Assembly (NCBI RefSeq): GCF_030244015.1
Contig: NZ_JASSYX010000001.1
Location: 186,001 to 250,000 of the forward strand
Source: Pedobacter ginsengisoli
GTDB lineage: Bacteria > Bacteroidota > Bacteroidia > Sphingobacteriales > Sphingobacteriaceae
Direction of reading: 5' to 3'
Length of the DNA: 64,000 bases
This document shows, one piece after another, positions 1 to 64,000 of the stretch. Position 1 is the first letter of the stretch; the number at the start of each line of letters is the position of its first letter. The translations under genes and the position numbers were made by a program. The notes below the pieces were generated by a model. That model had not been told where the DNA came from. It saw only the letters and a program-made list of their open reading frames with translations, and ran no database searches.

Positions 1-78
1 TGGTAACAAATCTTTATGGGGCAAAGTTTTGCGATGTATGGCTTTTTTGTAATATTGCGCAAAATAACCTGTCTGAAC

Positions 79-768
79 ATGAATGCTATTATCACAGCCG
101 GTACCAAAGGTATTGGAAAAGCAATTGCCATAAAATTGGCGGAAAACGGATATGACCTGGCGGTATGTGCCAGGAATCAAACAAGTCTTGACCAGCTTTA
201 CGAATCATTGAAACATACTGGCAGAAAAGTTTTTTTACATGTGGCGGACTGCAGCGTTAAGGCCGATGTTTATAGCTTCTGTGAAGTGGTACAAAAACAA
301 ATGCCCGTGGCCGATGTTCTGGTGAACAATGCAGGGACATATTTACAAGGGGTTATGCTGGATGAGGCTGATGATCAGTTTGAAACACAGCTGAACCTGA
401 ACCTGAACGCCGCTTATTATACGAGTAAATTTTTTGGTAAAATGATGCGTACACAACAATCAGGGCATATTTTTAACATCTGCTCGGTAGCCAGTAAACA
501 AATCGTCGAAAATGCAGGGGGGTATAGTGTAACTAAGGCGGCCTTACTGAGTCTTAATCATGTATTTAGGGAAGAGTTATCAAAATACAATGTAAAGGTA
601 ACAGCTGTTTTGCCGGGATCAACACTGACGTCTTCATGGGAGGGAACATCAATTCCCGCCGGGCGTTTTGTCCAGCCGGAAGATATAGCAAATGCCATAC
701 ACACCATCTTGAATTTAAGCAGTGGCGTAAATGTTGATGAGATAACCATAAAACCGGTACAGTTTTAA
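79..768 (+). CDS. SDR family oxidoreductase
   Basis: Short-chain dehydrogenase/reductase, 229 residues, probably a cytosolic NAD(P)-dependent oxidoreductase; the substrate cannot be told from sequence. The Rossmann glycine motif TAGTKGIG is at residues 6-13, NNAG at 83-86, and the catalytic set Ser136, Tyr149 and Lys153 (YSVTK) is complete. An upstream in-frame ATG at position 16 would add 21 residues ahead of the Rossmann strand. Because SDR folds normally begin a few residues before the glycine motif, I chose the ATG at 79. It resembles 3-oxoacyl-ACP reductase (FabG)-like enzymes but is shorter than FabG. It precedes the PspC operon by 21 bp and could be cotranscribed with it. Confidence 0.88.
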   Translation: MNAIITAGTKGIGKAIAIKLAENGYDLAVCARNQTSLDQLYESLKHTGRKVFLHVADCSVKADVYSFCEVVQKQMPVADVLVNNAGTYLQGVMLDEADDQFETQLNLNLNAAYYTSKFFGKMMRTQQSGHIFNICSVASKQIVENAGGYSVTKAALLSLNHVFREELSKYNVKVTAVLPGSTLTSSWEGTSIPAGRFVQPEDIANAIHTILNLSSGVNVDEITIKPVQF

Positions 769-774
769 ACATAT

Positions 775-780
775 AGGAGG
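775..780 (+). promoter_or_regulatory. Canonical Shine-Dalgarno AGGAGG before the PspC gene
   Basis: AGGAGG lies 9 nt before the ATG at 790. This stands out because most genes in the window, as is usual in Bacteroidota, have no recognisable Shine-Dalgarno sequence. It supports the chosen start and suggests strong initiation for the first gene of the PspC/LiaF/RDD group. Confidence 0.6.
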
Positions 781-789
781 ACATATATT

Positions 790-1518
790 ATGGACAAGAG
801 ATTATTTAGAAATGAGCACGAGAAGGTGATCGCCGGAGTCTCATCCGGGGTTGCTGAGTACATGGAGGTGGATGTAACGATAATCAGATTATTGTTTGTC
901 CTGTCTACTGTATTTTTGGTGGGTACAGGTGTTTTGGTCTACATTGTGATGTGGATCGTTGTGCCGGTAAACAATGATCCCGCGAAGCGGTTTTCAAAGT
1001 TCAATGATTTTTATGCAGGCAAAAATCCTTTCAATTCGCCAAATGCATTTTCGCAGCCGCCAAACACGCCGGAGAATCCTGCTCCCTCGCAAAGCTGGAC
1101 TTCATCAACTATAAATGAGGATAGCTTTAAAACAACAGGAAAACCACAGGACTTCAAGCCTTATCAGAAGAACAACAATGAAACCGGACGTACCGTGGGT
1201 GGGTTGTTCCTGCTGGTCATCGGACTTTATTTCCTGATGAATGAGTTTAATTTCATTCCGTTCTGGTTCAGCATCGGTAAGTTGTGGCCACTGGTATTTG
1301 TAGCTATAGGGGTAAGCTTTATCCTCAAGTCCAAACGTAAAAACGCATGGGAAGAATGGAAAGCACAGCAGGATGAAAAGGTGGCGGCTGAAACTGGTCC
1401 CGAGGCGACGGAGGGTACCGCAAGCACTACAGCTACTGAAGGAAATGAAGGCCCTGCAAATCCGGAAAGCCCTGAAGGAAGTTCATTGTCAGATCGATTA
1501 ACCAAAAAAGATATATAA
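790..1518 (+). CDS. PspC domain-containing membrane protein
   Basis: Predicted inner-membrane protein of 242 residues. Residues 3-60 form a PspC domain (RNEHEKVIAGVSSGVAEY followed by a hydrophobic segment near 36-58). A Pro/Asn/Ser-rich linker follows, then a second hydrophobic region at about 135-175, and a charged Glu/Ala/Thr-rich tail. PspC proteins belong to envelope-stress systems, but Bacteroidota have no canonical Psp regulon, so the stress role here is inferred. The next gene starts 1 bp after the stop and is also a LiaF-like membrane protein, so the pair probably acts together. Confidence 0.85.
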   Translation: MDKRLFRNEHEKVIAGVSSGVAEYMEVDVTIIRLLFVLSTVFLVGTGVLVYIVMWIVVPVNNDPAKRFSKFNDFYAGKNPFNSPNAFSQPPNTPENPAPSQSWTSSTINEDSFKTTGKPQDFKPYQKNNNETGRTVGGLFLLVIGLYFLMNEFNFIPFWFSIGKLWPLVFVAIGVSFILKSKRKNAWEEWKAQQDEKVAAETGPEATEGTASTTATEGNEGPANPESPEGSSLSDRLTKKDI

Positions 1519-1519
1519 T

Positions 1520-2461
1520 ATGAAACTGGATAGAATAATGTGGGGTATCGTTCTGCTGTTCATCGGTGGTATACTCCTTTTGGATAATTTTGACATCATT
1601 GAGTTTTATTGGGGAAATGTATGGCGGTTCTGGCCGATATTCCTGATCATAGCTGGTGTGAATATTCTTTTTAACCGGAATAAGTCTCAGATCGGGGGCA
1701 TCATATCCATTGCAGTGCTGGTGGTTACACTGGGTGTGCTGTTCTATAAAGGGCAGGAACGCCGCGACCACCACAGCTGGATGAGCGAAAACACCCGCAT
1801 CGATGAGGACAACATGGATGCTGATGAGAACCATCATGAAACACTTGATTTTTCACATCCTTATACAGATTCAGTTTCCGTACTTACGGTTTTAAATATC
1901 TCGGGCGGTGGCACGTCGTTTGAACTTAAGGGAGCTACAGATAGTCTCATTGCAGCGCATGTAGAAAGAAAAGCTGGTAATTTTACATTGGAGACTACAA
2001 AAAACGACACGCAGACGACTGTAAATTTTAAGATGAAAGGTAAGTCCAACTGGAATATGGGTGATGGCAGCAATGATGTAGATTTCAGGTTAAATACCAA
2101 CCCAAGCTGGGAGATCCATATGAATATGGGTGCGGGCGAAGTAAATTTTGATCTTTCTGATTACAAAGTGCGTACGTTTAACTTTGATGGCGGCGCTGCT
2201 GCACTGGACATTAAGTTTGGGGATTTGCTGCCAATTACTGATGTCAATGTAAAAACAGGTGTAGCAGATGTAAAGATCAATGTACCTGAAAACTCAGGCT
2301 GCAGAATTAAAACGAAAACGGGTTTATCGTCTAAAGATTTTGAGGGCTTTACCAAACTGGCGGACGGGACTTTTGAAACTCCGAACTATAAAACATCAGC
2401 CAAAAAGATATTTGTCAATTTGGACGGGGGATTGAGTAGCTTTGAGGTCAAAAGATATTAA
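1520..2461 (+). CDS. LiaF-like membrane protein with C-terminal toastrack-like domain
   Basis: Protein of 313 residues. The N-terminus has hydrophobic segments (IMWGIVLLFIGGILLLDNF, then WPIFLIIAGVNILF and an IISIAVLVVTLGVLFY helix) in the LiaF/DUF5668 arrangement. It continues with a soluble beta-rich region from about residue 115 that has repeated short strands rich in Gly/Asp/Asn, like the DUF2154 or adhesin-type part of LiaF proteins. LiaF proteins sense or damp cell-envelope stress in Firmicutes; here a related function is inferred. The stop codon overlaps the next ATG by one base (TAATG), which suggests translational coupling with the RDD gene. Confidence 0.78.
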   Translation: MKLDRIMWGIVLLFIGGILLLDNFDIIEFYWGNVWRFWPIFLIIAGVNILFNRNKSQIGGIISIAVLVVTLGVLFYKGQERRDHHSWMSENTRIDEDNMDADENHHETLDFSHPYTDSVSVLTVLNISGGGTSFELKGATDSLIAAHVERKAGNFTLETTKNDTQTTVNFKMKGKSNWNMGDGSNDVDFRLNTNPSWEIHMNMGAGEVNFDLSDYKVRTFNFDGGAAALDIKFGDLLPITDVNVKTGVADVKINVPENSGCRIKTKTGLSSKDFEGFTKLADGTFETPNYKTSAKKIFVNLDGGLSSFEVKRY

Positions 2462-3078
2462 TGCAGTCTGAAGTTACCGAATATACAGTTGTCATCAACG
2501 GGAAGCCCGAAGGGCCGTATCTGCTGGAACAACTAAAAACACTGAACATCCAGCCCGGAACTTTTATCAGGAAACCGGGGATGGACGATTATAAAGAAGC
2601 TCACGAGTTCCCGGAACTGCGTGAGCTTCTTGGTTTTCGCTTTCAGAAGACCGCACCTCAATACTTCGCTTCTTTTGATCAGCGCCTGCTCGCTTCCGTC
2701 ATAGATTACTTTTTCATCACTACGGCTTATGTCCTGATCATATTGGTCAGCTTTATTTTCATTGATGAAAAAACACAGCGCGTTGCGGTTGCGCTGGCTG
2801 GATTACCGTTGCTCCCCTTTGCTAAATTTATTTACAGCAGTGTAGCCGAGGCCTCAGAAAAGCAAGCCACCATCGGCAAAAGACTGGTCAATATCAAAGT
2901 GTCTGATTTAGGGGGCAACCGGATTTCATCAGGAAATGCTTTTGGCCGCAATGCCGCAAAGGTGTTTTCTGCTGTACCTTTCTTTTTCGGGTACCTGTAT
3001 AGCTTTTTAAACAAAAAACAGCAATGTTTCCATGATATGATCGCAAATACACTGGTGATAAAAGACAGGTTGATTTAA
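2461..3078 (+). CDS. RDD family membrane protein with N-terminal GYF_2 domain
   Basis: Protein of 205 residues. Residues 7-57 (YTVVINGKPEGPYLLEQL...) match the small GYF_2 domain found at the cytoplasmic end of bacterial membrane proteins. From about residue 65 an RDD domain begins (FDQRLLASVIDYFF) with hydrophobic segments near 83-105, 107-125 and 160-180. RDD proteins are poorly characterised; some are linked to transport or envelope homeostasis. It is the last gene of the PspC/LiaF/RDD group and is translationally coupled to the previous gene by a 1-bp overlap. Confidence 0.8.
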   Translation: MQSEVTEYTVVINGKPEGPYLLEQLKTLNIQPGTFIRKPGMDDYKEAHEFPELRELLGFRFQKTAPQYFASFDQRLLASVIDYFFITTAYVLIILVSFIFIDEKTQRVAVALAGLPLLPFAKFIYSSVAEASEKQATIGKRLVNIKVSDLGGNRISSGNAFGRNAAKVFSAVPFFFGYLYSFLNKKQQCFHDMIANTLVIKDRLI

Positions 3079-3096
3079 ACATAATCTTTATCTTTG
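3070..3096 (+). promoter_or_regulatory. Candidate promoter for ispG
   Basis: A perfect Bacteroidota -7 element TATCTTTG (TAnnTTTG) lies at 3089-3096. A TTG at 3070-3072 could serve as the -33 element, although the 16-bp spacer is shorter than the usual 19-21. Transcription would start near 3101, giving a leader of about 16 nt before the ispG ATG. The element overlaps the end of the RDD gene, so ispG may have its own promoter despite following closely. Confidence 0.5.
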
Positions 3097-3116
3097 CATT
3101 ATTATTTGCAGGTCAA

Positions 3117-5087
3117 ATGGAAGAAGCAGTGTTTTTAAAAAAATTACAGGGTGGGTATTGTAACAGTCTAAGTCAATATTCGCGGTTTTTGACGCGTGAG
3201 GTACAGATTGGCGATGTTCCTATGGGCGGATTGAACCCGATCCGTATTCAATCCATGACCACTACTGATACGATGGACACCAAAGGTACGGTAGAGCAGA
3301 CGATCAGAATGGTGGAGTCTGGCTGTGAATATGTGCGCATTACGGCGCCAAGCATGAAGGAAGCTGAAAACCTGGCGAATATTAAGAAAGAGCTTCGCTA
3401 CCGCGGATACGATGTTCCTTTGGTCGCGGATATCCATTTTACACCTAATGCTGCTGAGGCTGCTGCACGGATCGTAGAAAAAGTAAGGGTAAATCCGGGC
3501 AACTATGCTGACAAAAAGCGTTTCGAAAATATTGAATATACTCAGCAGGCTTACCAGGCAGAGCTGGAGCGCATTTATAAGAAATTCATTCCTTTAGTTA
3601 AGATCTGTAAAGAATATGGTACCGCAATGCGCATTGGTACCAACCATGGTTCGCTGTCTGACCGCATTATGAGCCATTATGGTGACACCCCGCGCGGAAT
3701 GGTGGAATCGGCAATGGAATTTATCCGGATGTGTGAAGACCAGAACTATTACAACCTGGTGATCTCTATGAAAGCCAGCAATACACAGGTCATGGTACAG
3801 GCCTATCGTTTACTTGTGGAGACCATGGTGAAGGAGGGAATGAATTATCCTTTACACCTTGGGGTAACGGAAGCAGGCGACGGGGAAGACGGAAGGATCA
3901 AATCTGCTGTGGGGATCGGCACTTTGCTGGAAGACGGGCTTGGAGATACCATCAGGGTTTCGCTGACAGAAGATCCCGAATTTGAAGCCCCTGTGGCTAA
4001 AGCGATGGCGCTGAGGTATGAAAGGCGGACAGCTGCGCAGCAGATGACTGAACCGGTACAAAGAGAAAGCATCAGTATAGACGTACTGCCTTATACTCCT
4101 TATGAATATAACCGCAGACCGACAATTCCGGTACAGCATATCGGCGGACACCATCATCCCATAGTGATGCTGGATGTTTCCGGACAGAATTTAAAAGACC
4201 CTTATTTTTTGACAGCCGCGGGTTATAAATACAGTGCGGGACTGGACAAATACCATATGGCCGATCAGGCCTGTGACCTGGCTTACCTGGGTGATGCATT
4301 GCCTTCGTTTTCCTTTCCCGGTAACCTGAAGCAAATCTACAACTACCAGACCTGGCTGGGTTTGAAGGACAGGAACAATTGCCACCCTTTGCTGACTTAT
4401 GCAGAATACCTGAGGACCGGTATTCAGGATGAGCAGCTGAACCTGGTGCTGGTCAGTGCTTCTGAAGCCGGACAGTATGATCTTTCAGTATTAAAGGACA
4501 ATGTGATCCTGGTTCTCGAAACCGGGGCTCTGCACGGTATGGCAGAGCAAAGGGAGTTTTTTATTGCTTTGATGAATGCTGGTCTTAAGATTCCGGTAGT
4601 CATTAAGCGGGATTATCCGGGCCTTGCAGCTGATGACCTGATGCTGTACGCTGCTACTGATCTTGGGGCTTTGCTGACCGACGGGATGGGCGACGGCGTA
4701 TGGATTGTTGCGGATGCGGAACTGTCGCTGATCAATTCAACCAGTTTTGGAATTTTGCAGGCCACCCGTACAAGGATCTCTAAGACAGAATATATTTCCT
4801 GCCCAAGCTGCGGACGTACGTTATTTGACCTGCAGGAAACTACCCAGCTGATCCGCTCCCGTACAGATCACCTTAAGGGGATTAAAATAGGCATCATGGG
4901 CTGCATTGTAAATGGACCGGGTGAAATGGCTGATGCTGATTATGGTTATGTGGGCACCGGACCGGATAAAATAACGCTCTACAGGGGTAAAGAGGTGGTG
5001 AAAAAGAATGTAAACACCAGCCGTGCACTGGACGACCTGATTGAACTGATCAAAGAAGACGGCAACTGGACAGAAGTTAAGGCTTAA
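3117..5087 (+). CDS. ispG: 4-hydroxy-3-methylbut-2-en-1-yl diphosphate synthase (large form)
   Basis: Converts methylerythritol cyclodiphosphate to hydroxymethylbutenyl diphosphate in the MEP isoprenoid pathway, using a [4Fe-4S] cluster. The TIM-barrel part begins near residue 25 (TREVQIGDVPMGG...IQSMTTTDT). The cluster ligands are Cys562 and Cys565 (CPSCGRTLF) and Cys596 (GCIVNGPGE). At 656 residues it is far longer than the ~370-residue E. coli enzyme and carries the central insertion domain (roughly 290-540) known from plant, chlamydial and Bacteroidota IspG. It ends in an 11-bp tail-to-tail overlap with the DUF1080 gene on the other strand. Confidence 0.96.
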   Translation: MEEAVFLKKLQGGYCNSLSQYSRFLTREVQIGDVPMGGLNPIRIQSMTTTDTMDTKGTVEQTIRMVESGCEYVRITAPSMKEAENLANIKKELRYRGYDVPLVADIHFTPNAAEAAARIVEKVRVNPGNYADKKRFENIEYTQQAYQAELERIYKKFIPLVKICKEYGTAMRIGTNHGSLSDRIMSHYGDTPRGMVESAMEFIRMCEDQNYYNLVISMKASNTQVMVQAYRLLVETMVKEGMNYPLHLGVTEAGDGEDGRIKSAVGIGTLLEDGLGDTIRVSLTEDPEFEAPVAKAMALRYERRTAAQQMTEPVQRESISIDVLPYTPYEYNRRPTIPVQHIGGHHHPIVMLDVSGQNLKDPYFLTAAGYKYSAGLDKYHMADQACDLAYLGDALPSFSFPGNLKQIYNYQTWLGLKDRNNCHPLLTYAEYLRTGIQDEQLNLVLVSASEAGQYDLSVLKDNVILVLETGALHGMAEQREFFIALMNAGLKIPVVIKRDYPGLAADDLMLYAATDLGALLTDGMGDGVWIVADAELSLINSTSFGILQATRTRISKTEYISCPSCGRTLFDLQETTQLIRSRTDHLKGIKIGIMGCIVNGPGEMADADYGYVGTGPDKITLYRGKEVVKKNVNTSRALDDLIELIKEDGNWTEVKA

Positions 5088-5790
5088 TCACCCGGATCTT
5101 TATGTTCCTGAATGAGACCTGACCGCCATGTTCCTGTAAAAGAATGTGACCTTTTTTTACCGAACCAAACGCCGGGACGGTCTTATTGAATTTACTGAGT
5201 GCAACAGCTTCCTTAAACCCTTTACTGGTCTTGTTATAATCCAGGATCTTGAATCCATTTAGCCAGTGCTGGACCCTGTCATTTTCCGAAACAATGCGGA
5301 CGGTGTTCCATACCCCTGTCGGATTTACTTTTTTCATCAATTTTGATGGTGGCAGGATGTCGTATAGGGATCCGGTGAGGTGATTGGCCTTTTTATTGTC
5401 TTCAGCCAGTTCATCATCCAGGATCTGATATTCCATCCCAAGGTTTCCTCCTTCATCATACCGGGTGAAAAAATATTTTATACCACTGTTGGAAGCAGAA
5501 TCGATCCGGTAGTCTATCATCAGCTCGAAATTGGCATATTCCTTTGCCGTGATGATGTCACCGCCCTTGCCCCCGGCGGCTGCTGTCATATTTCCATCCT
5601 CAATTTTCCATCCGGCGGGTACAGGCTTGCCATCTGTCGTGGTCCATCCGTTTGCGGTTGTGCCATCAAACAGCAATACCCAGCCTTTCTTTTTTTCTGA
5701 ACGGGTCAGTTCATTGAGTGTTTGGGCTTGGGTTATTGAAACGAAGCTGATCAGGAGCATTAAAAAACAAAGGTTTTTTCTCAGTTGCAT
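5077..5790 (-). CDS. Secreted DUF1080 (3-keto-disaccharide hydrolase-like) protein
   Basis: Protein of 237 residues with an N-terminal signal peptide (LRKNLCFLMLLISFVSITQAQ, cleavage probably after AQA). The mature part is one DUF1080 jelly-roll domain, with the family pattern KKGWVLLFDGTTANGW near residue 33 and a lamin-G/concanavalin-like fold expected. Relatives are annotated as 3-keto-disaccharide hydrolases and sit in sugar-degradation loci; no sugar locus is adjacent here. Probably periplasmic or exported. The 3' end overlaps the ispG 3' end by 11 bp. Confidence 0.85.
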   Translation of the reverse strand: MQLRKNLCFLMLLISFVSITQAQTLNELTRSEKKKGWVLLFDGTTANGWTTTDGKPVPAGWKIEDGNMTAAAGGKGGDIITAKEYANFELMIDYRIDSASNSGIKYFFTRYDEGGNLGMEYQILDDELAEDNKKANHLTGSLYDILPPSKLMKKVNPTGVWNTVRIVSENDRVQHWLNGFKILDYNKTSKGFKEAVALSKFNKTVPAFGSVKKGHILLQEHGGQVSFRNIKIRVIKP

Positions 5791-5897
5791 AGTATATCCA
5801 TCTTTATTAATCAGAGCTGAATATAATAAATGTATCTATTAAGAAATAATTATTAGGATTCTTTTATTTTAGCGGCCGAAGACGAATAAAACTTAGT

Positions 5898-6605
5898 ATG
5901 CGTATTTATCTATTTCTACTGGTAATCTTGTGCATTTGCCGTGTTTCTGGCAAAGCACAAACCACAAAACAGAATACCGGCTGGCTGTTTTTGATGAACA
6001 GCACCAGGATCAGTAAAGATTGGGGGGTTCATTTTGATGCTCAGTTCAGAAGCCAGGACGAGTGGGACGGACTCAGGCATGTCCTGATCAGGCCAGGAAT
6101 CACCTATTTTATCAACAGTAATAATGACCTTACTCTTGGATACTTATTTACTCAAACGAATACGGAGCTTACCGGAGTGTCAGACAACACACTAACTGAA
6201 CACCGGATCTGGCAGCAATACATTCACAAGCACAAGGTCAGCATTGCTAGTGTGAGTCATAGGCTGAGGCTGGAACAACGCTTTATAGAGCGATATGGAA
6301 ACGATTATATTTTTGCCCAGCGCCTGCGTTATTTTGTGAGGTTTTTAGTGCCTTTGCAAAAACCTGCCCAAAGCTTTGATAAAGGTCTTTTTGCCGCTTT
6401 GCAGGATGAAGTGTTTTTCAATGTTCAAAACAAGAATAACTTGAATGGTAGCTTATTTGACCAAAACCGTGCATATTTTGCTATTGGCTACCGGTTCAGC
6501 AAAAAAATAGATATCGAAGCAGGATATATGAACCAAAGTCTTAAAGGCCCCACAAACAATACATCGAATAATATTGGTCAGTTGGCAGTGTATACTCGGT
6601 TTTAG
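5898..6605 (+). CDS. DUF2490 outer-membrane protein
   Basis: Protein of 235 residues with a signal peptide (MRIYLFLLVILCICRVSGKAQ). The remainder alternates hydrophobic and polar residues as in an outer-membrane beta barrel and ends with an aromatic residue (VYTRF), typical of the barrel-assembly signal. The content fits DUF2490, a Bacteroidota family of unknown function. The stop codon TAG at 6603-6605 overlaps the stop of the convergent small gene by two bases. Confidence 0.8.
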   Translation: MRIYLFLLVILCICRVSGKAQTTKQNTGWLFLMNSTRISKDWGVHFDAQFRSQDEWDGLRHVLIRPGITYFINSNNDLTLGYLFTQTNTELTGVSDNTLTEHRIWQQYIHKHKVSIASVSHRLRLEQRFIERYGNDYIFAQRLRYFVRFLVPLQKPAQSFDKGLFAALQDEVFFNVQNKNNLNGSLFDQNRAYFAIGYRFSKKIDIEAGYMNQSLKGPTNNTSNNIGQLAVYTRF

Positions 6606-6982
6606 CTCCCCGCCAGGTATTCTTCTATGGCATCTGTGAGTTCTGGAGAAGTGTTTTCGCTGCTCTTATTGATGAGCTGGTGCTGTGCAGAGTTGAATTT
6701 CTCGATAAAGGTACCCTCTTTTGAATTGAATTTTAAATAACCCTGTTCAAAGAAACGTTCTTCTATATGACCTGATGAATCCATCGACTTAAACCAGAGT
6801 TGATTTATCATTAGTGATCCTTTATCAATATAAAGCCATTTGTACACATCAGAAAGATCGGCAGTGGCATTCAGGTCTGTTCGTTTAATTTCAAGAATAT
6901 GGTGTGTACCATTTTCCAGATGATATAAAATTTTAAAAGCAGGTCTCATTGTGCGTTTGGTAGTTGCGGAGCTAAAATACAA
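6602..6982 (-). CDS. Hypothetical protein
   Basis: 126 residues, or 115 if translation starts at the ATG at 6949 (MRPAFKILYHLENG), which begins a more regular secondary-structure pattern. No signal peptide, membrane segment or recognised domain. The composition is soluble and mixed alpha/beta, with a short acidic helix at the end (SPELTDAIEEYLAG). It lies convergent to the DUF2490 gene and upstream of nothing obvious on its strand. Function unknown. Confidence 0.65.
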   Translation of the reverse strand: MYFSSATTKRTMRPAFKILYHLENGTHHILEIKRTDLNATADLSDVYKWLYIDKGSLMINQLWFKSMDSSGHIEERFFEQGYLKFNSKEGTFIEKFNSAQHQLINKSSENTSPELTDAIEEYLAGS

Positions 6983-7018
6983 AAAAATGCAATTTCGTGA
7001 TGTATTTCATTATTTTTC

Positions 7019-7462
7019 CTATGTGCGCTCATGTGATTCAAAACGCCCGGTCCCCTCAATAACCGGAATCTTAAAAACTACAATATGGTTTTGTTGGTCA
7101 TCTGGAATGGCATGCGAAGAACGCTGAGCGCCGCTATCGGCTAAAGGCATAATACGCTGAATAATCCCTTGCATCGCCTGTTGACGTTCTTCGCCCGTCA
7201 GCTCCTGAAAAGTTCCCCACACAATAACGCTTTTCCATCTAAAAGTATCGGAAATTTCGTCTACCTGGAAACAAACTTTAGGGTTCTTACGCATCATATC
7301 CAGCTTTTTACCGCTTCCGGTGTGGGCATAAATGGCATCATTGCGATACACATAATTGACTGGTACAACATAAGTTTCGCCATCTGCATAACAACCCAGG
7401 CGACCGATTACCTGGCGCTCAAGTAAGTCTATAATTTCCCTTTTATTTAGTTTTCCCAGCAT
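7019..7462 (-). CDS. Pyridoxamine 5'-phosphate oxidase family flavoprotein
   Basis: 147 residues with the split-barrel FMN-binding fold of the PNPOx/nitroimidazole-resistance family: LLERQVIGRLGCYADGETYVVPVNYVYRNDAIYAHTG at 12-49, then KLDMMRKNPKVCFQVDEI and WKSVIVWGTFQEL. This is the pattern of small NimA-like or general flavin reductase proteins, not true PdxH, which is longer. Probably binds FMN, F420 or heme as a homodimer; substrate unknown. Single gene, cytosolic. Confidence 0.82.
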   Translation of the reverse strand: MLGKLNKREIIDLLERQVIGRLGCYADGETYVVPVNYVYRNDAIYAHTGSGKKLDMMRKNPKVCFQVDEISDTFRWKSVIVWGTFQELTGEERQQAMQGIIQRIMPLADSGAQRSSHAIPDDQQNHIVVFKIPVIEGTGRFESHERT

Positions 7463-7767
7463 AATTGTTCGGTATATATTTCATTCAATAAAAATTCTGG
7501 TTAAAAACAGGTTCTCCTCGCTGATTGACCCTGGTTAACTGACCATTATTGAAAGCACTCCAAATTTAAAGCAAAATACAAAAATTAAAAGTCTGGTCAT
7601 AACTTACAGCTCACTAAACGACAGTAGCTTTTTCTGCGGAGGTGTACACAGCCATCTTCATACACCGCACGTGGTAGAATAAAGTATGGTGGATGACAAG
7701 GCGACTTTATTGTATCTCTATTGAATAATATTTTATTATATTAGTAACAATCAAAAAATTAAATGTT
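7463..7767. other. Intergenic region of 305 bp between divergent genes
   Basis: Separates the PNPOx-family gene (minus) from the DUF2911 gene (plus). It is AT-rich and must hold both promoters, but I see no clear TAnnTTTG element. A weak hairpin pairs GGTGTA with TACACC around 7640-7665. I see no gene, tRNA or convincing structured RNA here. Confidence 0.4.
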
Positions 7768-8301
7768 ATGAAAAAAATATTTGTATTGTCTCTAATTGTG
7801 ACTTTGTTTACTGCAGTAACGGTTTCTGCCCAGGATAAACCGAAAGAAGATAAAAGTAAACGCCCGAGTCCGCCTGCAACTGCAAAGGGAACGACTAAAT
7901 CAGGCACCGCAATTACAATCGATTACAGCTCCCCATCGGTAAAAGGAAGGACTGTAGGTAAAGAAATCGCACCGTTTGACGGTAAAGTTTGGCGTACTGG
8001 AGCAAATGAAGCTACTACATTTGAAGTAAACAAAGATGTGACCATCAACGGAAAAGCCTTGCCTGCAGGTAAATATTCATTGCACTCTATCCCGGGAGCT
8101 CAGGATTGGGTGTGGATATTTAACAAGACCGCAAATCAGTGGGGTTCTTATGAGTACAAGGAAGCAGATGACGCTCTTCGTGTACCGGTAAAGACCGGAA
8201 AAGCAAAGACCTTCGTGGAAAAAATGACTTTTACCATTGACAAATCAGGTAAAGTTGTTTTGGACTGGGGAGACGTTTCGGCCTCATTTACTGTAAAATA
8301 A
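7768..8301 (+). CDS. Secreted DUF2911 protein
   Basis: 177 residues with a signal peptide (MKKIFVLSLIVTLFTAVTVSAQ) and one DUF2911 domain. Family landmarks are visible: ITIDYSSPSVKGR, VWRTGANEATTFEVNKDVTINGKALPAGKYSLHSIP and WVWIFNK. DUF2911 is common in Bacteroidota and its function is not known; it is probably periplasmic. The 3' end overlaps the convergent alpha/beta hydrolase gene by 14 bp. Confidence 0.87.
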   Translation: MKKIFVLSLIVTLFTAVTVSAQDKPKEDKSKRPSPPATAKGTTKSGTAITIDYSSPSVKGRTVGKEIAPFDGKVWRTGANEATTFEVNKDVTINGKALPAGKYSLHSIPGAQDWVWIFNKTANQWGSYEYKEADDALRVPVKTGKAKTFVEKMTFTIDKSGKVVLDWGDVSASFTVK

Positions 8302-9109
8302 AATCTAATGTTTTTTCGGCTGCCTGCTGTAAGTGATCGGGCAAGCAGTCAGAAGTATAAGGATGGGAGGCGCCATAAACATGATTGGCGCCTTCTATTT
8401 TGTAGATCTTTGCCTTGATCTGTCGTTGTGCCAGCTGCTGCGCTACACTAAAGTCAACATTCACATCCTGATCTCCATGCAGGATCAGCCAGGGAACGGA
8501 GACCCGTTCTGCTGCCTTTAAAATATCAAATTCCTCCTTGTGTTTTCTGAAATCATGTAAAAGCGTACTGTTCAATGGCATTGCTTCGTGTGTACGGGCG
8601 TTTATCACCTTGATCGTGCTGGTACGAATCCATTCTTTCTCCTGTTCTTTTTTCCATAAGCTGGAGAAATCTGCTATGGAGGACCAGGTAATCAGCTTGC
8701 TGATCCTCTGATCTTTTGCCGCGGTTACGATGGCTAAGCCGCCGCCCCGGCTATGACCTATCAAATAAATAGGGTTATCAGGGAATTTTTCTGCCGTATA
8801 GCTGATCACAGCATCTACATCAAAAAATTCCTTGCTGAAAGTATTTGAGGCGAATGTTTCCATGTCGGTTACGTCAACGGGATTTTCGAGCTTGACACCG
8901 CTGTGCGACAGGTTAAATTTTAAATACCGGTAGCCATTGGAGGCAAACCATCCGGCGACCGGGTTATGTGCGCCCCAATCTTTGAACCCTTTGAACCCAT
9001 GGACAAAAATTATGGTGCCTTTTATTGTGTTTTTATCGTCATAAGTATAATCGCCAAATATGGTTTTTCCTTCCGCACCGGACAGCTTAAACTGCTCTTT
9101 TTGTATCAT
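8288..9109 (-). CDS. Alpha/beta hydrolase
   Basis: 273-residue cytosolic serine hydrolase of the dienelactone hydrolase/esterase type. The oxyanion region FVHGFKGFKDWG is near residue 34. The nucleophile elbow GHSRGG is near residue 118. The acid lies in LHGDQDVNVD (about 212) and the catalytic His in GANHVYG (about 240). No signal peptide. The substrate is not predictable. Its promoter faces away from hemA across a 174-bp gap. Confidence 0.85.
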   Translation of the reverse strand: MIQKEQFKLSGAEGKTIFGDYTYDDKNTIKGTIIFVHGFKGFKDWGAHNPVAGWFASNGYRYLKFNLSHSGVKLENPVDVTDMETFASNTFSKEFFDVDAVISYTAEKFPDNPIYLIGHSRGGGLAIVTAAKDQRISKLITWSSIADFSSLWKKEQEKEWIRTSTIKVINARTHEAMPLNSTLLHDFRKHKEEFDILKAAERVSVPWLILHGDQDVNVDFSVAQQLAQRQIKAKIYKIEGANHVYGASHPYTSDCLPDHLQQAAEKTLDFILQ

Positions 9110-9245
9110 ATATAACTGCTGTTATGAGGTTTAGCCAATATAACAAATTTTTTCGACCGATGTTTGACAGATGATGCTGCAATTTAAAATCTTTCTAAAT
9201 AGCTCTTAATTACAGCTTAATGACAGTGGAACGGCATCCGGTTGT

Positions 9246-9253
9246 TACTTTTG
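9246..9253 (+). promoter_or_regulatory. -7 element of the heme cluster promoter
   Basis: TACTTTTG matches TAnnTTTG. A start near 9258 would leave a ~25-nt leader before the hemA TTG. No good TTG is present at the expected -33 position, so only half of the promoter is supported. Confidence 0.45.
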
Positions 9254-9283
9254 TTTCGCTAAAAATAAACAGGATAACACATT

Positions 9284-10513
9284 TTGGAATATTTAAAGAT
9301 TATTGCTTTTACGCACAAACATATTGACCTGCAATCGCTGGGCAAGTTGGTGATATGTGAGCAGACGCTGGATGATAGGTTGAGAAATATCCAATCTGTA
9401 CTCGGAGTCAAAGAAATATTCTATGTAGGAACGTGTAACCGGGTCGAGTTCGTATTCACTTCTTCAAATAGTATCGATAAAGATTTCATCCGTCGTTTTC
9501 TGACTGTTCTGGATATGGGGCTGCCTGAAAAGTATATGGATGATTTTATTGACAAGGTTTCTGTATATGAGCAGGCTGAGGCTTTCAATCATTTACTGCG
9601 CACATCATGTTCGCTGGAAAGTCTCGTGGTAGGAGAGAAAGAGATCCTGGCGCAGATCCGGAAGGCGTACGAAGCGTGTCGTGTGGCCGGTTTCACGGGT
9701 GACTATATGCGCATGATCATGAACAGGGTCGTCAAGACTGCCAAGGAGGTTTATACGCACACCAATATCTCCAAGAACCCGGTCTCGATTGTCTCTCTTG
9801 CTTATCGCAAGCTCCGGGACCTCAAGATGTGCTCCAGTGAAGCCAGACTCCTGATCATCGGCGCCGGAGAAACCAACAAACTCATTGCCCAGTACCTCAA
9901 AAAACACAAATACTCCAACTTTTCTGTATTCAACAGAACTCTTGAAAATGCCACATCGCTGGCTAAAAACCTAAACGGAACAGCTTACCCGCTCTCAGAA
10001 TTAGAAAATTACGATAAAGGTTTTGATGTCATCATTACCTGCACAGGGGCCACAGAACCTATCATTACTGAAGATATCTATAAAAAACTGCTCAGGGGCG
10101 ATACCGGTAAAAAGGTAATCGTGGATTTGGCAGTGCCGAATGATACTGCTCCGGAGGTGGTTGAGAATTTTCCTGTTCATTTTATAGAAGTGGAATCTTT
10201 GAAAGAGATTGCCCGAAAAAATATCCAGGAACGCTACGACGAGCTTGTTAATGCCGAACACATCATCGAGGAAAACATTAAGGATTTTGAACTGGTATTG
10301 CGCCAGAGGGAGATAGAGATCGCTATGAGCTGCGTACCTCAAAAGATCAAGGAAATTAAGCAGACTGCTATCAATGGTGTCTTTGCCGACGAAATCAGCG
10401 GATTGGACGAAAATTCAAGGCTTGTGCTGGAGCGTGTGATGAACTATATGGAGAAAAAATACATCAGCGTACCAATGGTCATGGCAAAGGAGATATTGGT
10501 AAAGAATAGCTAG
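9284..10513 (+). CDS. hemA: Glutamyl-tRNA reductase
   Basis: First committed step of C5 heme biosynthesis: reduces glutamyl-tRNA to glutamate-1-semialdehyde with NADPH. 409 residues. The catalytic cysteine is Cys51 in GTCNRVEF. The substrate-binding stretch SLESLVVGEKEILAQIRKAY is near 108, and the Rossmann domain begins at LLIIGAGETNKLIA near 190. The dimerisation helix follows from about 310. The start is TTG, preceded by AGGA about 10 nt upstream. No in-frame ATG exists before the catalytic domain, so the rare start is well supported and could limit translation. First gene of the heme cluster. Confidence 0.96.
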   Translation: MEYLKIIAFTHKHIDLQSLGKLVICEQTLDDRLRNIQSVLGVKEIFYVGTCNRVEFVFTSSNSIDKDFIRRFLTVLDMGLPEKYMDDFIDKVSVYEQAEAFNHLLRTSCSLESLVVGEKEILAQIRKAYEACRVAGFTGDYMRMIMNRVVKTAKEVYTHTNISKNPVSIVSLAYRKLRDLKMCSSEARLLIIGAGETNKLIAQYLKKHKYSNFSVFNRTLENATSLAKNLNGTAYPLSELENYDKGFDVIITCTGATEPIITEDIYKKLLRGDTGKKVIVDLAVPNDTAPEVVENFPVHFIEVESLKEIARKNIQERYDELVNAEHIIEENIKDFELVLRQREIEIAMSCVPQKIKEIKQTAINGVFADEISGLDENSRLVLERVMNYMEKKYISVPMVMAKEILVKNS

Positions 10514-10537
10514 ATTTGCGAAAAAAATAGCATCAAC

Positions 10538-12118
10538 GTGAAAAGACTTACTATAGGTACGAGAGGCAGTGACCTGGCTTTATGGCAAGCCAACTTCATT
10601 AAGGAGAAGCTTGCTGGAATAGGTGTGGAAGCCGATCTGAAGATCATCAAAACTCAGGGTGACAAGATTTTAAATTTACGTCTGGATAAACTGGAAGGCA
10701 AAGGTTTTTTTACCAAAGAACTGGAAGAAGAGCTGTTGGGCGGTACCATTGATATTGCTGTGCATTCTCATAAAGATCTGCCTACTGTACATCCTGCGGG
10801 GCTGACTATTGCCGCGGTAACTGAACGTGAAGATCCTTCCGAACTGCTCCTGATCCTGAAGGACTGTGTGGATGTAACCCAAAAACTTTCATTGAAGACC
10901 GGCGCCATGGTGGGTACTTCATCCAACAGGCGTAAGGCCCAGTTGCTAGCCCTAAGGCCGGATCTCAATATTGAGGATCTTCGCGGTAATGTCCCTACCA
11001 GGATCGGTAAGCTGCGTGATGAGGACTATGACGCCATAATGATTGCAAGAGCCGGGGTGAATCGTTTGAATATAGATCTTTCGGAATTTCATGTTGAGGT
11101 CGTAGATACAACCGAACTGGTGCCCGCACCTGCGCAGGGAGCCCTTGCCATACAAATCAGAGAACTTGACAACGAATTATTTGAATTGCTTCAAAAGATC
11201 CATCATCCGGAAACTGCGGCTGAGATTGCAGTGGAAAGAAAAGTGCTGAACCTTTTTGAGGGCGGCTGTCATATGCCTTTGGGCTGTTATTGCAAAAAAG
11301 AAGACGGAAAATTTGAAGTATGGACTTCCAAAGCAGAAACTGACGAAGATTTTCCGGACCGCTTGTTTTACAGGGTGGATAGCCTGGACGGTCTTGCAGA
11401 AAAGATAGTGAGCAAATTTGTCGCTGACAGGAAAAGACCCTCAAAGGTGTTTGTATCCAGAGAGATCGGAGAGCACAATTATTTTAGAAAAGCACTTGAG
11501 AAACATGGTATTGAAATAGAAGGCAGATCTCTGATCCGGACTTTTCCGATAGTCAATGTACTCGACCCTTTTTATTTGAAAAATATAGACTGGATCTTTT
11601 TCAGCAGCAGAAACGCTGTGGAGTACTTTTTTAACTTGAAACCGGTGCTGTCTAAAAAAGTACAGTTCGGGGTGGTAGGGAGAGGATCTGAAGACGCACT
11701 GCGTAAGCATGGTGAACTGGCAGATTATGTTGGTGAAAGCGGAGATATAACCGAAGTTGCCGAAGCATTTGCTGAGCTGGTAACCGGTAAAACCGTATTG
11801 TTTCCGAGGGCGCAGGACTCCCTGCTAAGCATTCAGAAATTGCTGAAAGCGGATACGAAGATAGTAGACCTTCCCATATACGAAACTGTGGTTGATGATG
11901 AAATTGACCAAACTTATGCTGATGTACTGATCTTTACCAGTCCAAGTAATGTGGATGCCTATTTTGCGGATAACTTACTGGATCCAGGGCAGCAGATAAT
12001 TGCCATAGGCAATTCAACAGGCAAGAAGTTTGACGAAATGGGCGTAACTTATACACTGCCTTATTCTCCTGATGAGATTGGACTGGCTGAGGCTGTATTC
12101 GGAATAGATATAAAATAA
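10538..12118 (+). CDS. hemC-hemD: Porphobilinogen deaminase / uroporphyrinogen-III synthase fusion
   Basis: 526-residue bifunctional protein. Residues 1-300 are HemC: TIGTRGSDLALWQA at 5-18, the catalytic Asp80 in HSHKDLP, and Cys244 (GGCHMPLGC) that carries the dipyrromethane cofactor. From about residue 305 a HemD domain follows (KVFVSREIGEHNYFRKAL... IFTSPSNVDAYF ... GNSTGKKFDEMG). The fusion would channel unstable hydroxymethylbilane directly to the cyclising synthase. HemC-HemD fusions are known in several Bacteroidota. The start is GTG, 24 bp after hemA. Confidence 0.94.
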   Translation: MKRLTIGTRGSDLALWQANFIKEKLAGIGVEADLKIIKTQGDKILNLRLDKLEGKGFFTKELEEELLGGTIDIAVHSHKDLPTVHPAGLTIAAVTEREDPSELLLILKDCVDVTQKLSLKTGAMVGTSSNRRKAQLLALRPDLNIEDLRGNVPTRIGKLRDEDYDAIMIARAGVNRLNIDLSEFHVEVVDTTELVPAPAQGALAIQIRELDNELFELLQKIHHPETAAEIAVERKVLNLFEGGCHMPLGCYCKKEDGKFEVWTSKAETDEDFPDRLFYRVDSLDGLAEKIVSKFVADRKRPSKVFVSREIGEHNYFRKALEKHGIEIEGRSLIRTFPIVNVLDPFYLKNIDWIFFSSRNAVEYFFNLKPVLSKKVQFGVVGRGSEDALRKHGELADYVGESGDITEVAEAFAELVTGKTVLFPRAQDSLLSIQKLLKADTKIVDLPIYETVVDDEIDQTYADVLIFTSPSNVDAYFADNLLDPGQQIIAIGNSTGKKFDEMGVTYTLPYSPDEIGLAEAVFGIDIK

Positions 12119-12127
12119 ACCATTGTT

Positions 12128-13096
12128 ATGTTACACCGTCCGCGTAGATTGAGAAAGAACCCTGTAGTGAGGGAAATGATTGCAGAAACCAGGTTGTCTA
12201 AGGACATGTTCATCTACCCTTACTTCATTGTGCCGGGCAAGAATGTGGTTCATCCTTTGGAGGCGATGCCGGGTATCAGCCATTTTTCTGAGGATACTTT
12301 AATCAGGGATGTGGAGAAGAGCTTGAAACTCGGGGTAAACAAAATCATGCTTTTTGGGGTGGGCGATGAGAAAAGTGAAGATGCGCGTTCTGCATACCAC
12401 GACCATTCTCTTGTGCCCTCGGCAGTAAGGCTGCTTAAAAAGAATTTTGGGGAAGATTTATATGTTGTAACAGATGTATGTGTCTGCTCTTATACTACGC
12501 ATGGTCATTGCGGCATTATGGAAAATGACTACGTACAGAATGATACCACTGTGGAATTGATCGCAAAAATGGGACTGACCCATGCGCGGGCAGGGGCTGA
12601 TATGCTGGCACCATCTGACATGATGGACGGCCGGGTAGGGGCAATGAGAAGTGTTCTGGACGGAGCAGGATTTGTAAATACTGCAATCATGAGTCATGCC
12701 ACCAAATTTGCTTCTGCTTATTACGGGCCATTCAGGGAAGCAGCAGACTGTGCCCCCGGCAAGGGTGACAGAAAGGCCTACCAGATGGATTTCAGGAACG
12801 GACAGGAAGCGCTCCGGGAAGCATTGCTGGATGAAAGCGAAGGCGCTGATGTTTTAATGGTAAAACCTGCTTTGGCTTATCTTGATGTGATCCATAATCT
12901 GAAGCAGCACACAGACGTACCCATTGCCTGTTATAATGTTTCCGGTGAATATTCCATGATCAAAGCAGCGGCGCAAAAAGGCTGGATAGATGAACAAAAA
13001 GTGGTGATGGAGACCATGCATGCTTTTTCGCGTGCCGGAGCAAGCATCATCACAACGTACCATATAAGAGATATTGTTGAAAAGAACTGGTTGTAA
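12128..13096 (+). CDS. hemB: Delta-aminolevulinic acid dehydratase (porphobilinogen synthase)
   Basis: 322 residues; condenses two aminolevulinate molecules to porphobilinogen. The cysteine-rich zinc site is present (Cys118, Cys120, Cys128 in DVCVCSYTTHGHCG), so this is the zinc-dependent class. The two Schiff-base lysines lie in ATKFASAYYGPFR and MVKPALAYLD. The gene starts 9 bp after hemCD and ends 3 bp before hemL, consistent with one transcript. Confidence 0.96.
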   Translation: MLHRPRRLRKNPVVREMIAETRLSKDMFIYPYFIVPGKNVVHPLEAMPGISHFSEDTLIRDVEKSLKLGVNKIMLFGVGDEKSEDARSAYHDHSLVPSAVRLLKKNFGEDLYVVTDVCVCSYTTHGHCGIMENDYVQNDTTVELIAKMGLTHARAGADMLAPSDMMDGRVGAMRSVLDGAGFVNTAIMSHATKFASAYYGPFREAADCAPGKGDRKAYQMDFRNGQEALREALLDESEGADVLMVKPALAYLDVIHNLKQHTDVPIACYNVSGEYSMIKAAAQKGWIDEQKVVMETMHAFSRAGASIITTYHIRDIVEKNWL

Positions 13097-13099
13097 ATT

Positions 13100-14473
13100 A
13101 TGTTGGAGTCTTTAAAAAAAATGTTTTCAGGGAATGAAGGCGAATTGCCCATGAATACGGGGAGCAAACCGGATATTCCGAGAGAGAAATCGGCGGAGCT
13201 GTATGAGAAAGCAAAGAAATATTTTCCAGGTGGAGTAAATTCGCCGGTGAGGGCTTTTAAATCGGTGTACGGTACACCATTGTTCATCCAAAAAGGAGAT
13301 GGTTGTTTTGTATGGGATGCTGACGGAAATCAGTTCATAGATTTTTGCGGAAGCTGGGGACCTTTAATATTGGGTCATAACCATGCAAAGGTACGGGAGA
13401 AGGTAACTGAAGTGATGCAGAACGGAATGAGCTTTGGGGCGCCTACTGCCCTGGAAAATGAACTTGCCGAACTGATCATCAAAAACAACCGGTTTGTAGA
13501 GAAGATCCGGTTTACCAGTTCAGGAACTGAGGCAGTGATGTCGGCCATCAGGCTTGCCCGGGGATATACAGGTAAAGATAAGATCATTAAGTTTGAAGGA
13601 TGCTATCATGGTCATAGCGATTCCCTGCTGGTAAAGGCGGGTTCAGGACTGGTCACCTTTGGTGAGACTTCATCCGCCGGGGTGCCTAAATCCTTTGCAG
13701 AAGAAACGATTGTGATTGCTTTGAATGATACAAAGGCATTGGAGCAGGCCTTTATCCAGTTTAAAGATCAGGTAGCCGCAGTGATCATAGAGGGCATACC
13801 TGCCAATAACGGGTTACTGATGCAGGATGAGGAATATGTGAAGTTCCTGGAAAAAATCTGTAAAGAGAACAATGCGCTGCTGATCTTTGATGAAGTGATC
13901 ACCGGATTCAGGTTAGGATTTGAAGGAGCGGCAGGACATTATGGCATAAATCCTGACATTGTTACCTATGGTAAAATTATAGGGGGTGGCTTACCGGTAG
14001 GAATGTATGGAGCCTCTGCTGAAATTATGGCCCATATCTCGCCTGATGGCGGTGTATACCAGGCTGGTACTTTATCCGGAAACCCGGTGGCCATGGCCGC
14101 GGGAATTGCTCAGCTTACTGAATTACTGCGTTCCGGTTTTTACAAAGAACTGAACAGCAAGGCCACGGAATTTGCAGAGAGTATACAGCGTTTTGCAACA
14201 GCCAGGAATTATAAGCTCAAAGTATTTTATGTAGGTTCGATCTTCTGGATAGCTTTTACTGATAAAGATAAGATCCAAACAGCTGAAGATATTGATCCGG
14301 CGAGCATGGAGAAATTTAAAATCATGCACAGGGAACTGCTGAACAGGGGTATATACCTTGGGCCATCGGGCTATGAGGTAGGATTTGTGTCTGCAGCGCA
14401 TACAAAAATTGAACTTGAAAAGGCGAAGAGGGCAATATTTGATAGTCTCGATGTTGTATTCAGGAATAAATAA
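13100..14473 (+). CDS. hemL: Glutamate-1-semialdehyde 2,1-aminomutase
   Basis: PLP enzyme that makes 5-aminolevulinate from the product of HemA. 457 residues; PLP lysine is Lys292 in TYGKIIGGG, and the phosphate-binding SSGTEAVMSAIRLAR is at 140-154. The family is usually about 425-430 residues; the first ~25 residues here (charged, with Met8 and Met18) are extra. Translation could therefore start at 13151. Because hemB stops only 3 bp before 13100, I kept the upstream ATG. Confidence 0.95.
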   Translation: MLESLKKMFSGNEGELPMNTGSKPDIPREKSAELYEKAKKYFPGGVNSPVRAFKSVYGTPLFIQKGDGCFVWDADGNQFIDFCGSWGPLILGHNHAKVREKVTEVMQNGMSFGAPTALENELAELIIKNNRFVEKIRFTSSGTEAVMSAIRLARGYTGKDKIIKFEGCYHGHSDSLLVKAGSGLVTFGETSSAGVPKSFAEETIVIALNDTKALEQAFIQFKDQVAAVIIEGIPANNGLLMQDEEYVKFLEKICKENNALLIFDEVITGFRLGFEGAAGHYGINPDIVTYGKIIGGGLPVGMYGASAEIMAHISPDGGVYQAGTLSGNPVAMAAGIAQLTELLRSGFYKELNSKATEFAESIQRFATARNYKLKVFYVGSIFWIAFTDKDKIQTAEDIDPASMEKFKIMHRELLNRGIYLGPSGYEVGFVSAAHTKIELEKAKRAIFDSLDVVFRNK

Positions 14474-14518
14474 TTAATGGGTATATTTATCTAAGTTTAT
14501 AATATAAACCACATAGTT

Positions 14519-15385
14519 TTGAAAAAATCGATCGTTATATTTTACTTTCTGCTGTTGTACTCCCTGGTACAGCTGATCTCCTGGGGAACCCTTGTGGTGA
14601 AACTGGAACGCGACAGGATGGCGATGGTAATGGGTGAGGGATCGGTATTTTTGTTCCTGCTATGTGTAGGGGCCTATTTTTTACACCGGGCGATCAGTAA
14701 GGAGGATAAGCTGAGAGAGCAGCAGCAGAACTTTTTGCTGTCAGTGACCCATGAGTTGAAATCGCCGCTGGCGGCCATTAAGCTCTCTTTGCAGACCATT
14801 GTAAAACGTGACCTGGATAAAGCAAGACAGACTTCTTTGCTGAACAATTCGCTGAAAGATATTGAACGGCTGGATGACCTGGTGGAGAACATGCTGCTGG
14901 CTACCAAGATCGAAAACAGGTCTTATTCGTTTCCCAAAGAAGAATTTGACCTTTCTGACCTGGTAACCAGAATCACAGACCGCCTGCAAATCCATTCCTG
15001 CGGATGTGAACAGGTGATCAACCCAGTGATTAAACCGGGAGTAAAAGTCATAGGAGACCAGTTTGCACTATCTTCGGTAGTGACAAATCTGGTAGAAAAT
15101 GCGGTTAAATATTCAGGACCCTGTGCGGAAGTTGGAGTAGAATTGACAAAAAAAGACGGGCATCCGTTTTTGAGGGTAACTGACAAAGGACCAGGTATAC
15201 CGGATAACGAAAAGATGCTGATTTTTGATAAATTTTACCGTGTTGGTGATGAGAATGTCAGAAAATCAAAAGGAACTGGTTTAGGCCTGTTTATTGTTAA
15301 GGAAGTTCTACAGAGTCATGACGCTGACATCAGCGTTAAAGATAACACACCACATGGTGCAATTTTTGAAATAACATTTAACTGA
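14519..15385 (+). CDS. Membrane sensor histidine kinase
   Basis: 288 residues. Two transmembrane segments (about 5-25 and 41-58) enclose a very short, 15-20-residue periplasmic loop, so it probably senses membrane or intracellular cues. HisKA domain: phospho-acceptor His78 in SVTHELKSPLAA. HATPase_c: VTNLVENAVKYSG, DKGPGIPD and GTGLGLFIV. The start is TTG; no upstream ATG is in frame. It sits between hemL and hemE, one base before its response regulator, so a link to heme supply or redox state is a reasonable inference. Confidence 0.88.
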   Translation: MKKSIVIFYFLLLYSLVQLISWGTLVVKLERDRMAMVMGEGSVFLFLLCVGAYFLHRAISKEDKLREQQQNFLLSVTHELKSPLAAIKLSLQTIVKRDLDKARQTSLLNNSLKDIERLDDLVENMLLATKIENRSYSFPKEEFDLSDLVTRITDRLQIHSCGCEQVINPVIKPGVKVIGDQFALSSVVTNLVENAVKYSGPCAEVGVELTKKDGHPFLRVTDKGPGIPDNEKMLIFDKFYRVGDENVRKSKGTGLGLFIVKEVLQSHDADISVKDNTPHGAIFEITFN

Positions 15386-15386
15386 T

Positions 15387-16091
15387 ATGCCACAGAAATT
15401 AAGAATATTACTGGTTGAAGATGAAGACCATCTATTAGACGCAATCAAATTAAACCTTGAACTTGAAGGCTACAAAGTTCATGCTGTAAAAGACGGCAAA
15501 ACGGCCCTTAAAGTATTTAAAGAAGAACGTTTTAACCTGATCATCCTGGATGTGATGCTCCCTGAAATGGATGGTTTCCAGGTATGTGAAACGATCCGTC
15601 TGGAAAATACGGAGGTACCCATCCTTTTCCTGACGGCCAAAAATACAAGTGAAGATCGTGTATTGGGCCTGAAAAAAGGTGCTGATGATTACCTGGTGAA
15701 ACCATTTAACCTGGAAGAACTAATCCTGAGGGTCGGTATTTTAGTGAAACGCAGTTTGAAAGCTGATGACCTGAAAGAGCTGAATTCTTATAAGATTGGT
15801 GATAAAACCATTTATTTCAATTCATTTGAACTGAAACAGGACGACGGACTGATCGTCCCCCTGACCAAAAAAGAAACCATGCTGCTGAAATTGCTCATCG
15901 AGCGCAAGAATGAAGCAGTATCACGCGAGCAGATCCTGGAAACGGTATGGAATTATGACGTATATCCTTCTACCCGCACCATTGACAACTTTATCCTGAC
16001 CTTCCGTAAGTACTTTGAACCGGATCAAAAGAACCCTGTATATTTTCATTCGATAAGGGGAGTAGGTTATAAATTCACTGATATTCATTAA
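15387..16091 (+). CDS. OmpR/PhoB-type response regulator
   Basis: 234 residues. The receiver domain at 5-118 has the acidic pair EDED (11-14), phospho-acceptor Asp55 in LIILDVMLPEMDG and Lys near 105 in LVKPF. The winged-helix DNA-binding domain is at 133-230 (LTKKETMLLKLLIERKNEAVSR...TRTIDNFILTFRKYF). Partner of the histidine kinase one base upstream. Its stop overlaps the next ATG by one base. Confidence 0.93.
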   Translation: MPQKLRILLVEDEDHLLDAIKLNLELEGYKVHAVKDGKTALKVFKEERFNLIILDVMLPEMDGFQVCETIRLENTEVPILFLTAKNTSEDRVLGLKKGADDYLVKPFNLEELILRVGILVKRSLKADDLKELNSYKIGDKTIYFNSFELKQDDGLIVPLTKKETMLLKLLIERKNEAVSREQILETVWNYDVYPSTRTIDNFILTFRKYFEPDQKNPVYFHSIRGVGYKFTDIH

Positions 16092-16606
16092 TGTATAATA
16101 ACAATGGCAGGTATGCATTGATGGCGATTTTTGTATTCGCCGCCGCTGCATGCTTTTTTTATGATCAGATACAGCTGGCCGCATTGGCGGGGCTGTTTTT
16201 TGCTTTTGTATTGTGGAGCCATTTTAAGCACAGTTCTGTGGTGCTGGCCTCAAAGTATTTTCAAAAAGGCGATCATGAAAAAGCAACCCGTTTACTTTCT
16301 GAGGTACCCAACCCGGACAGACTGGCGAGAAACCGAAGAGGGTACTATGAATTTATGAAGGCCAATATTGCTCTCAAAAAAGAAGAATACGATGTCGCCG
16401 AGCATCATTTCCAGATTGCCAGCCGTTTTCCCCTGGGTGGTAAGAACGATAAGGCATTTGTGATGATCCACCTGGCCAACCTTGCCCTGCGTAAAAAAGA
16501 CGGGGAACGGAGCAGGGCTTATATCGCTAAGGCTAAAGAAATGGCCGGTACCCCAAAAGCACAAGAGATAATTAATAAAATAGAGATAGAAGCAAACCGC
16601 TTATAA
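16091..16606 (+). CDS. Small membrane protein with TPR-like repeats
   Basis: 171 residues. Two closely spaced hydrophobic segments (residues 8-24 and 27-46) are followed by helical repeats of TPR appearance (KGDHEKATRLLSEVPN, ANIALKKEEYDVAEHHFQIAS, LANLALRKKDGERSRAYIAKA). No named family recognised. It is coupled to the response regulator by a 1-bp overlap and lies 16 bp before hemE, so it belongs to the same transcription unit. Possible scaffold or accessory of the heme or signalling genes; function unknown. Confidence 0.75.
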   Translation: MYNNNGRYALMAIFVFAAAACFFYDQIQLAALAGLFFAFVLWSHFKHSSVVLASKYFQKGDHEKATRLLSEVPNPDRLARNRRGYYEFMKANIALKKEEYDVAEHHFQIASRFPLGGKNDKAFVMIHLANLALRKKDGERSRAYIAKAKEMAGTPKAQEIINKIEIEANRL

Positions 16607-16622
16607 ACCAATTAGAATTTAG

Positions 16623-17645
16623 ATGAACAATTTATTTTTAGACGCAGCATTTTCAAAGCAAACAGAACGCCCGCCGGTATGGATGATGCGGCAGGCAGGT
16701 CGTTTTATGCCGGAGTACTGGGAGATCAAAAACAAGTATTCCTTCCTGGAGATGTGCAAAACCCCGGAGATCGCAGCTGACGTAACGATGCTGCCTGTTG
16801 ACCTGCTGGGTATAGATGCCGCGATCTTGTTCTCTGATATATTGGTGACCGCTGAAGCAATGGGCGGAGATCTAAGCTTTACGCAGGGGGTAGGGCCTAA
16901 ATTTGCCAATCCTGTACGTAACCTTGCCGATATAGAGGCGCTGGAGGTGGATGTACTGGACCGTTTGCAGTACGTGGCCGACGCCATCAAAGTTATTCAG
17001 CAACGCCTGAACGGCAGTATTCCCCTGATCGGTTTTGCCGGTGCGCCATTTACCGTCATGAGCTACCTGGTTGAGGGTGGCTCTTCTAAAGATTTTAAAA
17101 CCACCAAATTACTGATGCACAATCATCCGGAGCTTGCGCACAAGCTATTGGCAAAGATCGCTAAGGTGACTGCCGGTTATCTGAACCTGCAAATTGCTGC
17201 AGGCGTAAACGCGGTACAGATCTTTGACAGCTGGGCGCTTGCATTGTCATGGAACGATTACCAGGAATTTTCGCACCGCTACATTCAGGAGATCATTGGA
17301 AATCTGAACAGAAAAGATATTCCTGTCATTTCTTTCTGCAAAGGCAGTTCGGTGTTTGCACCGATCATGGCAGAAGCCAGACCTGATGTGATCTCGGTAG
17401 ACTGGAACGCAGATCTTTTGAATATTAAAAACAGTCTGCCTGCAGGTATTGCGGTGCAGGGTAACCTGGATCCGCATATTCTGTATGCGGATAAACCAGT
17501 GATCAAAAAAGAAATCCTCAGATTGTTTGAACGCATGAGGAATGAGCAGGGTTTTATTTTCAATTTGGGACATGGCATTATGCCTGATATCCCTTTTGAT
17601 AACGTGAAATATGCGATTGAGGTTGTTAAAGACTTTAAATACTAA
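16623..17645 (+). CDS. hemE: Uroporphyrinogen decarboxylase
   Basis: 340 residues; decarboxylates uroporphyrinogen III to coproporphyrinogen III. The N-terminal signature RPPVWMMRQAGRFMPEY is at residues 12-28, with the catalytic-site Asp in DILVTAEAMG and the conserved HGIMPD near the C-terminus. It follows the two-component genes within the heme cluster. Confidence 0.96.
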   Translation: MNNLFLDAAFSKQTERPPVWMMRQAGRFMPEYWEIKNKYSFLEMCKTPEIAADVTMLPVDLLGIDAAILFSDILVTAEAMGGDLSFTQGVGPKFANPVRNLADIEALEVDVLDRLQYVADAIKVIQQRLNGSIPLIGFAGAPFTVMSYLVEGGSSKDFKTTKLLMHNHPELAHKLLAKIAKVTAGYLNLQIAAGVNAVQIFDSWALALSWNDYQEFSHRYIQEIIGNLNRKDIPVISFCKGSSVFAPIMAEARPDVISVDWNADLLNIKNSLPAGIAVQGNLDPHILYADKPVIKKEILRLFERMRNEQGFIFNLGHGIMPDIPFDNVKYAIEVVKDFKY

Positions 17646-17654
17646 AACATAACA

Positions 17655-18203
17655 ATGGACCAGTACTACTATTATGTCCTTTCTGTTCACATCATCTTCG
17701 TAGTAAGCTGGATGGCAGGATTGTTTTATAGTGTACGTTTGTTCATTTACCATACCGAAGCCGGTGACCGCCCGGAAATAGAACGTATGATCCTTCAAAA
17801 GGAATACGAAAAAATAGAAGCAAAGCTTTGGCACATCATCACTACACCTGCCATGGTACTTACCGTACTGGCAGGTGTGTCGATGATCTTAATCAGGCCT
17901 GCGTTGTTACAGCAGCCCTGGCTGCATGTCAAGCTGTGTTTTGTAGTCCTTTTGCTGATCTATCATTTTATTTGTCAGAACATTATGAAGCAGTTAAAAA
18001 ATGGCACATGCAAAATCAGCTCATTTAAGCTGCGGTTATGGAATGAGGTGGCAACTATACTCCTTGTAGCTATTGTGTTTACAGTGGTGCTTAAAAGCGC
18101 TGTAAACTGGATCTATGGTCTGATAGGTCTGATCGTATTCTCCGCAGTCATCATGGCTGCTGTAAAATGGTATAAGCACTACCGAAAAAAGCACGACTGC
18201 TAG
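17655..18203 (+). CDS. hemJ: HemJ-like protoporphyrinogen oxidase (CopD/UPF0093 family)
   Basis: 182-residue integral membrane protein with four to five helices. HemJ landmarks are visible: His12 in the first helix (LSVHIIFVVSWMAGLFY), the loop KLWHIITTPAMVLTVLAG, WLHVKL and the RLWNE segment near 145. HemJ oxidises protoporphyrinogen IX in bacteria lacking HemG/HemY. Placement directly after hemE, 9 bp away, supports this assignment over the related UPF0093 proteins of other function. Confidence 0.85.
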   Translation: MDQYYYYVLSVHIIFVVSWMAGLFYSVRLFIYHTEAGDRPEIERMILQKEYEKIEAKLWHIITTPAMVLTVLAGVSMILIRPALLQQPWLHVKLCFVVLLLIYHFICQNIMKQLKNGTCKISSFKLRLWNEVATILLVAIVFTVVLKSAVNWIYGLIGLIVFSAVIMAAVKWYKHYRKKHDC

Positions 18204-18296
18204 GTCTGTGCCTCCCCCGAAAATTATTTTATATTTATCTTCATTGCCGTGCAACCTTTTTGAGGATTGCCCCATCTTCTATGTACCAAACACGAA

Positions 18297-18863
18297 ATGA
18301 AATTGACGCAATATAGTATAGATGAATTGCTTGAAGGCTGCAAAGCCGGCAACAGAAAGATGCAGGAGGCGCTTTATAAGCAGACTGCAGCTAAGATGAT
18401 GGCCGTTTGTATGCGCTATGCTAAAAACAGGATGGAGGCAGAAGATACATTGCAGGTGGGATATATTAAAGTTTTTCAAAAGGTGAAAGAATATAGAGGA
18501 GACGGGTCTTTTGAGGGCTGGATCAGGAGGATCATGGTCAACACGGCAATTGAAAGCTACCGTAAAAATTTGAAAGCCATGAATGTTGTACCCATTGAGG
18601 ACGCATATGAGCAGCCCGCAACAGGATTTGATTTTAGCAGGCTGGGTATGCAGGACCTGATGAAGGTCATCCAGAAACTGGCTGACGGATACAGACTGGT
18701 ATTTAATATGTACATCATAGAAGGGTATTCGCATAAAGAAATAGCAGAAACGCTCGGTATTTCAGAAGGAGCAAGTAAATCACAGTTATCGAGGGCAAGG
18801 GCGATATTAAAAGAAGAAATTATAAGAATGGAGGGCATAAATTATGCAACACATGCAGGATAA
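18297..18863 (+). CDS. ECF RNA polymerase sigma factor
   Basis: 188 residues. Region 2 runs from about 22 to 90 (ALYKQTAAKMMAVCMRYAKNRMEAEDTLQVGYIKVFQ... FEGWIRRIMVNTAIESYRK); region 4 lies near 125-180 (GYRLVFNMYIIEGYSHKEIAETLGISEGASKSQLSRA). An in-frame TTG at 18267 could add ten residues, but the ATG starts just before region 2 as usual. The gene overlaps the next one by 20 bp, and the order sigma, anti-sigma, barrel suggests an envelope-responsive operon. Confidence 0.93.
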   Translation: MKLTQYSIDELLEGCKAGNRKMQEALYKQTAAKMMAVCMRYAKNRMEAEDTLQVGYIKVFQKVKEYRGDGSFEGWIRRIMVNTAIESYRKNLKAMNVVPIEDAYEQPATGFDFSRLGMQDLMKVIQKLADGYRLVFNMYIIEGYSHKEIAETLGISEGASKSQLSRARAILKEEIIRMEGINYATHAG

Positions 18864-19575
18864 GGAATTTGACCAGTTGTTTAAAGACAGGTTTGAAGAA
18901 GCGGAGGTGCAACCATCTGCAAACCTTTGGGGAAATATAGCGGAACAACTGGAGCCTAAGCGCAAACATGCAGCGCTGGTTTACTGGTGGTCTGTGGCTG
19001 CGGTAATATTAATGACAGTGGGCATTGGCCTGCTGACCCCGAAAACGGAGAAAATCAGATTGCAGTCTAAAGGCGAAATTGCAGCAGCTGAAGTTGTTTT
19101 AAAAGATACCGTTCCGGTTTCGGCAGACCAGATTTTGATCAGCAGTGTAGCGGCGGCGGATCAGGACACAGCGAACATAAGTACGCCACTGGTCATTGCG
19201 CCAAGATACGATGCGGCTGAGGAAAAAAATAATCTGTTTGCAGTGCAACCAAATACCGTGGATAGCCGTCCTGATATTAAGAAACCGGAAGTGCCTGCCG
19301 CAGAAAATGCGGAGCCAGAGAATAAAACGGTTGCTGTAAATGAAGTGATGATCGCAAGTGCGGACCTTTCTGACAATGACCCGGAAGCGCTAACAGCATC
19401 ATCATCGCAGGAGCATAGAGGGATAAGAAACGTTGGTGACCTGGTCAACTTCGTAGTGAATAAAGTAGATAAAAGAGAAAATAAAATCGTTCAGTTTGAT
19501 ACGGATGACGACAACTCATCGCTGGTATCCCTGAACCTGGGAATTATAAGATTTAGCAAAAGATCAAACAAATAA
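18844..19575 (+). CDS. Putative anti-sigma factor, single-pass membrane protein
   Basis: 243 residues. A cytoplasmic N-terminal region (FDQLFKDRFEEAEVQPSANLWGNIAEQLEP) resembles the short sigma-binding segments of Bacteroidota anti-sigma proteins. One transmembrane helix follows at 45-65 (LVYWWSVAAVILMTVGIGLL), then a long Ala/Glu/Asp-rich, probably disordered periplasmic part. No enzyme or peptidoglycan-binding domain seen. The 20-bp overlap with the sigma gene is typical of sigma/anti-sigma pairs; the role is inferred from this. Confidence 0.7.
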   Translation: MQHMQDKEFDQLFKDRFEEAEVQPSANLWGNIAEQLEPKRKHAALVYWWSVAAVILMTVGIGLLTPKTEKIRLQSKGEIAAAEVVLKDTVPVSADQILISSVAAADQDTANISTPLVIAPRYDAAEEKNNLFAVQPNTVDSRPDIKKPEVPAAENAEPENKTVAVNEVMIASADLSDNDPEALTASSSQEHRGIRNVGDLVNFVVNKVDKRENKIVQFDTDDDNSSLVSLNLGIIRFSKRSNK

Positions 19576-19589
19576 ACACACACAACGAT

Positions 19590-20426
19590 ATGAAACGTCT
19601 GATATTAACAGCACTTATGGCAAGCGGACTTGCCGGTGCTATAGCTCCAAATGCCAGTGCACAGCAGGATACTGTGACCACCACCACTACAACGACCACA
19701 ACAACCAAGGGCAAACGCAGTACCAGGTTTAGCATGACCCTGGGTATCAAAGACGAAGAGCGCTCCAAAGACGACAGTGTCCGGAAAGCTAAATCAAACA
19801 AAGCACGTTTTGTAGGCGGCATTACCTTAACACGTTTTGATCTTGGTTTTTCGAAGCTGATTGATAACGGCAACTTTACCCTGTCCCCGGAAAACGATTT
19901 TTTAGATTATAAAGCCAGTAAAACCAGTACCGTTTCATTTGATGTGCTGCAACTCGGTTACCGGTTCAATTCAAACTTTAAGATTTATATCGCCGGTGGC
20001 TTCGACTGGACACTGATCCGTCTGAAAAAGAACATCACCATGCAGCCAAATCAACCGGCACTTACTTATGTGACTGATACCATCCAATTCTCGAAGAACA
20101 GATTTTCCAACAGTTATGTGCACATTCCGCTCAACTTTGAACTGCGCACCAAAGAGAATGACAATGGTAAGCGTTTTTACTTCGTGTTCGGACCGGAGGT
20201 AGCCTTTCTGCTGAATGCAAAAGTAAAACAGATCAGTAATGAGCGCGGCAAACAGAAATTTAAAGACGACTATAATTTTGAGCCTTTCCGCTATGGAGGA
20301 ACGGTCAGGTTAGGATACGGCGGCCTGGGCATTTTTGCTAAATATTACATGAACGATATGTTTGCCAGTGCACCTCAAAAAGGAATCAGGAATATGTCAT
20401 TCGGAATTACCCTGGGACTGAATTAA
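19590..20426 (+). CDS. Outer-membrane beta-barrel protein with poly-threonine N-terminus
   Basis: 278 residues. Signal peptide to about residue 22 (LILTALMASGLAGAIAPNASA), then a run of ten threonines directly after DTV, a basic/acidic linker, and a porin-like barrel from about residue 70 that ends in alternating strands (MSFGITLGLN). The barrel is the porin-family OMP type. The ten Thr codons use all four synonyms. It is the last gene of the sigma operon, followed by a terminator, so it may be a target or sensor of that system. Confidence 0.82.
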   Translation: MKRLILTALMASGLAGAIAPNASAQQDTVTTTTTTTTTTKGKRSTRFSMTLGIKDEERSKDDSVRKAKSNKARFVGGITLTRFDLGFSKLIDNGNFTLSPENDFLDYKASKTSTVSFDVLQLGYRFNSNFKIYIAGGFDWTLIRLKKNITMQPNQPALTYVTDTIQFSKNRFSNSYVHIPLNFELRTKENDNGKRFYFVFGPEVAFLLNAKVKQISNERGKQKFKDDYNFEPFRYGGTVRLGYGGLGIFAKYYMNDMFASAPQKGIRNMSFGITLGLN

Positions 20427-20461
20427 AAATTAACACCTATAAACACACAAATAACACCTGG

Positions 20462-20493
20462 TCCTGTGGCAGCCTCTGCTACAGGATTTTTTT
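20462..20493 (+). terminator. Rho-independent terminator after the sigma/anti-sigma/OMP operon
   Basis: An 11-bp stem (TCCTGTGGCAG with CTGCTACAGGA, one G-U pair) closes a 3-nt loop and is followed by seven T residues. It ends the operon and leaves only about 40 bp for a promoter of the next gene. Confidence 0.88.
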
Positions 20494-20520
20494 GTGTCTG
20501 CCTATTGCCGGATGTTTATT

Positions 20521-20528
20521 TATCTTTG
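20521..20528 (+). promoter_or_regulatory. -7 element immediately before the ABC gene
   Basis: TATCTTTG matches TAnnTTTG exactly and ends 4 bp before the GTG start codon. With the start point a few bases downstream of this element, the transcript would begin at or very near the start codon. No clear -33 TTG lies at the normal distance. Confidence 0.5.
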
Positions 20529-20532
20529 AGAT

Positions 20533-21525
20533 GTGGAAGATCAGATCATCAGTGTAAACAACCTTACCAAACAATATCAGACCGATCAGGTATCGGGTGT
20601 TCAGGACATTAGTTTTTCAATAAAGAAGGGGAGCATCGTTGCCATTATCGGAGAAAGCGGAAGCGGTAAATCCACCTTGCTCAAATGCATCTATGGATTG
20701 CTGAAGGTGGACGACGGTGAGGTGCTCTTCAACGGAAAAAGAATCCTGGGGCCTGACGAACAGCTGATACCAGGTCATAAGGAAATGAAGATGGTGACGC
20801 AGGATTTTTCACTGAACATCTACGCCAAGGTTTATGACAACATTGCTTCGATGCTGTCCAACACCGATGTAAGGTCCAAGCAGGAAAAGACCATAGAGAT
20901 GATGCAGCACCTGCACATAGAACATCTCAGAGATAAAAAGATCACACAGCTCAGCGGAGGAGAGCAGCAGCGTGTAGCCATCGCAAAAGCACTGATCAGC
21001 GATACGACTGTTCTGCTGCTGGATGAACCTTTTAGCCAGGTTGACGCATTGCTGAAAAACCAGCTGCGTGCGGACATCAAAAGAATAGCTGCCGAAACCG
21101 GGGTTACCGTAGTGATGGTCTCTCATGACCCGGCAGACGGATTGTTCCTATCAGACGAATTGCTGATTATTAAGGAAGGCCGTTTATTGCAAAAGGGGGC
21201 ACCGGCCCATATTTACAACCATCCTGATCATATTTATACCGCGCAGATCCTTGGCAATGCAGTTGTGTTGGATACAGAAGCGGCAAAGAAGCTTGGGCTC
21301 GAGATCAATGACGGGCAAGCCGTATTTTACCCGGAATGGGTAGAGCTGAAAAACTCCTGGAACAGCCGCCGCTTTGAGGTAAAAGATGTTTATTATAAAG
21401 GTTTTTATGAAGAACTGCTGCTGGAGCGGAATGGGGTAAAGATCAGGGCGATACAGCTGAACAGGGGTGAGCATAAAAAAAACGACCACGTTCAGGCGAA
21501 CATTGGCCGTTTTTTAATGTTGTAA
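20533..21525 (+). CDS. ABC transporter ATP-binding protein (PotA/FbpC-like)
   Basis: 330 residues. Walker A GESGSGKST at 40-48, signature LSGGEQQR near 140, Walker B VLLLDEPF near 160 and the H-loop SHDPADG near 196. The C-terminal ~90 residues look like a regulatory or TOBE-type extension, as in importers of ions or polyamines. No permease or binding protein is next to it, so it is an orphan ATPase in this window. The start is GTG; the overlapping ATG two bases earlier is out of frame. Starting here places Walker A at the normal distance. Confidence 0.87.
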   Translation: MEDQIISVNNLTKQYQTDQVSGVQDISFSIKKGSIVAIIGESGSGKSTLLKCIYGLLKVDDGEVLFNGKRILGPDEQLIPGHKEMKMVTQDFSLNIYAKVYDNIASMLSNTDVRSKQEKTIEMMQHLHIEHLRDKKITQLSGGEQQRVAIAKALISDTTVLLLDEPFSQVDALLKNQLRADIKRIAAETGVTVVMVSHDPADGLFLSDELLIIKEGRLLQKGAPAHIYNHPDHIYTAQILGNAVVLDTEAAKKLGLEINDGQAVFYPEWVELKNSWNSRRFEVKDVYYKGFYEELLLERNGVKIRAIQLNRGEHKKNDHVQANIGRFLML

Positions 21526-21534
21526 AATCCGGTA

Positions 21535-21951
21535 TTAGGTAACGTCCTGTGACGGAATAAGGACCACTTTAAGTCTGATGGGAACTGTTGGTTTGGTTGG
21601 GTTCTCAGTGGCAAAAGTAGATCTTTGAATATCTATAGCGATCCCTCCTTCGAAATGCTCATAGCTGTAAGAAGCCCCTTCATATACATAAGGCAGCTGA
21701 ATATAACTGCTTTGATTTACAGGGTGATCAAGATAAACCAGAATACCTTCAATATCAACATTTAACGCATCAATTTCAGGGATATTTATTTCCGCGGTGA
21801 ACGTTCGTCCATTTGTCGAAGGTAACCATTGATTCGGCTGAATAGTAATGATAATCGTCCTGTTCGGTGTCTCCTGAACGATGGTGTCTTTTTTGCACGA
21901 CACCAGGCCCAGCGTGGTGGTACAGAGTAGGATTAAGAGTAATTTTTTCAT
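21535..21951 (-). CDS. Predicted lipoprotein, unknown function
   Basis: 138 residues from the ATG at 21951. The longer frame that begins upstream at 22020 lacks a signal sequence at its start, whereas this ATG gives a lipoprotein signal peptide with the lipobox LVSC (cysteine near residue 19). The mature part is beta-rich with no recognised domain. It ends 9 bp from the convergent ABC gene and may be anchored in a membrane facing the periplasm. Confidence 0.72.
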   Translation of the reverse strand: MKKLLLILLCTTTLGLVSCKKDTIVQETPNRTIIITIQPNQWLPSTNGRTFTAEINIPEIDALNVDIEGILVYLDHPVNQSSYIQLPYVYEGASYSYEHFEGGIAIDIQRSTFATENPTKPTVPIRLKVVLIPSQDVT

Positions 21952-22087
21952 GATTTGTGTGTTTCGTATAATTAAAGCAAATCTGCTGCCATTAAAATTG
22001 GCAGCCCACCATTTCCCCATTCTGTAATTAAAATGTTATGCAAGCATTATGAATTCATATTACAAAACAATATTGGCTGAAAAAAGT

Positions 22088-23371
22088 TTAAACCAAATAT
22101 TCAAACAATGTCTGATCATTATTTAGTTCAATAATTTCGAACTTAAATTCCTGCATTCTCAGCACCAAAGCCTCATAATCTGCCCGGTCAGCCAATTCTA
22201 TACCAACCAGGGCGGGTCCGTTTTCCTTATTGGTTTTCTTGATAAACTCAAACCGGGTGATGTCATCATGAGGGCCAAGGACATGGTTCACAAACAATTT
22301 CAGCGCACCCGGTCTTTGCGGGAAACGAACAATAAAATAATGCTTCAGACCTTCATATAGCAAAGATTTCTCTTTGATCTCCTGCATACGCTCAATGTCA
22401 TTATTTCCACCGCTGATGACGCAAACTACTTTTTTACCTTTTATTTTATCTTTATAAGCATCAAGCGCAGCTACCGATAAGGCTCCGGCTGGCTCCACAA
22501 CGATGGCATCTTCATTATATAATTTTAATATTGTAGTACAGATCTTTCCTTCGGCCACCAGCAGGATGTCATCCAGCACCCGGATACAAAGTTCATAAGT
22601 GAGCTCACCCACACGCTTTACAGAGGCACCATCTACAAAACGGTTAATCTCAGGCAGGGTGACCGGGCCACCGTGCTCAAAAGCTTTCATCATAGAAGGA
22701 GCACCCTCTGGTTCCACACCTGCCAGTAATATGCCGGGTCTTTCTTTTTTCAAATAAGTACCGGCTCCTGCAGAAAGACCGCCACCGCCAACCGGCATAA
22801 TGACCACCTCAACATCCGGAAGATCTTCCAGTATCTCTACACCAACGGTACCCTGTCCCTCGATAATGCTGTAATTGTCAAAAGGAGGGATGAAAGTCAT
22901 GTTGTTTGCCGCTGTATAAGCCAGGGCCTCCATCAGGCAGTCATCAAAAGTATCACCTACCAGGACCAGTTCCACACTTTTGTTTCCAAACATTTCCGTT
23001 TGTTTTACTTTTTGCCTCGGCGTGATTTCAGGCATAAATATGACGCCCTTTGTGCCTAGCTTGTCACAAGAAAACGCAACACCCTGGGCATGGTTACCAG
23101 CACTTGCGCAAACAATACCACGGCTCAGTTCTTCAGCACTGAGCTGACTGATCATGTTGTAGGCACCACGCAATTTGTAAGAACGCACCACTTGCAGGTC
23201 CTCACGCTTCAGATAGATCTCAGCTTCGTATTTTTCAGATAATTTTGAATTGTATATCAATGGCGTGTGTTTTACCACTTGCGCCAGTCTCTGCGATGCA
23301 GCCCTGGAATCGAGCTTAGAATCGAAGTCAGGTTTGGAATGGGTGTCAGGATTAGAATTGGGGTCAGTCAT
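22088..23371 (-). CDS. ilvA: Threonine ammonia-lyase (threonine dehydratase)
   Basis: PLP enzyme that deaminates threonine to 2-oxobutyrate, the first step of isoleucine synthesis. 427 residues from the ATG at 23371; a longer frame reaches 23434 but its extra 21 residues cross into the palindromic-repeat flank and are not typical. PLP lysine is in VRSYKLRGAYN; the glycine loop is VGGGGLSAG. One C-terminal ACT-like domain from about 340 (YFIVRFPQRPGALKLF) implies feedback control. The first 20 residues come from degenerate Asp/Ser/Pro repeats. Last gene of the ilv-leu operon, separated from leuB by a repeat. Confidence 0.93.
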   Translation of the reverse strand: MTDPNSNPDTHSKPDFDSKLDSRAASQRLAQVVKHTPLIYNSKLSEKYEAEIYLKREDLQVVRSYKLRGAYNMISQLSAEELSRGIVCASAGNHAQGVAFSCDKLGTKGVIFMPEITPRQKVKQTEMFGNKSVELVLVGDTFDDCLMEALAYTAANNMTFIPPFDNYSIIEGQGTVGVEILEDLPDVEVVIMPVGGGGLSAGAGTYLKKERPGILLAGVEPEGAPSMMKAFEHGGPVTLPEINRFVDGASVKRVGELTYELCIRVLDDILLVAEGKICTTILKLYNEDAIVVEPAGALSVAALDAYKDKIKGKKVVCVISGGNNDIERMQEIKEKSLLYEGLKHYFIVRFPQRPGALKLFVNHVLGPHDDITRFEFIKKTNKENGPALVGIELADRADYEALVLRMQEFKFEIIELNNDQTLFEYLV

Positions 23372-23419
23372 TTTATAAAATAGGAGAGGTTGCTTAAACT
23401 TAAGACTGTTCATTAGAAT

Positions 23420-23481
23420 CGTCATTGCGGGCACGAAGCAATCTCATTATAGTGTGAGATTGCTTCGTGCCCGCAATGACG
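23420..23481. repeat. Palindromic REP/MITE-like repeat, copy 1
   Basis: A perfect 27-bp inverted repeat (arms 23420-23446 and 23455-23481, each containing GCACGAAGCAATCT or its complement) with an 8-nt loop. A diverged copy is at 38642-38740. It lies between leuB and ilvA within the operon and would form a very stable hairpin in the mRNA. Confidence 0.9.
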
Positions 23482-23525
23482 GGTATCTTTTAGCCATACG
23501 CGACGAAGGCTATCTTGTCGCCTTA

Positions 23526-24584
23526 CTAAATATTAGCCGCCAGCCAGTCGCCTACCTCACTGGTTTTGTAAGCTTTGTTTTTTCCGGAAAGATCTTCAGT
23601 TACGATTCCTTCCGCCAGGGATTTGTTGACAACCGATCTGATCAGCTCTGCTTCTTCTTTCAGTCCGAAAGCGTCTTCAAACATCATGGCAGCAGACAAT
23701 ACCGTTGCCAGAGGATTGGCGATGTCTTTGCCGGCAGCCTGAGGATAAGAACCATGGATCGGCTCAAATAAAGAAGTATGTACACCAATCGAAGAAGAAG
23801 GCATCAGGCCCATTGAACCTGAGATTACAGAAGCCTCATCGGTCAGGATATCACCAAAAAGGTTTTCCGTGATCAGTACATCATAAGAGCTTGGCCATTG
23901 TACTAAACGCATTGCCACCGCATCCACAAATTCGTAGCTAACTGTTACTTCAGGATAATCTTTCTCCATATCCTGTACGGTCTCTCTCCACAAACGTGAA
24001 GTTTCCAGTACATTGGCTTTATCTACACAACATAATTTTTTGCTGCGGGACATGGCCATTTCAAAACCTAATTTAGCCAGCCGCTGTACTTCTTCCCTCG
24101 TATAAGTACAAGTGTCAAAAGCAGTATTTCCATCATCTTTTCTGCCCCTTTCGCCAAAATAAATACCGCCGGTCAGCTCACGGAGAATGATCAGGTCTGT
24201 ACCTTCGATGCGTTCCCTTTTTAATGGTGAATTGTCAATCAAAGAAGGAAAAGTGAACGTAGGGCGTACGTTTGCAAACAAACCCAGTTTCTTGCGCATT
24301 TTCAGAAGACCTTGTTCCGGACGGACCGTAGCTTTCGGATCGTTATCAAAACGAGGGTGTCCGATTGCCCCAAAGAGCACCGCATCAGCAGCCATACAGA
24401 TGTCGTGTGTAGCATCCGGGTAAGGTTCGCCAACTGCATCTATTGCAGCAGCGCCTGTCAATGCAGATGTCCAGACAATTTCGTGATTAAATTTCTTTGC
24501 TATAGCATCTGATACTTTTACAGCCTGGTCAATAACCTCCGGCCCGATTCCATCTCCTGCTAAAAGCGCAATGTTAAGTTTCAT
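23526..24584 (-). CDS. leuB: 3-isopropylmalate dehydrogenase
   Basis: 352 residues; oxidises and decarboxylates 3-isopropylmalate with NAD+ in leucine synthesis and can also serve the citramalate route. The N-terminus is LLAGDGIGPEVIDQAVKV, the substrate loop has ELTGGIYFGERG, and the metal/cofactor motif ENLFGDILTDEASVISGSMGLMPS is near 240-262. Followed, 46 bp downstream, by the palindromic repeat and ilvA. Confidence 0.96.
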   Translation of the reverse strand: MKLNIALLAGDGIGPEVIDQAVKVSDAIAKKFNHEIVWTSALTGAAAIDAVGEPYPDATHDICMAADAVLFGAIGHPRFDNDPKATVRPEQGLLKMRKKLGLFANVRPTFTFPSLIDNSPLKRERIEGTDLIILRELTGGIYFGERGRKDDGNTAFDTCTYTREEVQRLAKLGFEMAMSRSKKLCCVDKANVLETSRLWRETVQDMEKDYPEVTVSYEFVDAVAMRLVQWPSSYDVLITENLFGDILTDEASVISGSMGLMPSSSIGVHTSLFEPIHGSYPQAAGKDIANPLATVLSAAMMFEDAFGLKEEAELIRSVVNKSLAEGIVTEDLSGKNKAYKTSEVGDWLAANI

Positions 24585-24651
24585 ATATTCTTGGTTGTAT
24601 TTTAATATTTGTTTAATTATACAGTTAATTGTTTCCGACTTGTCCCGGGCC

Positions 24652-26169
24652 CTAAATAATATTCAGCATTTTTTGGGTAGCTTTGATGGCACAGACCGTC
24701 TGGTCCGAATCCAGTCCCCTGGTGATAAATACCTTCTGGTCGGTTTCCCAGGTGATGATGGTTTCACACAAAGCATCGGAATTACTGCCCGGTGCAATCC
24801 TTACCGCATAGTCGATCAGTTTTGGTAAACTTCTTTTTTTCTTGGTATAAACACTCGTCAACGCATTCATAAAGGCATCAAACTGACCGTCACCCTGCGC
24901 ATTCTCTTCAAATTTTTCGCCATCTATCACTACAGAAATGGTTGCAGAAGGACGAAGTCCCATGGCATTTGTCAGTACATAAGACTCCACAATTACCTTT
25001 TCTTCATAAAGGCTGCTGTCCAGTACATCTGAAATGATATACGGCAGGTCCTCTTTGGTTACCGTTTCTTTTTTATCTCCAAGTTCAATCACCCGCTGGG
25101 TCACTTTTTTGAGATCTGCATCATTAAGTTTTAAACCCAGTTCCTGCAGGTTCTTTTCAATATTGGCCTTACCAGAAGTCTTTCCGAGCGCATATTGCCT
25201 TTTCCTGCCAAATCTTTCAGGCAGCAGGTCATTGAAATACAGGTTATTCTTGTTGTCGCCATCAGCGTGGATCCCGGCAGTCTGGGTAAACACATTGTCG
25301 CCGACAATAGGTTTATTTGAAGGAATCCGGACACCGGAAAAAGTCTCGACAAGTTTGCTCACCGTATAAATAGAGGATTCTTTAAGCCTGATCTCTACCT
25401 CAGGGGCGAAATCGTTGATGACAGCTACGGCACTGGCCATAGCTGCGTTTCCCGCCCGTTCGCCCATCCCGTTTACCGTCAGGTGCAACCCGCTGATCCC
25501 TGCCTTTACCGCTTCCAAAACGTTTGCGGTACCCAGATCATAATCGTTGTGTGCATGAAAATCAAAATGGATGCCCGGATACTTGTCCTGCAGCGCCCTG
25601 ATGAACTTAAAAGTTTCACCTGGTGTTAAAATCCCCAGGGTGTCAGGCAGCAATATCCGCTCTACGTTTTGCGAAGTCAGGAAATCCAGGTATTGAAACA
25701 CATATTCCGGAGAATTGCGCATGCCATTGCTCCAGTCTTCCAGGTAAACATTTGTCGAAATATCATGGCTGGCTGCCAGGCCGATCACATGTCTGATCTC
25801 AGCAAAATGCTGTTCAGGTGTTTTTTTTAACTGATGCGTCAGGTGGTTGAGCGAACCTTTGGTCAGCAGATTTTGTACTTTAACGCCAGCTTGCAGCATC
25901 CAGTCAATAGAGACACCGTTGTCCACAAAAGTCAGCACTTCAATACGATCGGTATATCCATTTGTTTTAGCCCAGTTCATTACGGCCTTAACCGCCTGAA
26001 ATTCTCCTTCAGACACACGTGCAGAAGCGATCTCGATCCGGTCTACCAGGAGCTCCTCCAATAATAACTGGGTGATGGTCAACTTTTCCGAAATGGAGAA
26101 AGATACCCCAGATGTTTGTTCTCCATCACGGAGTGTGGTATCCATTATTTCTATTTTCCTTCTTTCCAT
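24652..26169 (-). CDS. cimA: Second LeuA-type synthase, probable (R)-citramalate synthase
   Basis: 505 residues. HMGL-like TIM barrel from residue 6 ([19 protein letters not shown]), metal site HAHNDYDLGTANVLEAVKAG, GERAGNAA, then a C-terminal LeuA dimer/regulatory domain from about 385 (VIVESYVLTNAMGLRPSATISVVIDG). The operon already holds a catalytic leuA, and Bacteroidota commonly carry such a second paralogue. Either citramalate synthesis (pyruvate + acetyl-CoA, feeding isoleucine) or an isopropylmalate synthase role is possible. I favour citramalate by context but sequence alone does not settle it. Confidence 0.72.
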   Translation of the reverse strand: MERRKIEIMDTTLRDGEQTSGVSFSISEKLTITQLLLEELLVDRIEIASARVSEGEFQAVKAVMNWAKTNGYTDRIEVLTFVDNGVSIDWMLQAGVKVQNLLTKGSLNHLTHQLKKTPEQHFAEIRHVIGLAASHDISTNVYLEDWSNGMRNSPEYVFQYLDFLTSQNVERILLPDTLGILTPGETFKFIRALQDKYPGIHFDFHAHNDYDLGTANVLEAVKAGISGLHLTVNGMGERAGNAAMASAVAVINDFAPEVEIRLKESSIYTVSKLVETFSGVRIPSNKPIVGDNVFTQTAGIHADGDNKNNLYFNDLLPERFGRKRQYALGKTSGKANIEKNLQELGLKLNDADLKKVTQRVIELGDKKETVTKEDLPYIISDVLDSSLYEEKVIVESYVLTNAMGLRPSATISVVIDGEKFEENAQGDGQFDAFMNALTSVYTKKKRSLPKLIDYAVRIAPGSNSDALCETIITWETDQKVFITRGLDSDQTVCAIKATQKMLNII

Positions 26170-26213
26170 TTACCGGTTTTATTTTGTTTTGTGTTGTATA
26201 GCCGTTTCTTTTG

Positions 26214-26810
26214 TTAAATAGGGAGCTGCTTTGCGAACTCCTCAATTTCTGGTTTGATGCTTTGCAGGTAATCGATGTCATCAAAACCATTCAGCATATT
26301 GTCTTTTTTATATGGGCTGATTTCAAAAGTCTCTTTTTCGCCGGTTGCCAGCAGTGTAATGGTTTGTGCCGGCAAGTTTACCTCCAGCTCTGTATTTGGA
26401 TCAGCAAAAATCGCCGAAAAAATCTTTTCAGAAAATTCAGGACTAACCTGCACCGGCAACACGCCAATGTTCAGACAGTTGTTCCTGAAAATATCAGCAA
26501 AAAAGCTGGATACCACACACCTGAACCCGTAGTCGTAGACAGCCCAGGCGGCATGCTCTCTTGAAGAGCCTGAACCGAAGTTTTTACCGCCGACCAATAT
26601 TTTACCGGTGTAAACAGGATTATTTAGTACAAAATCTTTTTTAGGTGTATTGTCAGCATTGTATCTCCAGTCGCGGAAAAGGTTATCACCAAATCCAACG
26701 CGTTCTGTAGCTTTTAAAAAGCGGGCAGGGATCAGCTGATCCGTATCCACATTCTCGATAGGAAGGGGAACAGCAGTGCTTTTTAATATATTAAATTTAT
26801 CGTAGGCCAT
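26214..26810 (-). CDS. leuD: 3-isopropylmalate dehydratase small subunit
   Basis: 198 residues; swivel domain that with LeuC isomerises isopropylmalate. Landmarks are VDTDQLIPARFLKATER near 20-36 and the substrate-binding loop GKNFGSGSSREHAAWAVYDYGFRCVVSSFFADIFRNN. Lies 18 bp after leuC. Confidence 0.96.
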   Translation of the reverse strand: MAYDKFNILKSTAVPLPIENVDTDQLIPARFLKATERVGFGDNLFRDWRYNADNTPKKDFVLNNPVYTGKILVGGKNFGSGSSREHAAWAVYDYGFRCVVSSFFADIFRNNCLNIGVLPVQVSPEFSEKIFSAIFADPNTELEVNLPAQTITLLATGEKETFEISPYKKDNMLNGFDDIDYLQSIKPEIEEFAKQLPI

Positions 26811-26828
26811 TTTAATCTTTTATTTGTG

Positions 26829-28235
26829 TTAGACAAGTTCTTCAATTAAGGTTCTTGGGTCAGTAACCATTCCTGTAACTGCGGCTGCAGCGGCAACCAG
26901 CGGACTGGCTAGCATCGTTCTTGATCCGGGCCCCTGTCTGCCTTCAAAGTTTCTGTTAGAGGTACTCACTGCATATTTTCCGGCAGGGATCTTATCGTCA
27001 TTCATGGCCAGACAAGCAGAACATCCCGGCTGACGTAAAGTAAAACCAGCTTCTGTTAGAATATCCAGCAGACCTTCTTCTTTAATCTGAGATTCCACGA
27101 TATGAGAACCCGGAACCAGCCAAACGGTTACGCCATCAGCTTTATGTCTTCCTTTTACAATTGAAGTAAAGGCCCTGAAGTCCTCAATCCGTCCATTGGT
27201 ACAGCTGCCTACAAATACAAAATCTACCTTCTTGCCGATCATCGAATCGCCTTCAGAAAAGCCCATGTAGCCCAATGACTTGGCATAAGTGGCCGCACCA
27301 CCTTCAGCATGTTCTGCGTCAGGAATCTCATGGGAAATACCCATTCCCATTCCCGGGTTGGTACCATAAGTGATCATTGGCTCAATAGAAGAACCGTCAA
27401 AAGTTAATTCCTTGTCAAAAACAGCGTCCGGATCAGTCTTCAATGTTTTGTAGTAAGCCAGGGCTCTATCCCATGCTTCGCCTTTAGGGCTAAATTCACG
27501 GCCTTTTACATAATTGATGGTGGTTTCGTCCGGAGCGATCATACCACCGCGGGCACCCATTTCAATACTCAAATTACAAACAGTCATCCGGCCTTCCATG
27601 GTCATGTTCTCAAAGACATCACCAGCGTACTCCACGAAATATCCGGTAGCGCCTGAAGTAGAAAGCTGAGAGATGATGAACAGCGCCACATCTTTTGGTG
27701 TAACACCAAGACCTAGTTTGCCGTTTACGTTAATGCGCATTTTTTTAGGCTTAGGCTGCATGATACACTGCGTAGAAAGTACCATTTCCACCTCAGAAGT
27801 ACCAATACCAAAAGCGATAGCGCCAAAAGCACCATGGGTGGAAGTATGTGAATCCCCGCAAACGATAGTAGCACCCGGTTGTGTGATCCCGTATTCAGGA
27901 CCTACCACATGCACAATACCATTTTTTTGGTGGCCCAGTCCCCAGTGGCTAATGCCATACTCATTCGAATTAGACTCCAAAGCCTTCAGCTGATTGGCAG
28001 AAAGCGGATCTGCGACCGGAAGGTGCTGGTTAATGGTTGGCGTGTTGTGATCTGCGGTTGCAAACGTACGCTCAGGATATAAAACTTTGATGCCCCTGCT
28101 TTTTAAACCTAAAAAGGCAACCGGGCTGGTCACTTCGTGAATAAGATGGCGGTCAATAAAAAGCACATCAGGGCCACCTTCAATCTTACGTACCACGTGA
28201 GTGTCCCACACCTTATCAAATAATGTCTTGCTCAT
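26829..28235 (-). CDS. leuC: 3-isopropylmalate dehydratase large subunit
   Basis: 468 residues; the aconitase-family [4Fe-4S] subunit. Cluster ligands lie in [11 protein letters not shown] and in [38 protein letters not shown] carries active-site residues. Its requirement for Fe-S clusters links the operon to the suf locus in the same window. Confidence 0.96.
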
Positions 28236-28271
28236 TTTCTTTATTTTTATAATTTTTCCTGCTGAGAGGGG

Positions 28272-29435
28272 TTAAGCCAATTGCTGCTTGCCCATCATCA
28301 ACAAAAGATCTTGGTCATTAATATCTAATTTACTGTCGGCTACGGTCAGGAAGCGGTGATAAGCGTCTGAAAGCTCCTCTTTAGTCAGGGTAAAGCCCAG
28401 ACGCTCCAGGTGAAACTTTAACGCATGTCTTCCGCTGCGTGCTGTCAGCACAATACTTGCATCCGGAAAACCGACATCTTCAGGTCTGATGATCTCATAG
28501 TTCTCCCGGTTTTTAAGGAAGCCATCCTGGTGGATACCAGAACTATGCGCAAACGCATTGCTGCCAACGATTGCTTTATTCGGTTGTACAGGCATTCGCA
28601 TCTGCGAACTCACCATCCGGCTGATCTCGTAAAAGTTCTTCGTATTGATATTGGTATGCAGTCCAAGTGCCTGGTGTGTTTTCAGGATCATGACGACCTC
28701 TTCGACAGAAGTATTACCTGCGCGCTCACCAATGCCGTTAATGGTACCTTCAATCTGACGTGCGCCATTTTGCAGACCTGCAATTGAATTTGCAGTCGCA
28801 AGGCCCAGGTCATTGTGGCAGTGCACAGAAATAATCGCATTGTCAATATTTTTTACGTTCTCTTTCAGGAATCTGATCTTGCTGCCGTACTGGTCTGGCA
28901 GGCAATAACCATTGGTATCTGGTATATTGACCACCGTGGCACCTGCTGCGATCACAGCCTCTACCATCTGCGCGAGGAAATGAATGTCGGCACGGCCGGC
29001 ATCCTCCGCATAAAACTCAATATCTTCTACATATTGTTTCGCATATTTCACAGCATCAACGGCACGGGCCAGGATGTCTTCCCTGGTGCTGTTGAATTTG
29101 TGTTTGATGTGCATATCAGAAGAACCGATACCCGTATGGATCCTCGGGCGCTTTGCGTATTTCAGTGCAGCCACAGCAGAATCAATATCACCTTTATTGG
29201 CACGTGTCAGCGCACAGATGATCGGCTCCGATACCGCTTTGGACAGTTCTACAACGCTCTGGAAATCTCCGGGACTGGAAATAGGGAAGCCTGCCTCGAT
29301 AATGTCTACACCAAGCGCCTCCAGTTCTTTGGCGATTTCTATTTTTTCAGGGGTCGTCAACTGACAGCCCGGCACTTGTTCACCATCACGCAAGGTGGTG
29401 TCAAACACATAAACTCTATTCGGATCGTGTAACAT
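28272..29435 (-). CDS. leuA: 2-isopropylmalate synthase lacking the C-terminal regulatory domain
   Basis: 387 residues; condenses acetyl-CoA and 2-oxoisovalerate. The catalytic barrel is complete ([16 protein letters not shown] at 11-26, [32 protein letters not shown]), followed by the linker subdomain, and stops before the ~115-residue leucine-binding domain of full-length LeuA (500-520 residues). The 36-bp gap to leuC has no remnant of that domain, so this looks like an evolved short form, not a recent frameshift. Confidence 0.92.
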
Positions 29436-29440
29436 ATTTC

Positions 29441-30955
29441 TTAGGGTTTAGTAAGTATTTCAAAGTTTTCAAAATTATCAGCTGTTTCCACAGCCTCAGT
29501 CATCGTTTCAATGGACTTTACCGCGCCATTTTCCAGTAAGATCCTTTTCTCTATACAAGAAGGAACAAGCGCATCAAAATGTCCAACGTAGATCAGCGTG
29601 GTCCCATTCTTGCACAGCTCATCCACCAGCATATTAAAATATCTCGTCTGATGCAGGTCCAGGCCCTGACAAGGCTCATCCAGTATCAGTAATTCCGGGT
29701 TTTTTATGATCGTTCTGGCCAGCAGGGCCAGTCGCTGTTTGCCCAGGGGCAGTTCAGTCATCAGCACATTTTTGTATTCTTCAAGACCAAAATAACTGAC
29801 CAGTTCATCTGCCTGCGCGTGCTTGGTAGAGCCAGGCTCACAGAACAGTCCCGAGCTGTCATAAAAGCCGGAAGCGATACTTTGCCATACCGTAGCCGAG
29901 GGATCAAAATACCAGTGCAGTTCAGGAGAGATCAGGCCGATACGGGCCTTGATTTCCCAAATGCTTTCACCGGATCCCCGCTTGTTGCCAAACAAATAAA
30001 AATTATTGGAATAAGCCTGCGGATGGTCACCGCAGATCAGGCTCAGTAAAGTTGACTTCCCGGAGCCGTTATGACCCTGAAGCAGCCACTTCTCACCAGA
30101 TCTGACCTCCCAGTCCACATTCCTCAATACCTGTTTTTCGCCATAACTGACGTTGATGCCGATCATTTTTACCACAAGCTCCGACGCAGCAGCAGCGGGG
30201 TGTTCCCTGAGAAAGGCCGGAACCGGCGGAACAGTTTCCTCCGTAAAGAAATCTGTCATGCGGTCAGAAGCAGAAATTTCAACCAGCTTTCCTTCCCTGA
30301 TCTCGGCCAAGCGGTCAATGCACGCAGGTATCTCCAGATCGTTGGCGATCAGGATCAGCTGCATGCCCTGTTCAGCAAGCTCATCCAGTAAAGTATTCAG
30401 GTTTTCGCGTGAGCGGGTATCGAGGCCATTATAAGGCTGGTCAAGGATCAGCAACTGCGGATTGAGCCATAAAGCCTTTACCAGCTGCAGTTTTTTATGC
30501 TCACCGCTCGACAACTGTATCAGCGTCGAATCGATCAGAGCGGCAAAGCCAAGGTCTGACATGATCCTTTCCGCAATACCAAAATTCAGCCCATGTTTCT
30601 TGCCGTAGCTTTCCAGCTCCGCCCTTACGGTAGCCGTGACTTCAACAGCCTGTTTGTTGTAACGCTGCTGATAATAAAAATTAGACTGGCCTTCCAGATC
30701 TTTGAACTGGTACCAGTTGGCCACATAATGAACAACCGGAGGCTGTGCAGCCTCCGGTTTGAAATTTAATGTGATGCTGCCATTTGCGCGGACCAAACCC
30801 GCAATGGCTTTAGCCAATGTCGTTTTACCACTGCCGCTTGCTCCGTATACCAACCAGTTCTCCGATGGATTTATGGTCCAGTTCAGATCCTGTAATACCG
30901 CTTTCTGGCGGTACCAAAGGTTAAGGTTGGTGATATGGACGACGGGCTCTGACAT
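29441..30955 (-). CDS. Duplicated ABC ATPase (ModF/PhrA-like)
   Basis: 504 residues with two ABC cassettes and no membrane domain. Cassette 1: Walker [10 protein letters not shown] near 38 and signature QLSSGEHKK. Cassette 2: Walker [10 protein letters not shown] near 292, and [13 protein letters not shown] in place of the canonical LSGGQ. It resembles ModF (photorepair PhrA) ATPases, whose function is unclear. It lies 2 bp after ilvC and 5 bp before leuA, so it is surely cotranscribed with the amino-acid genes. No transporter partner is nearby. Confidence 0.82.
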
Positions 30956-30957
30956 TA

Positions 30958-32439
30958 CTATGCAGTTTTTATAGCTTTCATCGCAGTCATTGCCTTTCTC
31001 AATACCGCACCGATCTGTTCTACCTGATGTCCGCGGATCGCTTCATTCACTTCGATCAATGCCCTGTTGTCAACCGCTCCGTCTTTACCTTCATTGAAGT
31101 TTTTACCGACAAGATCAGTGTCCACTTTTTTCATGAAATCAGCCAATAGAGGTTTACAAGCCTGGTCAAACAAATAACAGCCATATTCAGCAGTATCAGA
31201 GATCACACGGTTCATTTCAAACAATTTTTTACGGGCGATCGTATTGGCGATCAGCGGGGTTTCATGCAATGACTCATAGTATGCAGACTCCGGTTTGATA
31301 CCAGCCTGAACCATAGTTTCAAAAGCAAGCTCAACACCAGCCCTTACAAAAGCAACCATTAAAGTATAGTTGTCAAAATATTCCTGCTCACCGATCTTCA
31401 CATCACCGGCAGGGGTTTTTTCAAAAGCAGTTTCACCTGTTTCAGCACGCCATGCCAGCAGGTTTTTATCACCATTGGCCCAGTCTTCCATCATGATCCG
31501 GCTGAATTCACCACTCATGATGTCATCCTGGTGTTTCTGGAACAAAGGGCGCATGATGTCTTTCAATTCTTCTGACACTTCAAAAGCTTTGATCTTGGCT
31601 ACATTACTCAGCCTGTCCATCATTGCAGTGATGCCACCTTGTTTCAAGGCTTCAGTGATCACTTCCACACCGTACTGAACCAGTTTAGAAGCATACCCTG
31701 CATCAATTCCTTTTTCGATCATTTTATCAAAAGAGAGGATAGAACCGGTTTGCAACAGACCGCAAAGAATGGTCTGCTCACCCATTAAGTCAGATTTTAC
31801 CTCAGCTACAAAAGATGATTTCAAGACACCAGCCCTGTGGCCGCCGGTACCAACGCAATACGCTTTAGCCTGCAGCAGACCTTTTCCTTCAGGATCGTTT
31901 TCCGGGTGTACAGCGATCAAAGTAGGAACACCAAAGCCCCTTACATATTCAGCCCTTACTTCACTTCCCGGACATTTAGGAGCCACCATGATCACCGTAA
32001 TGTCTTTACGGATCTGCATGCCTTCCTCTACAATGTTAAAGCCATGTGAATACAATAAGGTAGCACCTTGCTTCATCAAAGGCATTACCGCATTTACAAC
32101 AGCAGTATGCTGTTTATCAGGAGTCAGGTTGATCACCAAATCAGCCGAAGGGATCAGTTCTTCATAAGTTCCTACAGTAAAACCATTGTCTGTAGCATTT
32201 TTCCAGGAATCTCTTTTGCCCTCGATAGCTTCTTTACGCAAAGCATAAGAAACATTTAAACCACTATCTCTTAAATTTAAACCCTGGTTCAGGCCTTGTG
32301 CGCCACAGCCAACGATTACCAGTTTTTTACCTTTCAGCACATTTACGCCATCAAGGAATTCAGCGCTGTCCATGAAATCGCAAACACCCAATTGGTTTAA
32401 TTTTTCTCTAAGAGGCAGTGTGTTAAAATAATTTGACAT
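30958..32439 (-). CDS. ilvC: Ketol-acid reductoisomerase, class II
   Basis: 493 residues; isomerises and reduces acetolactate or acetohydroxybutyrate with NADPH and Mg2+. The Rossmann motif [20 protein letters not shown] is near 37-56. Length and the duplicated C-terminal knotted domain fit the long E. coli/plant class II, not the ~330-residue class I. Conserved cofactor-specificity loop [14 protein letters not shown] follows. Confidence 0.95.
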
Positions 32440-32475
32440 CTTTTTTATTTTTTTGATTAAGGTTCGTTTTAATTT

Positions 32476-32949
32476 TTATTTATTATTTAATGCTTTTTTA
32501 ATTGACGAGGCACATCCGTAATGGAAGGCATCGTGGACCGGAAAAAACCTGATGGCATCAGCCGTACTGTTCAGCGCCACCCCATAAGTGGTCATAAACC
32601 CATGGTAATTTACAAAATTACCCGCATTCAGGTCACTTTCCAAAACATCTACAGTGCTTAGCATGAGCGCCTTTAAAGCTTCCACTTCCGTTTTGTCAAT
32701 GAACCGTTCCGGCTTTGTCCCCTTCTGGTACTCCAGCGTCATCTGGTCGCTGATCTTTAGCTCCAGGCCCGCCAGCTTATAGCAAAGCAATTGCTGGCTC
32801 ACAATGATGTGCCCGAAATTCCAGATCATATTGTTGTTAAAGCCTGCCGGTACCTGGTTTAATTCTTCGATAGAAGCACTTTCTATCAACTGAATGAAAT
32901 TCTTCCTGGTCTGCCTGATGATGGTGAATAAATGTTCCATTGCGTTCAA
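32476..32949 (-). CDS. DinB family protein within the ilv operon
   Basis: 157 residues with the four-helix DinB/YfiT fold pattern: an N-terminal helix (LFTIIRQTRKNFIQLIESAS), the first metal His in WNFGHIIVSQQLL near 49, and the C-terminal HDAFHYGCASSIKKAL with the two remaining candidate His ligands. DinB proteins are metal-binding thiol-dependent enzymes or are of unknown function. It is 6 bp downstream of ilvN and 37 bp upstream of ilvC, an unusual partner for this pathway. Confidence 0.78.
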   Translation of the reverse strand: MNAMEHLFTIIRQTRKNFIQLIESASIEELNQVPAGFNNNMIWNFGHIIVSQQLLCYKLAGLELKISDQMTLEYQKGTKPERFIDKTEVEALKALMLSTVDVLESDLNAGNFVNYHGFMTTYGVALNSTADAIRFFPVHDAFHYGCASSIKKALNNK

Positions 32950-32955
32950 AGCGGC

Positions 32956-33573
32956 CTACATGCTAAAAACATTCTTCGCCTTGTCAAGATATTCATTTTC
33001 AATAACGTCTTCACCAGGTTCTCTCCGTTCAAATTCCCTCAGCTTCCGGTTAAAACCCTCACTGTCTTTAATGATCGCCACCCTTGCACTCCTGACAAAT
33101 TCGATCAGTCCGTATGGCTGCAGTACTTCGATCAGCTTGTCTGTTTCTTCCCTGTGCCCTGTAGTTTCAAATACGGTATAATCCTTACGGATCACTACTG
33201 CTCTTGCACCATTTTCACGGAGCAGGCGCTCTACCGAAACCAATTCGGCAATGGTATCCGTAGGCACTTTATACAAGGCCATTTCCTGCCAGATGATATC
33301 TTCATTGGTATTGTAATATACCTTCAACACCTCCACCTGTTTTTCAATCTGACGGGCAAGCTTGCGCACTACCTCTTCAGTTTCATGGATCAGGATGTTG
33401 AAGCGGTGAATGTGCTCAATCTCCGATGGCGATGTATTCAGGCTTTCAATATTGATCTTTCTTCTCGAGAAGATAATCGCTATACGGTTCAGGATACCTA
33501 TGCGGTTCTCCGTATATACCGTGATCGTAAATTCCTGTTTGCTGTTTGATTCTATATCGTTTGAATTGCTCAT
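32956..33573 (-). CDS. ilvN: Acetolactate synthase small (regulatory) subunit
   Basis: 205 residues. N-terminal ACT domain from about residue 14 (FTITVYTENRIGILNRIAIIFSRRKINIESLNTS) that binds valine for feedback, and a second ACT-like C-terminal domain. The length is greater than that of E. coli IlvN (~96) and like IlvH-type or Bacteroidota forms. Follows ilvB by 10 bp. Confidence 0.93.
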   Translation of the reverse strand: MSNSNDIESNSKQEFTITVYTENRIGILNRIAIIFSRRKINIESLNTSPSEIEHIHRFNILIHETEEVVRKLARQIEKQVEVLKVYYNTNEDIIWQEMALYKVPTDTIAELVSVERLLRENGARAVVIRKDYTVFETTGHREETDKLIEVLQPYGLIEFVRSARVAIIKDSEGFNRKLREFERREPGEDVIENEYLDKAKNVFSM

Positions 33574-33583
33574 GATCTGCTAA

Positions 33584-35350
33584 TTATTTAAGTCTGATTT
33601 CACTAACACTGCTGCCCTGAGGTACCATCGGGAATACATTGTTCTCTTTGGCCACCATCACTTCCAGCAAATAAGAGCCTTTGTGGTTCAGCATCTCCGC
33701 AAGCGCTGCTTCCAGGTCTTCACGTTCTGATACCTTTTTACCGGCAATACCATAGGCATCCGCCAGTTTAACAAAATCAGGGCTGGTAATGTCCACAAAG
33801 GAGTAGCGCTTGTCGTGGAACAGCTGCTGCCATTGGCGCACCATTCCAAGGAATCTGTTGTTCAGGATCATGATCTTAACGTCAATGCCGGTCTGCATGA
33901 TAGTACCCAGTTCCTGGCAGGTCATTTGAAAACCACCGTCGCCGATAATGGCCACTACAGTCCGGTCCTGGGCACCAAACTTAGCACCTATTGCGGCAGG
34001 CAATCCAAATCCCATAGTACCAAGACCACCACTGGTGATATTGCTTCTGGTCTGCTGGAAATGTGCATAGCGGCAGGCCACCATCTGGTGCTGGCCTACG
34101 TCAGTTACAATCACCGCTTCTCCTTTAGTCAGGTCATTCAGCTTATTCACTACCTCACCCATGGTCATTTCACCACTTACAGGGTTCAGTTCATCATGAA
34201 TAACGGTTTCGTACTCTGTTTTGTCGTATGCCCTGAACTCGGCCACCCAGGCGTCATGTGTCTTTGCTTCGATCAACGCTGTAAGCATCGGAAGGGTTTC
34301 CTTACAGTCGCCCCAAACCGGAACATCCGCCTTAACATTCTTATCAATCTCGGCAGGGTCAATGTCCAGATGGATGACCTTTGCCTGTTTTGCATATTTA
34401 TCCAGACGGCCGGTTACCCGGTCATCAAAACGCATACCGATGGCGATCATGACATCGCAGGCATTGGTCTGTACATTAGGCCCGTAATTGCCATGCATAC
34501 CCAGCATTCCGACATTCAGCGGATGATCAGTAGGAATTGCACCGGCACCCAGTATAGTCCATGCAGCAGGAATTCCACTTTTCTCTACGAATGCCTTAAA
34601 CTCTGCCTCTGCGCTGCCCAGCAAAACTCCCTGGCCAAATAAAATGAAAGGTTTCTTCGCAGAATTGATCATAGCCGCCGCTGCTTCTATATATTCTTTT
34701 CTTACCAATGGTCTCGGACGGTAACTGCGGATGTGCTCACATGGAACATAACCTTCGTATTCAAACATTTGCAGCTGCGCATTCTTAGTAATATCGATCA
34801 GTACAGGGCCAGGTCTGCCACTGCGGGCGATGTAAAAAGCTTTGGCCAGTACACCTGGAATTTCGGTGGCATCAGTGATCTGGTAATTCCATTTGGTAAC
34901 CGGGGTAGTGATGTTGATCACATCTGTTTCCTGAAAAGCATCAGTTCCCAGTAAGTGGGCAAAAACCTGTCCGGTTATACAAACCATAGGCGTGCTGTCG
35001 ATCTGGGCATCAGCTAAACCTGTCACCAGGTTGGTCGCACCCGGGCCGCTGGTGGCAAATGCCACACCGACCTTGCCGGAAGTACGGGCATATCCCTGCG
35101 CCGCATGTGTGCCGCCTTGTTCATGACGTACTAAAATATGTTTTAATTTATCGCTGTAATCGTAAAGTGCATCATAGATCGGCATGATGGCACCGCCCGG
35201 ATAACCGAAAATTGTATCGGTACCCTCGGCTATTAATCCTTCCAACAAAGCTACAGAACCCGAAACCGTTACAGTCTTTTTAGGTTCCGTTAAAGTATTT
35301 GCTTCTGCTTGTACTGTATCCATTGTATAGTGTTTTATAGGGGTTTCCAA
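33584..35350 (-). CDS. ilvB: Acetolactate synthase large subunit
   Basis: 588 residues; ThDP-dependent enzyme forming acetolactate and acetohydroxybutyrate. The catalytic Glu is in RHEQGGTHAAQGYARTSG near 76, the FAD-associated middle domain near 220-370, and the ThDP/Mg motif is GDGGFQMTCQELGTIMQTGIDVKIMILNN near 470-498. Together with IlvN this is the first common step of valine and isoleucine synthesis. Confidence 0.96.
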   Translation of the reverse strand: METPIKHYTMDTVQAEANTLTEPKKTVTVSGSVALLEGLIAEGTDTIFGYPGGAIMPIYDALYDYSDKLKHILVRHEQGGTHAAQGYARTSGKVGVAFATSGPGATNLVTGLADAQIDSTPMVCITGQVFAHLLGTDAFQETDVINITTPVTKWNYQITDATEIPGVLAKAFYIARSGRPGPVLIDITKNAQLQMFEYEGYVPCEHIRSYRPRPLVRKEYIEAAAAMINSAKKPFILFGQGVLLGSAEAEFKAFVEKSGIPAAWTILGAGAIPTDHPLNVGMLGMHGNYGPNVQTNACDVMIAIGMRFDDRVTGRLDKYAKQAKVIHLDIDPAEIDKNVKADVPVWGDCKETLPMLTALIEAKTHDAWVAEFRAYDKTEYETVIHDELNPVSGEMTMGEVVNKLNDLTKGEAVIVTDVGQHQMVACRYAHFQQTRSNITSGGLGTMGFGLPAAIGAKFGAQDRTVVAIIGDGGFQMTCQELGTIMQTGIDVKIMILNNRFLGMVRQWQQLFHDKRYSFVDITSPDFVKLADAYGIAGKKVSEREDLEAALAEMLNHKGSYLLEVMVAKENNVFPMVPQGSSVSEIRLK

Positions 35351-35355
35351 TTTTG

Positions 35356-37053
35356 TTAATGCGTGTACGAATCGGTAACGCAGCCTTCGCTGGCATTGCT
35401 TACCTGTTTCAGGTATTTATAAAGGACGCCGCTTTTGACGGGCGGAGGCAGCTGTTTCCAGACCGCCCGGCGTGTAGCCAGTTGTTCTTCAGTCAGGTGC
35501 ACGTCAATAGCGTTCTTTGCCGCATCAATGGTAATGATGTCATCATCATGCACCAGGGCAATATTTCCGCCCTCCCATGCCTCAGGGGTAATGTGTCCGA
35601 CCACGAAACCGTGTGTGCCGCCTGAAAAACGACCATCCGTGATCAGGGCTACAGATTTACCCAAACCTGCGCCAATAATCAATGAAGTAGGTTTCAGCAT
35701 CTCCGGCATACCCGGAGCACCTTTAGGACCAACCTGTCTGATCACAACAACATCTCCGCTTTTCACTCTGCCGCTCTGGATACCTGCCATCAAAGATTTT
35801 TCTCCGTCAAAAACACGCGCAGGGCCTGTAAATTTCTCGCCCTCTTTACCGCTGATCTTTGCAACTGAACCTTTTGTTGCCAGATTGCCGTACAGCATTT
35901 GTAAGTGACCGGTTTCTTTGATCGGATTTTCTATAGGGAAGATGATCTTTTGGGTATCAAAATCCAGATCTGCGGCGTCAGCCACATTTTCTGCAATGGT
36001 TTTTCCGGTTACGGTCAGACAATCGCCATGGATCAACCCCACTTTTAATAAATATTTCAATACTGCAGGTACACCGCCGATCTCATGCAGGTCTTCCATC
36101 AGGTAAGTTCCGCTGGGCTTCAAATCTCCCAATACCGGAGTGCTGTCGCTCACCTTCTGGAAATCTTCAAGCGTCAGGTTCAATCCAACAGACTTGGCTA
36201 TCGCTATCAGATGCAAGACCGCATTTGTCGATCCTCCCAATACCATTACTGTTACAATCGCATTGTGAAACGCTTTCTCAGTCATGATGTCTGCAGGCAG
36301 AATGTTTTTTTCCAGAAGAATACGGATATACTTTCCTGCCTCCACACACTCTTTCTTTTTCTCTTCACTCACCGCCGGGTAAGAAGAGCTGTACGGCAAA
36401 CTCATACCCAGCGCCTCAATAGCAGAAGCCATCGTATTTGCTGTATACATACCACCGCATGAACCCGCTCCGGGACAGGCGTTTTTGATTACGCCCTGAA
36501 AATCCTCTTCTTCTAAATTGCCGGCCAGTTTTTGTCCTAAAGCCTCAAATGCCGACACAATATTTAATGAAGCACCTTTATACTTTCCTGAATGTATACT
36601 TCCGCCATACACCATGATTGAAGGACGGTTCAGGCGGCCCATCGCCATGATGGAACCTGGCATGTTCTTATCACAGCCGGGAATTGTGATCAGGCCATCA
36701 TAATACTGGCCGCCGCAGATGGTTTCAATAGAATCCGCGATAACGTCTCTGGAAACCAGAGAATAGCGCATCCCGTCAGTTCCGTTGGACATGCCATCAC
36801 TTACACCGATAGTGCCAAAAGTCAAACCGACCATATCATTTTTCCAGACACCTTCTTTCACGATCTGCGCCAGATCATTCAAATGCATATTGCAGGTGTT
36901 TCCATCATAACCCATGCTGGCAATACCAACCTGGGCTTTGTCCATGTCTTCTTTGGTCAATCCAATTCCATAAAGCATAGCCTGAGCAGCCGGCTGGGTA
37001 GGATCCTGGGTAAATGTTTTACTGTAACGGTTGATTTCTGATGTTTGTGACAT
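35356..37053 (-). CDS. ilvD: Dihydroxy-acid dehydratase
   Basis: 565 residues; Fe-S and Mg-dependent dehydratase, last step before transamination. Cluster cysteines: TCNMHL near 54, GCDKNMPGS near 128, and [18 protein letters not shown] near 194-211. Conserved [16 protein letters not shown] and the C-terminal [15 protein letters not shown] are also present. Follows ilvE by 39 bp. Confidence 0.96.
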
Positions 37054-37092
37054 ATATTAGGTCTGTAGGTGTGTTATATGATTACTTCTGTG

Positions 37093-37983
37093 TTATATGA
37101 TTACTTCGTAATTTTGTTTTTCTAATGCCAGTGATTTATAGGTGCGCTGTATCGTTGCGCCCACACTGTCCGGCCATCTGAGCGGAAATTTATATTCGTC
37201 AACAGATCCGATTCCGGCTATTTCCGTAGCAGTGCCGCAAAAAAATGCACTGTCGGAATGTTTTAAGTCCTTTATGGTCAGATGTTCTTCAATCAGTTCA
37301 ATATCGAGTACATGGCACAATTCTATCACGGTCTCCCGGGTGATTCCCGGCAGAATATTTCCAATAGGAGGGGTGTATAAACGGCCGTTTTTCTCAATAA
37401 ATATATTAGCACCCGGTGCCTCAGCAACATTACCGTAACTGTCCAAAAGTAAGGCCTCGTCAAATCCTTTGCTTTTGGCTTCGGTAGTCGCCAGTATGGA
37501 ATTTACATAGTTACCACTTACCTTAGCTTCTATAGGTGTCGACTTAGGGCTTGGCCGCTCATAGCTGGATACCATAACCTTCAATAACTTATGTCCCAGA
37601 TAGGCATCCCACTCAAAAGCACAGATCATGATCGATACATCTTTTGCGGCAATTAGCGACATATTGGGTGCGCAGTAAATCAGTGGCCGGATATATGCGT
37701 TCTTTAAATTATTGTATTCCAGTAATTTATAAGTCTTCTTGATCAGTTCGTCAATGTTCCATTTAAATGGAATGTGTACCAGTTCGGCAGAACGCCTCAA
37801 TCTTTCAAAATGCTCCCTGGCTTTGAAAATGCGTGTACCGTTGTGCGTGTGGTATGCCCTTAAACCGTCAAATACCGCATATCCATAATGCAGCGACTGT
37901 CCGTATAAACTAGTGGTTGTATCACTGGCTTTTTCAAACCTGCCGTTTAAATAAAGTACGGTATTTGAATTGAAGTACTGCAT
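37093..37983 (-). CDS. ilvE: Branched-chain amino-acid aminotransferase
   Basis: 296 residues, fold type IV PLP aminotransferase. SLHYGYAVFDGLRAY is near 30-44, the PLP lysine lies in EAKVSGNYVNSILATTEAKSKGFDEALLLD near 152-181, and GNILPGITRETVIELC near 221. First structural gene of the ilv-leu operon; the ~210-nt leader upstream contains a small Ile/Leu/Val-rich frame and a terminator. Confidence 0.95.
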   Translation of the reverse strand: MQYFNSNTVLYLNGRFEKASDTTTSLYGQSLHYGYAVFDGLRAYHTHNGTRIFKAREHFERLRRSAELVHIPFKWNIDELIKKTYKLLEYNNLKNAYIRPLIYCAPNMSLIAAKDVSIMICAFEWDAYLGHKLLKVMVSSYERPSPKSTPIEAKVSGNYVNSILATTEAKSKGFDEALLLDSYGNVAEAPGANIFIEKNGRLYTPPIGNILPGITRETVIELCHVLDIELIEEHLTIKDLKHSDSAFFCGTATEIAGIGSVDEYKFPLRWPDSVGATIQRTYKSLALEKQNYEVII

Positions 37984-38030
37984 TTTTGTATGGGTATGTA
38001 GGGTATTAAATTTATATTAAGTGTTTCATT

Positions 38031-38059
38031 AAAAAAGCGCCACTTTTGGGTGGCGCTTT
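38031..38059 (-). terminator. Intrinsic terminator in the ilv leader (attenuator)
   Basis: On the minus strand, AAAGCGCCAC pairs with GTGGCGCTTT (perfect 10-bp stem, 6-nt loop) and is followed by a run of six U, three of them within the stem. It lies 47 bp upstream of the ilvE start and 24 nt downstream of the leader peptide stop. A terminator placed between a promoter and its own operon is the hallmark of attenuation. Confidence 0.88.
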
Positions 38060-38083
38060 GTATATTTTGTATTAAATATTCAA

Positions 38084-38167
38084 TTATAGCGCCATGTCCT
38101 TCCGAATAATCAGCAGGAGAATCACATTTGTGATGACTGTAAACAAGGTGCTAACTGAATTGCTCAT
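38084..38167 (-). CDS. Branched-chain amino-acid leader peptide
   Basis: 27-residue open frame, ATG at 38167 to TAA at 38084. It contains the run VITNVILLLII (residues 11-21); 12 of 27 residues are Ile, Leu or Val, and Thr, the isoleucine precursor, is also present. The last codons (ATGGCGCTA) contain TGGCGCT, which can pair with AGCGCCA in the 5' arm of the downstream terminator. A ribosome stalled at the Ile/Leu codons would leave TGGCGCT free to form this antiterminator. A ribosome reaching the stop would cover it. Role inferred; comparable to ilv leader peptides of enterobacteria. Confidence 0.82.
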   Translation of the reverse strand: MSNSVSTLFTVITNVILLLIIRKDMAL

Positions 38168-38198
38168 GTTAATAATTATTATCGTTGGTTTATAGAAT

Positions 38199-38229
38199 CC
38201 AATTTACCGTTTGAAGTTTAAACTATCAA
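38199..38229 (-). promoter_or_regulatory. Candidate promoter of the ilv-leu operon
   Basis: Minus-strand TTG (38229-38227), a 20-bp spacer, and TAAATTGG (38206-38199), one mismatch from TAnnTTTG. The spacing equals that of the tRNA-Arg promoter in this window. Transcription would begin near 38193, about 25 nt before the leader peptide ATG. Confidence 0.5.
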
Positions 38230-38489
38230 TAGGCTATTGAAAATAATTGAAAAAAAATATAATTTCAAAATTTAAAGAATATAACAAATTAAATACTTAT
38301 ATATGCGCATATTACATTTCTTAAAGTGGACGTCTCTATACCAAATATGAAATCGGTATTCAGTATAGGTTTTATGCAAGCATTATAAATTGTGCCATTT
38401 TCTTCCTAAAATGCTTAAAGTGTTAATAAAAGTTGACAAAATTACGATCGTTTTACTGTCTGTTGTCCCGCACTTTAGCCATCGCTATT
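38230..38489. other. AT-rich intergenic stretch upstream of the ilv operon
   Basis: Very AT-rich, with no open frame that has coding character and no clear structure. With the repeats to 38760 it makes up a gene-free zone of about 600 bp between the divergent ends of the ilv operon leader and atpC. Confidence 0.4.
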
Positions 38490-38641
38490 TTGCTCATTAC
38501 CGCCATGCCCATTACTGCTCTGCTCCTCATCACCCGGACCTGGTCATACCGCTCATCATCACCCCGCTCATCATCACCCCGCCCTGATCACGCCGCTCCT
38601 CATCGCCCTGTCCTGGTCACGCCGCTGCTCATCACCCCGCC
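38490..38641. repeat. GC-rich degenerate tandem repeat
   Basis: Built from variants of GCTCATCATCACCCC; two units at 38551-38580 are perfect 15-bp copies, and others with TGGTCACGCC or CTCATCGCCC flank them. The base composition contrasts sharply with the AT-rich DNA on the left. It runs directly into the palindromic repeat copy 2. Not coding in any convincing frame. Confidence 0.75.
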
Positions 38642-38740
38642 CGTCATTGCGAGGCACGAAGCAATCTCCCGGAGCGGAGCTCTGCGGACCTTGCAATTTT
38701 TATTATTGTAGTGTAGATTGTTTCGTGCCCCGCAATGACG
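38642..38740. repeat. Palindromic REP/MITE-like repeat, copy 2
   Basis: Left arm 38642-38667 and right arm 38715-38740 are complementary with two mismatches; the arms are the same sequence family as 23420-23481 (CGTCATTGCG...GCACGAAGCAATCT). A 47-bp centre replaces the short loop of copy 1, and its right end (GTAGTGT next to the arm) matches the copy 1 loop, showing common descent. Confidence 0.88.
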
Positions 38741-38760
38741 AAACCGGAGGCCGCTTAAAT

Positions 38761-38788
38761 AAAAAAGCCCTTTGAAATTTCAAAGGGC
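38761..38788 (-). terminator. Terminator of atpD-atpC
   Basis: Perfect 22-nt palindrome (GCCCTTTGAAA and its complement, 38767-38788) followed on the minus strand by six T (38766-38761). Lies 26 bp after the atpC stop. Confidence 0.88.
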
Positions 38789-38813
38789 CTTTCAATATTG
38801 AATAAATTAAATA

Positions 38814-39056
38814 TTAAGCTACCCCTTCGGCCAGCACAATAATTTTGTTTTTTAAAACTTCCACTACGCCACCTTTGATATTAAAGGTATCCTCACCGGC
38901 TTTGCCTTTTACAATTACAGGGCCATCTTCCAAAGTGGAGATGATGGGCGCGTGGTCTCTCAAAATCTGGAAAGAACCCATTGTGCCGGGAACTGTAACA
39001 GCGGTTACTTCGCCTTCAAAAACTTTCTTGTCTGGGGTTAATATTTCTAGTGTCAT
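38814..39056 (-). CDS. atpC: ATP synthase F1 epsilon subunit, short form
   Basis: 80 residues, the N-terminal beta-sandwich only (LEILTPDKKVFEGEVTAVTVPGTMGSFQILRDHAPIISTL). The C-terminal helical hairpin that inhibits ATP hydrolysis in the ~135-residue E. coli subunit is absent, as in many Bacteroidota. Ends the atpD-atpC pair. Confidence 0.94.
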   Translation of the reverse strand: MTLEILTPDKKVFEGEVTAVTVPGTMGSFQILRDHAPIISTLEDGPVIVKGKAGEDTFNIKGGVVEVLKNKIIVLAEGVA

Positions 39057-39067
39057 TGTTTTTGTGA

Positions 39068-40588
<1,521 letters not shown>

Positions 40589-40640
40589 TTATAAATATCA
40601 ATTTGTTAAAGGCGCTTTTATAAGCTCACAATTCGGTTTG

Positions 40641-40648
40641 CAAAGTTA
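40641..40648 (-). promoter_or_regulatory. -7 element upstream of atpD
   Basis: Minus-strand TAACTTTG is a perfect TAnnTTTG. It would give a leader of about 65 nt before the atpD ATG. No TTG at the normal -33 distance was found. Confidence 0.42.
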
Positions 40649-40805
40649 AAATTTAAATACAAGAATTACATATATAAATAAAAAATTTTTCCACAGTTTT
40701 TTATTCGGTAATTTGGTAGCTGAAAAAGGGCCTTTATCATACTTCGTTTTGGCTGTTTAAAATCATTTAGCATTTTTGAAATTTGAAATCTTATCGAGCC
40801 GGTCA

Positions 40806-41711
40806 ATGAAGAAGATATTAGTAACAGGCAGCAACGGTCTTTTAGGTCAGAAGATCACAGAACAGATCCTGCAGACCCGGCAGTTTGATTTGATCGCCAC
40901 GTCCAGGGGCGCAAACCGTTTTCCGGTGCAGGAAGGGTATACCTATGCCGAGATGGACATTCTGGATCCCCTGAATGTGAGAAATGTGGTACATCATTAT
41001 CAGCCGGATGCAATTATTCATACTGCTGCCATGACCAATGTTGATACCTGCGAGGCACAGCAGGATCTCGCGAACCGCTTAAATGTGGATGCAGTTAAAA
41101 CGCTCATCTCCGTTTGTGAAAAAAACCAAATACAGCTGGTCCACCTTTCAACCGATTTTATATTTGACGGTGCCAGCGGACCATATGACGAAGCTGCGGA
41201 GCCGAGTCCGGTAAGTCATTACGGTCTTACCAAGGTTCGGGCAGAGGAAGCAATAGCCGCATCGTCCTGCGACTGGGTCATCATCCGGACTATATTAGTA
41301 TATGGTATTGTGAGCGATATGAGCCGGAGCAATATTGTACTGTGGGCCAAAAATGCACTGGAAAAGGGTGACCCTATAAACGTAGTAAATGACCAGTGGC
41401 GCATGCCGACGCTGGCAGAGGATCTTGCCATAGCCTGTCTGCTTGCTGTAGAAAAGAAAGCACAGGGCATTTACCACATTTCAGGAAAGGATATGATGAG
41501 TGTGGCTGAACTGGTAACACGGGTGGCAGATTACTGGCAGCTGAACCAGTCGGGCGTTACCGAAATCAGTTCTGCCTCTTTAAACCAAAAAGCCAGAAGA
41601 CCTGTAAAAACAGGCTTCGTGCTGGACAAGGCCATAAAGGATCTGGGATATGTTCCTCACAGTTTTGAAGAGGGGCTTGAACTGTTTGACAAGCAGATCA
41701 AATCACGGTAA
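40806..41711 (+). CDS. NAD-dependent sugar epimerase/reductase (RmlD-like)
   Basis: 301 residues. Rossmann motif VTGSNGLLGQKI at residues 5-16, NAD contacts AAMTNVDTCE near 77, and the RmlD pattern STDFIFDGASGPYDE with S-x-YGLTK near 135 (catalytic Tyr and Lys). It belongs to the dTDP-4-dehydrorhamnose reductase family, but no rml genes are adjacent, so the substrate is uncertain. An in-frame TTG at 40776 would add 10 residues; the ATG at 40806 is the better start. The 3' end overlaps DUF6266 by 14 bp. Confidence 0.85.
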   Translation: MKKILVTGSNGLLGQKITEQILQTRQFDLIATSRGANRFPVQEGYTYAEMDILDPLNVRNVVHHYQPDAIIHTAAMTNVDTCEAQQDLANRLNVDAVKTLISVCEKNQIQLVHLSTDFIFDGASGPYDEAAEPSPVSHYGLTKVRAEEAIAASSCDWVIIRTILVYGIVSDMSRSNIVLWAKNALEKGDPINVVNDQWRMPTLAEDLAIACLLAVEKKAQGIYHISGKDMMSVAELVTRVADYWQLNQSGVTEISSASLNQKARRPVKTGFVLDKAIKDLGYVPHSFEEGLELFDKQIKSR

Positions 41712-42336
41712 CTGCGCCGAGGTATTCGTTGGTCGAGGCAATGCTAAAAGCTTTTGAATAAAAACTCAGATAACAGTGGACTACCTGTCCGCTAAACTTT
41801 CCGGGGAAAATTAAGCGGCTGCCCTCATCGGCCCTGACGCCGGCATCTGTTAGTTTCGCAAATTTCAAACCTTCAGGGCTGTAGGCCACCAGACTGACCT
41901 GGTCTTGCGCACCGCGATAGTTATTGAAATCACCGTTTTGCCAGGTAAAATCGATGGTATTTGTTTCGGTTGAAACCACTTTCAAGGATGATGCGCTAAG
42001 CAGATCTCCTTTACTGTACAGGAGATTTGGAAAATCGATGTTTAGATCCGGATAGCTGCCCGTCACCGCATACTGCATATTGTAAGAAAGCGCAGAATTC
42101 ATCGGTGTGGTCTTTTCGTAATTTTGATAGCAGTTCTCAATGATCTGGTCCACTCCTAGTAAAAATCCCCTGAAAAGCACCATCTTCAGGCGCTGAGCTA
42201 ACTGCAGAGCGGTTGCGGGCTTGTTGCTGGGTTCGGGCAAGCCCCTAATGTAGTCAATTCCTCTCCAGGATGCGCCGACTACTGTGCCTACTTTTCCTGA
42301 GAAACCACCGAGGATTCCGTTTGTAATTCTTGCCAT
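41698..42336 (-). CDS. DUF6266 family protein
   Basis: 212 residues. N-terminus MARITNGILGGFSGKVGTVVGASWRG is characteristic of the DUF6266 family, common in Pedobacter and related Bacteroidota, often in many copies per genome. No signal peptide. The C-terminal half looks beta-rich. Function unknown. An unusual array of 11-bp phased repeats lies upstream of its start. Confidence 0.82.
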   Translation of the reverse strand: MARITNGILGGFSGKVGTVVGASWRGIDYIRGLPEPSNKPATALQLAQRLKMVLFRGFLLGVDQIIENCYQNYEKTTPMNSALSYNMQYAVTGSYPDLNIDFPNLLYSKGDLLSASSLKVVSTETNTIDFTWQNGDFNNYRGAQDQVSLVAYSPEGLKFAKLTDAGVRADEGSRLIFPGKFSGQVVHCYLSFYSKAFSIASTNEYLGAVTVI

Positions 42337-42493
42337 ACTTTGTAATTTCTATTTACATTGATTTTTGTCTTTGCTAAATTCATTAATTTTGATGTTATAA
42401 CTATAAAAGAGATGAGAGTTTTTTTTAAAGTGAAGGGTGAAGAATGTAGTAAAACCGCATATTGATCAAGGTCTTGTTAAGAGCAAGTCCTCA
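42337..42493. other. Upstream region of DUF6266
   Basis: AT-rich sequence between the DUF6266 start and the phased repeats; should contain the DUF6266 promoter, but no clear TAnnTTTG was found on the minus strand. No gene seen. Confidence 0.35.
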
Positions 42494-42584
42494 CATGAAA
42501 CACACCTGAGTCACACTTTCTTCACAAAAAGGTACCTGTTTGTGGCTTTGGTGTGAACAAGGTGTGAAGAATGTGTGAACCTGG
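42494..42584. repeat. Seven 11-bp phased TGTG units, inverted and direct
   Basis: Three units read on the minus strand (42494-42504, 42505-42515, 42516-42526) and four on the plus strand (42541-42551, 42552-42562, 42563-42573, 42574-42584), each 11 bp and each beginning TGTG, most TGTGAA. A 14-bp centre containing GGTACC separates the two sets. The outcome is a large imperfect inverted repeat, including a 16-bp pair with one mismatch. Confidence 0.85.
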
Positions 42585-42687
42585 ATGGATGGCGATGTAA
42601 TTATCTGTGTTATTAGCTTCAATGATGTAGTACAGGCTTAGCTTACAGTTTATTAATACAGCCTCCGGAATAAATTGCTTAAAAAAA

Positions 42688-42718
42688 TTGCTAAATTGAA
42701 TTTCAAGCATTACTTTTG
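42688..42718 (+). promoter_or_regulatory. Promoter of tRNA-Arg
   Basis: TTG (42688-42690), 20-bp spacer, TACTTTTG (42711-42718), a perfect TAnnTTTG. The start would be near 42723, 19 nt before the mature tRNA. This is the clearest promoter in the window. Confidence 0.75.
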
Positions 42719-42741
42719 CATTCCGTTAACGAAACGGAAAT

Positions 42742-42814
42742 GCATTTGTAGCTCAATGGATAGAGCATCTCACTACGGATGAGAAGGTTTGGGGTTCGAG
42801 TCCCTACAAGTGCA
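42742..42814 (+). tRNA. tRNA-Arg (anticodon ACG)
   Basis: Acceptor arms GCATTTG and CAAGTGC pair (one G-U), D arm GCTC/GAGC, anticodon arm TCTCA/TGAGA around loop CTACGGA (anticodon ACG, to be edited to ICG), T arm TGGGG/CCCTA with TTCGAGT loop. Discriminator A at 42814; CCA is not encoded. Own promoter and terminator flank it. Confidence 0.95.
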
Positions 42815-42820
42815 CAGAAG

Positions 42821-42849
42821 AAAGCCTTAGAGAGATCTAGGGCTTTTTT
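42821..42849 (+). terminator. Terminator of tRNA-Arg
   Basis: Stem AAAGCCTTAGA with TCTAGGGCTTT (11 bp with one G-U pair), GAGA loop, then six T. A related hairpin with a similar loop is at 44299-44330. Confidence 0.85.
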
Positions 42850-42856
42850 GTTTTTT

Positions 42857-42887
42857 GAATTTAGGAAACGGGCTGTTTCCTAAATTC
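42857..42887. repeat. 13-bp perfect inverted repeat
   Basis: GAATTTAGGAAAC (42857-42869) and its complement (42875-42887) around GGGCT. No T run follows on either strand, so it is not a normal terminator. Lies between the tRNA terminator and the toxin gene end. Confidence 0.8.
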
Positions 42888-42927
42888 CATAGGGAAATGT
42901 AAATAAAATCTACGGCTTTGATATGTA

Positions 42928-43593
42928 TTAGGAATTTAACTTTTTTATATTAGTTATGTACTGTTTAATTGAGGCTGATAAATTCGGTAGTCCCGATTTA
43001 ATCCAGTTTTTCTTTAGTGCACTTTTTAAGGCAAACTTAACTTCACCATTTTCCAGTTTTGCGAGTAGTGTTGGTATTTTTGTGCCATCATAAAGTTCAA
43101 TAACTTTAAAAGATGACGTGAAATCGTTGATGAAGCGTAGATTTTGTTCGTAAACACCTTTAATTGTTGAAGGCTCTACATAATGTCCGCCTTCCATTAC
43201 TCTTTGACCAACCCTTGCCACGCAATCACTAACTTTGTCCAGACACAAATAATTTAGTTGGATTTGGTAGCTGTTATTTTCAAACAAGTCAATGTATCTC
43301 CAATAGTCTGGATGTGATAATGGCGTTTCCAGAACAAAGTGTTTACGTTGTTTAATGGCACTTTTCATTTCTTCTACCAGTTTCTCTTCCATCATTCTGG
43401 TCGCTTTTGGTAGTAACTCTTTAGCGTTTACTCCGGTCTTAGATAGTTTCTTTTCGAATTCAATACGGGTATTATCTCTATCAAATGACCAAATGCCATT
43501 AAATGCTTCTGGTAACATGGTTTGAATATGCGTTGATTTTCCAGCTCCATTTGGCCCCGAAATGACCAATAAGGTTGGCTTAGAGTAATCCAT
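42928..43593 (-). CDS. Zeta-toxin-like P-loop kinase
   Basis: 221 residues. Walker A GPNGAGKST at 13-21, then SFDRDNTRIEF, a strand-ending FVLETPLSHPDYW near 88 and the Arg-rich RVGQRVMEGGHYV near 127-139 that in zeta/PezT toxins binds ATP. Zeta toxins phosphorylate UDP-N-acetylglucosamine and block cell-wall synthesis. Related P-loop kinases of unknown target exist, so toxicity is inferred. The start codon lies inside the 3' end of the preceding small gene (14-bp overlap), the usual antitoxin-toxin order. Confidence 0.75.
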   Translation of the reverse strand: MDYSKPTLLVISGPNGAGKSTHIQTMLPEAFNGIWSFDRDNTRIEFEKKLSKTGVNAKELLPKATRMMEEKLVEEMKSAIKQRKHFVLETPLSHPDYWRYIDLFENNSYQIQLNYLCLDKVSDCVARVGQRVMEGGHYVEPSTIKGVYEQNLRFINDFTSSFKVIELYDGTKIPTLLAKLENGEVKFALKSALKKNWIKSGLPNLSASIKQYITNIKKLNS

Positions 43594-43846
43594 GTACTTT
43601 CCTGACTTGATTTGCTTCGATATTAGATAAGGTTTTTATAACACGGTATTCGAATACTCCACCTTTAGAACTTACTTCCTGAAGTTCAATGTGACCGTCG
43701 GCGAATTCCCTGTAAACTTGACCATCAGGCAGCTTATCAGAAAGGATTAAAAATGGAAGGTTTTTGCTGAAGTTTTTTGTACGGAGTGCCTTTATAGTAC
43801 TCAGATAATGCTCCTTCTTGATTTCGAATTCAATAACTGCGGACAT
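43580..43846 (-). CDS. Small hypothetical protein, candidate antitoxin
   Basis: 88 residues, soluble, with no recognised domain: IEFEIKKEHYLSTIKALRTKNF, then strand-rich VYREFADGHIELQEVSS and a final helix. It overlaps the zeta-like gene by 14 bp and precedes it, as an antitoxin would. It does not resemble the epsilon or PezA antitoxins by eye, so its role rests on position only. Confidence 0.6.
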   Translation of the reverse strand: MSAVIEFEIKKEHYLSTIKALRTKNFSKNLPFLILSDKLPDGQVYREFADGHIELQEVSSKGGVFEYRVIKTLSNIEANQVRKVHGLL

Positions 43847-43939
43847 AATTATTTCTTTTATTAGACTATAAATTTACCAATGTAAAAATACGAATTTTAT
43901 GCCTTAAGTGCAAAATCTCGGTGCTTTTCAGCCGTAAAA

Positions 43940-44019
43940 ATCCCTACTAGAGAAGAGTTCATTTTACCGCATCTCTAGTAGGGATGATTTTGTAGTTTCG
44001 TCACTAGCAAAATCATCCC
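43940..44019. repeat. Two overlapping, mutually exclusive hairpins
   Basis: Hairpin 1: 14-bp perfect arms 43940-43953 and 43972-43985 (ATCCCTACTAGAGA type). Hairpin 2: 12-bp perfect arms 43981-43992 and 44008-44019 (GGGATGATTTTG type). They share 43981-43985, so only one can fold at a time. They lie 94-173 bp upstream of the candidate antitoxin start, on its strand. Confidence 0.82.
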
Positions 44020-44047
44020 AATTTGAAAAAGTTGAAATTTTAGCACA

Positions 44048-44257
44048 TTAATCAGTCTTGTATTTTGTAAATCCATTTTCAGCCCAAATCTGTGTTAAAG
44101 GCTTATTTCTCCTTTCCTGATCCGTATAACATCGTTTATATCGAAGCTTGAAATCTCTACTAAGGGGTTCGCTGTTAAACAACGTGTCCAAGTTTGCAAT
44201 TTTCTTCAAATCATCGATAAAATGATGCGAGAACAGTCCCTCGATGGGCGCAAACAA
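44048..44257 (-). pseudogene. Possible gene remnant, 69-codon frame
   Basis: The frame is open for 69 codons from a TTG and continues upstream as WET to a TAA, without an ATG. It reads like real protein (FAPIEGLFSHHFIDDLKKIANLDTLF... LTQIWAENGFTKYKTD) but matches no family I recognise and is short. It may be the end of a longer gene truncated by rearrangement. Confidence 0.35.
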
Positions 44258-44298
44258 AGTTTCCCATATGGGAAAGACTGTTTAAAAAAGTATTTCTG

Positions 44299-44330
44299 AA
44301 AGCCTTTGGAGAGCATCTAAAGGCTTTTTT
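44299..44330 (+). terminator. Terminator-like hairpin related to the tRNA terminator
   Basis: AAAGCCTTT pairs with AAAGGCTTT (9 bp) around an 11-nt loop, followed by T residues (44325-44330). The loop GAGAGCATCTA resembles the AGAGAGATCTA of the tRNA-Arg terminator at 42821-42849 in the same orientation. Confidence 0.65.
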
Positions 44331-44468
44331 GCGTATCACATCTTAATTGTGTTCTGACCACAAGCATGGGACAGACGTCTAAATTGCCTTTAATATACAC
44401 CAGCGATATATATTGGTTATATTCGAATAGCCAATTATTAACAATCTCGGTCCGGTCATAATAGCGCC

Positions 44469-44697
44469 TTTGTAGTTTTAAAACAAGTGGTATTCTGGCC
44501 GGCGTTGAATATTCAGTATGTACTTAAGGCCGTTAAAGAAGAGCAAATGGACTGGTCACAACTTTCAGATTTGAAGGGGTTTAAGGGTTCACTTTGACTT
44601 TTAGATTCATGGCTATTTGATAACAACAAACTGATCTTTACATTTAAGAGTGGTAATTCAATTGAGCTCGGTTCAATCATTCTAAAACCGCATCACA
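44469..44697 (+). pseudogene. Degenerate coding remnant
   Basis: One plus-strand frame reads as protein-like sequence (QVVFWPALNIQYVLKAVKEEQMDWSQLSDLKGF, shown here in part as PALNIQYVLKAVKEEQ), meets TGA at 44595-44597, and continues in the same frame with SWLFDNNKLIFTFKSGNSIE before entering the antisense of the DinB gene. No ATG begins it. It looks like the tail of an inactivated gene; family not recognised. The surrounding 44331-44468 holds nothing else I can name. Confidence 0.3.
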
Positions 44698-45158
44698 TCA
44701 GTATCCGGAGGTATGTGGCCGAGCAGCCTGGCCATGGTCATTGCCTGGCCCTTATGATGAAACTCGTGGGTAATAAGGTGAGTAAAAATGCTGTAAGCAT
44801 CGGTTTCAATGTATTTTTCCGGCCATTTATAACCTTTGACAAGCTTCATTGGATCTGCTGCAAAATGAGCTATAAAACGACCCATGATCTCATCAATTTG
44901 GGCAAACAGGTTTTGGAGCTGTGTCAGATTCAGAGGCTCATCCTGGTCCAGGTAACCATCAGCACCTTTCAGGGCAAAATTGCCCGCCCAGGCGATATAA
45001 GTGTTGGCAATATGGACAAACATATAAGAAATGGTTTTATCGCTGAAGACAGAAACAGGCTTTGAAATATCGCCGGCGACCAGTGTTTCCAGAAACTGAA
45101 AAACTACCTGTCTGGTATCTCTAACCAATGCATATTGTGTGTAAAGCAGGTTTGACAT
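44682..45158 (-). CDS. DinB family protein
   Basis: 158 residues from the ATG at 45158 (MSNLLYTQYALVRDTRQVV); three more residues are possible from 45167. Candidate metal ligands: His in MFVHIANTYIAW near 49 and the HEFHHKGQ motif near 131, the standard DinB three-His arrangement. Probably a cytosolic metal-dependent protein of unknown substrate. Unrelated in detail to the DinB protein in the ilv operon. Confidence 0.83.
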   Translation of the reverse strand: MSNLLYTQYALVRDTRQVVFQFLETLVAGDISKPVSVFSDKTISYMFVHIANTYIAWAGNFALKGADGYLDQDEPLNLTQLQNLFAQIDEIMGRFIAHFAADPMKLVKGYKWPEKYIETDAYSIFTHLITHEFHHKGQAMTMARLLGHIPPDTDVMRF

Positions 45159-45210
45159 ACCGATCAATTTACAAAAATTAATAGATAATAGGTATACAGT
45201 CCATTTGAAA

Positions 45211-45699
45211 CTATAGTGTTTTCTTACCCCGGCCTTCGCTATGAAAAATAATGGTTATTGCAAAAGATGCAAAACTCATCAGCGAGGTACCGGTTCGCAG
45301 ACTGTGAAAAAGCTGCCATTTAGCACGAATTGCCTCCCAATCAGAAGGTGTCGTCGAGGCTGTCCATAATTTTATCTGGTTGTCAATCGGAACTTCTATC
45401 AATACAGTAATCAGCAAGGTAATGATGATCAGCAGGAGAGAGGCAAGTCCCCAATAAAACCCGGCCGAATTTCGGGAAGGATACCACCATACCGATAAAA
45501 GAACAGAGAGTATGCATAAGGGAAGGATGATCCGCATAGGAAAGGCTACATTTTTTATGATGATTTTGCCGATATGGATAAATTCGGCCGCTGAGAAATT
45601 CTCAATCGACCGGCTCAGGGAAAACCAGGTTCCCCAGAATAATCCTGTTACCAGCAACAATAACAGCAATGCGATGAATTGAATAAATTTTATTTTCAT
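45211..45699 (-). CDS. DUF1772-like membrane protein
   Basis: 162 residues from the ATG at 45699, which directly starts the first hydrophobic helix (KFIQFIALLLLLLVTGLFWG). Four transmembrane segments are apparent. The loop VPIDNQIKLWTASTTPSDWEAIRAKWQLFHSLRTG matches the DUF1772 (anthrone oxygenase-like) pattern. The frame could extend 13 residues upstream, which would put basic residues before the helix. Function unknown. Confidence 0.75.
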   Translation of the reverse strand: MKIKFIQFIALLLLLLVTGLFWGTWFSLSRSIENFSAAEFIHIGKIIIKNVAFPMRIILPLCILSVLLSVWWYPSRNSAGFYWGLASLLLIIITLLITVLIEVPIDNQIKLWTASTTPSDWEAIRAKWQLFHSLRTGTSLMSFASFAITIIFHSEGRGKKTL

Positions 45700-45783
45700 A
45701 ATATGAATAGGGAAAAATCTCAACCTCCACATCAACAATTTAAAAAACAGAAAGTTTGTATGATCTTCAAGAGAACTTTCAAA

Positions 45784-46239
45784 TCAAATTCCAATCATCT
45801 TGTTCAGCAACTGCCCTGTTGTTTCCTCAGAACTCATCAGGTCCTGCAAAGTAACTTTATCCAGTAACTGGTCAACCGTAAATTGAATCATTTGCCAAAG
45901 CGACCTAACGGAGCAGTCTACAGAATTGGTGCAAAGTTTTAAAGTACCCGGGTAATTCTCACAAAATTTTTTGCTGTAAAGAGAGCCGCCCAGTATCTTC
46001 ATTACCTGGTTAATATTAATCTCTGCAGCAGGCCTGGCTAATATATATCCCCCTTTATTGCCTGGCGTACTTTTAAGGTATCCTGCAAGGCGAAGTGTCC
46101 GCGTAAGTTTTGCCACATACGCCGCAGAAAGACCCTCGGCCTCACTGATAATAGGGATAGTCGCATCCTCTTTATTTTCACGTCTGGCAATGTGCAGCAA
46201 TATCCTTAAGCCGTATTCTTCCTGAGCAGTTATCTTCAT
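45784..46239 (-). CDS. Rrf2 family transcriptional regulator of the suf operon
   Basis: 151 residues. Winged-helix DNA-binding domain at 1-80 (KITAQEEYGLRILLHIAR... LSAAYVAKLTRTLRLAGYLKSTPGNKGGY). Three cysteines, Cys93, Cys103 and Cys109, occupy the position of the [2Fe-2S] ligands of IscR but with spacing x9 and x5 in place of x5 and x5. Last gene of the suf operon, so it likely senses Fe-S status and feeds back on the promoter upstream of sufB. Confidence 0.87.
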   Translation of the reverse strand: MKITAQEEYGLRILLHIARRENKEDATIPIISEAEGLSAAYVAKLTRTLRLAGYLKSTPGNKGGYILARPAAEININQVMKILGGSLYSKKFCENYPGTLKLCTNSVDCSVRSLWQMIQFTVDQLLDKVTLQDLMSSEETTGQLLNKMIGI

Positions 46240-46250
46240 CCTCTTCTATA

Positions 46251-46565
46251 TTACATCATCCCTAATTCAAACCGTGCTGTTTCCGACATCATATCTCTGT
46301 TCCAGGCAGGCTCCCAGGTCACAATTACAGTAACCTCATTGACACCTTCGATCTGTTTTACTTTTTCCTCCACTTCCAATGGTATGGATTGCGCGGCAGG
46401 ACACCCGGGAGCCGTAAGGGTCATTACAATCTGTATATTGTTTAAAGGAGGCAGTATTTCAGTTTCATAAATTAATCCCAGTTCATAAATACTAACCGGA
46501 ATTTCCGGATCGTATATGGTCTGTAAACAATCTATAACTTTCTGTTTTAATTCTTCTTTATCCAT
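46251..46565 (-). CDS. sufT: SufT-like DUF59 (MIP18 family) Fe-S maturation protein
   Basis: 104 residues, one DUF59 domain: VIDCLQTIYDPEIPVSIYELGLIYE at 10-34 and the conserved TLTAPGCPAAQSIP with its single Cys near 57. SufT-type proteins help deliver Fe-S clusters to target proteins. Sits between sufE and the Rrf2 regulator in the suf operon. Confidence 0.85.
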   Translation of the reverse strand: MDKEELKQKVIDCLQTIYDPEIPVSIYELGLIYETEILPPLNNIQIVMTLTAPGCPAAQSIPLEVEEKVKQIEGVNEVTVIVTWEPAWNRDMMSETARFELGMM

Positions 46566-46576
46566 GACCTTTTAAT

Positions 46577-47026
46577 TTATTTATGATCAATTTGTTGATT
46601 GTCAATCGCCTGAAAGGCGATGGCATAATTCTTCATTTGCTTTATCATCGACAGCAAACCATTAGAACGTATCTGCGCCAAATGGGTCATCATTCCAATC
46701 TCTCCAATAAAATCCAGGCGGGCCTCAATAATCTCGGCGGGGGTATGGCCGGACAATACCCTGATCAGCATACTTATCAAGCCCTTCACAATAACGGCAT
46801 CGCTGTCGGCCTTAAAAAATATGCGCCCATCTTCATAGGATGCCACCAGCCATACCGTACTCTGGCATCCCTTTATTTTGTTTTCATCAAGCTTATGTTC
46901 GTCTTCAAGAACAGCCAGCTTTTTACCCATGTCGATAATGTACTCGTATTTATCTTCCCAGGAATCAAACAGCCCGAAGTCTTCAATAATATCTTTTTCT
47001 ATATCATTTATCGGCTTAATATCCAT
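46577..47026 (-). CDS. sufE: Cysteine desulfuration protein
   Basis: 149 residues; accepts persulfide sulfur from SufS. The acceptor Cys is in KIKGCQSTVWL near residue 53. The ATG overlaps the sufS stop by one base (TAATG), indicating coupled translation of the two partners. Confidence 0.93.
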   Translation of the reverse strand: MDIKPINDIEKDIIEDFGLFDSWEDKYEYIIDMGKKLAVLEDEHKLDENKIKGCQSTVWLVASYEDGRIFFKADSDAVIVKGLISMLIRVLSGHTPAEIIEARLDFIGEIGMMTHLAQIRSNGLLSMIKQMKNYAIAFQAIDNQQIDHK

Positions 47027-48240
47027 TACAAAAGCATTTTTATGGTTTTATGTAAGCTGGTAACCAATGCATCTATCTCTTCTTTTTGGTTATACAGGGC
47101 AAACGATGCTCTTATTGTACCCGGGATTCCAAAACGTGCCATTAAAGGTTGTGTACAATGATGCCCGGTTCTAACGGCAATACCCTGATTGTCGAGTAAA
47201 ACACCAACATCCTGGGGATGTATGTCTTTAATGATGAAAGATACCAGGCTTACCTTTTCTTTGGCATTGCCGATAATGGTAAGGCCGGGGATGGCTTGCA
47301 ATTGAGCTGTAGCATAAGCAAGCAATTCATTTTCGTGATCTCTGATCTGTTGTTTGCCAGTTTCGCTAATAAAATCGAGGGCTGCTTTTAAAGCTATAGT
47401 ATCCGCTATGTTTGGTGTACCGGCTTCATATTTGTAAGGCAGGTCGTTATAAATTGTCTTTTCAAATGTAACTTCTTTGATCATCTCTCCGCCACCTTGA
47501 AATACCGGCATACTTTCCAGCAGTTCCTTTTTGCCATAGAGCACGCCTACACCTGTAGGGCCATATACTTTGTGGCCGGAAAAAGCGAAAAAATCACAAT
47601 TTATGGCCTGTACATCTATGTCCATATGTACGGCCGATTGTGCCCCGTCAAGAAGTACTCTGGCACCGGCCCGGTGCGCGGCATCAATAATCTCTTTAAC
47701 CGGATTTACTGTGCCTAATGAATTAGATACATGCACAACTGAGACCAGTTTGGTCTTATTGCTAAGCAGCGATCTGTAGACATCCATCGCCAGCTCACCA
47801 TTATCATTAACGGGAATGACTTTTAAAATAGCGCCTTTTTCTTCGCAAAGTATTTGCCAGGGAACGATATTGGAATGATGTTCCATACCTGATATAATGA
47901 TTTCATCACCAGCTCCGACGTTCTGCCTGCCCCAGGTATAAGCAACCAGGTTAATGCCCTCAGTAGTACCTCTTGTAAAAATGATCTCTTCTGGTGCAGC
48001 TGCACCAATGAATTCCTGTGCTGTATGTCTGGCGGCTTCATAAGCAGCAGTAGCTTCTTCTGCAAGCGTATGAATACCCCTATGGATATTGGCATTGTAA
48101 TGTGTATAATAATGGGTGAGCGCATCAATAACCCGCTGTGGTTTTTGGGCCGTGGCAGCATTGTCAAAATACACCAGGGGTTTGCCCTTAACCATGCGGT
48201 TAAGAATAGGGAACTGTTGTCTGAGATCTAATGTGGCCAT
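47026..48240 (-). CDS. sufS: Cysteine desulfurase
   Basis: 404 residues, PLP class V. PLP lysine in FSGHKVYGPTGVGVLYG near 226, substrate region TRGTTEGINLVAYTWG near 90, and the persulfide Cys in RTGHHCTQPLM near 364. Provides sulfur for SufBCD; sufD ends 1 bp upstream. Confidence 0.95.
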   Translation of the reverse strand: MATLDLRQQFPILNRMVKGKPLVYFDNAATAQKPQRVIDALTHYYTHYNANIHRGIHTLAEEATAAYEAARHTAQEFIGAAAPEEIIFTRGTTEGINLVAYTWGRQNVGAGDEIIISGMEHHSNIVPWQILCEEKGAILKVIPVNDNGELAMDVYRSLLSNKTKLVSVVHVSNSLGTVNPVKEIIDAAHRAGARVLLDGAQSAVHMDIDVQAINCDFFAFSGHKVYGPTGVGVLYGKKELLESMPVFQGGGEMIKEVTFEKTIYNDLPYKYEAGTPNIADTIALKAALDFISETGKQQIRDHENELLAYATAQLQAIPGLTIIGNAKEKVSLVSFIIKDIHPQDVGVLLDNQGIAVRTGHHCTQPLMARFGIPGTIRASFALYNQKEEIDALVTSLHKTIKMLL

Positions 48241-48241
48241 A

Positions 48242-49543
48242 TTATTGAATTGCTAAATGTTCGTAAATCAGTTTAGCTACGTAAGAACGTAAAACCTCAG
48301 GTTTAATCTGCTCAACAATGTCCGCGGCAAAAGCCTCCAGCAATAGCACCTCGGCACTTTCTTTGGGAATGCCCCTTGCCCTTAAATAGAACAAAGCTTC
48401 CTCATCAAGTTGTCCTACGGTACACCCATGCGAACACTTAACATCATCTGCAAAGATCTCAAGCTGCGGTTTGGTGTTTATAGTGGCATTGTCTGACAAT
48501 AAGATGTTCTTATTGCTCTGATAAGCATTGGTTTTTTGGGCATCTGGCTGAACCATGATGCGGCCATTGAATACCGCCGTCGAGGCATCATCTGCAATGC
48601 CTTTGTAAAGCTGATTACTAAAGCAATTTGGTTTTAAATTATCGATCAGCGTATGGTTATCAGCGTGGCTCTTTCCTTTTAACAGGTACAGACCGTAAAG
48701 ATGAGTTTCGTTGCCATTCGCGTCAAGCACCAGATTCATATTGTTGCGTACTATGGCCCCGTTTAAAGTAAGTGTAACGGTGTGTACATAGCTTCGTCCG
48801 ATCTGCCTGATATGTGTAGTATTTACCTGACTGGCGTTTGCGGTATCGTTCTGGATCTTGTAATATTCAACAAAAGCATTTTCTTTAACCACTATTTCCA
48901 TCACCTGGTTGTTAAAACTGTCCGACGGACCAAGAGTTGCGTAGGTTTCTGTTAATTGCAGCCGGCTGCTTTCATCAACCAGGACCAGGCTCCTTGGCTG
49001 TGCAAGGGAAGGATGCTGTCTTGTGTCTAAGATATGGTAGAAATAAACCGGATGTTTAGGTTCCTTTCCTTTAAGTACATGGATAAAAACTCCGCCGCAG
49101 ATGAAAGAAGTATTCAAAGCATGGATCCCATCACTCAGGTAATTGCTGCTGTGATCAAGCTGGGCCGCGACCAGGTCCTTATAAGCGCCAGTGGCGGCCA
49201 CCTCAAGAGGCAATACTATAAGATCTGAAATGCCTGAACGAATATTGGAAAGCCCGGCTACGAAACGGCCATTTACAAAAACCAGCTCATTTGCCAGTTC
49301 GCTGCCTGGTAACCTTACGGCGTCAACATCTGCTAAAGTAACCCCGGACAGCCCTGCTATAGGGTATTCTTTGTCAAACAGACTGCTCACATTTGTATAT
49401 TTCCAATCTTCGTCATGAAACGTGGGAACACCTGCTTTGGAAAAAGAATCAAAACCACTTTGTCTTAAGCCGGCAATAGTACCTTTGGGATCTGCTTCCT
49501 GCAGCTGCTCAAACTGATCCTTAAAATAAGCTATATCGTTCAT
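48242..49543 (-). CDS. sufD: Fe-S assembly scaffold component SufD
   Basis: 433 residues. The C-terminal SufB/SufD core (FNGRIMVQPDAQKTNAYQSNKNILLSDNATINTKPQLEIFADDVKCSHGCTVGQLDEEALFYLRARG, in part) is clear, including the His of KCSHGCT. Pairs with SufB around the SufC dimer. Confidence 0.94.
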   Translation of the reverse strand: MNDIAYFKDQFEQLQEADPKGTIAGLRQSGFDSFSKAGVPTFHDEDWKYTNVSSLFDKEYPIAGLSGVTLADVDAVRLPGSELANELVFVNGRFVAGLSNIRSGISDLIVLPLEVAATGAYKDLVAAQLDHSSNYLSDGIHALNTSFICGGVFIHVLKGKEPKHPVYFYHILDTRQHPSLAQPRSLVLVDESSRLQLTETYATLGPSDSFNNQVMEIVVKENAFVEYYKIQNDTANASQVNTTHIRQIGRSYVHTVTLTLNGAIVRNNMNLVLDANGNETHLYGLYLLKGKSHADNHTLIDNLKPNCFSNQLYKGIADDASTAVFNGRIMVQPDAQKTNAYQSNKNILLSDNATINTKPQLEIFADDVKCSHGCTVGQLDEEALFYLRARGIPKESAEVLLLEAFAADIVEQIKPEVLRSYVAKLIYEHLAIQ

Positions 49544-49566
49544 TGTAAATTCTTTTAAATGCGCTG

Positions 49567-50331
49567 TTATTGATCAGCAGTTAAATCAACCTCATCAGTA
49601 ATGAAGTCATATCCTTTTTCTTCCAGTTCAAGCGCCAGTTCTTTAGTGCCCGATTTAACAATTCGGCCGTTGTACAGGACATGAACATAATCTGGCTGAA
49701 TATAATCGAGCAGACGCTGGTAGTGGGTTATAAGCAGTACTGCACGGTCAGGATTTCGTAGTTTATTGATGCCTTTGGCAACGATACGGAGCGCATCAAT
49801 GTCCAGGCCTGAGTCGGTCTCGTCCATAATCGCAAGCTTGGGTTCAAGCATGGCCATTTGGAAAACCTCATTACGTTTTTTCTCTCCACCTGAAAAACCT
49901 TCATTGATAGAACGGCTCAATAAACGCTGGTCTATTTCAACCAGAGCCATCTTCTCCTTCATCATTTTTAAAAATGAGACGGCATCAAGGGGTTCCTGAC
50001 CCAGATATTTGCGCTTTTCATTTACAGCAGCCTTAATAAAGTTGGTCGTGCTTACGCCGGGTATTTCTACCGGATACTGGAAGGCAAGGAACAAACCTTC
50101 ACGGGCCCTGTCTTCTGTCGATAGTCCCAACAGGTCCTTTCCTAAAAAAGAAACATTGCCTTCGGTAACCTCATATTCATCTCTGCCGGCAAGTACAGAT
50201 GCGAGTGTACTTTTACCAGAACCATTTGGCCCCATAATCGCATGAACTTCCCCTGGCTTTATATCGAGGTTAATGCCCTTTAAGATCTCTCTTCCGTCTA
50301 TATTTGCGTGTATATTTTTTACTGATAACAT
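49567..50331 (-). CDS. sufC: Fe-S assembly ATPase SufC
   Basis: 254 residues, soluble ABC ATPase. Walker A GPNGSGKST near 35, signature GFSGGEKKRNEV near 147, Walker B LAIMDETDSGLDIDAL near 170. The degenerate signature with EKKR is typical of SufC. 17 bp after sufB. Confidence 0.96.
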   Translation of the reverse strand: MLSVKNIHANIDGREILKGINLDIKPGEVHAIMGPNGSGKSTLASVLAGRDEYEVTEGNVSFLGKDLLGLSTEDRAREGLFLAFQYPVEIPGVSTTNFIKAAVNEKRKYLGQEPLDAVSFLKMMKEKMALVEIDQRLLSRSINEGFSGGEKKRNEVFQMAMLEPKLAIMDETDSGLDIDALRIVAKGINKLRNPDRAVLLITHYQRLLDYIQPDYVHVLYNGRIVKSGTKELALELEEKGYDFITDEVDLTADQ

Positions 50332-50348
50332 ATTCTTATAAATTTTAT

Positions 50349-51794
50349 TTAACCTACACTGCCTTCCATGCTAACGGCAAGTAGTTTTTGTGCTTCTACG
50401 GCAAATTCCATGGGCAATTGGTTCATTACTTCTTTGGCAAAGCCATTTACAATAAGGGCTACCGCTGTTTCTGCATCAATGCCTCTTTGCCTGCAATAAA
50501 AGAGTTGATCTTCTCCGATTTTTGAAGTGGTTGCTTCGTGTTCTACAATTGCAGTTTTATTTTTAACTTCTATATAGGGAAAGGTATGCGCGCCACATTT
50601 ATCGCCTAGCAATAAAGAGTCGCATTGTGAGTAATTACGCGCATTGGTTGCCTGTTTGCCGGCCCTGACTAAACCACGGTAACTGTTTTGGCTATGGCCG
50701 GCCGAGATTCCTTTTGAGACGATCCTGCTTCTTGTATTTTTACCAAGGTGGATCATTTTTGTACCTGTATCCGCCTGCTGATAATTATTGGTAAAAGCAA
50801 CAGAGTAGAACTCGCCGATAGAATGATCACCTTTTAAAATCACACTGGGGTATTTCCAGGTAATTGCAGATCCTGTTTCTACCTGTGTCCAGGAGATTTT
50901 TGAATGATCACCTTTACACATACCTCGTTTGGTCACAAAGTTGTAGATACCACCGAGGCCATTTTTGTCACCCGGATACCAGTTTTGTACGGTTGAATAT
51001 TTAATCTCAGCTTTAGTATGCGCAACAAGTTCTACTACGGCCGCGTGTAATTGATTTTCATCCCGCAGAGGTGCTGTACAACCTTCCAGATAACTTACAT
51101 AACTTTCCTCTTCTGCAATGATCAGTGTACGCTCAAACTGGCCTGCATTCTCTGTATTGATGCGGAAGTAGGTAGAAAGTTCCATTGGGCAGCGTACTCC
51201 TTTGGGAATAAAGCAGAAAGAACCATCAGTAAATACAGCTGAATTTAATGCAGCAAAATAATTATCGGTCATTGGAACTACCGAGCCAAGGTATTTCTTT
51301 ACCAATTCGGGATGTTCCTGTATTGCCTCGCTGATTGAACAAAAAATAACCCCGATTTCTGAAAGCTGCTTTTTAAAGGAAGTTGCGATAGATACACTGT
51401 CCATCACCACATCTACAGCTACTCCTGTAAGCCGCCTTTGTTCATTAAGTGAGATTCCCAATTTGTCAAAAGTGGCCAGCAATTCGGGATCAGCTTCGTC
51501 AAGGCTATTTAATTGTTTTTTGGGCTTAGGAGCGGCATAGTAAATAATATCCTGATAATTGATAGGCGGGTATTTTACATTAGGCCATTTTGGTTCTACA
51601 AGCTTTAGCCAATGGTTGTAAGCCTTAAGCCGCCAGTCCAGCATCCATTCCGGTTCGTTCTTTTTATTTGAAATAAGGCGGATGGTGTCTTCGCTAAGGC
51701 CTTTGGCAATTACATCTGTATCTATGTCTGTTACAAATCCGTATTTGTATTCATTTAATACGGCTTGTTCCAGTGTACCTGATTTTTCTTTCAT
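50349..51794 (-). CDS. sufB: Fe-S cluster assembly protein SufB
   Basis: 481 residues, scaffold with SufC and SufD. Family sequence [27 protein letters not shown] near 185 and C-terminal [24 protein letters not shown] with the Cys that holds the nascent cluster. First structural gene of the suf operon. Confidence 0.96.
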
Positions 51795-51836
51795 GACTTC
51801 CAGTTTTTGTTAAGTGGAATCAGCAATAACATACTG

Positions 51837-51866
51837 TAAAGATAAGGCAGTAGCTTTTTTATACAA
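51837..51866 (-). promoter_or_regulatory. Candidate suf operon promoter
   Basis: Minus-strand TTG (51866-51864), 19-bp spacer, TATCTTTA (51844-51837), one mismatch from TAnnTTTG. A start near 51831 gives a ~35-nt leader before sufB. The -33 TTG lies inside the inverted repeat at 51858-51877. Confidence 0.55.
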
Positions 51867-51877
51867 AAAAGTATAAA
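51858..51877. promoter_or_regulatory. Inverted repeat over the suf -33 element, possible operator
   Basis: TTTATAC-AAAAAA-GTATAAA, a perfect 7-bp inverted repeat with a 6-bp spacer (20 bp total). Binding here would block the promoter. The only Rrf2-type regulator in the window is the last gene of this operon, so it is the natural candidate ligand. Confidence 0.5.
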
Positions 51878-51933
51878 CAATATGACAATGGTATAACCAC
51901 AAGCCGGCGGAGTCAATCCCCGCATTCCGGTTC

Positions 51934-52233
51934 TTAATCCTGATCGGGATATAACTTTCTTTGAATAACGGCAACTGCACTCCGCAAATCAAAATTGAAT
52001 TTATGAAACAGCAAGTTGTAGTTTTTATTGTCACAAGTTAGAAACCAGAGGAGTTCCTTTAAGTAAACAACCCCAACACAAACATCATTTTCATGGACAG
52101 TCAGGGCCTCCACATCATGTTCCAGCATGGTCTCAATAGCCTCAAGTACCAGTTGATCAGGGTGTAAACATAATGGGCCCTTCAGCTCTGTAGGATAGGG
52201 TTCACCATCGGTGATGAATGATATGGCTTTCAT
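51934..52233 (-). CDS. Small CBS-domain-like protein
   Basis: 99 residues. The stretch LHPDQLVLEAIETMLEHDVEALTVHENDVCVGVVYLKELLWFL fits one CBS motif; CBS proteins need two for a ligand site, so this would act as a dimer. Ends 139 bp upstream of the sufB start on the same strand and may be separately transcribed, because the suf promoter lies between. Function unknown. Confidence 0.68.
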   Translation of the reverse strand: MKAISFITDGEPYPTELKGPLCLHPDQLVLEAIETMLEHDVEALTVHENDVCVGVVYLKELLWFLTCDNKNYNLLFHKFNFDLRSAVAVIQRKLYPDQD

Positions 52234-52521
52234 GAGAACGTATAAATTAAATACTGAAAGATATTAAATATTGAAAGATACGAAAAAATCGACGCTGGAT
52301 TGTGCTATCCGGCATATTTTTAAGAGATGCGGTATATAACTGCGCGCTGTTAACGTGATTCTATGTTAAAATTTTTACACAATTCTTTATTTATCTGATC
52401 ACGTTTATACACTGAATGGCTATTTCTGCGGGCTGTTCAATTTATTCTTATTAGGAATAATTCGATTATTCTGTTTAAATTTCTTTAACAAAAATATTAA
52501 TCATCACTAAAACAAATTAAA
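52234..52521. other. Intergenic region between CBS gene and aqpZ
   Basis: AT-rich divergent promoter region. It contains two imperfect tandem copies of AATAYTGAAAGATA (52250-52263 and 52267-52280) near the CBS gene. No confident TAnnTTTG element and no gene seen. Confidence 0.4.
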
Positions 52522-53214
52522 ATGAAAAAATTAGTAGCAGAGTTTATTGGTACCTTTTGGCTTGTGCTCGGCGGCTGCGGTAGTGCCGTCTTAGCGTGTA
52601 ATTATCCTGATGCCGGCATTGGCTTTCTGGGCGTATCCCTGGCTTTCGGATTAACGGTAGTCACTATTGCTTATTCATTGGGCCACATCTCAGGAGCACA
52701 TTTAAATCCCGCAGTGTCTGTTGGTTTGTGGATTGGCGGGCGCTTTAGCAGCAAAGAACTGATCCCTTACATCGTCTCCCAGGTGTTGGGCGGGATCGTA
52801 GCAGCCGGTTTACTTTGCGTGATTGTTACCGGAAACGGCAGTTCCATTGGCAGTTTTGCCAGTAACGGGTATGGAGAGCTATCACCTGGAAAATACAATA
52901 TGACCGCCGCTCTCGTGACGGAAATCGTGATGACCTTTATTTTTCTGCTCGTAATTTTAGGCGCAACTGATGACCGTGCACCCAAAGGGTTTGCTGGACT
53001 GGCCATAGGTTTAAGTTTAACATTGATCCACCTGATCAGCATACCGGTGACCAATACTTCCGTTAATCCGGCAAGAAGTACCAGTCAGACCATTTTTGCC
53101 GGTGGTGAGGCTTTAGGTCAGCTTTGGCTATTTTGGGTGGCACCAATAGCAGGTGCAATTTTAGCAGGGTTGGTGTATAAGATGGTTTTTGCTGCAAAAT
53201 CAGAAACCGAATAA
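52522..53214 (+). CDS. aqpZ: Aquaporin Z
   Basis: 230-residue inner-membrane water channel with six helices. The two half-helix signatures are [12 protein letters not shown] near 58-69 and [14 protein letters not shown] near 178-191; the Arg after the second NPA forms the selectivity filter. No glycerol-facilitator features. Followed by a terminator shared with the convergent rhamnosidase gene. Confidence 0.95.
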
Positions 53215-53253
53215 GCGGGTTCCGGACTTGTTAAAATTCCTGACCCCAATACG

Positions 53254-53294
53254 GAAACGAGGGCTGGCAAAAAGCTATTCCCTCGTTTCTTTTT
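53254..53294 (+). terminator. Terminator between aqpZ and the rhamnosidase gene
   Basis: GAAACGAGGG (53254-53263) and CCCTCGTTTC (53280-53289) form a 10-bp stem with a 16-nt loop followed by five T. It ends aqpZ and touches the stop codon of the convergent gene. Confidence 0.8.
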
Positions 53295-55992
53295 ACTGAT
53301 ATAAGACTTCAAACCGATATACACCGGATTTAAATTCAATCTGATATTTATCATTAATTTTTCTTGCCAAAATATGACGGCCAGAATCATCCACTACTTT
53401 CATCTTATTATAGGGTAAGACAAACGTTGCTGAAGTATTTTCAGGGACTTCAATCAGTACCTCCAGATTTTTTTCTTTATCTTTTTTCCACTCTGAGCGT
53501 ATTTTTCCAAATAAACTATTATAGGACGATTTGCAATAATTTAAATCCTCAAGAGGTTGCGGCTCAATGATAAAATGCTTCATGCCGGCACTTGCAGGAT
53601 CAGCTTTTATACCGGCAATACCAGAATAGAACCATTCCACAACACTACCGAACATAGGATGGCAATGCGAGCCGTCTCCATTCCATGATTCCCATAGTGT
53701 ACTGTTTTTGTCATCCAGTAAATAGCCGAAACCCGGAAAATCTTTTTGATTCATTATTTGATAGGCAATATCATCCCTGCCGTTTTGGGAGAGCACTTTT
53801 AATAACAGGGGAGTTCCCAGGATACCGGTGTCAAAATGGTAATTGATTTCTTTCAGATGGTCTAATAAGGAATTGAAAACCGGCAGATAGTTTTCCTTTT
53901 GCACAAGGCCAAAAGCCAAAGCAAATACATTAGCCCCCTGTCTTCCTTCCCAGTAAGTTTGCTTTGCAGTATTATAATAGGCTTTATTAAAATTTGTTTT
54001 TATCGCTTTAGCCAGATTTGTGAACCTTAAGCAATCATCATTTTTACCCAATGTCCTTGCAGCATTGGTCAATATGTCAGTAACATAGTAGAAATAGGCG
54101 GTATTTACCAAAGGCTCCGGAATTTGAACCTGCGTGGGGGTGCACCATTCTCCCAAACACCAGCCTTTAGGCTCTTCCCTGGACACTAATCCATTTTTAT
54201 CGGTTCTGGTTTCCAGGTATTCAATCCATTGTTTCATGCCGGAATAATGCTGGGCTAATATTGCGGTGTCGCCATAATAAGAAAAGTAAGACCAAGGCAT
54301 AATCACATATGCAGATCCCCAGGCCGGACCACCGCCTCCACCACCGAACGGTGCTGTATGCGTCACAAAACCGGTTTTTTTATTCCTGGCATCGTCCATA
54401 TCATTAAACCATTTTCGATAAAACTGAAGCATATCATAGGAGTATATCGAACTTCCCACAATTGCCTGCCCGTCACCGGTATAACCCAGCCTTTCCCTGT
54501 GCGGGCAATCGCTGCTCACACTTCCATGAAAATTTGCGTTCTGTGTTTTCAGGTAGGCTGCATTTATTTTATTCAGAAATGGGTTTGAACATTCAAAACT
54601 CCCATTTGATGCCACATCCGTATGTACATCTTTTATCAGTAAACTTTCCGGGCCAAGGATGACATCTGAAGAAGTGACCTCGATTTTTCTGAATGCATGC
54701 CAGGTAAACTTTGGCTCCCAGTTTTCCACACCAGAACCCTTTAAAATATAACTGTCAATCTGACCATAATCTTCACCCTCCTCACTGATATACCTTATTT
54801 TAAGGCGGCTGCCTGCTTTCCCTTTAACACTTATGGACGCCCAGCCTGAGACGGTTTCCTCTAAATGATAAGAATAAACAGAATCCTTTATTTTGCCATC
54901 AAAATGTGGCTTTAAGGTCCGGGTAACTTTATCAAAAGGCGCAGTTTGCGGACGTAAGATACCGGCAGGCGGACGAACAAGTATTGCCCTAACCCATTTG
55001 TTATCATTGTACCCGGTTTTATCCCATGCACCTAATTCCAGTCGTGCATCATATTTTTCGCCTGTAAAAATGCCATCCTTTAACAATGGGCCGGTTGTTG
55101 TTTTCCAGGTACTGTCAGAGCCAGTGATGCTGCGGGTTCCATCAGTATATTCTATTTCAAGCTGGAAAATCAATTTTGGAATATCATACCACATGTCACC
55201 TTCAACCCTTCGGTCCCGTTGATTGTACCAGCCATTACCAAGCAGAATTCCAATCGCATTGCTTTCCCGGATGATACTACCGGTGACATCAAAAGTATTA
55301 TAAAGCACTCTTTGGCTGGATTGATCATCATAAGGATAAAGCAGCTTTTTAAGCGGTCTTACATCATAATTGGTCACTGCCGGGGCCAGTACCTGGTCAC
55401 CAATTTTTCTGCCATTTAGAAACAATTCATAAAAACCCAGGCCGCTGATATAAACGGTTGCTTTTTTTATGGGTTTTTTTATGGTAATTTCTTTACGAAA
55501 AAAAGGCGCAGGGTAAGTTATCGCCGAATCCGGATTTGGATTTTCGAAAGACCCGATCCATTTCGCCGCCCAATCGCCGGGCTGCAGCAGACCCATAGAC
55601 CAGGAAGCGGTCTGGCTCCAATTAGAAGGATTATTTCTTTCATCCCAGATCATCACTTTCCAATACACCTTCTTTCTGGATGTTAATGCTTTACCCAGAT
55701 AGATAATTTGGTTAGAATTAGCGGAATATATTTTGCCGCTATCCCAATAATCTCCATTATTTTGCGCTAATAAAGCGCTGCTGCTAGCGGCTATAATGCG
55801 ATAAGCCGTTTGACTTTTGGCTTTTTGGGCAAATGCCAGCTGCCAGCTCAGCACAGGATGTTGATTTTCGATCGCTGCAGGATCTAAAAGGTGCTCGCAT
55901 TTGAGAGATTCAATCGTGACCGCGGGTTGTTTACAAAAAACAATACCTGGGGTTAATAACAGTAAGACTATACAGGCAAAGCTTATTCTCAT
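53293..55992 (-). CDS. Alpha-L-rhamnosidase, GH78, secreted
   Basis: 899 residues with a signal peptide (MRISFACIVLLLLTPGIVFC); the Cys at its end also makes a lipoprotein possible, though the following residues KQPAV are ordinary. Domain order fits GH78: N-terminal fibronectin-like region (to ~150), Bac_rhamnosid_N beta domain (~165-340), concanavalin-like domain (~350-455), then the (alpha/alpha)6 catalytic domain with SSDCPHRERLGYTGDGQ near 497 and C-terminal beta domain. Hydrolyses terminal rhamnose from plant or bacterial glycans. No SusC/SusD pair is near, so it is a lone enzyme. Confidence 0.93.
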   Translation of the reverse strand: MRISFACIVLLLLTPGIVFCKQPAVTIESLKCEHLLDPAAIENQHPVLSWQLAFAQKAKSQTAYRIIAASSSALLAQNNGDYWDSGKIYSANSNQIIYLGKALTSRKKVYWKVMIWDERNNPSNWSQTASWSMGLLQPGDWAAKWIGSFENPNPDSAITYPAPFFRKEITIKKPIKKATVYISGLGFYELFLNGRKIGDQVLAPAVTNYDVRPLKKLLYPYDDQSSQRVLYNTFDVTGSIIRESNAIGILLGNGWYNQRDRRVEGDMWYDIPKLIFQLEIEYTDGTRSITGSDSTWKTTTGPLLKDGIFTGEKYDARLELGAWDKTGYNDNKWVRAILVRPPAGILRPQTAPFDKVTRTLKPHFDGKIKDSVYSYHLEETVSGWASISVKGKAGSRLKIRYISEEGEDYGQIDSYILKGSGVENWEPKFTWHAFRKIEVTSSDVILGPESLLIKDVHTDVASNGSFECSNPFLNKINAAYLKTQNANFHGSVSSDCPHRERLGYTGDGQAIVGSSIYSYDMLQFYRKWFNDMDDARNKKTGFVTHTAPFGGGGGGPAWGSAYVIMPWSYFSYYGDTAILAQHYSGMKQWIEYLETRTDKNGLVSREEPKGWCLGEWCTPTQVQIPEPLVNTAYFYYVTDILTNAARTLGKNDDCLRFTNLAKAIKTNFNKAYYNTAKQTYWEGRQGANVFALAFGLVQKENYLPVFNSLLDHLKEINYHFDTGILGTPLLLKVLSQNGRDDIAYQIMNQKDFPGFGYLLDDKNSTLWESWNGDGSHCHPMFGSVVEWFYSGIAGIKADPASAGMKHFIIEPQPLEDLNYCKSSYNSLFGKIRSEWKKDKEKNLEVLIEVPENTSATFVLPYNKMKVVDDSGRHILARKINDKYQIEFKSGVYRFEVLYQ

Positions 55993-56015
55993 CTGGAAAT
56001 ATTTAATGCATAAGT

Positions 56016-56366
56016 TTAAAACAAACTCTGCCCGAAAGTAAGCAAATTGTTGTCAGGGTCAAGAACTGAAAATTCACTTTGCATCCAGGGTTTATGCTCC
56101 AATTTTGTACAGTTGACATTTTGGCTTTTGATAAAGTGAAACAATCCTTGTATATCATCTGTGCGGATGTATACCTGCCCATAATTTTCTTTTGGATCCA
56201 GTTCTTTAAATTCAAAAAAATGAATTTGAATGCGGTCTTTTTCTACCATAAGATAGCCATCGTAATCGGCAGTTCCAAATTCCTGAAAACCCAGTTTGTT
56301 TAGGTAAAAATCCCTGGTGAGTGCCTTGTCACGCATTGGTAATTTTGGATGAATAGCTGTGAGCAT
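56016..56366 (-). CDS. VOC family protein (glyoxalase/bleomycin-resistance type)
   Basis: 116 residues with two beta-alpha-beta-beta-beta modules: HPKLPMRDKALTRDFYLNKLGFQEF and the repeated ...QVYIRTDDIQGLFHFIKSQ...EFSVLDPDNNLLTFGQ. Resembles small VOC proteins annotated as bleomycin resistance or general dioxygenase-like; His5 and Glu or similar residues could bind a metal. Activity unknown. Confidence 0.83.
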   Translation of the reverse strand: MLTAIHPKLPMRDKALTRDFYLNKLGFQEFGTADYDGYLMVEKDRIQIHFFEFKELDPKENYGQVYIRTDDIQGLFHFIKSQNVNCTKLEHKPWMQSEFSVLDPDNNLLTFGQSLF

Positions 56367-56473
56367 ACGGATTGAATTTAACTTGCATTTATGAAATCAA
56401 ATGCAAGTTAATAATTTAAGCGTCTTGCAGGCTTTAAAATTAAGCCGTATTTTCCCGTCATAAACATACTGGT

Positions 56474-58153
56474 ATGAAACGCTTTTTCTACGCTCCTTTA
56501 ACGCTGATGCTCCTGTTTTTATGCTTTCCCGGCCAGACCGGCGCTCAGACCCCTGTTCAAAAAATTGAGATTTTCATCAGACTCTGGGGTTTCCTGAAAT
56601 ACCACCATCCGGACGTAGCCGCCGGAAAGTCCGACTGGGATTCCGTTTTTATGGCCAACATAGAAGACATCCGTAAAACGAGCAGCAAAGAAAAGTTCGG
56701 CCAGCAGTTGCTTTCAATAATCGGAGCTGCTAAGTCCGATGATAAGCGGGTGGCCGCAATACCCGCAGACGAGCTGTTTAGCAAGAATTTTAATGCTGGA
56801 TGGATGCAGTCTCCATTCCTCAACTCGGCACTAAAGGTCAGGCTGCAGGAAATTTATGACCATCGCAACCAGGGGCCAAACCGTTACATTAAACTGCAGA
56901 ACATGACCGCAGATTATAGTGGCGAAAAGACATATGAAAACATTGGATTTCCTGATATACGGTACCGTTTGTTATTCCTTGCGCGTTTTTACAATGCGAT
57001 CAACTACTTCGCACCTTATAAATACCTGATCGGAAAGGAATGGGACAGCATGCTAAGCAGGTTTATACCTGAAATGATCGCGGCAAATGATACAGCAGGT
57101 TATTATAAAACACTGCTAAAACTGGCGGTTACACTGAATGACGGACATTCCCAGGTATCTTCATCCAGGAATTATAGCATCATCAAAGACAACATCTTTG
57201 GAAGATATACTGCACCCTTCTATACAACGATCGCAGATGGAAATGTAGTCGTCACCAAACTGGCCAATGACAGCTTGTGCCGCAAAGCCAATATCAGAAT
57301 AGGGGATATCGTAACAACCGTAGGTAAAGAACCGGTATCCGTACGCATAAAACGACTGAGACCTTATGTTTCAGCATCAAATGAAAACTCCAGAAACCAT
57401 TATCTGAACTGGGTGCTTTTTGATACGCCAGACCAAAACCAGCAGCTGACACTCAAAAGAGCAGGGCAGCTGCTCAAAACCAATGCCGCCTGTATTTTAT
57501 CAACAGAGAAGAAGTGGCAGGACATTACAGGTTATACAGGAAATGAGACAGGTTACAAAACCATTGGAAACTCCATTGCTTATGTCTACGCATCACAGAT
57601 CTGGAAGGGTAACCTGGAACAAATCAAAACACTGGTTAAGAGCAAACAGGCGGTAATTTTTGATGTGAGAAATTATCCCAATAATGACGAATTCTACAAT
57701 ATTTTTGACATGTTCCTGCCTGACGGCCGGCCGATCAACTATTCGCTGGTCTTTGATCCGGAAAATCCAGGATATTTTAAATGGGAGTTATCGCCCAGGC
57801 TGGGCAATACCAATAAAAATATTTATCCGGGCAAAGTGCTGATCCTTGCGGATGAGCGCAGTCAGAGTCAGGGCGAATATTCTGTCATGGCCCTCCAAAC
57901 TATACCCGGGGCTGTAACCATAGGCAGGCAAACCGCTGGTGCCGATGGTATAGTTACCCAGATCCCGATGGGAGCAAGCCTCAGCATTTCGTATTCCGGA
58001 TACGGTATCTATTATCCGGACCGCTCCGGTACCCAGCAGACCGGTGTGAAAATCGATATACCGGTCAGACAAACGCTCGGAGCAGTCCTCCAAAATAAAG
58101 ATGTCATCCTGGAAAAGGCATTACAATATTTAAGCAGCAAGGGCATCAACTGA
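56474..58153 (+). CDS. Secreted S41 family peptidase
   Basis: 559 residues with signal peptide (FFYAPLTLMLLFLCFPGQTGA). An N-terminal helical region (LWGFLKYHHPDV) is followed by a PDZ domain near 255-300 (VVTKLANDSLCRKANIRIGDIVTTVG) and the tail-specific-protease domain (IAYVYASQIW, AVIFDVRNYP). The catalytic Ser lies in LILADERSQSQGEYSVMAL near 470. Related to C-terminal processing proteases but not to Tsp itself; substrate unknown. Probably periplasmic. Confidence 0.87.
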   Translation: MKRFFYAPLTLMLLFLCFPGQTGAQTPVQKIEIFIRLWGFLKYHHPDVAAGKSDWDSVFMANIEDIRKTSSKEKFGQQLLSIIGAAKSDDKRVAAIPADELFSKNFNAGWMQSPFLNSALKVRLQEIYDHRNQGPNRYIKLQNMTADYSGEKTYENIGFPDIRYRLLFLARFYNAINYFAPYKYLIGKEWDSMLSRFIPEMIAANDTAGYYKTLLKLAVTLNDGHSQVSSSRNYSIIKDNIFGRYTAPFYTTIADGNVVVTKLANDSLCRKANIRIGDIVTTVGKEPVSVRIKRLRPYVSASNENSRNHYLNWVLFDTPDQNQQLTLKRAGQLLKTNAACILSTEKKWQDITGYTGNETGYKTIGNSIAYVYASQIWKGNLEQIKTLVKSKQAVIFDVRNYPNNDEFYNIFDMFLPDGRPINYSLVFDPENPGYFKWELSPRLGNTNKNIYPGKVLILADERSQSQGEYSVMALQTIPGAVTIGRQTAGADGIVTQIPMGASLSISYSGYGIYYPDRSGTQQTGVKIDIPVRQTLGAVLQNKDVILEKALQYLSSKGIN

Positions 58154-58178
58154 CACTTTAGAGGTCTTAAACATTGAA

Positions 58179-59048
58179 CTAATGTCTCGCCCGCTTCTTT
58201 AGTACACCTCCGGCGGCTTCTTTGATCGTACTGGTGAAAATGAAAGCTTTAGGATCTATCTTATAGACCAGGTTGCGCAGGCGCCTGACTTCAAGCCGGG
58301 TGATTACCGTAAAGACAATATCTACCGGCTGGCTGACATCAAAGCTCTCGCGAAGAAAGCCGCGTTCGCCCTTATAGACCGTTATGCCACGGCCAAGTTC
58401 CATCACCAGGTGTTCTTTTATCTGCTGGCTCTCGCCGGATATAATCGTTACCCCGGTATACTCTTCCAGCCCTTCTATGACAAAACTTATGGTTTTCGAC
58501 GCAGTATAATAAGTCATGATGGAATATAAGGCAGTAGGCAGTCCCAGATCAATTGCCGCGATCAGGAAAATGATGATGTTAATGCCCAGGATGATCTCGC
58601 TGATCGTAAAACTGATGCGCTTGCCGGTATAGAGTGCGAGCACCTCGATGCCATCGAGCGCGCAGCCGCCCCGCATGGCAAGTCCAACACCTATACCCAT
58701 AAATACACCGCCAAATATAGAGACGAGCAATTTATCAGATGTGATTTGCGGATATGGAAGAAACTGCAGGCAAAGCCCGAGTACAACTACGGCCGCAAAT
58801 GTTTTCACCGCGAACCTCTTATTCACATGATAAGCGCCCATGACAATGAAAGGGATATTCGCAAGTACGATGATATAGCTGATGTCCAAATGATAAAGCT
58901 CATGGATCAGCAGCGATATGCCCGTTACCCCACCGTCAAAGAATTTATTGGGTATCAGGAAGCTTTTTAAAGCAAATGCGCAAAATAAAATTCCCATCAG
59001 GGTGTAAGCAGTATCGGTTACCCACTGGGGGACGCTGGTGTTCTTCAT
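58179..59048 (-). CDS. YitT family membrane protein
   Basis: 289 residues: five to six transmembrane helices (about 15-190; FFDGGVTGISLLIHELYH, GVGLAMRGGCALDGIEVLALY are family signatures) and a C-terminal DUF2179 soluble domain (VVFTVITRLEVRRLRNLVYKIDPKAFIF). Function not established; some relatives are annotated as permeases. The start overlaps the HD gene stop by 4 bp (ATGA), so the two are cotranslated. Confidence 0.88.
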   Translation of the reverse strand: MKNTSVPQWVTDTAYTLMGILFCAFALKSFLIPNKFFDGGVTGISLLIHELYHLDISYIIVLANIPFIVMGAYHVNKRFAVKTFAAVVVLGLCLQFLPYPQITSDKLLVSIFGGVFMGIGVGLAMRGGCALDGIEVLALYTGKRISFTISEIILGINIIIFLIAAIDLGLPTALYSIMTYYTASKTISFVIEGLEEYTGVTIISGESQQIKEHLVMELGRGITVYKGERGFLRESFDVSQPVDIVFTVITRLEVRRLRNLVYKIDPKAFIFTSTIKEAAGGVLKKRARH

Positions 59049-59635
59049 TCAATATCCTTTTTTAAGGCGGCTTTAATTCGCTGCAGATTTTCTTCTTTAT
59101 ATGCCTGCCGCAAATTTATAGCAGTTGCGGTAAAATAACGATGGTTCTCGAAAAATTTTATCTGTACGCTGTTCCAATGGTTTTTATCTGTAATAAGGCC
59201 GAGGGCAACGAATTCTAAAAACAACTGGTCACTGATGGTGAAAAAATCTTCGCGTCCAAGGTAATCCAGGTCAGCATCGGCCAGTATCTCCTCTAACGGC
59301 GTCTGCGGGGACTGCGGCAAACGGGTCGCCCTGATCATTCCGCAGATCTCCGCTATATCCTCACTGCTGTATCCAAAGCCCGGCAAGAACTCCTCAGCGA
59401 TGGTACAGGATCGTTCTTCGTGGCCGGTGGCAGTGGTCAGATAACCGCAGTCGTGATAGCAGGCCGCAGTCAATAGCAGCTTCATTTCGGCCGGAGTGAT
59501 GTTTTCGAGTTTGCCAAAGCGTTTTGCGGCCCCGCATACATCCAGGGTATGGTAAATACTATGGTAAGTAAGATGCGTGGGCAGCTCGCCCCGCAACTTA
59601 TCAAGAATAAATTCACAGGCCTCTTTAAACTGCAT
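59045..59635 (-). CDS. HD domain phosphohydrolase
   Basis: 196 residues. HD-type metal ligands: His in YHSIYHTLDV near 24-33, the doublet in AACYHDCGYLT near 57, and the Asp in ADADLDYLGR near 118. The family includes nucleotide and cyclic-nucleotide phosphodiesterases. It is divergent from a histidine kinase operon that contains an adenylate cyclase, which raises the idea of cyclic-nucleotide turnover; this is inference. Cotranslated with YitT. Confidence 0.82.
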   Translation of the reverse strand: MQFKEACEFILDKLRGELPTHLTYHSIYHTLDVCGAAKRFGKLENITPAEMKLLLTAACYHDCGYLTTATGHEERSCTIAEEFLPGFGYSSEDIAEICGMIRATRLPQSPQTPLEEILADADLDYLGREDFFTISDQLFLEFVALGLITDKNHWNSVQIKFFENHRYFTATAINLRQAYKEENLQRIKAALKKDIE

Positions 59636-59713
59636 AGTAAACTGCCATTATCAGACTAATATATTAAAATTTAAATAATTACATTTATTGCCAAACTCAG
59701 CTATTTTTAAAGC

Positions 59714-61024
59714 ATGCAAATATTTGTTTACCTGGCGGCTTTTTTACTGTTAAGGCGCTTAATTAAAACTATAAAATTCACTCCGCTTTATGAAAAGTGG
59801 GGCAAGATGTTAAGTGTTAGCAGTGTGCTGGTCTGGATCATTTGGCTCGGAACCGAAAGCATATTTGGTGACATTACTAATATTTTACTGAGCGGCATAT
59901 TTTTGCTTGCACTTGTAGAATACATCAGGAGAATGCCGGAATTTAATCCGGTAAGGTCCTTTCTCGAGGCACATTATCCTTTGATTGCAATCGCGGTAAT
60001 TACGGGTCTTGCTGAACTGCTCTTCAAAAACTTTTATCACGACTATGATTATTATTTCCAGTGTGCCATACTTCTTGGCTTCGCCTGGATATTTGCCCGC
60101 TGGGCCTCTTCAAAAAAACAACAGGATGAACTGCGGGCAGTCAGTTTACGCAATACCGAGCTGGACAGACTCGTTGAAGAGCGTACAGCTGAGCTCACCA
60201 AACAAAAAAACGAATTGCAGGAAGCAGTTAAATTGCTGCAGACCACACAACAGCAACTGATACAATCGGAAAAGCTGGCCTCCCTCGGCGAACTGACAGC
60301 AGGCATTGCACATGAGATACAGAATCCTCTGAACTTTGTCAACAACTTCTCGGAAGTCAGCATGGAACTGATTGATGAGATGGAGGAAGAGCTGGCAAAT
60401 GGGAACAACGACGAGGTCATTGCCATAGCTACTGACATTAAACAGAACCTGGAAAAGATCCGCCATCACGGCAAAAGGGCCGATGGCATTGTAAAAGGAA
60501 TGCTGCAGCACAGCCGGGCAAGCAGCAGCACCATGGAACCAACTGACATCAACAACCTGGCTGATGAATACCTGAGGCTGGCCTACCACGGCCTGCGTGC
60601 CAAGGACAAGAGCTTTAATGCAGAGCTGGTGACGCATTTTGAAGACGGTATCGCAGTAGTGAACATGGTGCCGCAGGACATAGGCCGGGTTTTACTCAAT
60701 TTGTTCAACAATGCCTTTTATGCCGTACAGAGAAAGCAGAAACTCGGTATTGAAGGATATAGACCGACTATTGAAGTCAGTACGGCGAGGAAAAAAGATG
60801 AACTCGAGATTAAAGTTAAAGATAACGGCACCGGTATCCCGGATGAGATCAAAGACAAAATACTACAACCGTTCTTTACCACCAAACCAACCGGAGAAGG
60901 AACGGGCCTGGGCCTGTCACTGAGCCATGACATCGTGGTGAAGGCACATGGGGGTAAAATAGAGATCAACAGTACAGAAGGCGAATACACAGAATTTGTC
61001 ATCTCTATTCCGGCTAAAAATTAA
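59714..61024 (+). CDS. Membrane sensor histidine kinase
   Basis: 436 residues. Four hydrophobic segments in the first ~130 residues, then a coiled coil (about 138-195, DRLVEERTAELTKQKNELQEAVKLLQTTQQQL), HisKA with the phospho-acceptor His in AGIAHEIQNPLNFVNNF near 201, and HATPase_c (DNGTGIPDEI, GTGLGLSLSHDIV). No sensor domain is recognised in the membrane part. 19 bp before the CheY-like gene. Confidence 0.9.
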   Translation: MQIFVYLAAFLLLRRLIKTIKFTPLYEKWGKMLSVSSVLVWIIWLGTESIFGDITNILLSGIFLLALVEYIRRMPEFNPVRSFLEAHYPLIAIAVITGLAELLFKNFYHDYDYYFQCAILLGFAWIFARWASSKKQQDELRAVSLRNTELDRLVEERTAELTKQKNELQEAVKLLQTTQQQLIQSEKLASLGELTAGIAHEIQNPLNFVNNFSEVSMELIDEMEEELANGNNDEVIAIATDIKQNLEKIRHHGKRADGIVKGMLQHSRASSSTMEPTDINNLADEYLRLAYHGLRAKDKSFNAELVTHFEDGIAVVNMVPQDIGRVLLNLFNNAFYAVQRKQKLGIEGYRPTIEVSTARKKDELEIKVKDNGTGIPDEIKDKILQPFFTTKPTGEGTGLGLSLSHDIVVKAHGGKIEINSTEGEYTEFVISIPAKN

Positions 61025-61043
61025 ACAGTATATTTATGGGCAT

Positions 61044-61421
61044 ATGAAGATATTGGTAGTAGACGATGAAGCGGATGTACAGCCGCTTTTTTTACAGCGC
61101 TTTCGCAAAGAAATACGCAGCCATGAAATAGAATTTGATTTCGCCCTTTCCGGAGAAGAGGCCCTTGACTATCTGGAAAGCCGGCATTCGGAAGTAGTGC
61201 TGATCCTTTCCGATATCAATATGCCCGGCATGAGTGGCATTGAGCTGCTGTCGCATATCAGGGAAGAGTATGATGCCCCGCCGCCTACAGTATTCATGAT
61301 CACTGCTTATGGCGATGAAGAGAATCACAGGCAGGCAATGGAAAAGGGTGCCAATGATTTTTTAACAAAACCACTCGATTTTAACCTCCTGAAAGAGAAA
61401 CTTAAATTCTTTACTGAATAG
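61044..61421 (+). CDS. Single-domain CheY-like response regulator
   Basis: 125 residues from the ATG at 61044. Acidic pair DDEAD at 7-11, phospho-acceptor Asp in LILSDINMPGMSG near 55, Thr near 84 in MITAYG and Lys in LTKPLD near 108. No output domain, so it probably passes phosphate or regulates the kinase or the cyclase protein. Ends 1 bp before the next gene. Confidence 0.92.
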   Translation: MKILVVDDEADVQPLFLQRFRKEIRSHEIEFDFALSGEEALDYLESRHSEVVLILSDINMPGMSGIELLSHIREEYDAPPPTVFMITAYGDEENHRQAMEKGANDFLTKPLDFNLLKEKLKFFTE

Positions 61422-61422
61422 A

Positions 61423-62466
61423 ATGGCCAAGATACTAGTAGTTGACGATGAAGCGGATCTGGAGCTGCTTATAAAACAAAAGTTCCGCCGGAAAATACGT
61501 GAGAACGTTTATGAATTTGTGTTTGCGCAAAACGGGGAAGAAGCCCTGTTAAGGGTAAAAGAACACCCCGATCTTGATATTATACTAAGTGACATCAATA
61601 TGCCCGTTATGGACGGGCTTACCCTGCTGAGCCATTTACCGGACGCCAACCCAATGTTAAAGGCGGTAGTGGTATCTGCTTATGGCGATATGCAGAACAT
61701 CCGCACAGCGATGAACAGGGGAGCTTTTGATTTTGTAGTCAAGCCTGTGGATTTTGAAGATCTGGAACTGACCATGGAAAAGACCATTCTCTATGTAAAG
61801 CAGTTGCAGGATACCATCAGGGCGATAAAAGAAAATAATATCCTGAAGATGTACGTTGACGAAAATGTGCTGAGCTTTATGACCCATAAAGAATTTGAGA
61901 ACAGTCTGCTAAAAAATGAAGTAGTTGATGCCACGGTGCTGTTTATAGATGTATGCGGATTTACCTCGATCACAGAAAACGTGCCCGCCAATACGGTAGT
62001 AAACTTGATCAACGGCCTGTTTGATAAAATAGTTACCGAGATCGTCGCACAGGGCGGCCATGTCGATAAATTTATGGGCGATGCCGTGATGGCCGTATTC
62101 AGAGGCGATTTTCACCTTGACCGCGCTATCGATGCTGCGCTCGCTGTAAATGAGCAACTTAATAACGTTGAGGAAATAACGACAGGTGATAAATCCTACA
62201 AACCGCAGATCGCTGTTGGTATAAATTCAGGCGAAATGGTATCGGGTAATATCGGTTCAGAATCCCTCAGACGACTGGATTATACAGTAATTGGCGATGC
62301 CGTTAACCTCGCCCAGCGTCTTCAATCTGCTGCAAAAGCAGGGCAGATCATCATTACCGAAGAAACGTATCACAAAGCCAAAGAATCGTTTCGCTGTGAA
62401 CGGATCGGAGAGGTGACCCTGAAAAATAAAGCAAAACCGGTGACCATTTACCAGGTGCTGGAATAA
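61423..62466 (+). CDS. Response regulator with adenylate cyclase output domain
   Basis: 347 residues. Receiver domain at 1-125 (phospho-acceptor Asp in IILSDINMPVMDG), helical linker, then class III cyclase domain from about 165: metal-binding Asp in VLFIDVCGFTS and GDAVMAVF, substrate residues Lys in VDKFMGD and Asp in LDYTVIGDAVNLAQRL, and transition-state Asn and Arg in VNLAQRL. The Lys/Asp pair favours ATP over GTP. Expected output is phosphorylation-controlled cAMP. Third gene of the kinase operon. Confidence 0.92.
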   Translation: MAKILVVDDEADLELLIKQKFRRKIRENVYEFVFAQNGEEALLRVKEHPDLDIILSDINMPVMDGLTLLSHLPDANPMLKAVVVSAYGDMQNIRTAMNRGAFDFVVKPVDFEDLELTMEKTILYVKQLQDTIRAIKENNILKMYVDENVLSFMTHKEFENSLLKNEVVDATVLFIDVCGFTSITENVPANTVVNLINGLFDKIVTEIVAQGGHVDKFMGDAVMAVFRGDFHLDRAIDAALAVNEQLNNVEEITTGDKSYKPQIAVGINSGEMVSGNIGSESLRRLDYTVIGDAVNLAQRLQSAAKAGQIIITEETYHKAKESFRCERIGEVTLKNKAKPVTIYQVLE

Positions 62467-62496
62467 GCCGTCCCGGCCGCATCTTAAATCACCAGC

Positions 62497-64000
62497 TTAT
62501 TCATACTTCAAAGCTTCCACCGGGTTAGCTGTTGCAGCTTTATAAGCCTGAAAACTGACGGTAAGAAAAGCGACGATGACAGTCCCGGCAATGGAGATCA
62601 GTACAATAGACAACGAAATAGTGGTCCTGAATTCAAAACCGGTAAGCCACTTGTTCATTAGGTAATAAGCCAAAGGCACACCAATACAGGCCGCTACAAA
62701 TACCATTTTAAGGAAGGAGAGTGAAAGAAGCCTCATGATGTTGGCTACGGAGGCACCCAATACACGGCGTACGCCAAACTCTTTTGTTCGCTGTTCTGCA
62801 CTATAAGCCACCAGCCCGTAAAGTCCCAGGCACGAAATCAATATGGCTATGCCGCCAAACAAGTTGGCAAGGATACCCAGGATCTTTTCCGATTGCAGTT
62901 TTGCAGTATACAGGTCATCAACAAATTTAATTTCAACAGGGTATTGCGGATTGATGCCTTTGGCAACAGCAGAGATCAGCTCGATATTTTTGCTCAAACT
63001 ATTGGCCGGATTTAAGCGCAGATTGATAATTCCGCCTTGATATTTATTAAAATTTATGACCATAGGTTTTCCGCTGTGATAGGGTGAGTCCCATAGAAAA
63101 TCTTTAAACACGCCGATGATCTTTAGCTCGTTATCGAAGAGTGTCACCATTTTTCCGAGCGGATCTTTCAATTTCATCATCTTGACCGCAGTGCTGCTCA
63201 ACAAAATAGCGGCTGTATCCGAGGCAAATTTCTTAGAGAAATCGCGTCCCGCCAATATTTGTATCCCACTCGTCTTTGCTAGATCATACTGTGTCTGCAG
63301 CCTGTTGAACACAATCTCCTCACCCTGCTTTTCCATATCCGGCCATTTTAGCCCATAGAACCAATTGCTCACCCGCGTCATACTTTGGGATGTCTGGTTG
63401 ACTGCAAGAACTGCACCTGTCCTGAGCAACTGTTCTTTAAACAATTCAAATTTTCCATACAATTCTCCATTTTGAGGCATCTCTGCAAGCAAATTGATGT
63501 TGTAACCTACGGGTCTGTTCTTTATAAACTGTATCTGCTTATAGATAACGAGCGTAGCAATGATCAGCATAATGGCGAAACAGAATTGTCCCGCGACCAA
63601 TACCTGTCTCAGGTTAACGGGGATAAGTCTGTCCCTTGATGTTTTCTTTTTTAAAGTCTGAATGGGATTGAATGAAGAGAGAAACAAGGCAGGGTAAATA
63701 CCCGCCAACAAGCCCGTCAGTAATGCAACAGACAAAATGCTCAGCCAGTAGCCCGAACTTGCATAGTCGATCCCGATCTTTAAGTCCAGCAAGTTATTAA
63801 ATAGTGGCAAGCTGACTTCAACGATAGTCAACGCAATCAATACCGCCACTATAGTGAGCACCATCGCTTCAGTAAGGAATTGCGTAACCAAGGAACCTCT
63901 CGTCGCACCGATCGTTTTTTTAATCCCGACTTCCTTTGCCCTGCGCTCAGATTTTGCTGTGGCCATATTCATAAAATTGATACAGGCGATCAGTAAAATA
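62497..64000 (-). CDS. ABC transporter permease, MacB/FtsX type (partial, start beyond window)
   Basis: The frame runs off the right end of the window; the visible 3' part encodes about 500 residues. It begins inside the typical LLIACINFMNMATAKSERRAKEVGIKK stretch after a transmembrane helix and contains FtsX domains near the N- and C-terminal ends, with an extracellular MacB-type periplasmic domain between (LKDPLGKMVTLFDNELKIIGVFKDFLWDSPYH). The full protein is probably near 790 residues. Such permeases act with a separate ATPase, possibly outside the window. Confidence 0.9.
   Translation of the reverse strand, partial: ILLIACINFMNMATAKSERRAKEVGIKKTIGATRGSLVTQFLTEAMVLTIVAVLIALTIVEVSLPLFNNLLDLKIGIDYASSGYWLSILSVALLTGLLAGIYPALFLSSFNPIQTLKKKTSRDRLIPVNLRQVLVAGQFCFAIMLIIATLVIYKQIQFIKNRPVGYNINLLAEMPQNGELYGKFELFKEQLLRTGAVLAVNQTSQSMTRVSNWFYGLKWPDMEKQGEEIVFNRLQTQYDLAKTSGIQILAGRDFSKKFASDTAAILLSSTAVKMMKLKDPLGKMVTLFDNELKIIGVFKDFLWDSPYHSGKPMVINFNKYQGGIINLRLNPANSLSKNIELISAVAKGINPQYPVEIKFVDDLYTAKLQSEKILGILANLFGGIAILISCLGLYGLVAYSAEQRTKEFGVRRVLGASVANIMRLLSLSFLKMVFVAACIGVPLAYYLMNKWLTGFEFRTTISLSIVLISIAGTVIVAFLTVSFQAYKAATANPVEALKYE

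Follow-up and report, generated by a model that had tools for sequence, protein, structure and literature searches.

A probable ribosome-mediated transcription attenuator of the ilv-leu operon in Pedobacter ginsengisoli, with counterparts in other Bacteroidota

Introduction

Does a short open reading frame (ORF) rich in isoleucine, leucine and valine codons, lying between a promoter-like element and a terminator ahead of ilvE, allow the ribosome to decide whether the ilv-leu operon of Pedobacter ginsengisoli is transcribed? The question is raised by a locus on the minus strand of a 64 000-nucleotide stretch of DNA (the window, to which coordinates refer unless a contig is given). In enterobacteria, the ilvGMEDA, ilvBN, leuABCD and thrABC attenuators consist of a leader peptide rich in the amino acids of the pathway and of a terminator and an antiterminator that share one arm. 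In the trp, his and ilv form, a protector helix between regions 1 and 2 additionally gives termination when the leader is not translated. An earlier note, made from the sequence of this DNA, had proposed an attenuator of the enterobacterial ilv type.

Leader-peptide attenuation is already known as a kind of control, this phylum included. For Flavobacterium psychrophilum, the main text of one paper reports 'strong clues' for it upstream of amino-acid biosynthesis operons and no Rfam hits for structured 5' elements; ilv does not occur as a word in that main text (PMC9723704). The inferred mechanism and the phylum are the same as here, but Flavobacterium belongs to another family of Bacteroidota than Pedobacter. 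Passages on Bacteroides thetaiotaomicron describe small ORFs reminiscent of attenuation leaders (PMC7366714). An upstream-ORF attenuator has also been described for ilvBNC of Corynebacterium (PMC10272879 and PMC11857589, the abstract of the latter mentioning three hairpins), which is likewise a branched-chain operon outside Proteobacteria, although in a different phylum and with a different gene order. The present analysis adds the Pedobacter ilv example, support from covariation and indications that a protector is not generally present. Work by Lopatovskaya et al. from 2010 is said to cover Bacteroidetes, and priority for the idea may be theirs.

Materials and methods

A whole-genome search for IlvE matched 114 of 119 genomes of the genus and 108 of 201 genomes of the family sample; each of the five same-genus genomes lacking a match was <90% complete. 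Among named relatives, the closest were Pedobacter. The 114 same-genus loci that were read comprised 107 from the first genome set and seven more, leaving unread 7 of 114 genomes with an ilvE match in the first set and 3 of 10 in the additional set. In total, 189 ilvE loci (L002-L190) yielded 168 distinct 300-nt stretches; L191-L202, non-Bacteroidota by title and with 24-40% identity, were left out. The 134 leaders found by script were reduced to 73 representatives with <80% identity, which were used for the protector, ribosome-position and region 2 position tests, and 23 Bacteroidota representatives were picked by hand for the covariation test. Group A contained 25 sequences, of which 24 were aligned (L184 was left out). 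Because the MAFFT alignment A1 has gaps within region 3, covariation was assessed from duplex energies instead of from pairs in this alignment. The ribosome model assumed a footprint from -15 to +13 nt around the A site and gave P(2:3), the probability of pairing between regions 2 and 3 before region 4 emerges.

Results and discussion

Organization of the ilv-leu locus

When the minus strand was re-read, the promoter-like element, leader frame and terminator before ilvE matched the earlier description base for base, in the claimed order and with the right coordinates. A Bacteroidota-type promoter sequence, TTG-N20-TAAATTGG (38229-38199; TTG at 38229-38227, exactly 20 nt, then TAAATTGG at 38206-38199), is followed by an ORF of 27 codons plus stop that encodes MSNSVSTLFTVITNVILLLIIRKDMAL (38167-38084), by the terminator (38059-38031) and by the ATG of ilvE at 37983. 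As the first structural gene, ilvE (37093-37983, minus strand) matched PRK06606 with 286.5 bits (cutoff 279) and ilvE_I above its cutoff. The remaining operon, as far as scanned (26829-37053, minus strand), comprises ilvD, ilvB, ilvN, an ORF, ilvC, an ABC ATPase gene, leuA and leuC; gene order and strand suggest that the genes from ilvE to leuC are co-transcribed. On the basis of NCBIfam profile matches, the operon encodes the branched-chain (Ile/Leu/Val) pathway and is thus cognate to the amino acids of the leader. An atpD gene lies upstream of the ilvE region on the same strand.

Several minor features of the locus may be mentioned. The ATPase between ilvC and leuA (29441-30955) is ModF-like, with 321.8 bits against a cutoff of 459, and the 157-aa ORF between ilvN and ilvC (32476-32949) gave no match in the NCBIfam search. 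Elsewhere in the same genome (C1:1045670-1047337) lies another gene of the IlvD family, which shares 61% identity with the ilvD of the operon.

Conservation of the leader, terminator and promoter element

Comparison of related loci shows that the leader, the terminator and the promoter element are conserved. The earlier note had suggested looking in relatives for a small Ile/Leu/Val frame and for compensatory changes; both were found, the frame together with an intrinsic terminator in all 114 same-genus ilvE loci (112 by script, and L074 and L082, whose terminators are bulged, by eye). On the reverse strand of these loci, the same script found nothing (0/114). Over all distinct stretches it matched 134 of 168 on the forward strand, 1 of 168 on the reverse strand and none of 840 shuffles, its criterion itself including Ile/Leu/Val richness; among the 34 stretches that it did not match, L074, L082, L101 and L185 show the layout when read. 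As a side observation, the upstream distance from ilvE to the attenuator is greater by about 100 nt in L044, L046, L050, L054 and others, and in L046 a second small ORF (beginning MNRPRLLNQ) is present between terminator and ilvE.

The putative control codons of the window leader are codons 11-21 (38105-38137), which read VITNVILLLII. Nine Ile, Leu or Val residues within 11 codons are more than chance would give: 96 of 200 000 random 27-mers drawn with the amino-acid usage of nine window ORFs reached this number, as did 7 of 50 000 shuffles of the nucleotides. Among 35 distinct 27-codon leaders, pairwise single-nucleotide differences in codons 10-21 comprised 1315 synonymous changes, 642 exchanges among Ile, Leu and Val, and 398 others (56%, 27% and 17%, versus 28%, 17% and 56% expected without constraint). 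Judged from these comparisons, the leader is under selection as a peptide. Codon 14 was Asn in 35 of 35 distinct leaders. The Thr codons, which the earlier note had considered notable since threonine is the isoleucine precursor, proved poorly conserved: at codons 10 and 13, the Thr positions of the window's run, Thr occurred in 8 and 1 of the 35 leaders, respectively, and the idea that these codons signal the isoleucine precursor was rejected.

The three Leu codons of the window's run are CTC CTG CTG; in the nine window ORFs, CTG and CTC make up 0.41 and 0.03 of Leu codons. Across the 73 representative leaders, CTC and CTA account for 0.13 and 0.23 of Leu codons versus 0.03 and 0.02 in the window ORFs, a comparison that sets leaders of other genomes against the window genome only. 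Such enrichment might serve as a rare-codon amplifier, but pairing within the codon hairpin described below could explain it.

The pattern TTG-N17..23-TAnnTTGG precedes 104 of 112 same-genus leaders, every time with a spacer of 20 (shuffles, 5/5600), and seven of the eight leaders lacking it read TAAATTGT at the same place. A generic scan listed five promoter-like sites, including 38229-38201, with no excess over shuffles (mean 3.5, s.d. 1.7).

A palindrome, AGAATnATATTCT, was also observed at about 38254-38266 and in relatives, where it often precedes the leader ATG by about 90-135 nt. It agrees at 11 or 12 of 12 positions in 60 of 112 same-genus loci (shuffles, 10/2240), a count in the same sequences from which the pattern had been drawn up; the window copy is degraded (9 of 12). 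We take it to resemble an Lrp-type box. An Lrp regulon found no support, the exact palindrome occurring once in the window's own genome and a reversed control twice.

Covariation between the leader end and the terminator

The intrinsic terminator (38031-38059, minus strand; -15.8 kcal/mol) consists of a perfect 10-bp stem (38059-38050 with 38043-38034), a 6-nt loop and a U run (38036-38031). A generic scan lists its inverted repeat on the plus strand only; on the minus strand the repeat escaped the scan, as half of the six U belong to the stem and the other three do not satisfy the tail rule. TGGCGCT in the last leader codons (region 2, 38094-38088) and AGCGCCA in the 5' arm of the terminator (region 3, 38057-38051) are exact reverse complements and able to pair, as had been claimed, region 3 being common to antiterminator and terminator. 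Within the antiterminator, folding gives an inner helix, ATATTT:AAATAT (38062-38079), which also folds in the eight same-clade relatives printed (L003, L005, L008, L009, L010, L029, L059 and L066, with other pairs in L059 and L066) and was not seen in L042. The window's antiterminator segment folds at -14.4 kcal/mol.

None of 200 shuffles paired as well as the window's leader end and terminator arm, and the corresponding duplex was in the best 5% (equalled by no more than 10 of 200 shuffles) in 117 of 134 leaders, close relatives included. In the 23 representatives, the own 2:3 pairings summed to -314.5 kcal/mol, versus -212.5 (s.d. 12.6) for permuted partners, with 0 of 20 000 permutations as good. 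In 8 of 23 the own partner ranked first, and in 7 it ranked second; in five others (L036, L083, L085, L117 and L176) it came sixth or lower. Regions 2 and 3 hardly vary within the window's own clade, so that compensatory change is seen between clades: the paired arms are, for example, TAGGCGC/GCGCCTA in L072, TGGAGG/CCTCCA in L160 and L168, AAGGAAGGC/GCCTTCCTT in L116 and GGGAATGG/CCATTCCC in L180. The arms of L087 are GGAGACG/CGTCTCC, of which the covariation test scored the inner part only. This covariation supports the claim that terminator and antiterminator exclude each other through their common arm.

When the whole leader was searched for the segment most complementary to the terminator arm, this segment lay between -20 and +10 nt of the stop codon's end in 68 of 73 representatives (null, 0.46). 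Region 2 would accordingly be covered by a ribosome pausing at the stop codon of the leader.

A weak protector and the effect of ribosome position

A pairing that hides TGGCGCT when no ribosome is present had not been found in the earlier work. Folding indicates that one exists in the window, formed by region 1 (38150-38160, minus strand) with 38090-38087 and 38084-38078; this pairing is weak and not general in relatives. The 13-nt region 2 span was paired with a probability of 0.78, compared with 0.58 when the upstream sequence was shuffled (1 of 30 as high), and the window protector is, by this prediction, partial. Over the 73 representatives there was no excess over shuffled upstream sequence (0.64 versus 0.62), which lends no support to a protector as a general feature. 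High protector pairing was found in L180 (0.99), L182 (0.99) and L184 (0.82). L182 and L184 behave classically in the model, with P(2:3) of 0.00 and 0.27 without a ribosome and up to 0.89 and 0.88 when it stalls; L180 was discarded as a classical case since, with region 3 included in the fold, 2:3 forms at 0.89 even when there is no ribosome. A further predicted hairpin over the Leu/Ile codons (38098-38117) might be a pause site or partial protector. The 40 nt before region 2, comprising this codon hairpin and a second small one, fold at -12.1 kcal/mol, whereas shuffles average -5.0 and one in 100 folds as well; this stretch was in the best 5% in 16 of 73 representatives.

In the ribosome model, mean P(2:3) over the 73 representatives was 0.73 with the ribosome on Ile/Leu/Val codons and 0.01 at the stop codon, the latter value being due in part to the assumed footprint and to region 2 having been sought close to the stop, a position that was tested separately. 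L087 (0.59) and L116 (0.33) retain modelled 2:3 pairing at the stop codon. In the window, P(2:3) was 0.56 with no ribosome, and with the ribosome on Ile/Leu/Val codons it averaged 0.64 and reached 0.73 at best: 0.56 at codons 11-13, 0.67-0.73 at codons 14-19 and 0.56 at codons 20-21. At codon 22 it was down to 0.33, and from codon 23 onward, the stop included, it was 0.00. Over the 73 representatives, modelled stalling does not lift P(2:3) above the ribosome-free state (0.73 versus 0.69, P=0.91), and only 8 of 73 had a ribosome-free value <0.3. As no convincing 1:2 protector exists in most relatives tested, an untranslated leader should favor read-through, which is the computed default in most representatives for folding at 37 °C without transcription kinetics.

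Proposed mechanism and alternative explanations

We consider the element to be a ribosome-mediated transcription attenuator of the ilv-leu operon, with a probability of roughly 0.93. RNA polymerase would start just downstream of 38199, and a ribosome would translate the 27-codon leader. With ample charged Ile-, Leu- and Val-tRNA, the ribosome would reach the stop codon and its footprint would hide region 2, leaving region 3 to pair with region 4, so that the terminator would end transcription near 38031. If one charged tRNA were short, the ribosome would stall on the control codons with region 2 free; the 2:3 helix and the inner ATATTT:AAATAT helix would then form first, and transcription would run into ilvE. 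The dependence of 2:3 on ribosome position is modelled, and we infer that leader translation, termination and the starvation response take place in the cell.

Intrinsic terminators are often intergenic, and with atpD upstream on the same strand the hairpin might simply end upstream transcription, ilvE having its own promoter downstream of it. This is very improbable: only 47 nt separate the U run from the ilvE ATG, and no TTG-N17..23-TAnnTTG element was seen there on reading. The promoter element, leader and terminator are moreover kept together in order across the genus, and there is covariation between terminator arm and leader end. The same covariation, acting in cis on the 3' codons, argues against a functional hydrophobic (membrane) micropeptide that acts in trans next to an incidental terminator. 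The peptide is indeed hydrophobic and conserved at the protein level, yet leader length, counted from the first ATG, ranges from 14 to >50 codons, and peptides from different clades seem to share nothing beyond a richness in Ile, Leu and Val; Thr-, His- and Trp-containing leader ORFs also precede thrA, hisG and a trpE-like gene in the same genome. We regard this explanation as even less probable than an ordinary terminator.

Just as improbable as the micropeptide is a T-box, riboswitch or protein-bound leader that senses an amino acid or tRNA directly. The 5' leader is structured (whole window leader fold, z=-3.08), and a protein might act as a further layer of control, given the Lrp-like palindrome that relatives conserve upstream of the promoter. 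However, conservation tracks the codons and the 2:3:4 helices, and no Rfam family reached its gathering score in window 37000-39500, where the best leader match was Phe_leader with 22.1 bits (cutoff 55), or in 12 loci, including the thr, his and trp leaders of the same genome (0 matches). A PyrR-like match at 38758-38891 was rejected (32.3 bits versus a cutoff of 54).

The attenuation proposed earlier is supported, with amendments concerning the protector and the Thr codons. Like the enterobacterial ilv, leu and thr attenuators, the element combines a leader rich in cognate residues, a common arm, a leader stop codon beside region 2 and a cognate operon. In contrast with them, there is no match to an Rfam leader family, most relatives tested have a weak 1:2 protector or none, and on reading the sequence no Shine-Dalgarno-like element was seen before the window's leader ATG. 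The computed read-through default in most representatives likewise differs from the enterobacterial trp, his and ilv scheme.

Covariation shows leader-peptide attenuators at the branched-chain operons of Pedobacter and of several other Bacteroidota lineages: a textbook principle, but one that recurs in a poorly studied phylum, often seemingly without one standard part. We tentatively suggest, as a generalization that may well fail, that Bacteroidota possess widespread leader-peptide attenuators built mostly from two alternative helices without a protector, with read-through as the default and the completed leader switching the operon off. Bacteroidota ribosomes hardly use Shine-Dalgarno pairing. 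If the suggestion were true, the leader would need prompt translation without such a signal and a ribosome keeping pace with RNA polymerase, and the element would therefore test directly, in living cells of this phylum, whether transcription and translation are coupled. The leaders are ready-made reporters of such coupling between ribosome and RNA polymerase, and can distinguish read-through of an untranslated leader (no protector) from termination (classical scheme).

Other leaders in the same genome and beyond the genus

Upstream of thrA in the same genome (L207, C4:247000-250500), a leader encoding MYINSSITTITTTTTGINRGR is followed by a terminator, and the leader end GGAAGGT faces ACCTTCC of the terminator; from its sequence, this leader is a thr attenuator of the same design as that of ilv. 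Two further leader ORFs are candidates. One, MNNILNHHLHLHHRLLAMYM, with five His in seven codons, lies upstream of hisG (L203, C1 near 441 kb), where no clear terminator was identified on reading the upstream region. The other, MINNIHTWQWHSTSEKSLVVSLCTL, is followed by a terminator upstream of a trpE-like gene (L209, C4 near 624 kb; TrpE model 408 bits, cutoff 517.7).

In the family outside the genus, the distribution is patchy: among the 22 ilvE loci counted (L099-L118, L137 and L138), 4 have the layout (L099, L116 and L117 by script, L101 by eye) and 18 are without it. The ilvE layout also occurs, with dissimilar sequences, in assemblies of Chitinophagaceae (Chitinophaga, Flavihumibacter), Cyclobacteriaceae and Flavobacteriales. 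Strong IlvD matches were obtained in 47 of 118 phylum-sample genomes, the window's own genome included, and in 15 of 46 genomes of this sample a leader and terminator were found before ilvD. The leader of L248, for instance, is MYPLVILLSFIILIGFTK and pairs over 10 bp; weak pairings are seen in L217, L219 and L227 (-6.3, -9.1 and -7.0, respectively). At least one of the 31 genomes without an ilvD leader (L213, genome G063) has a leader before ilvE instead (L049).
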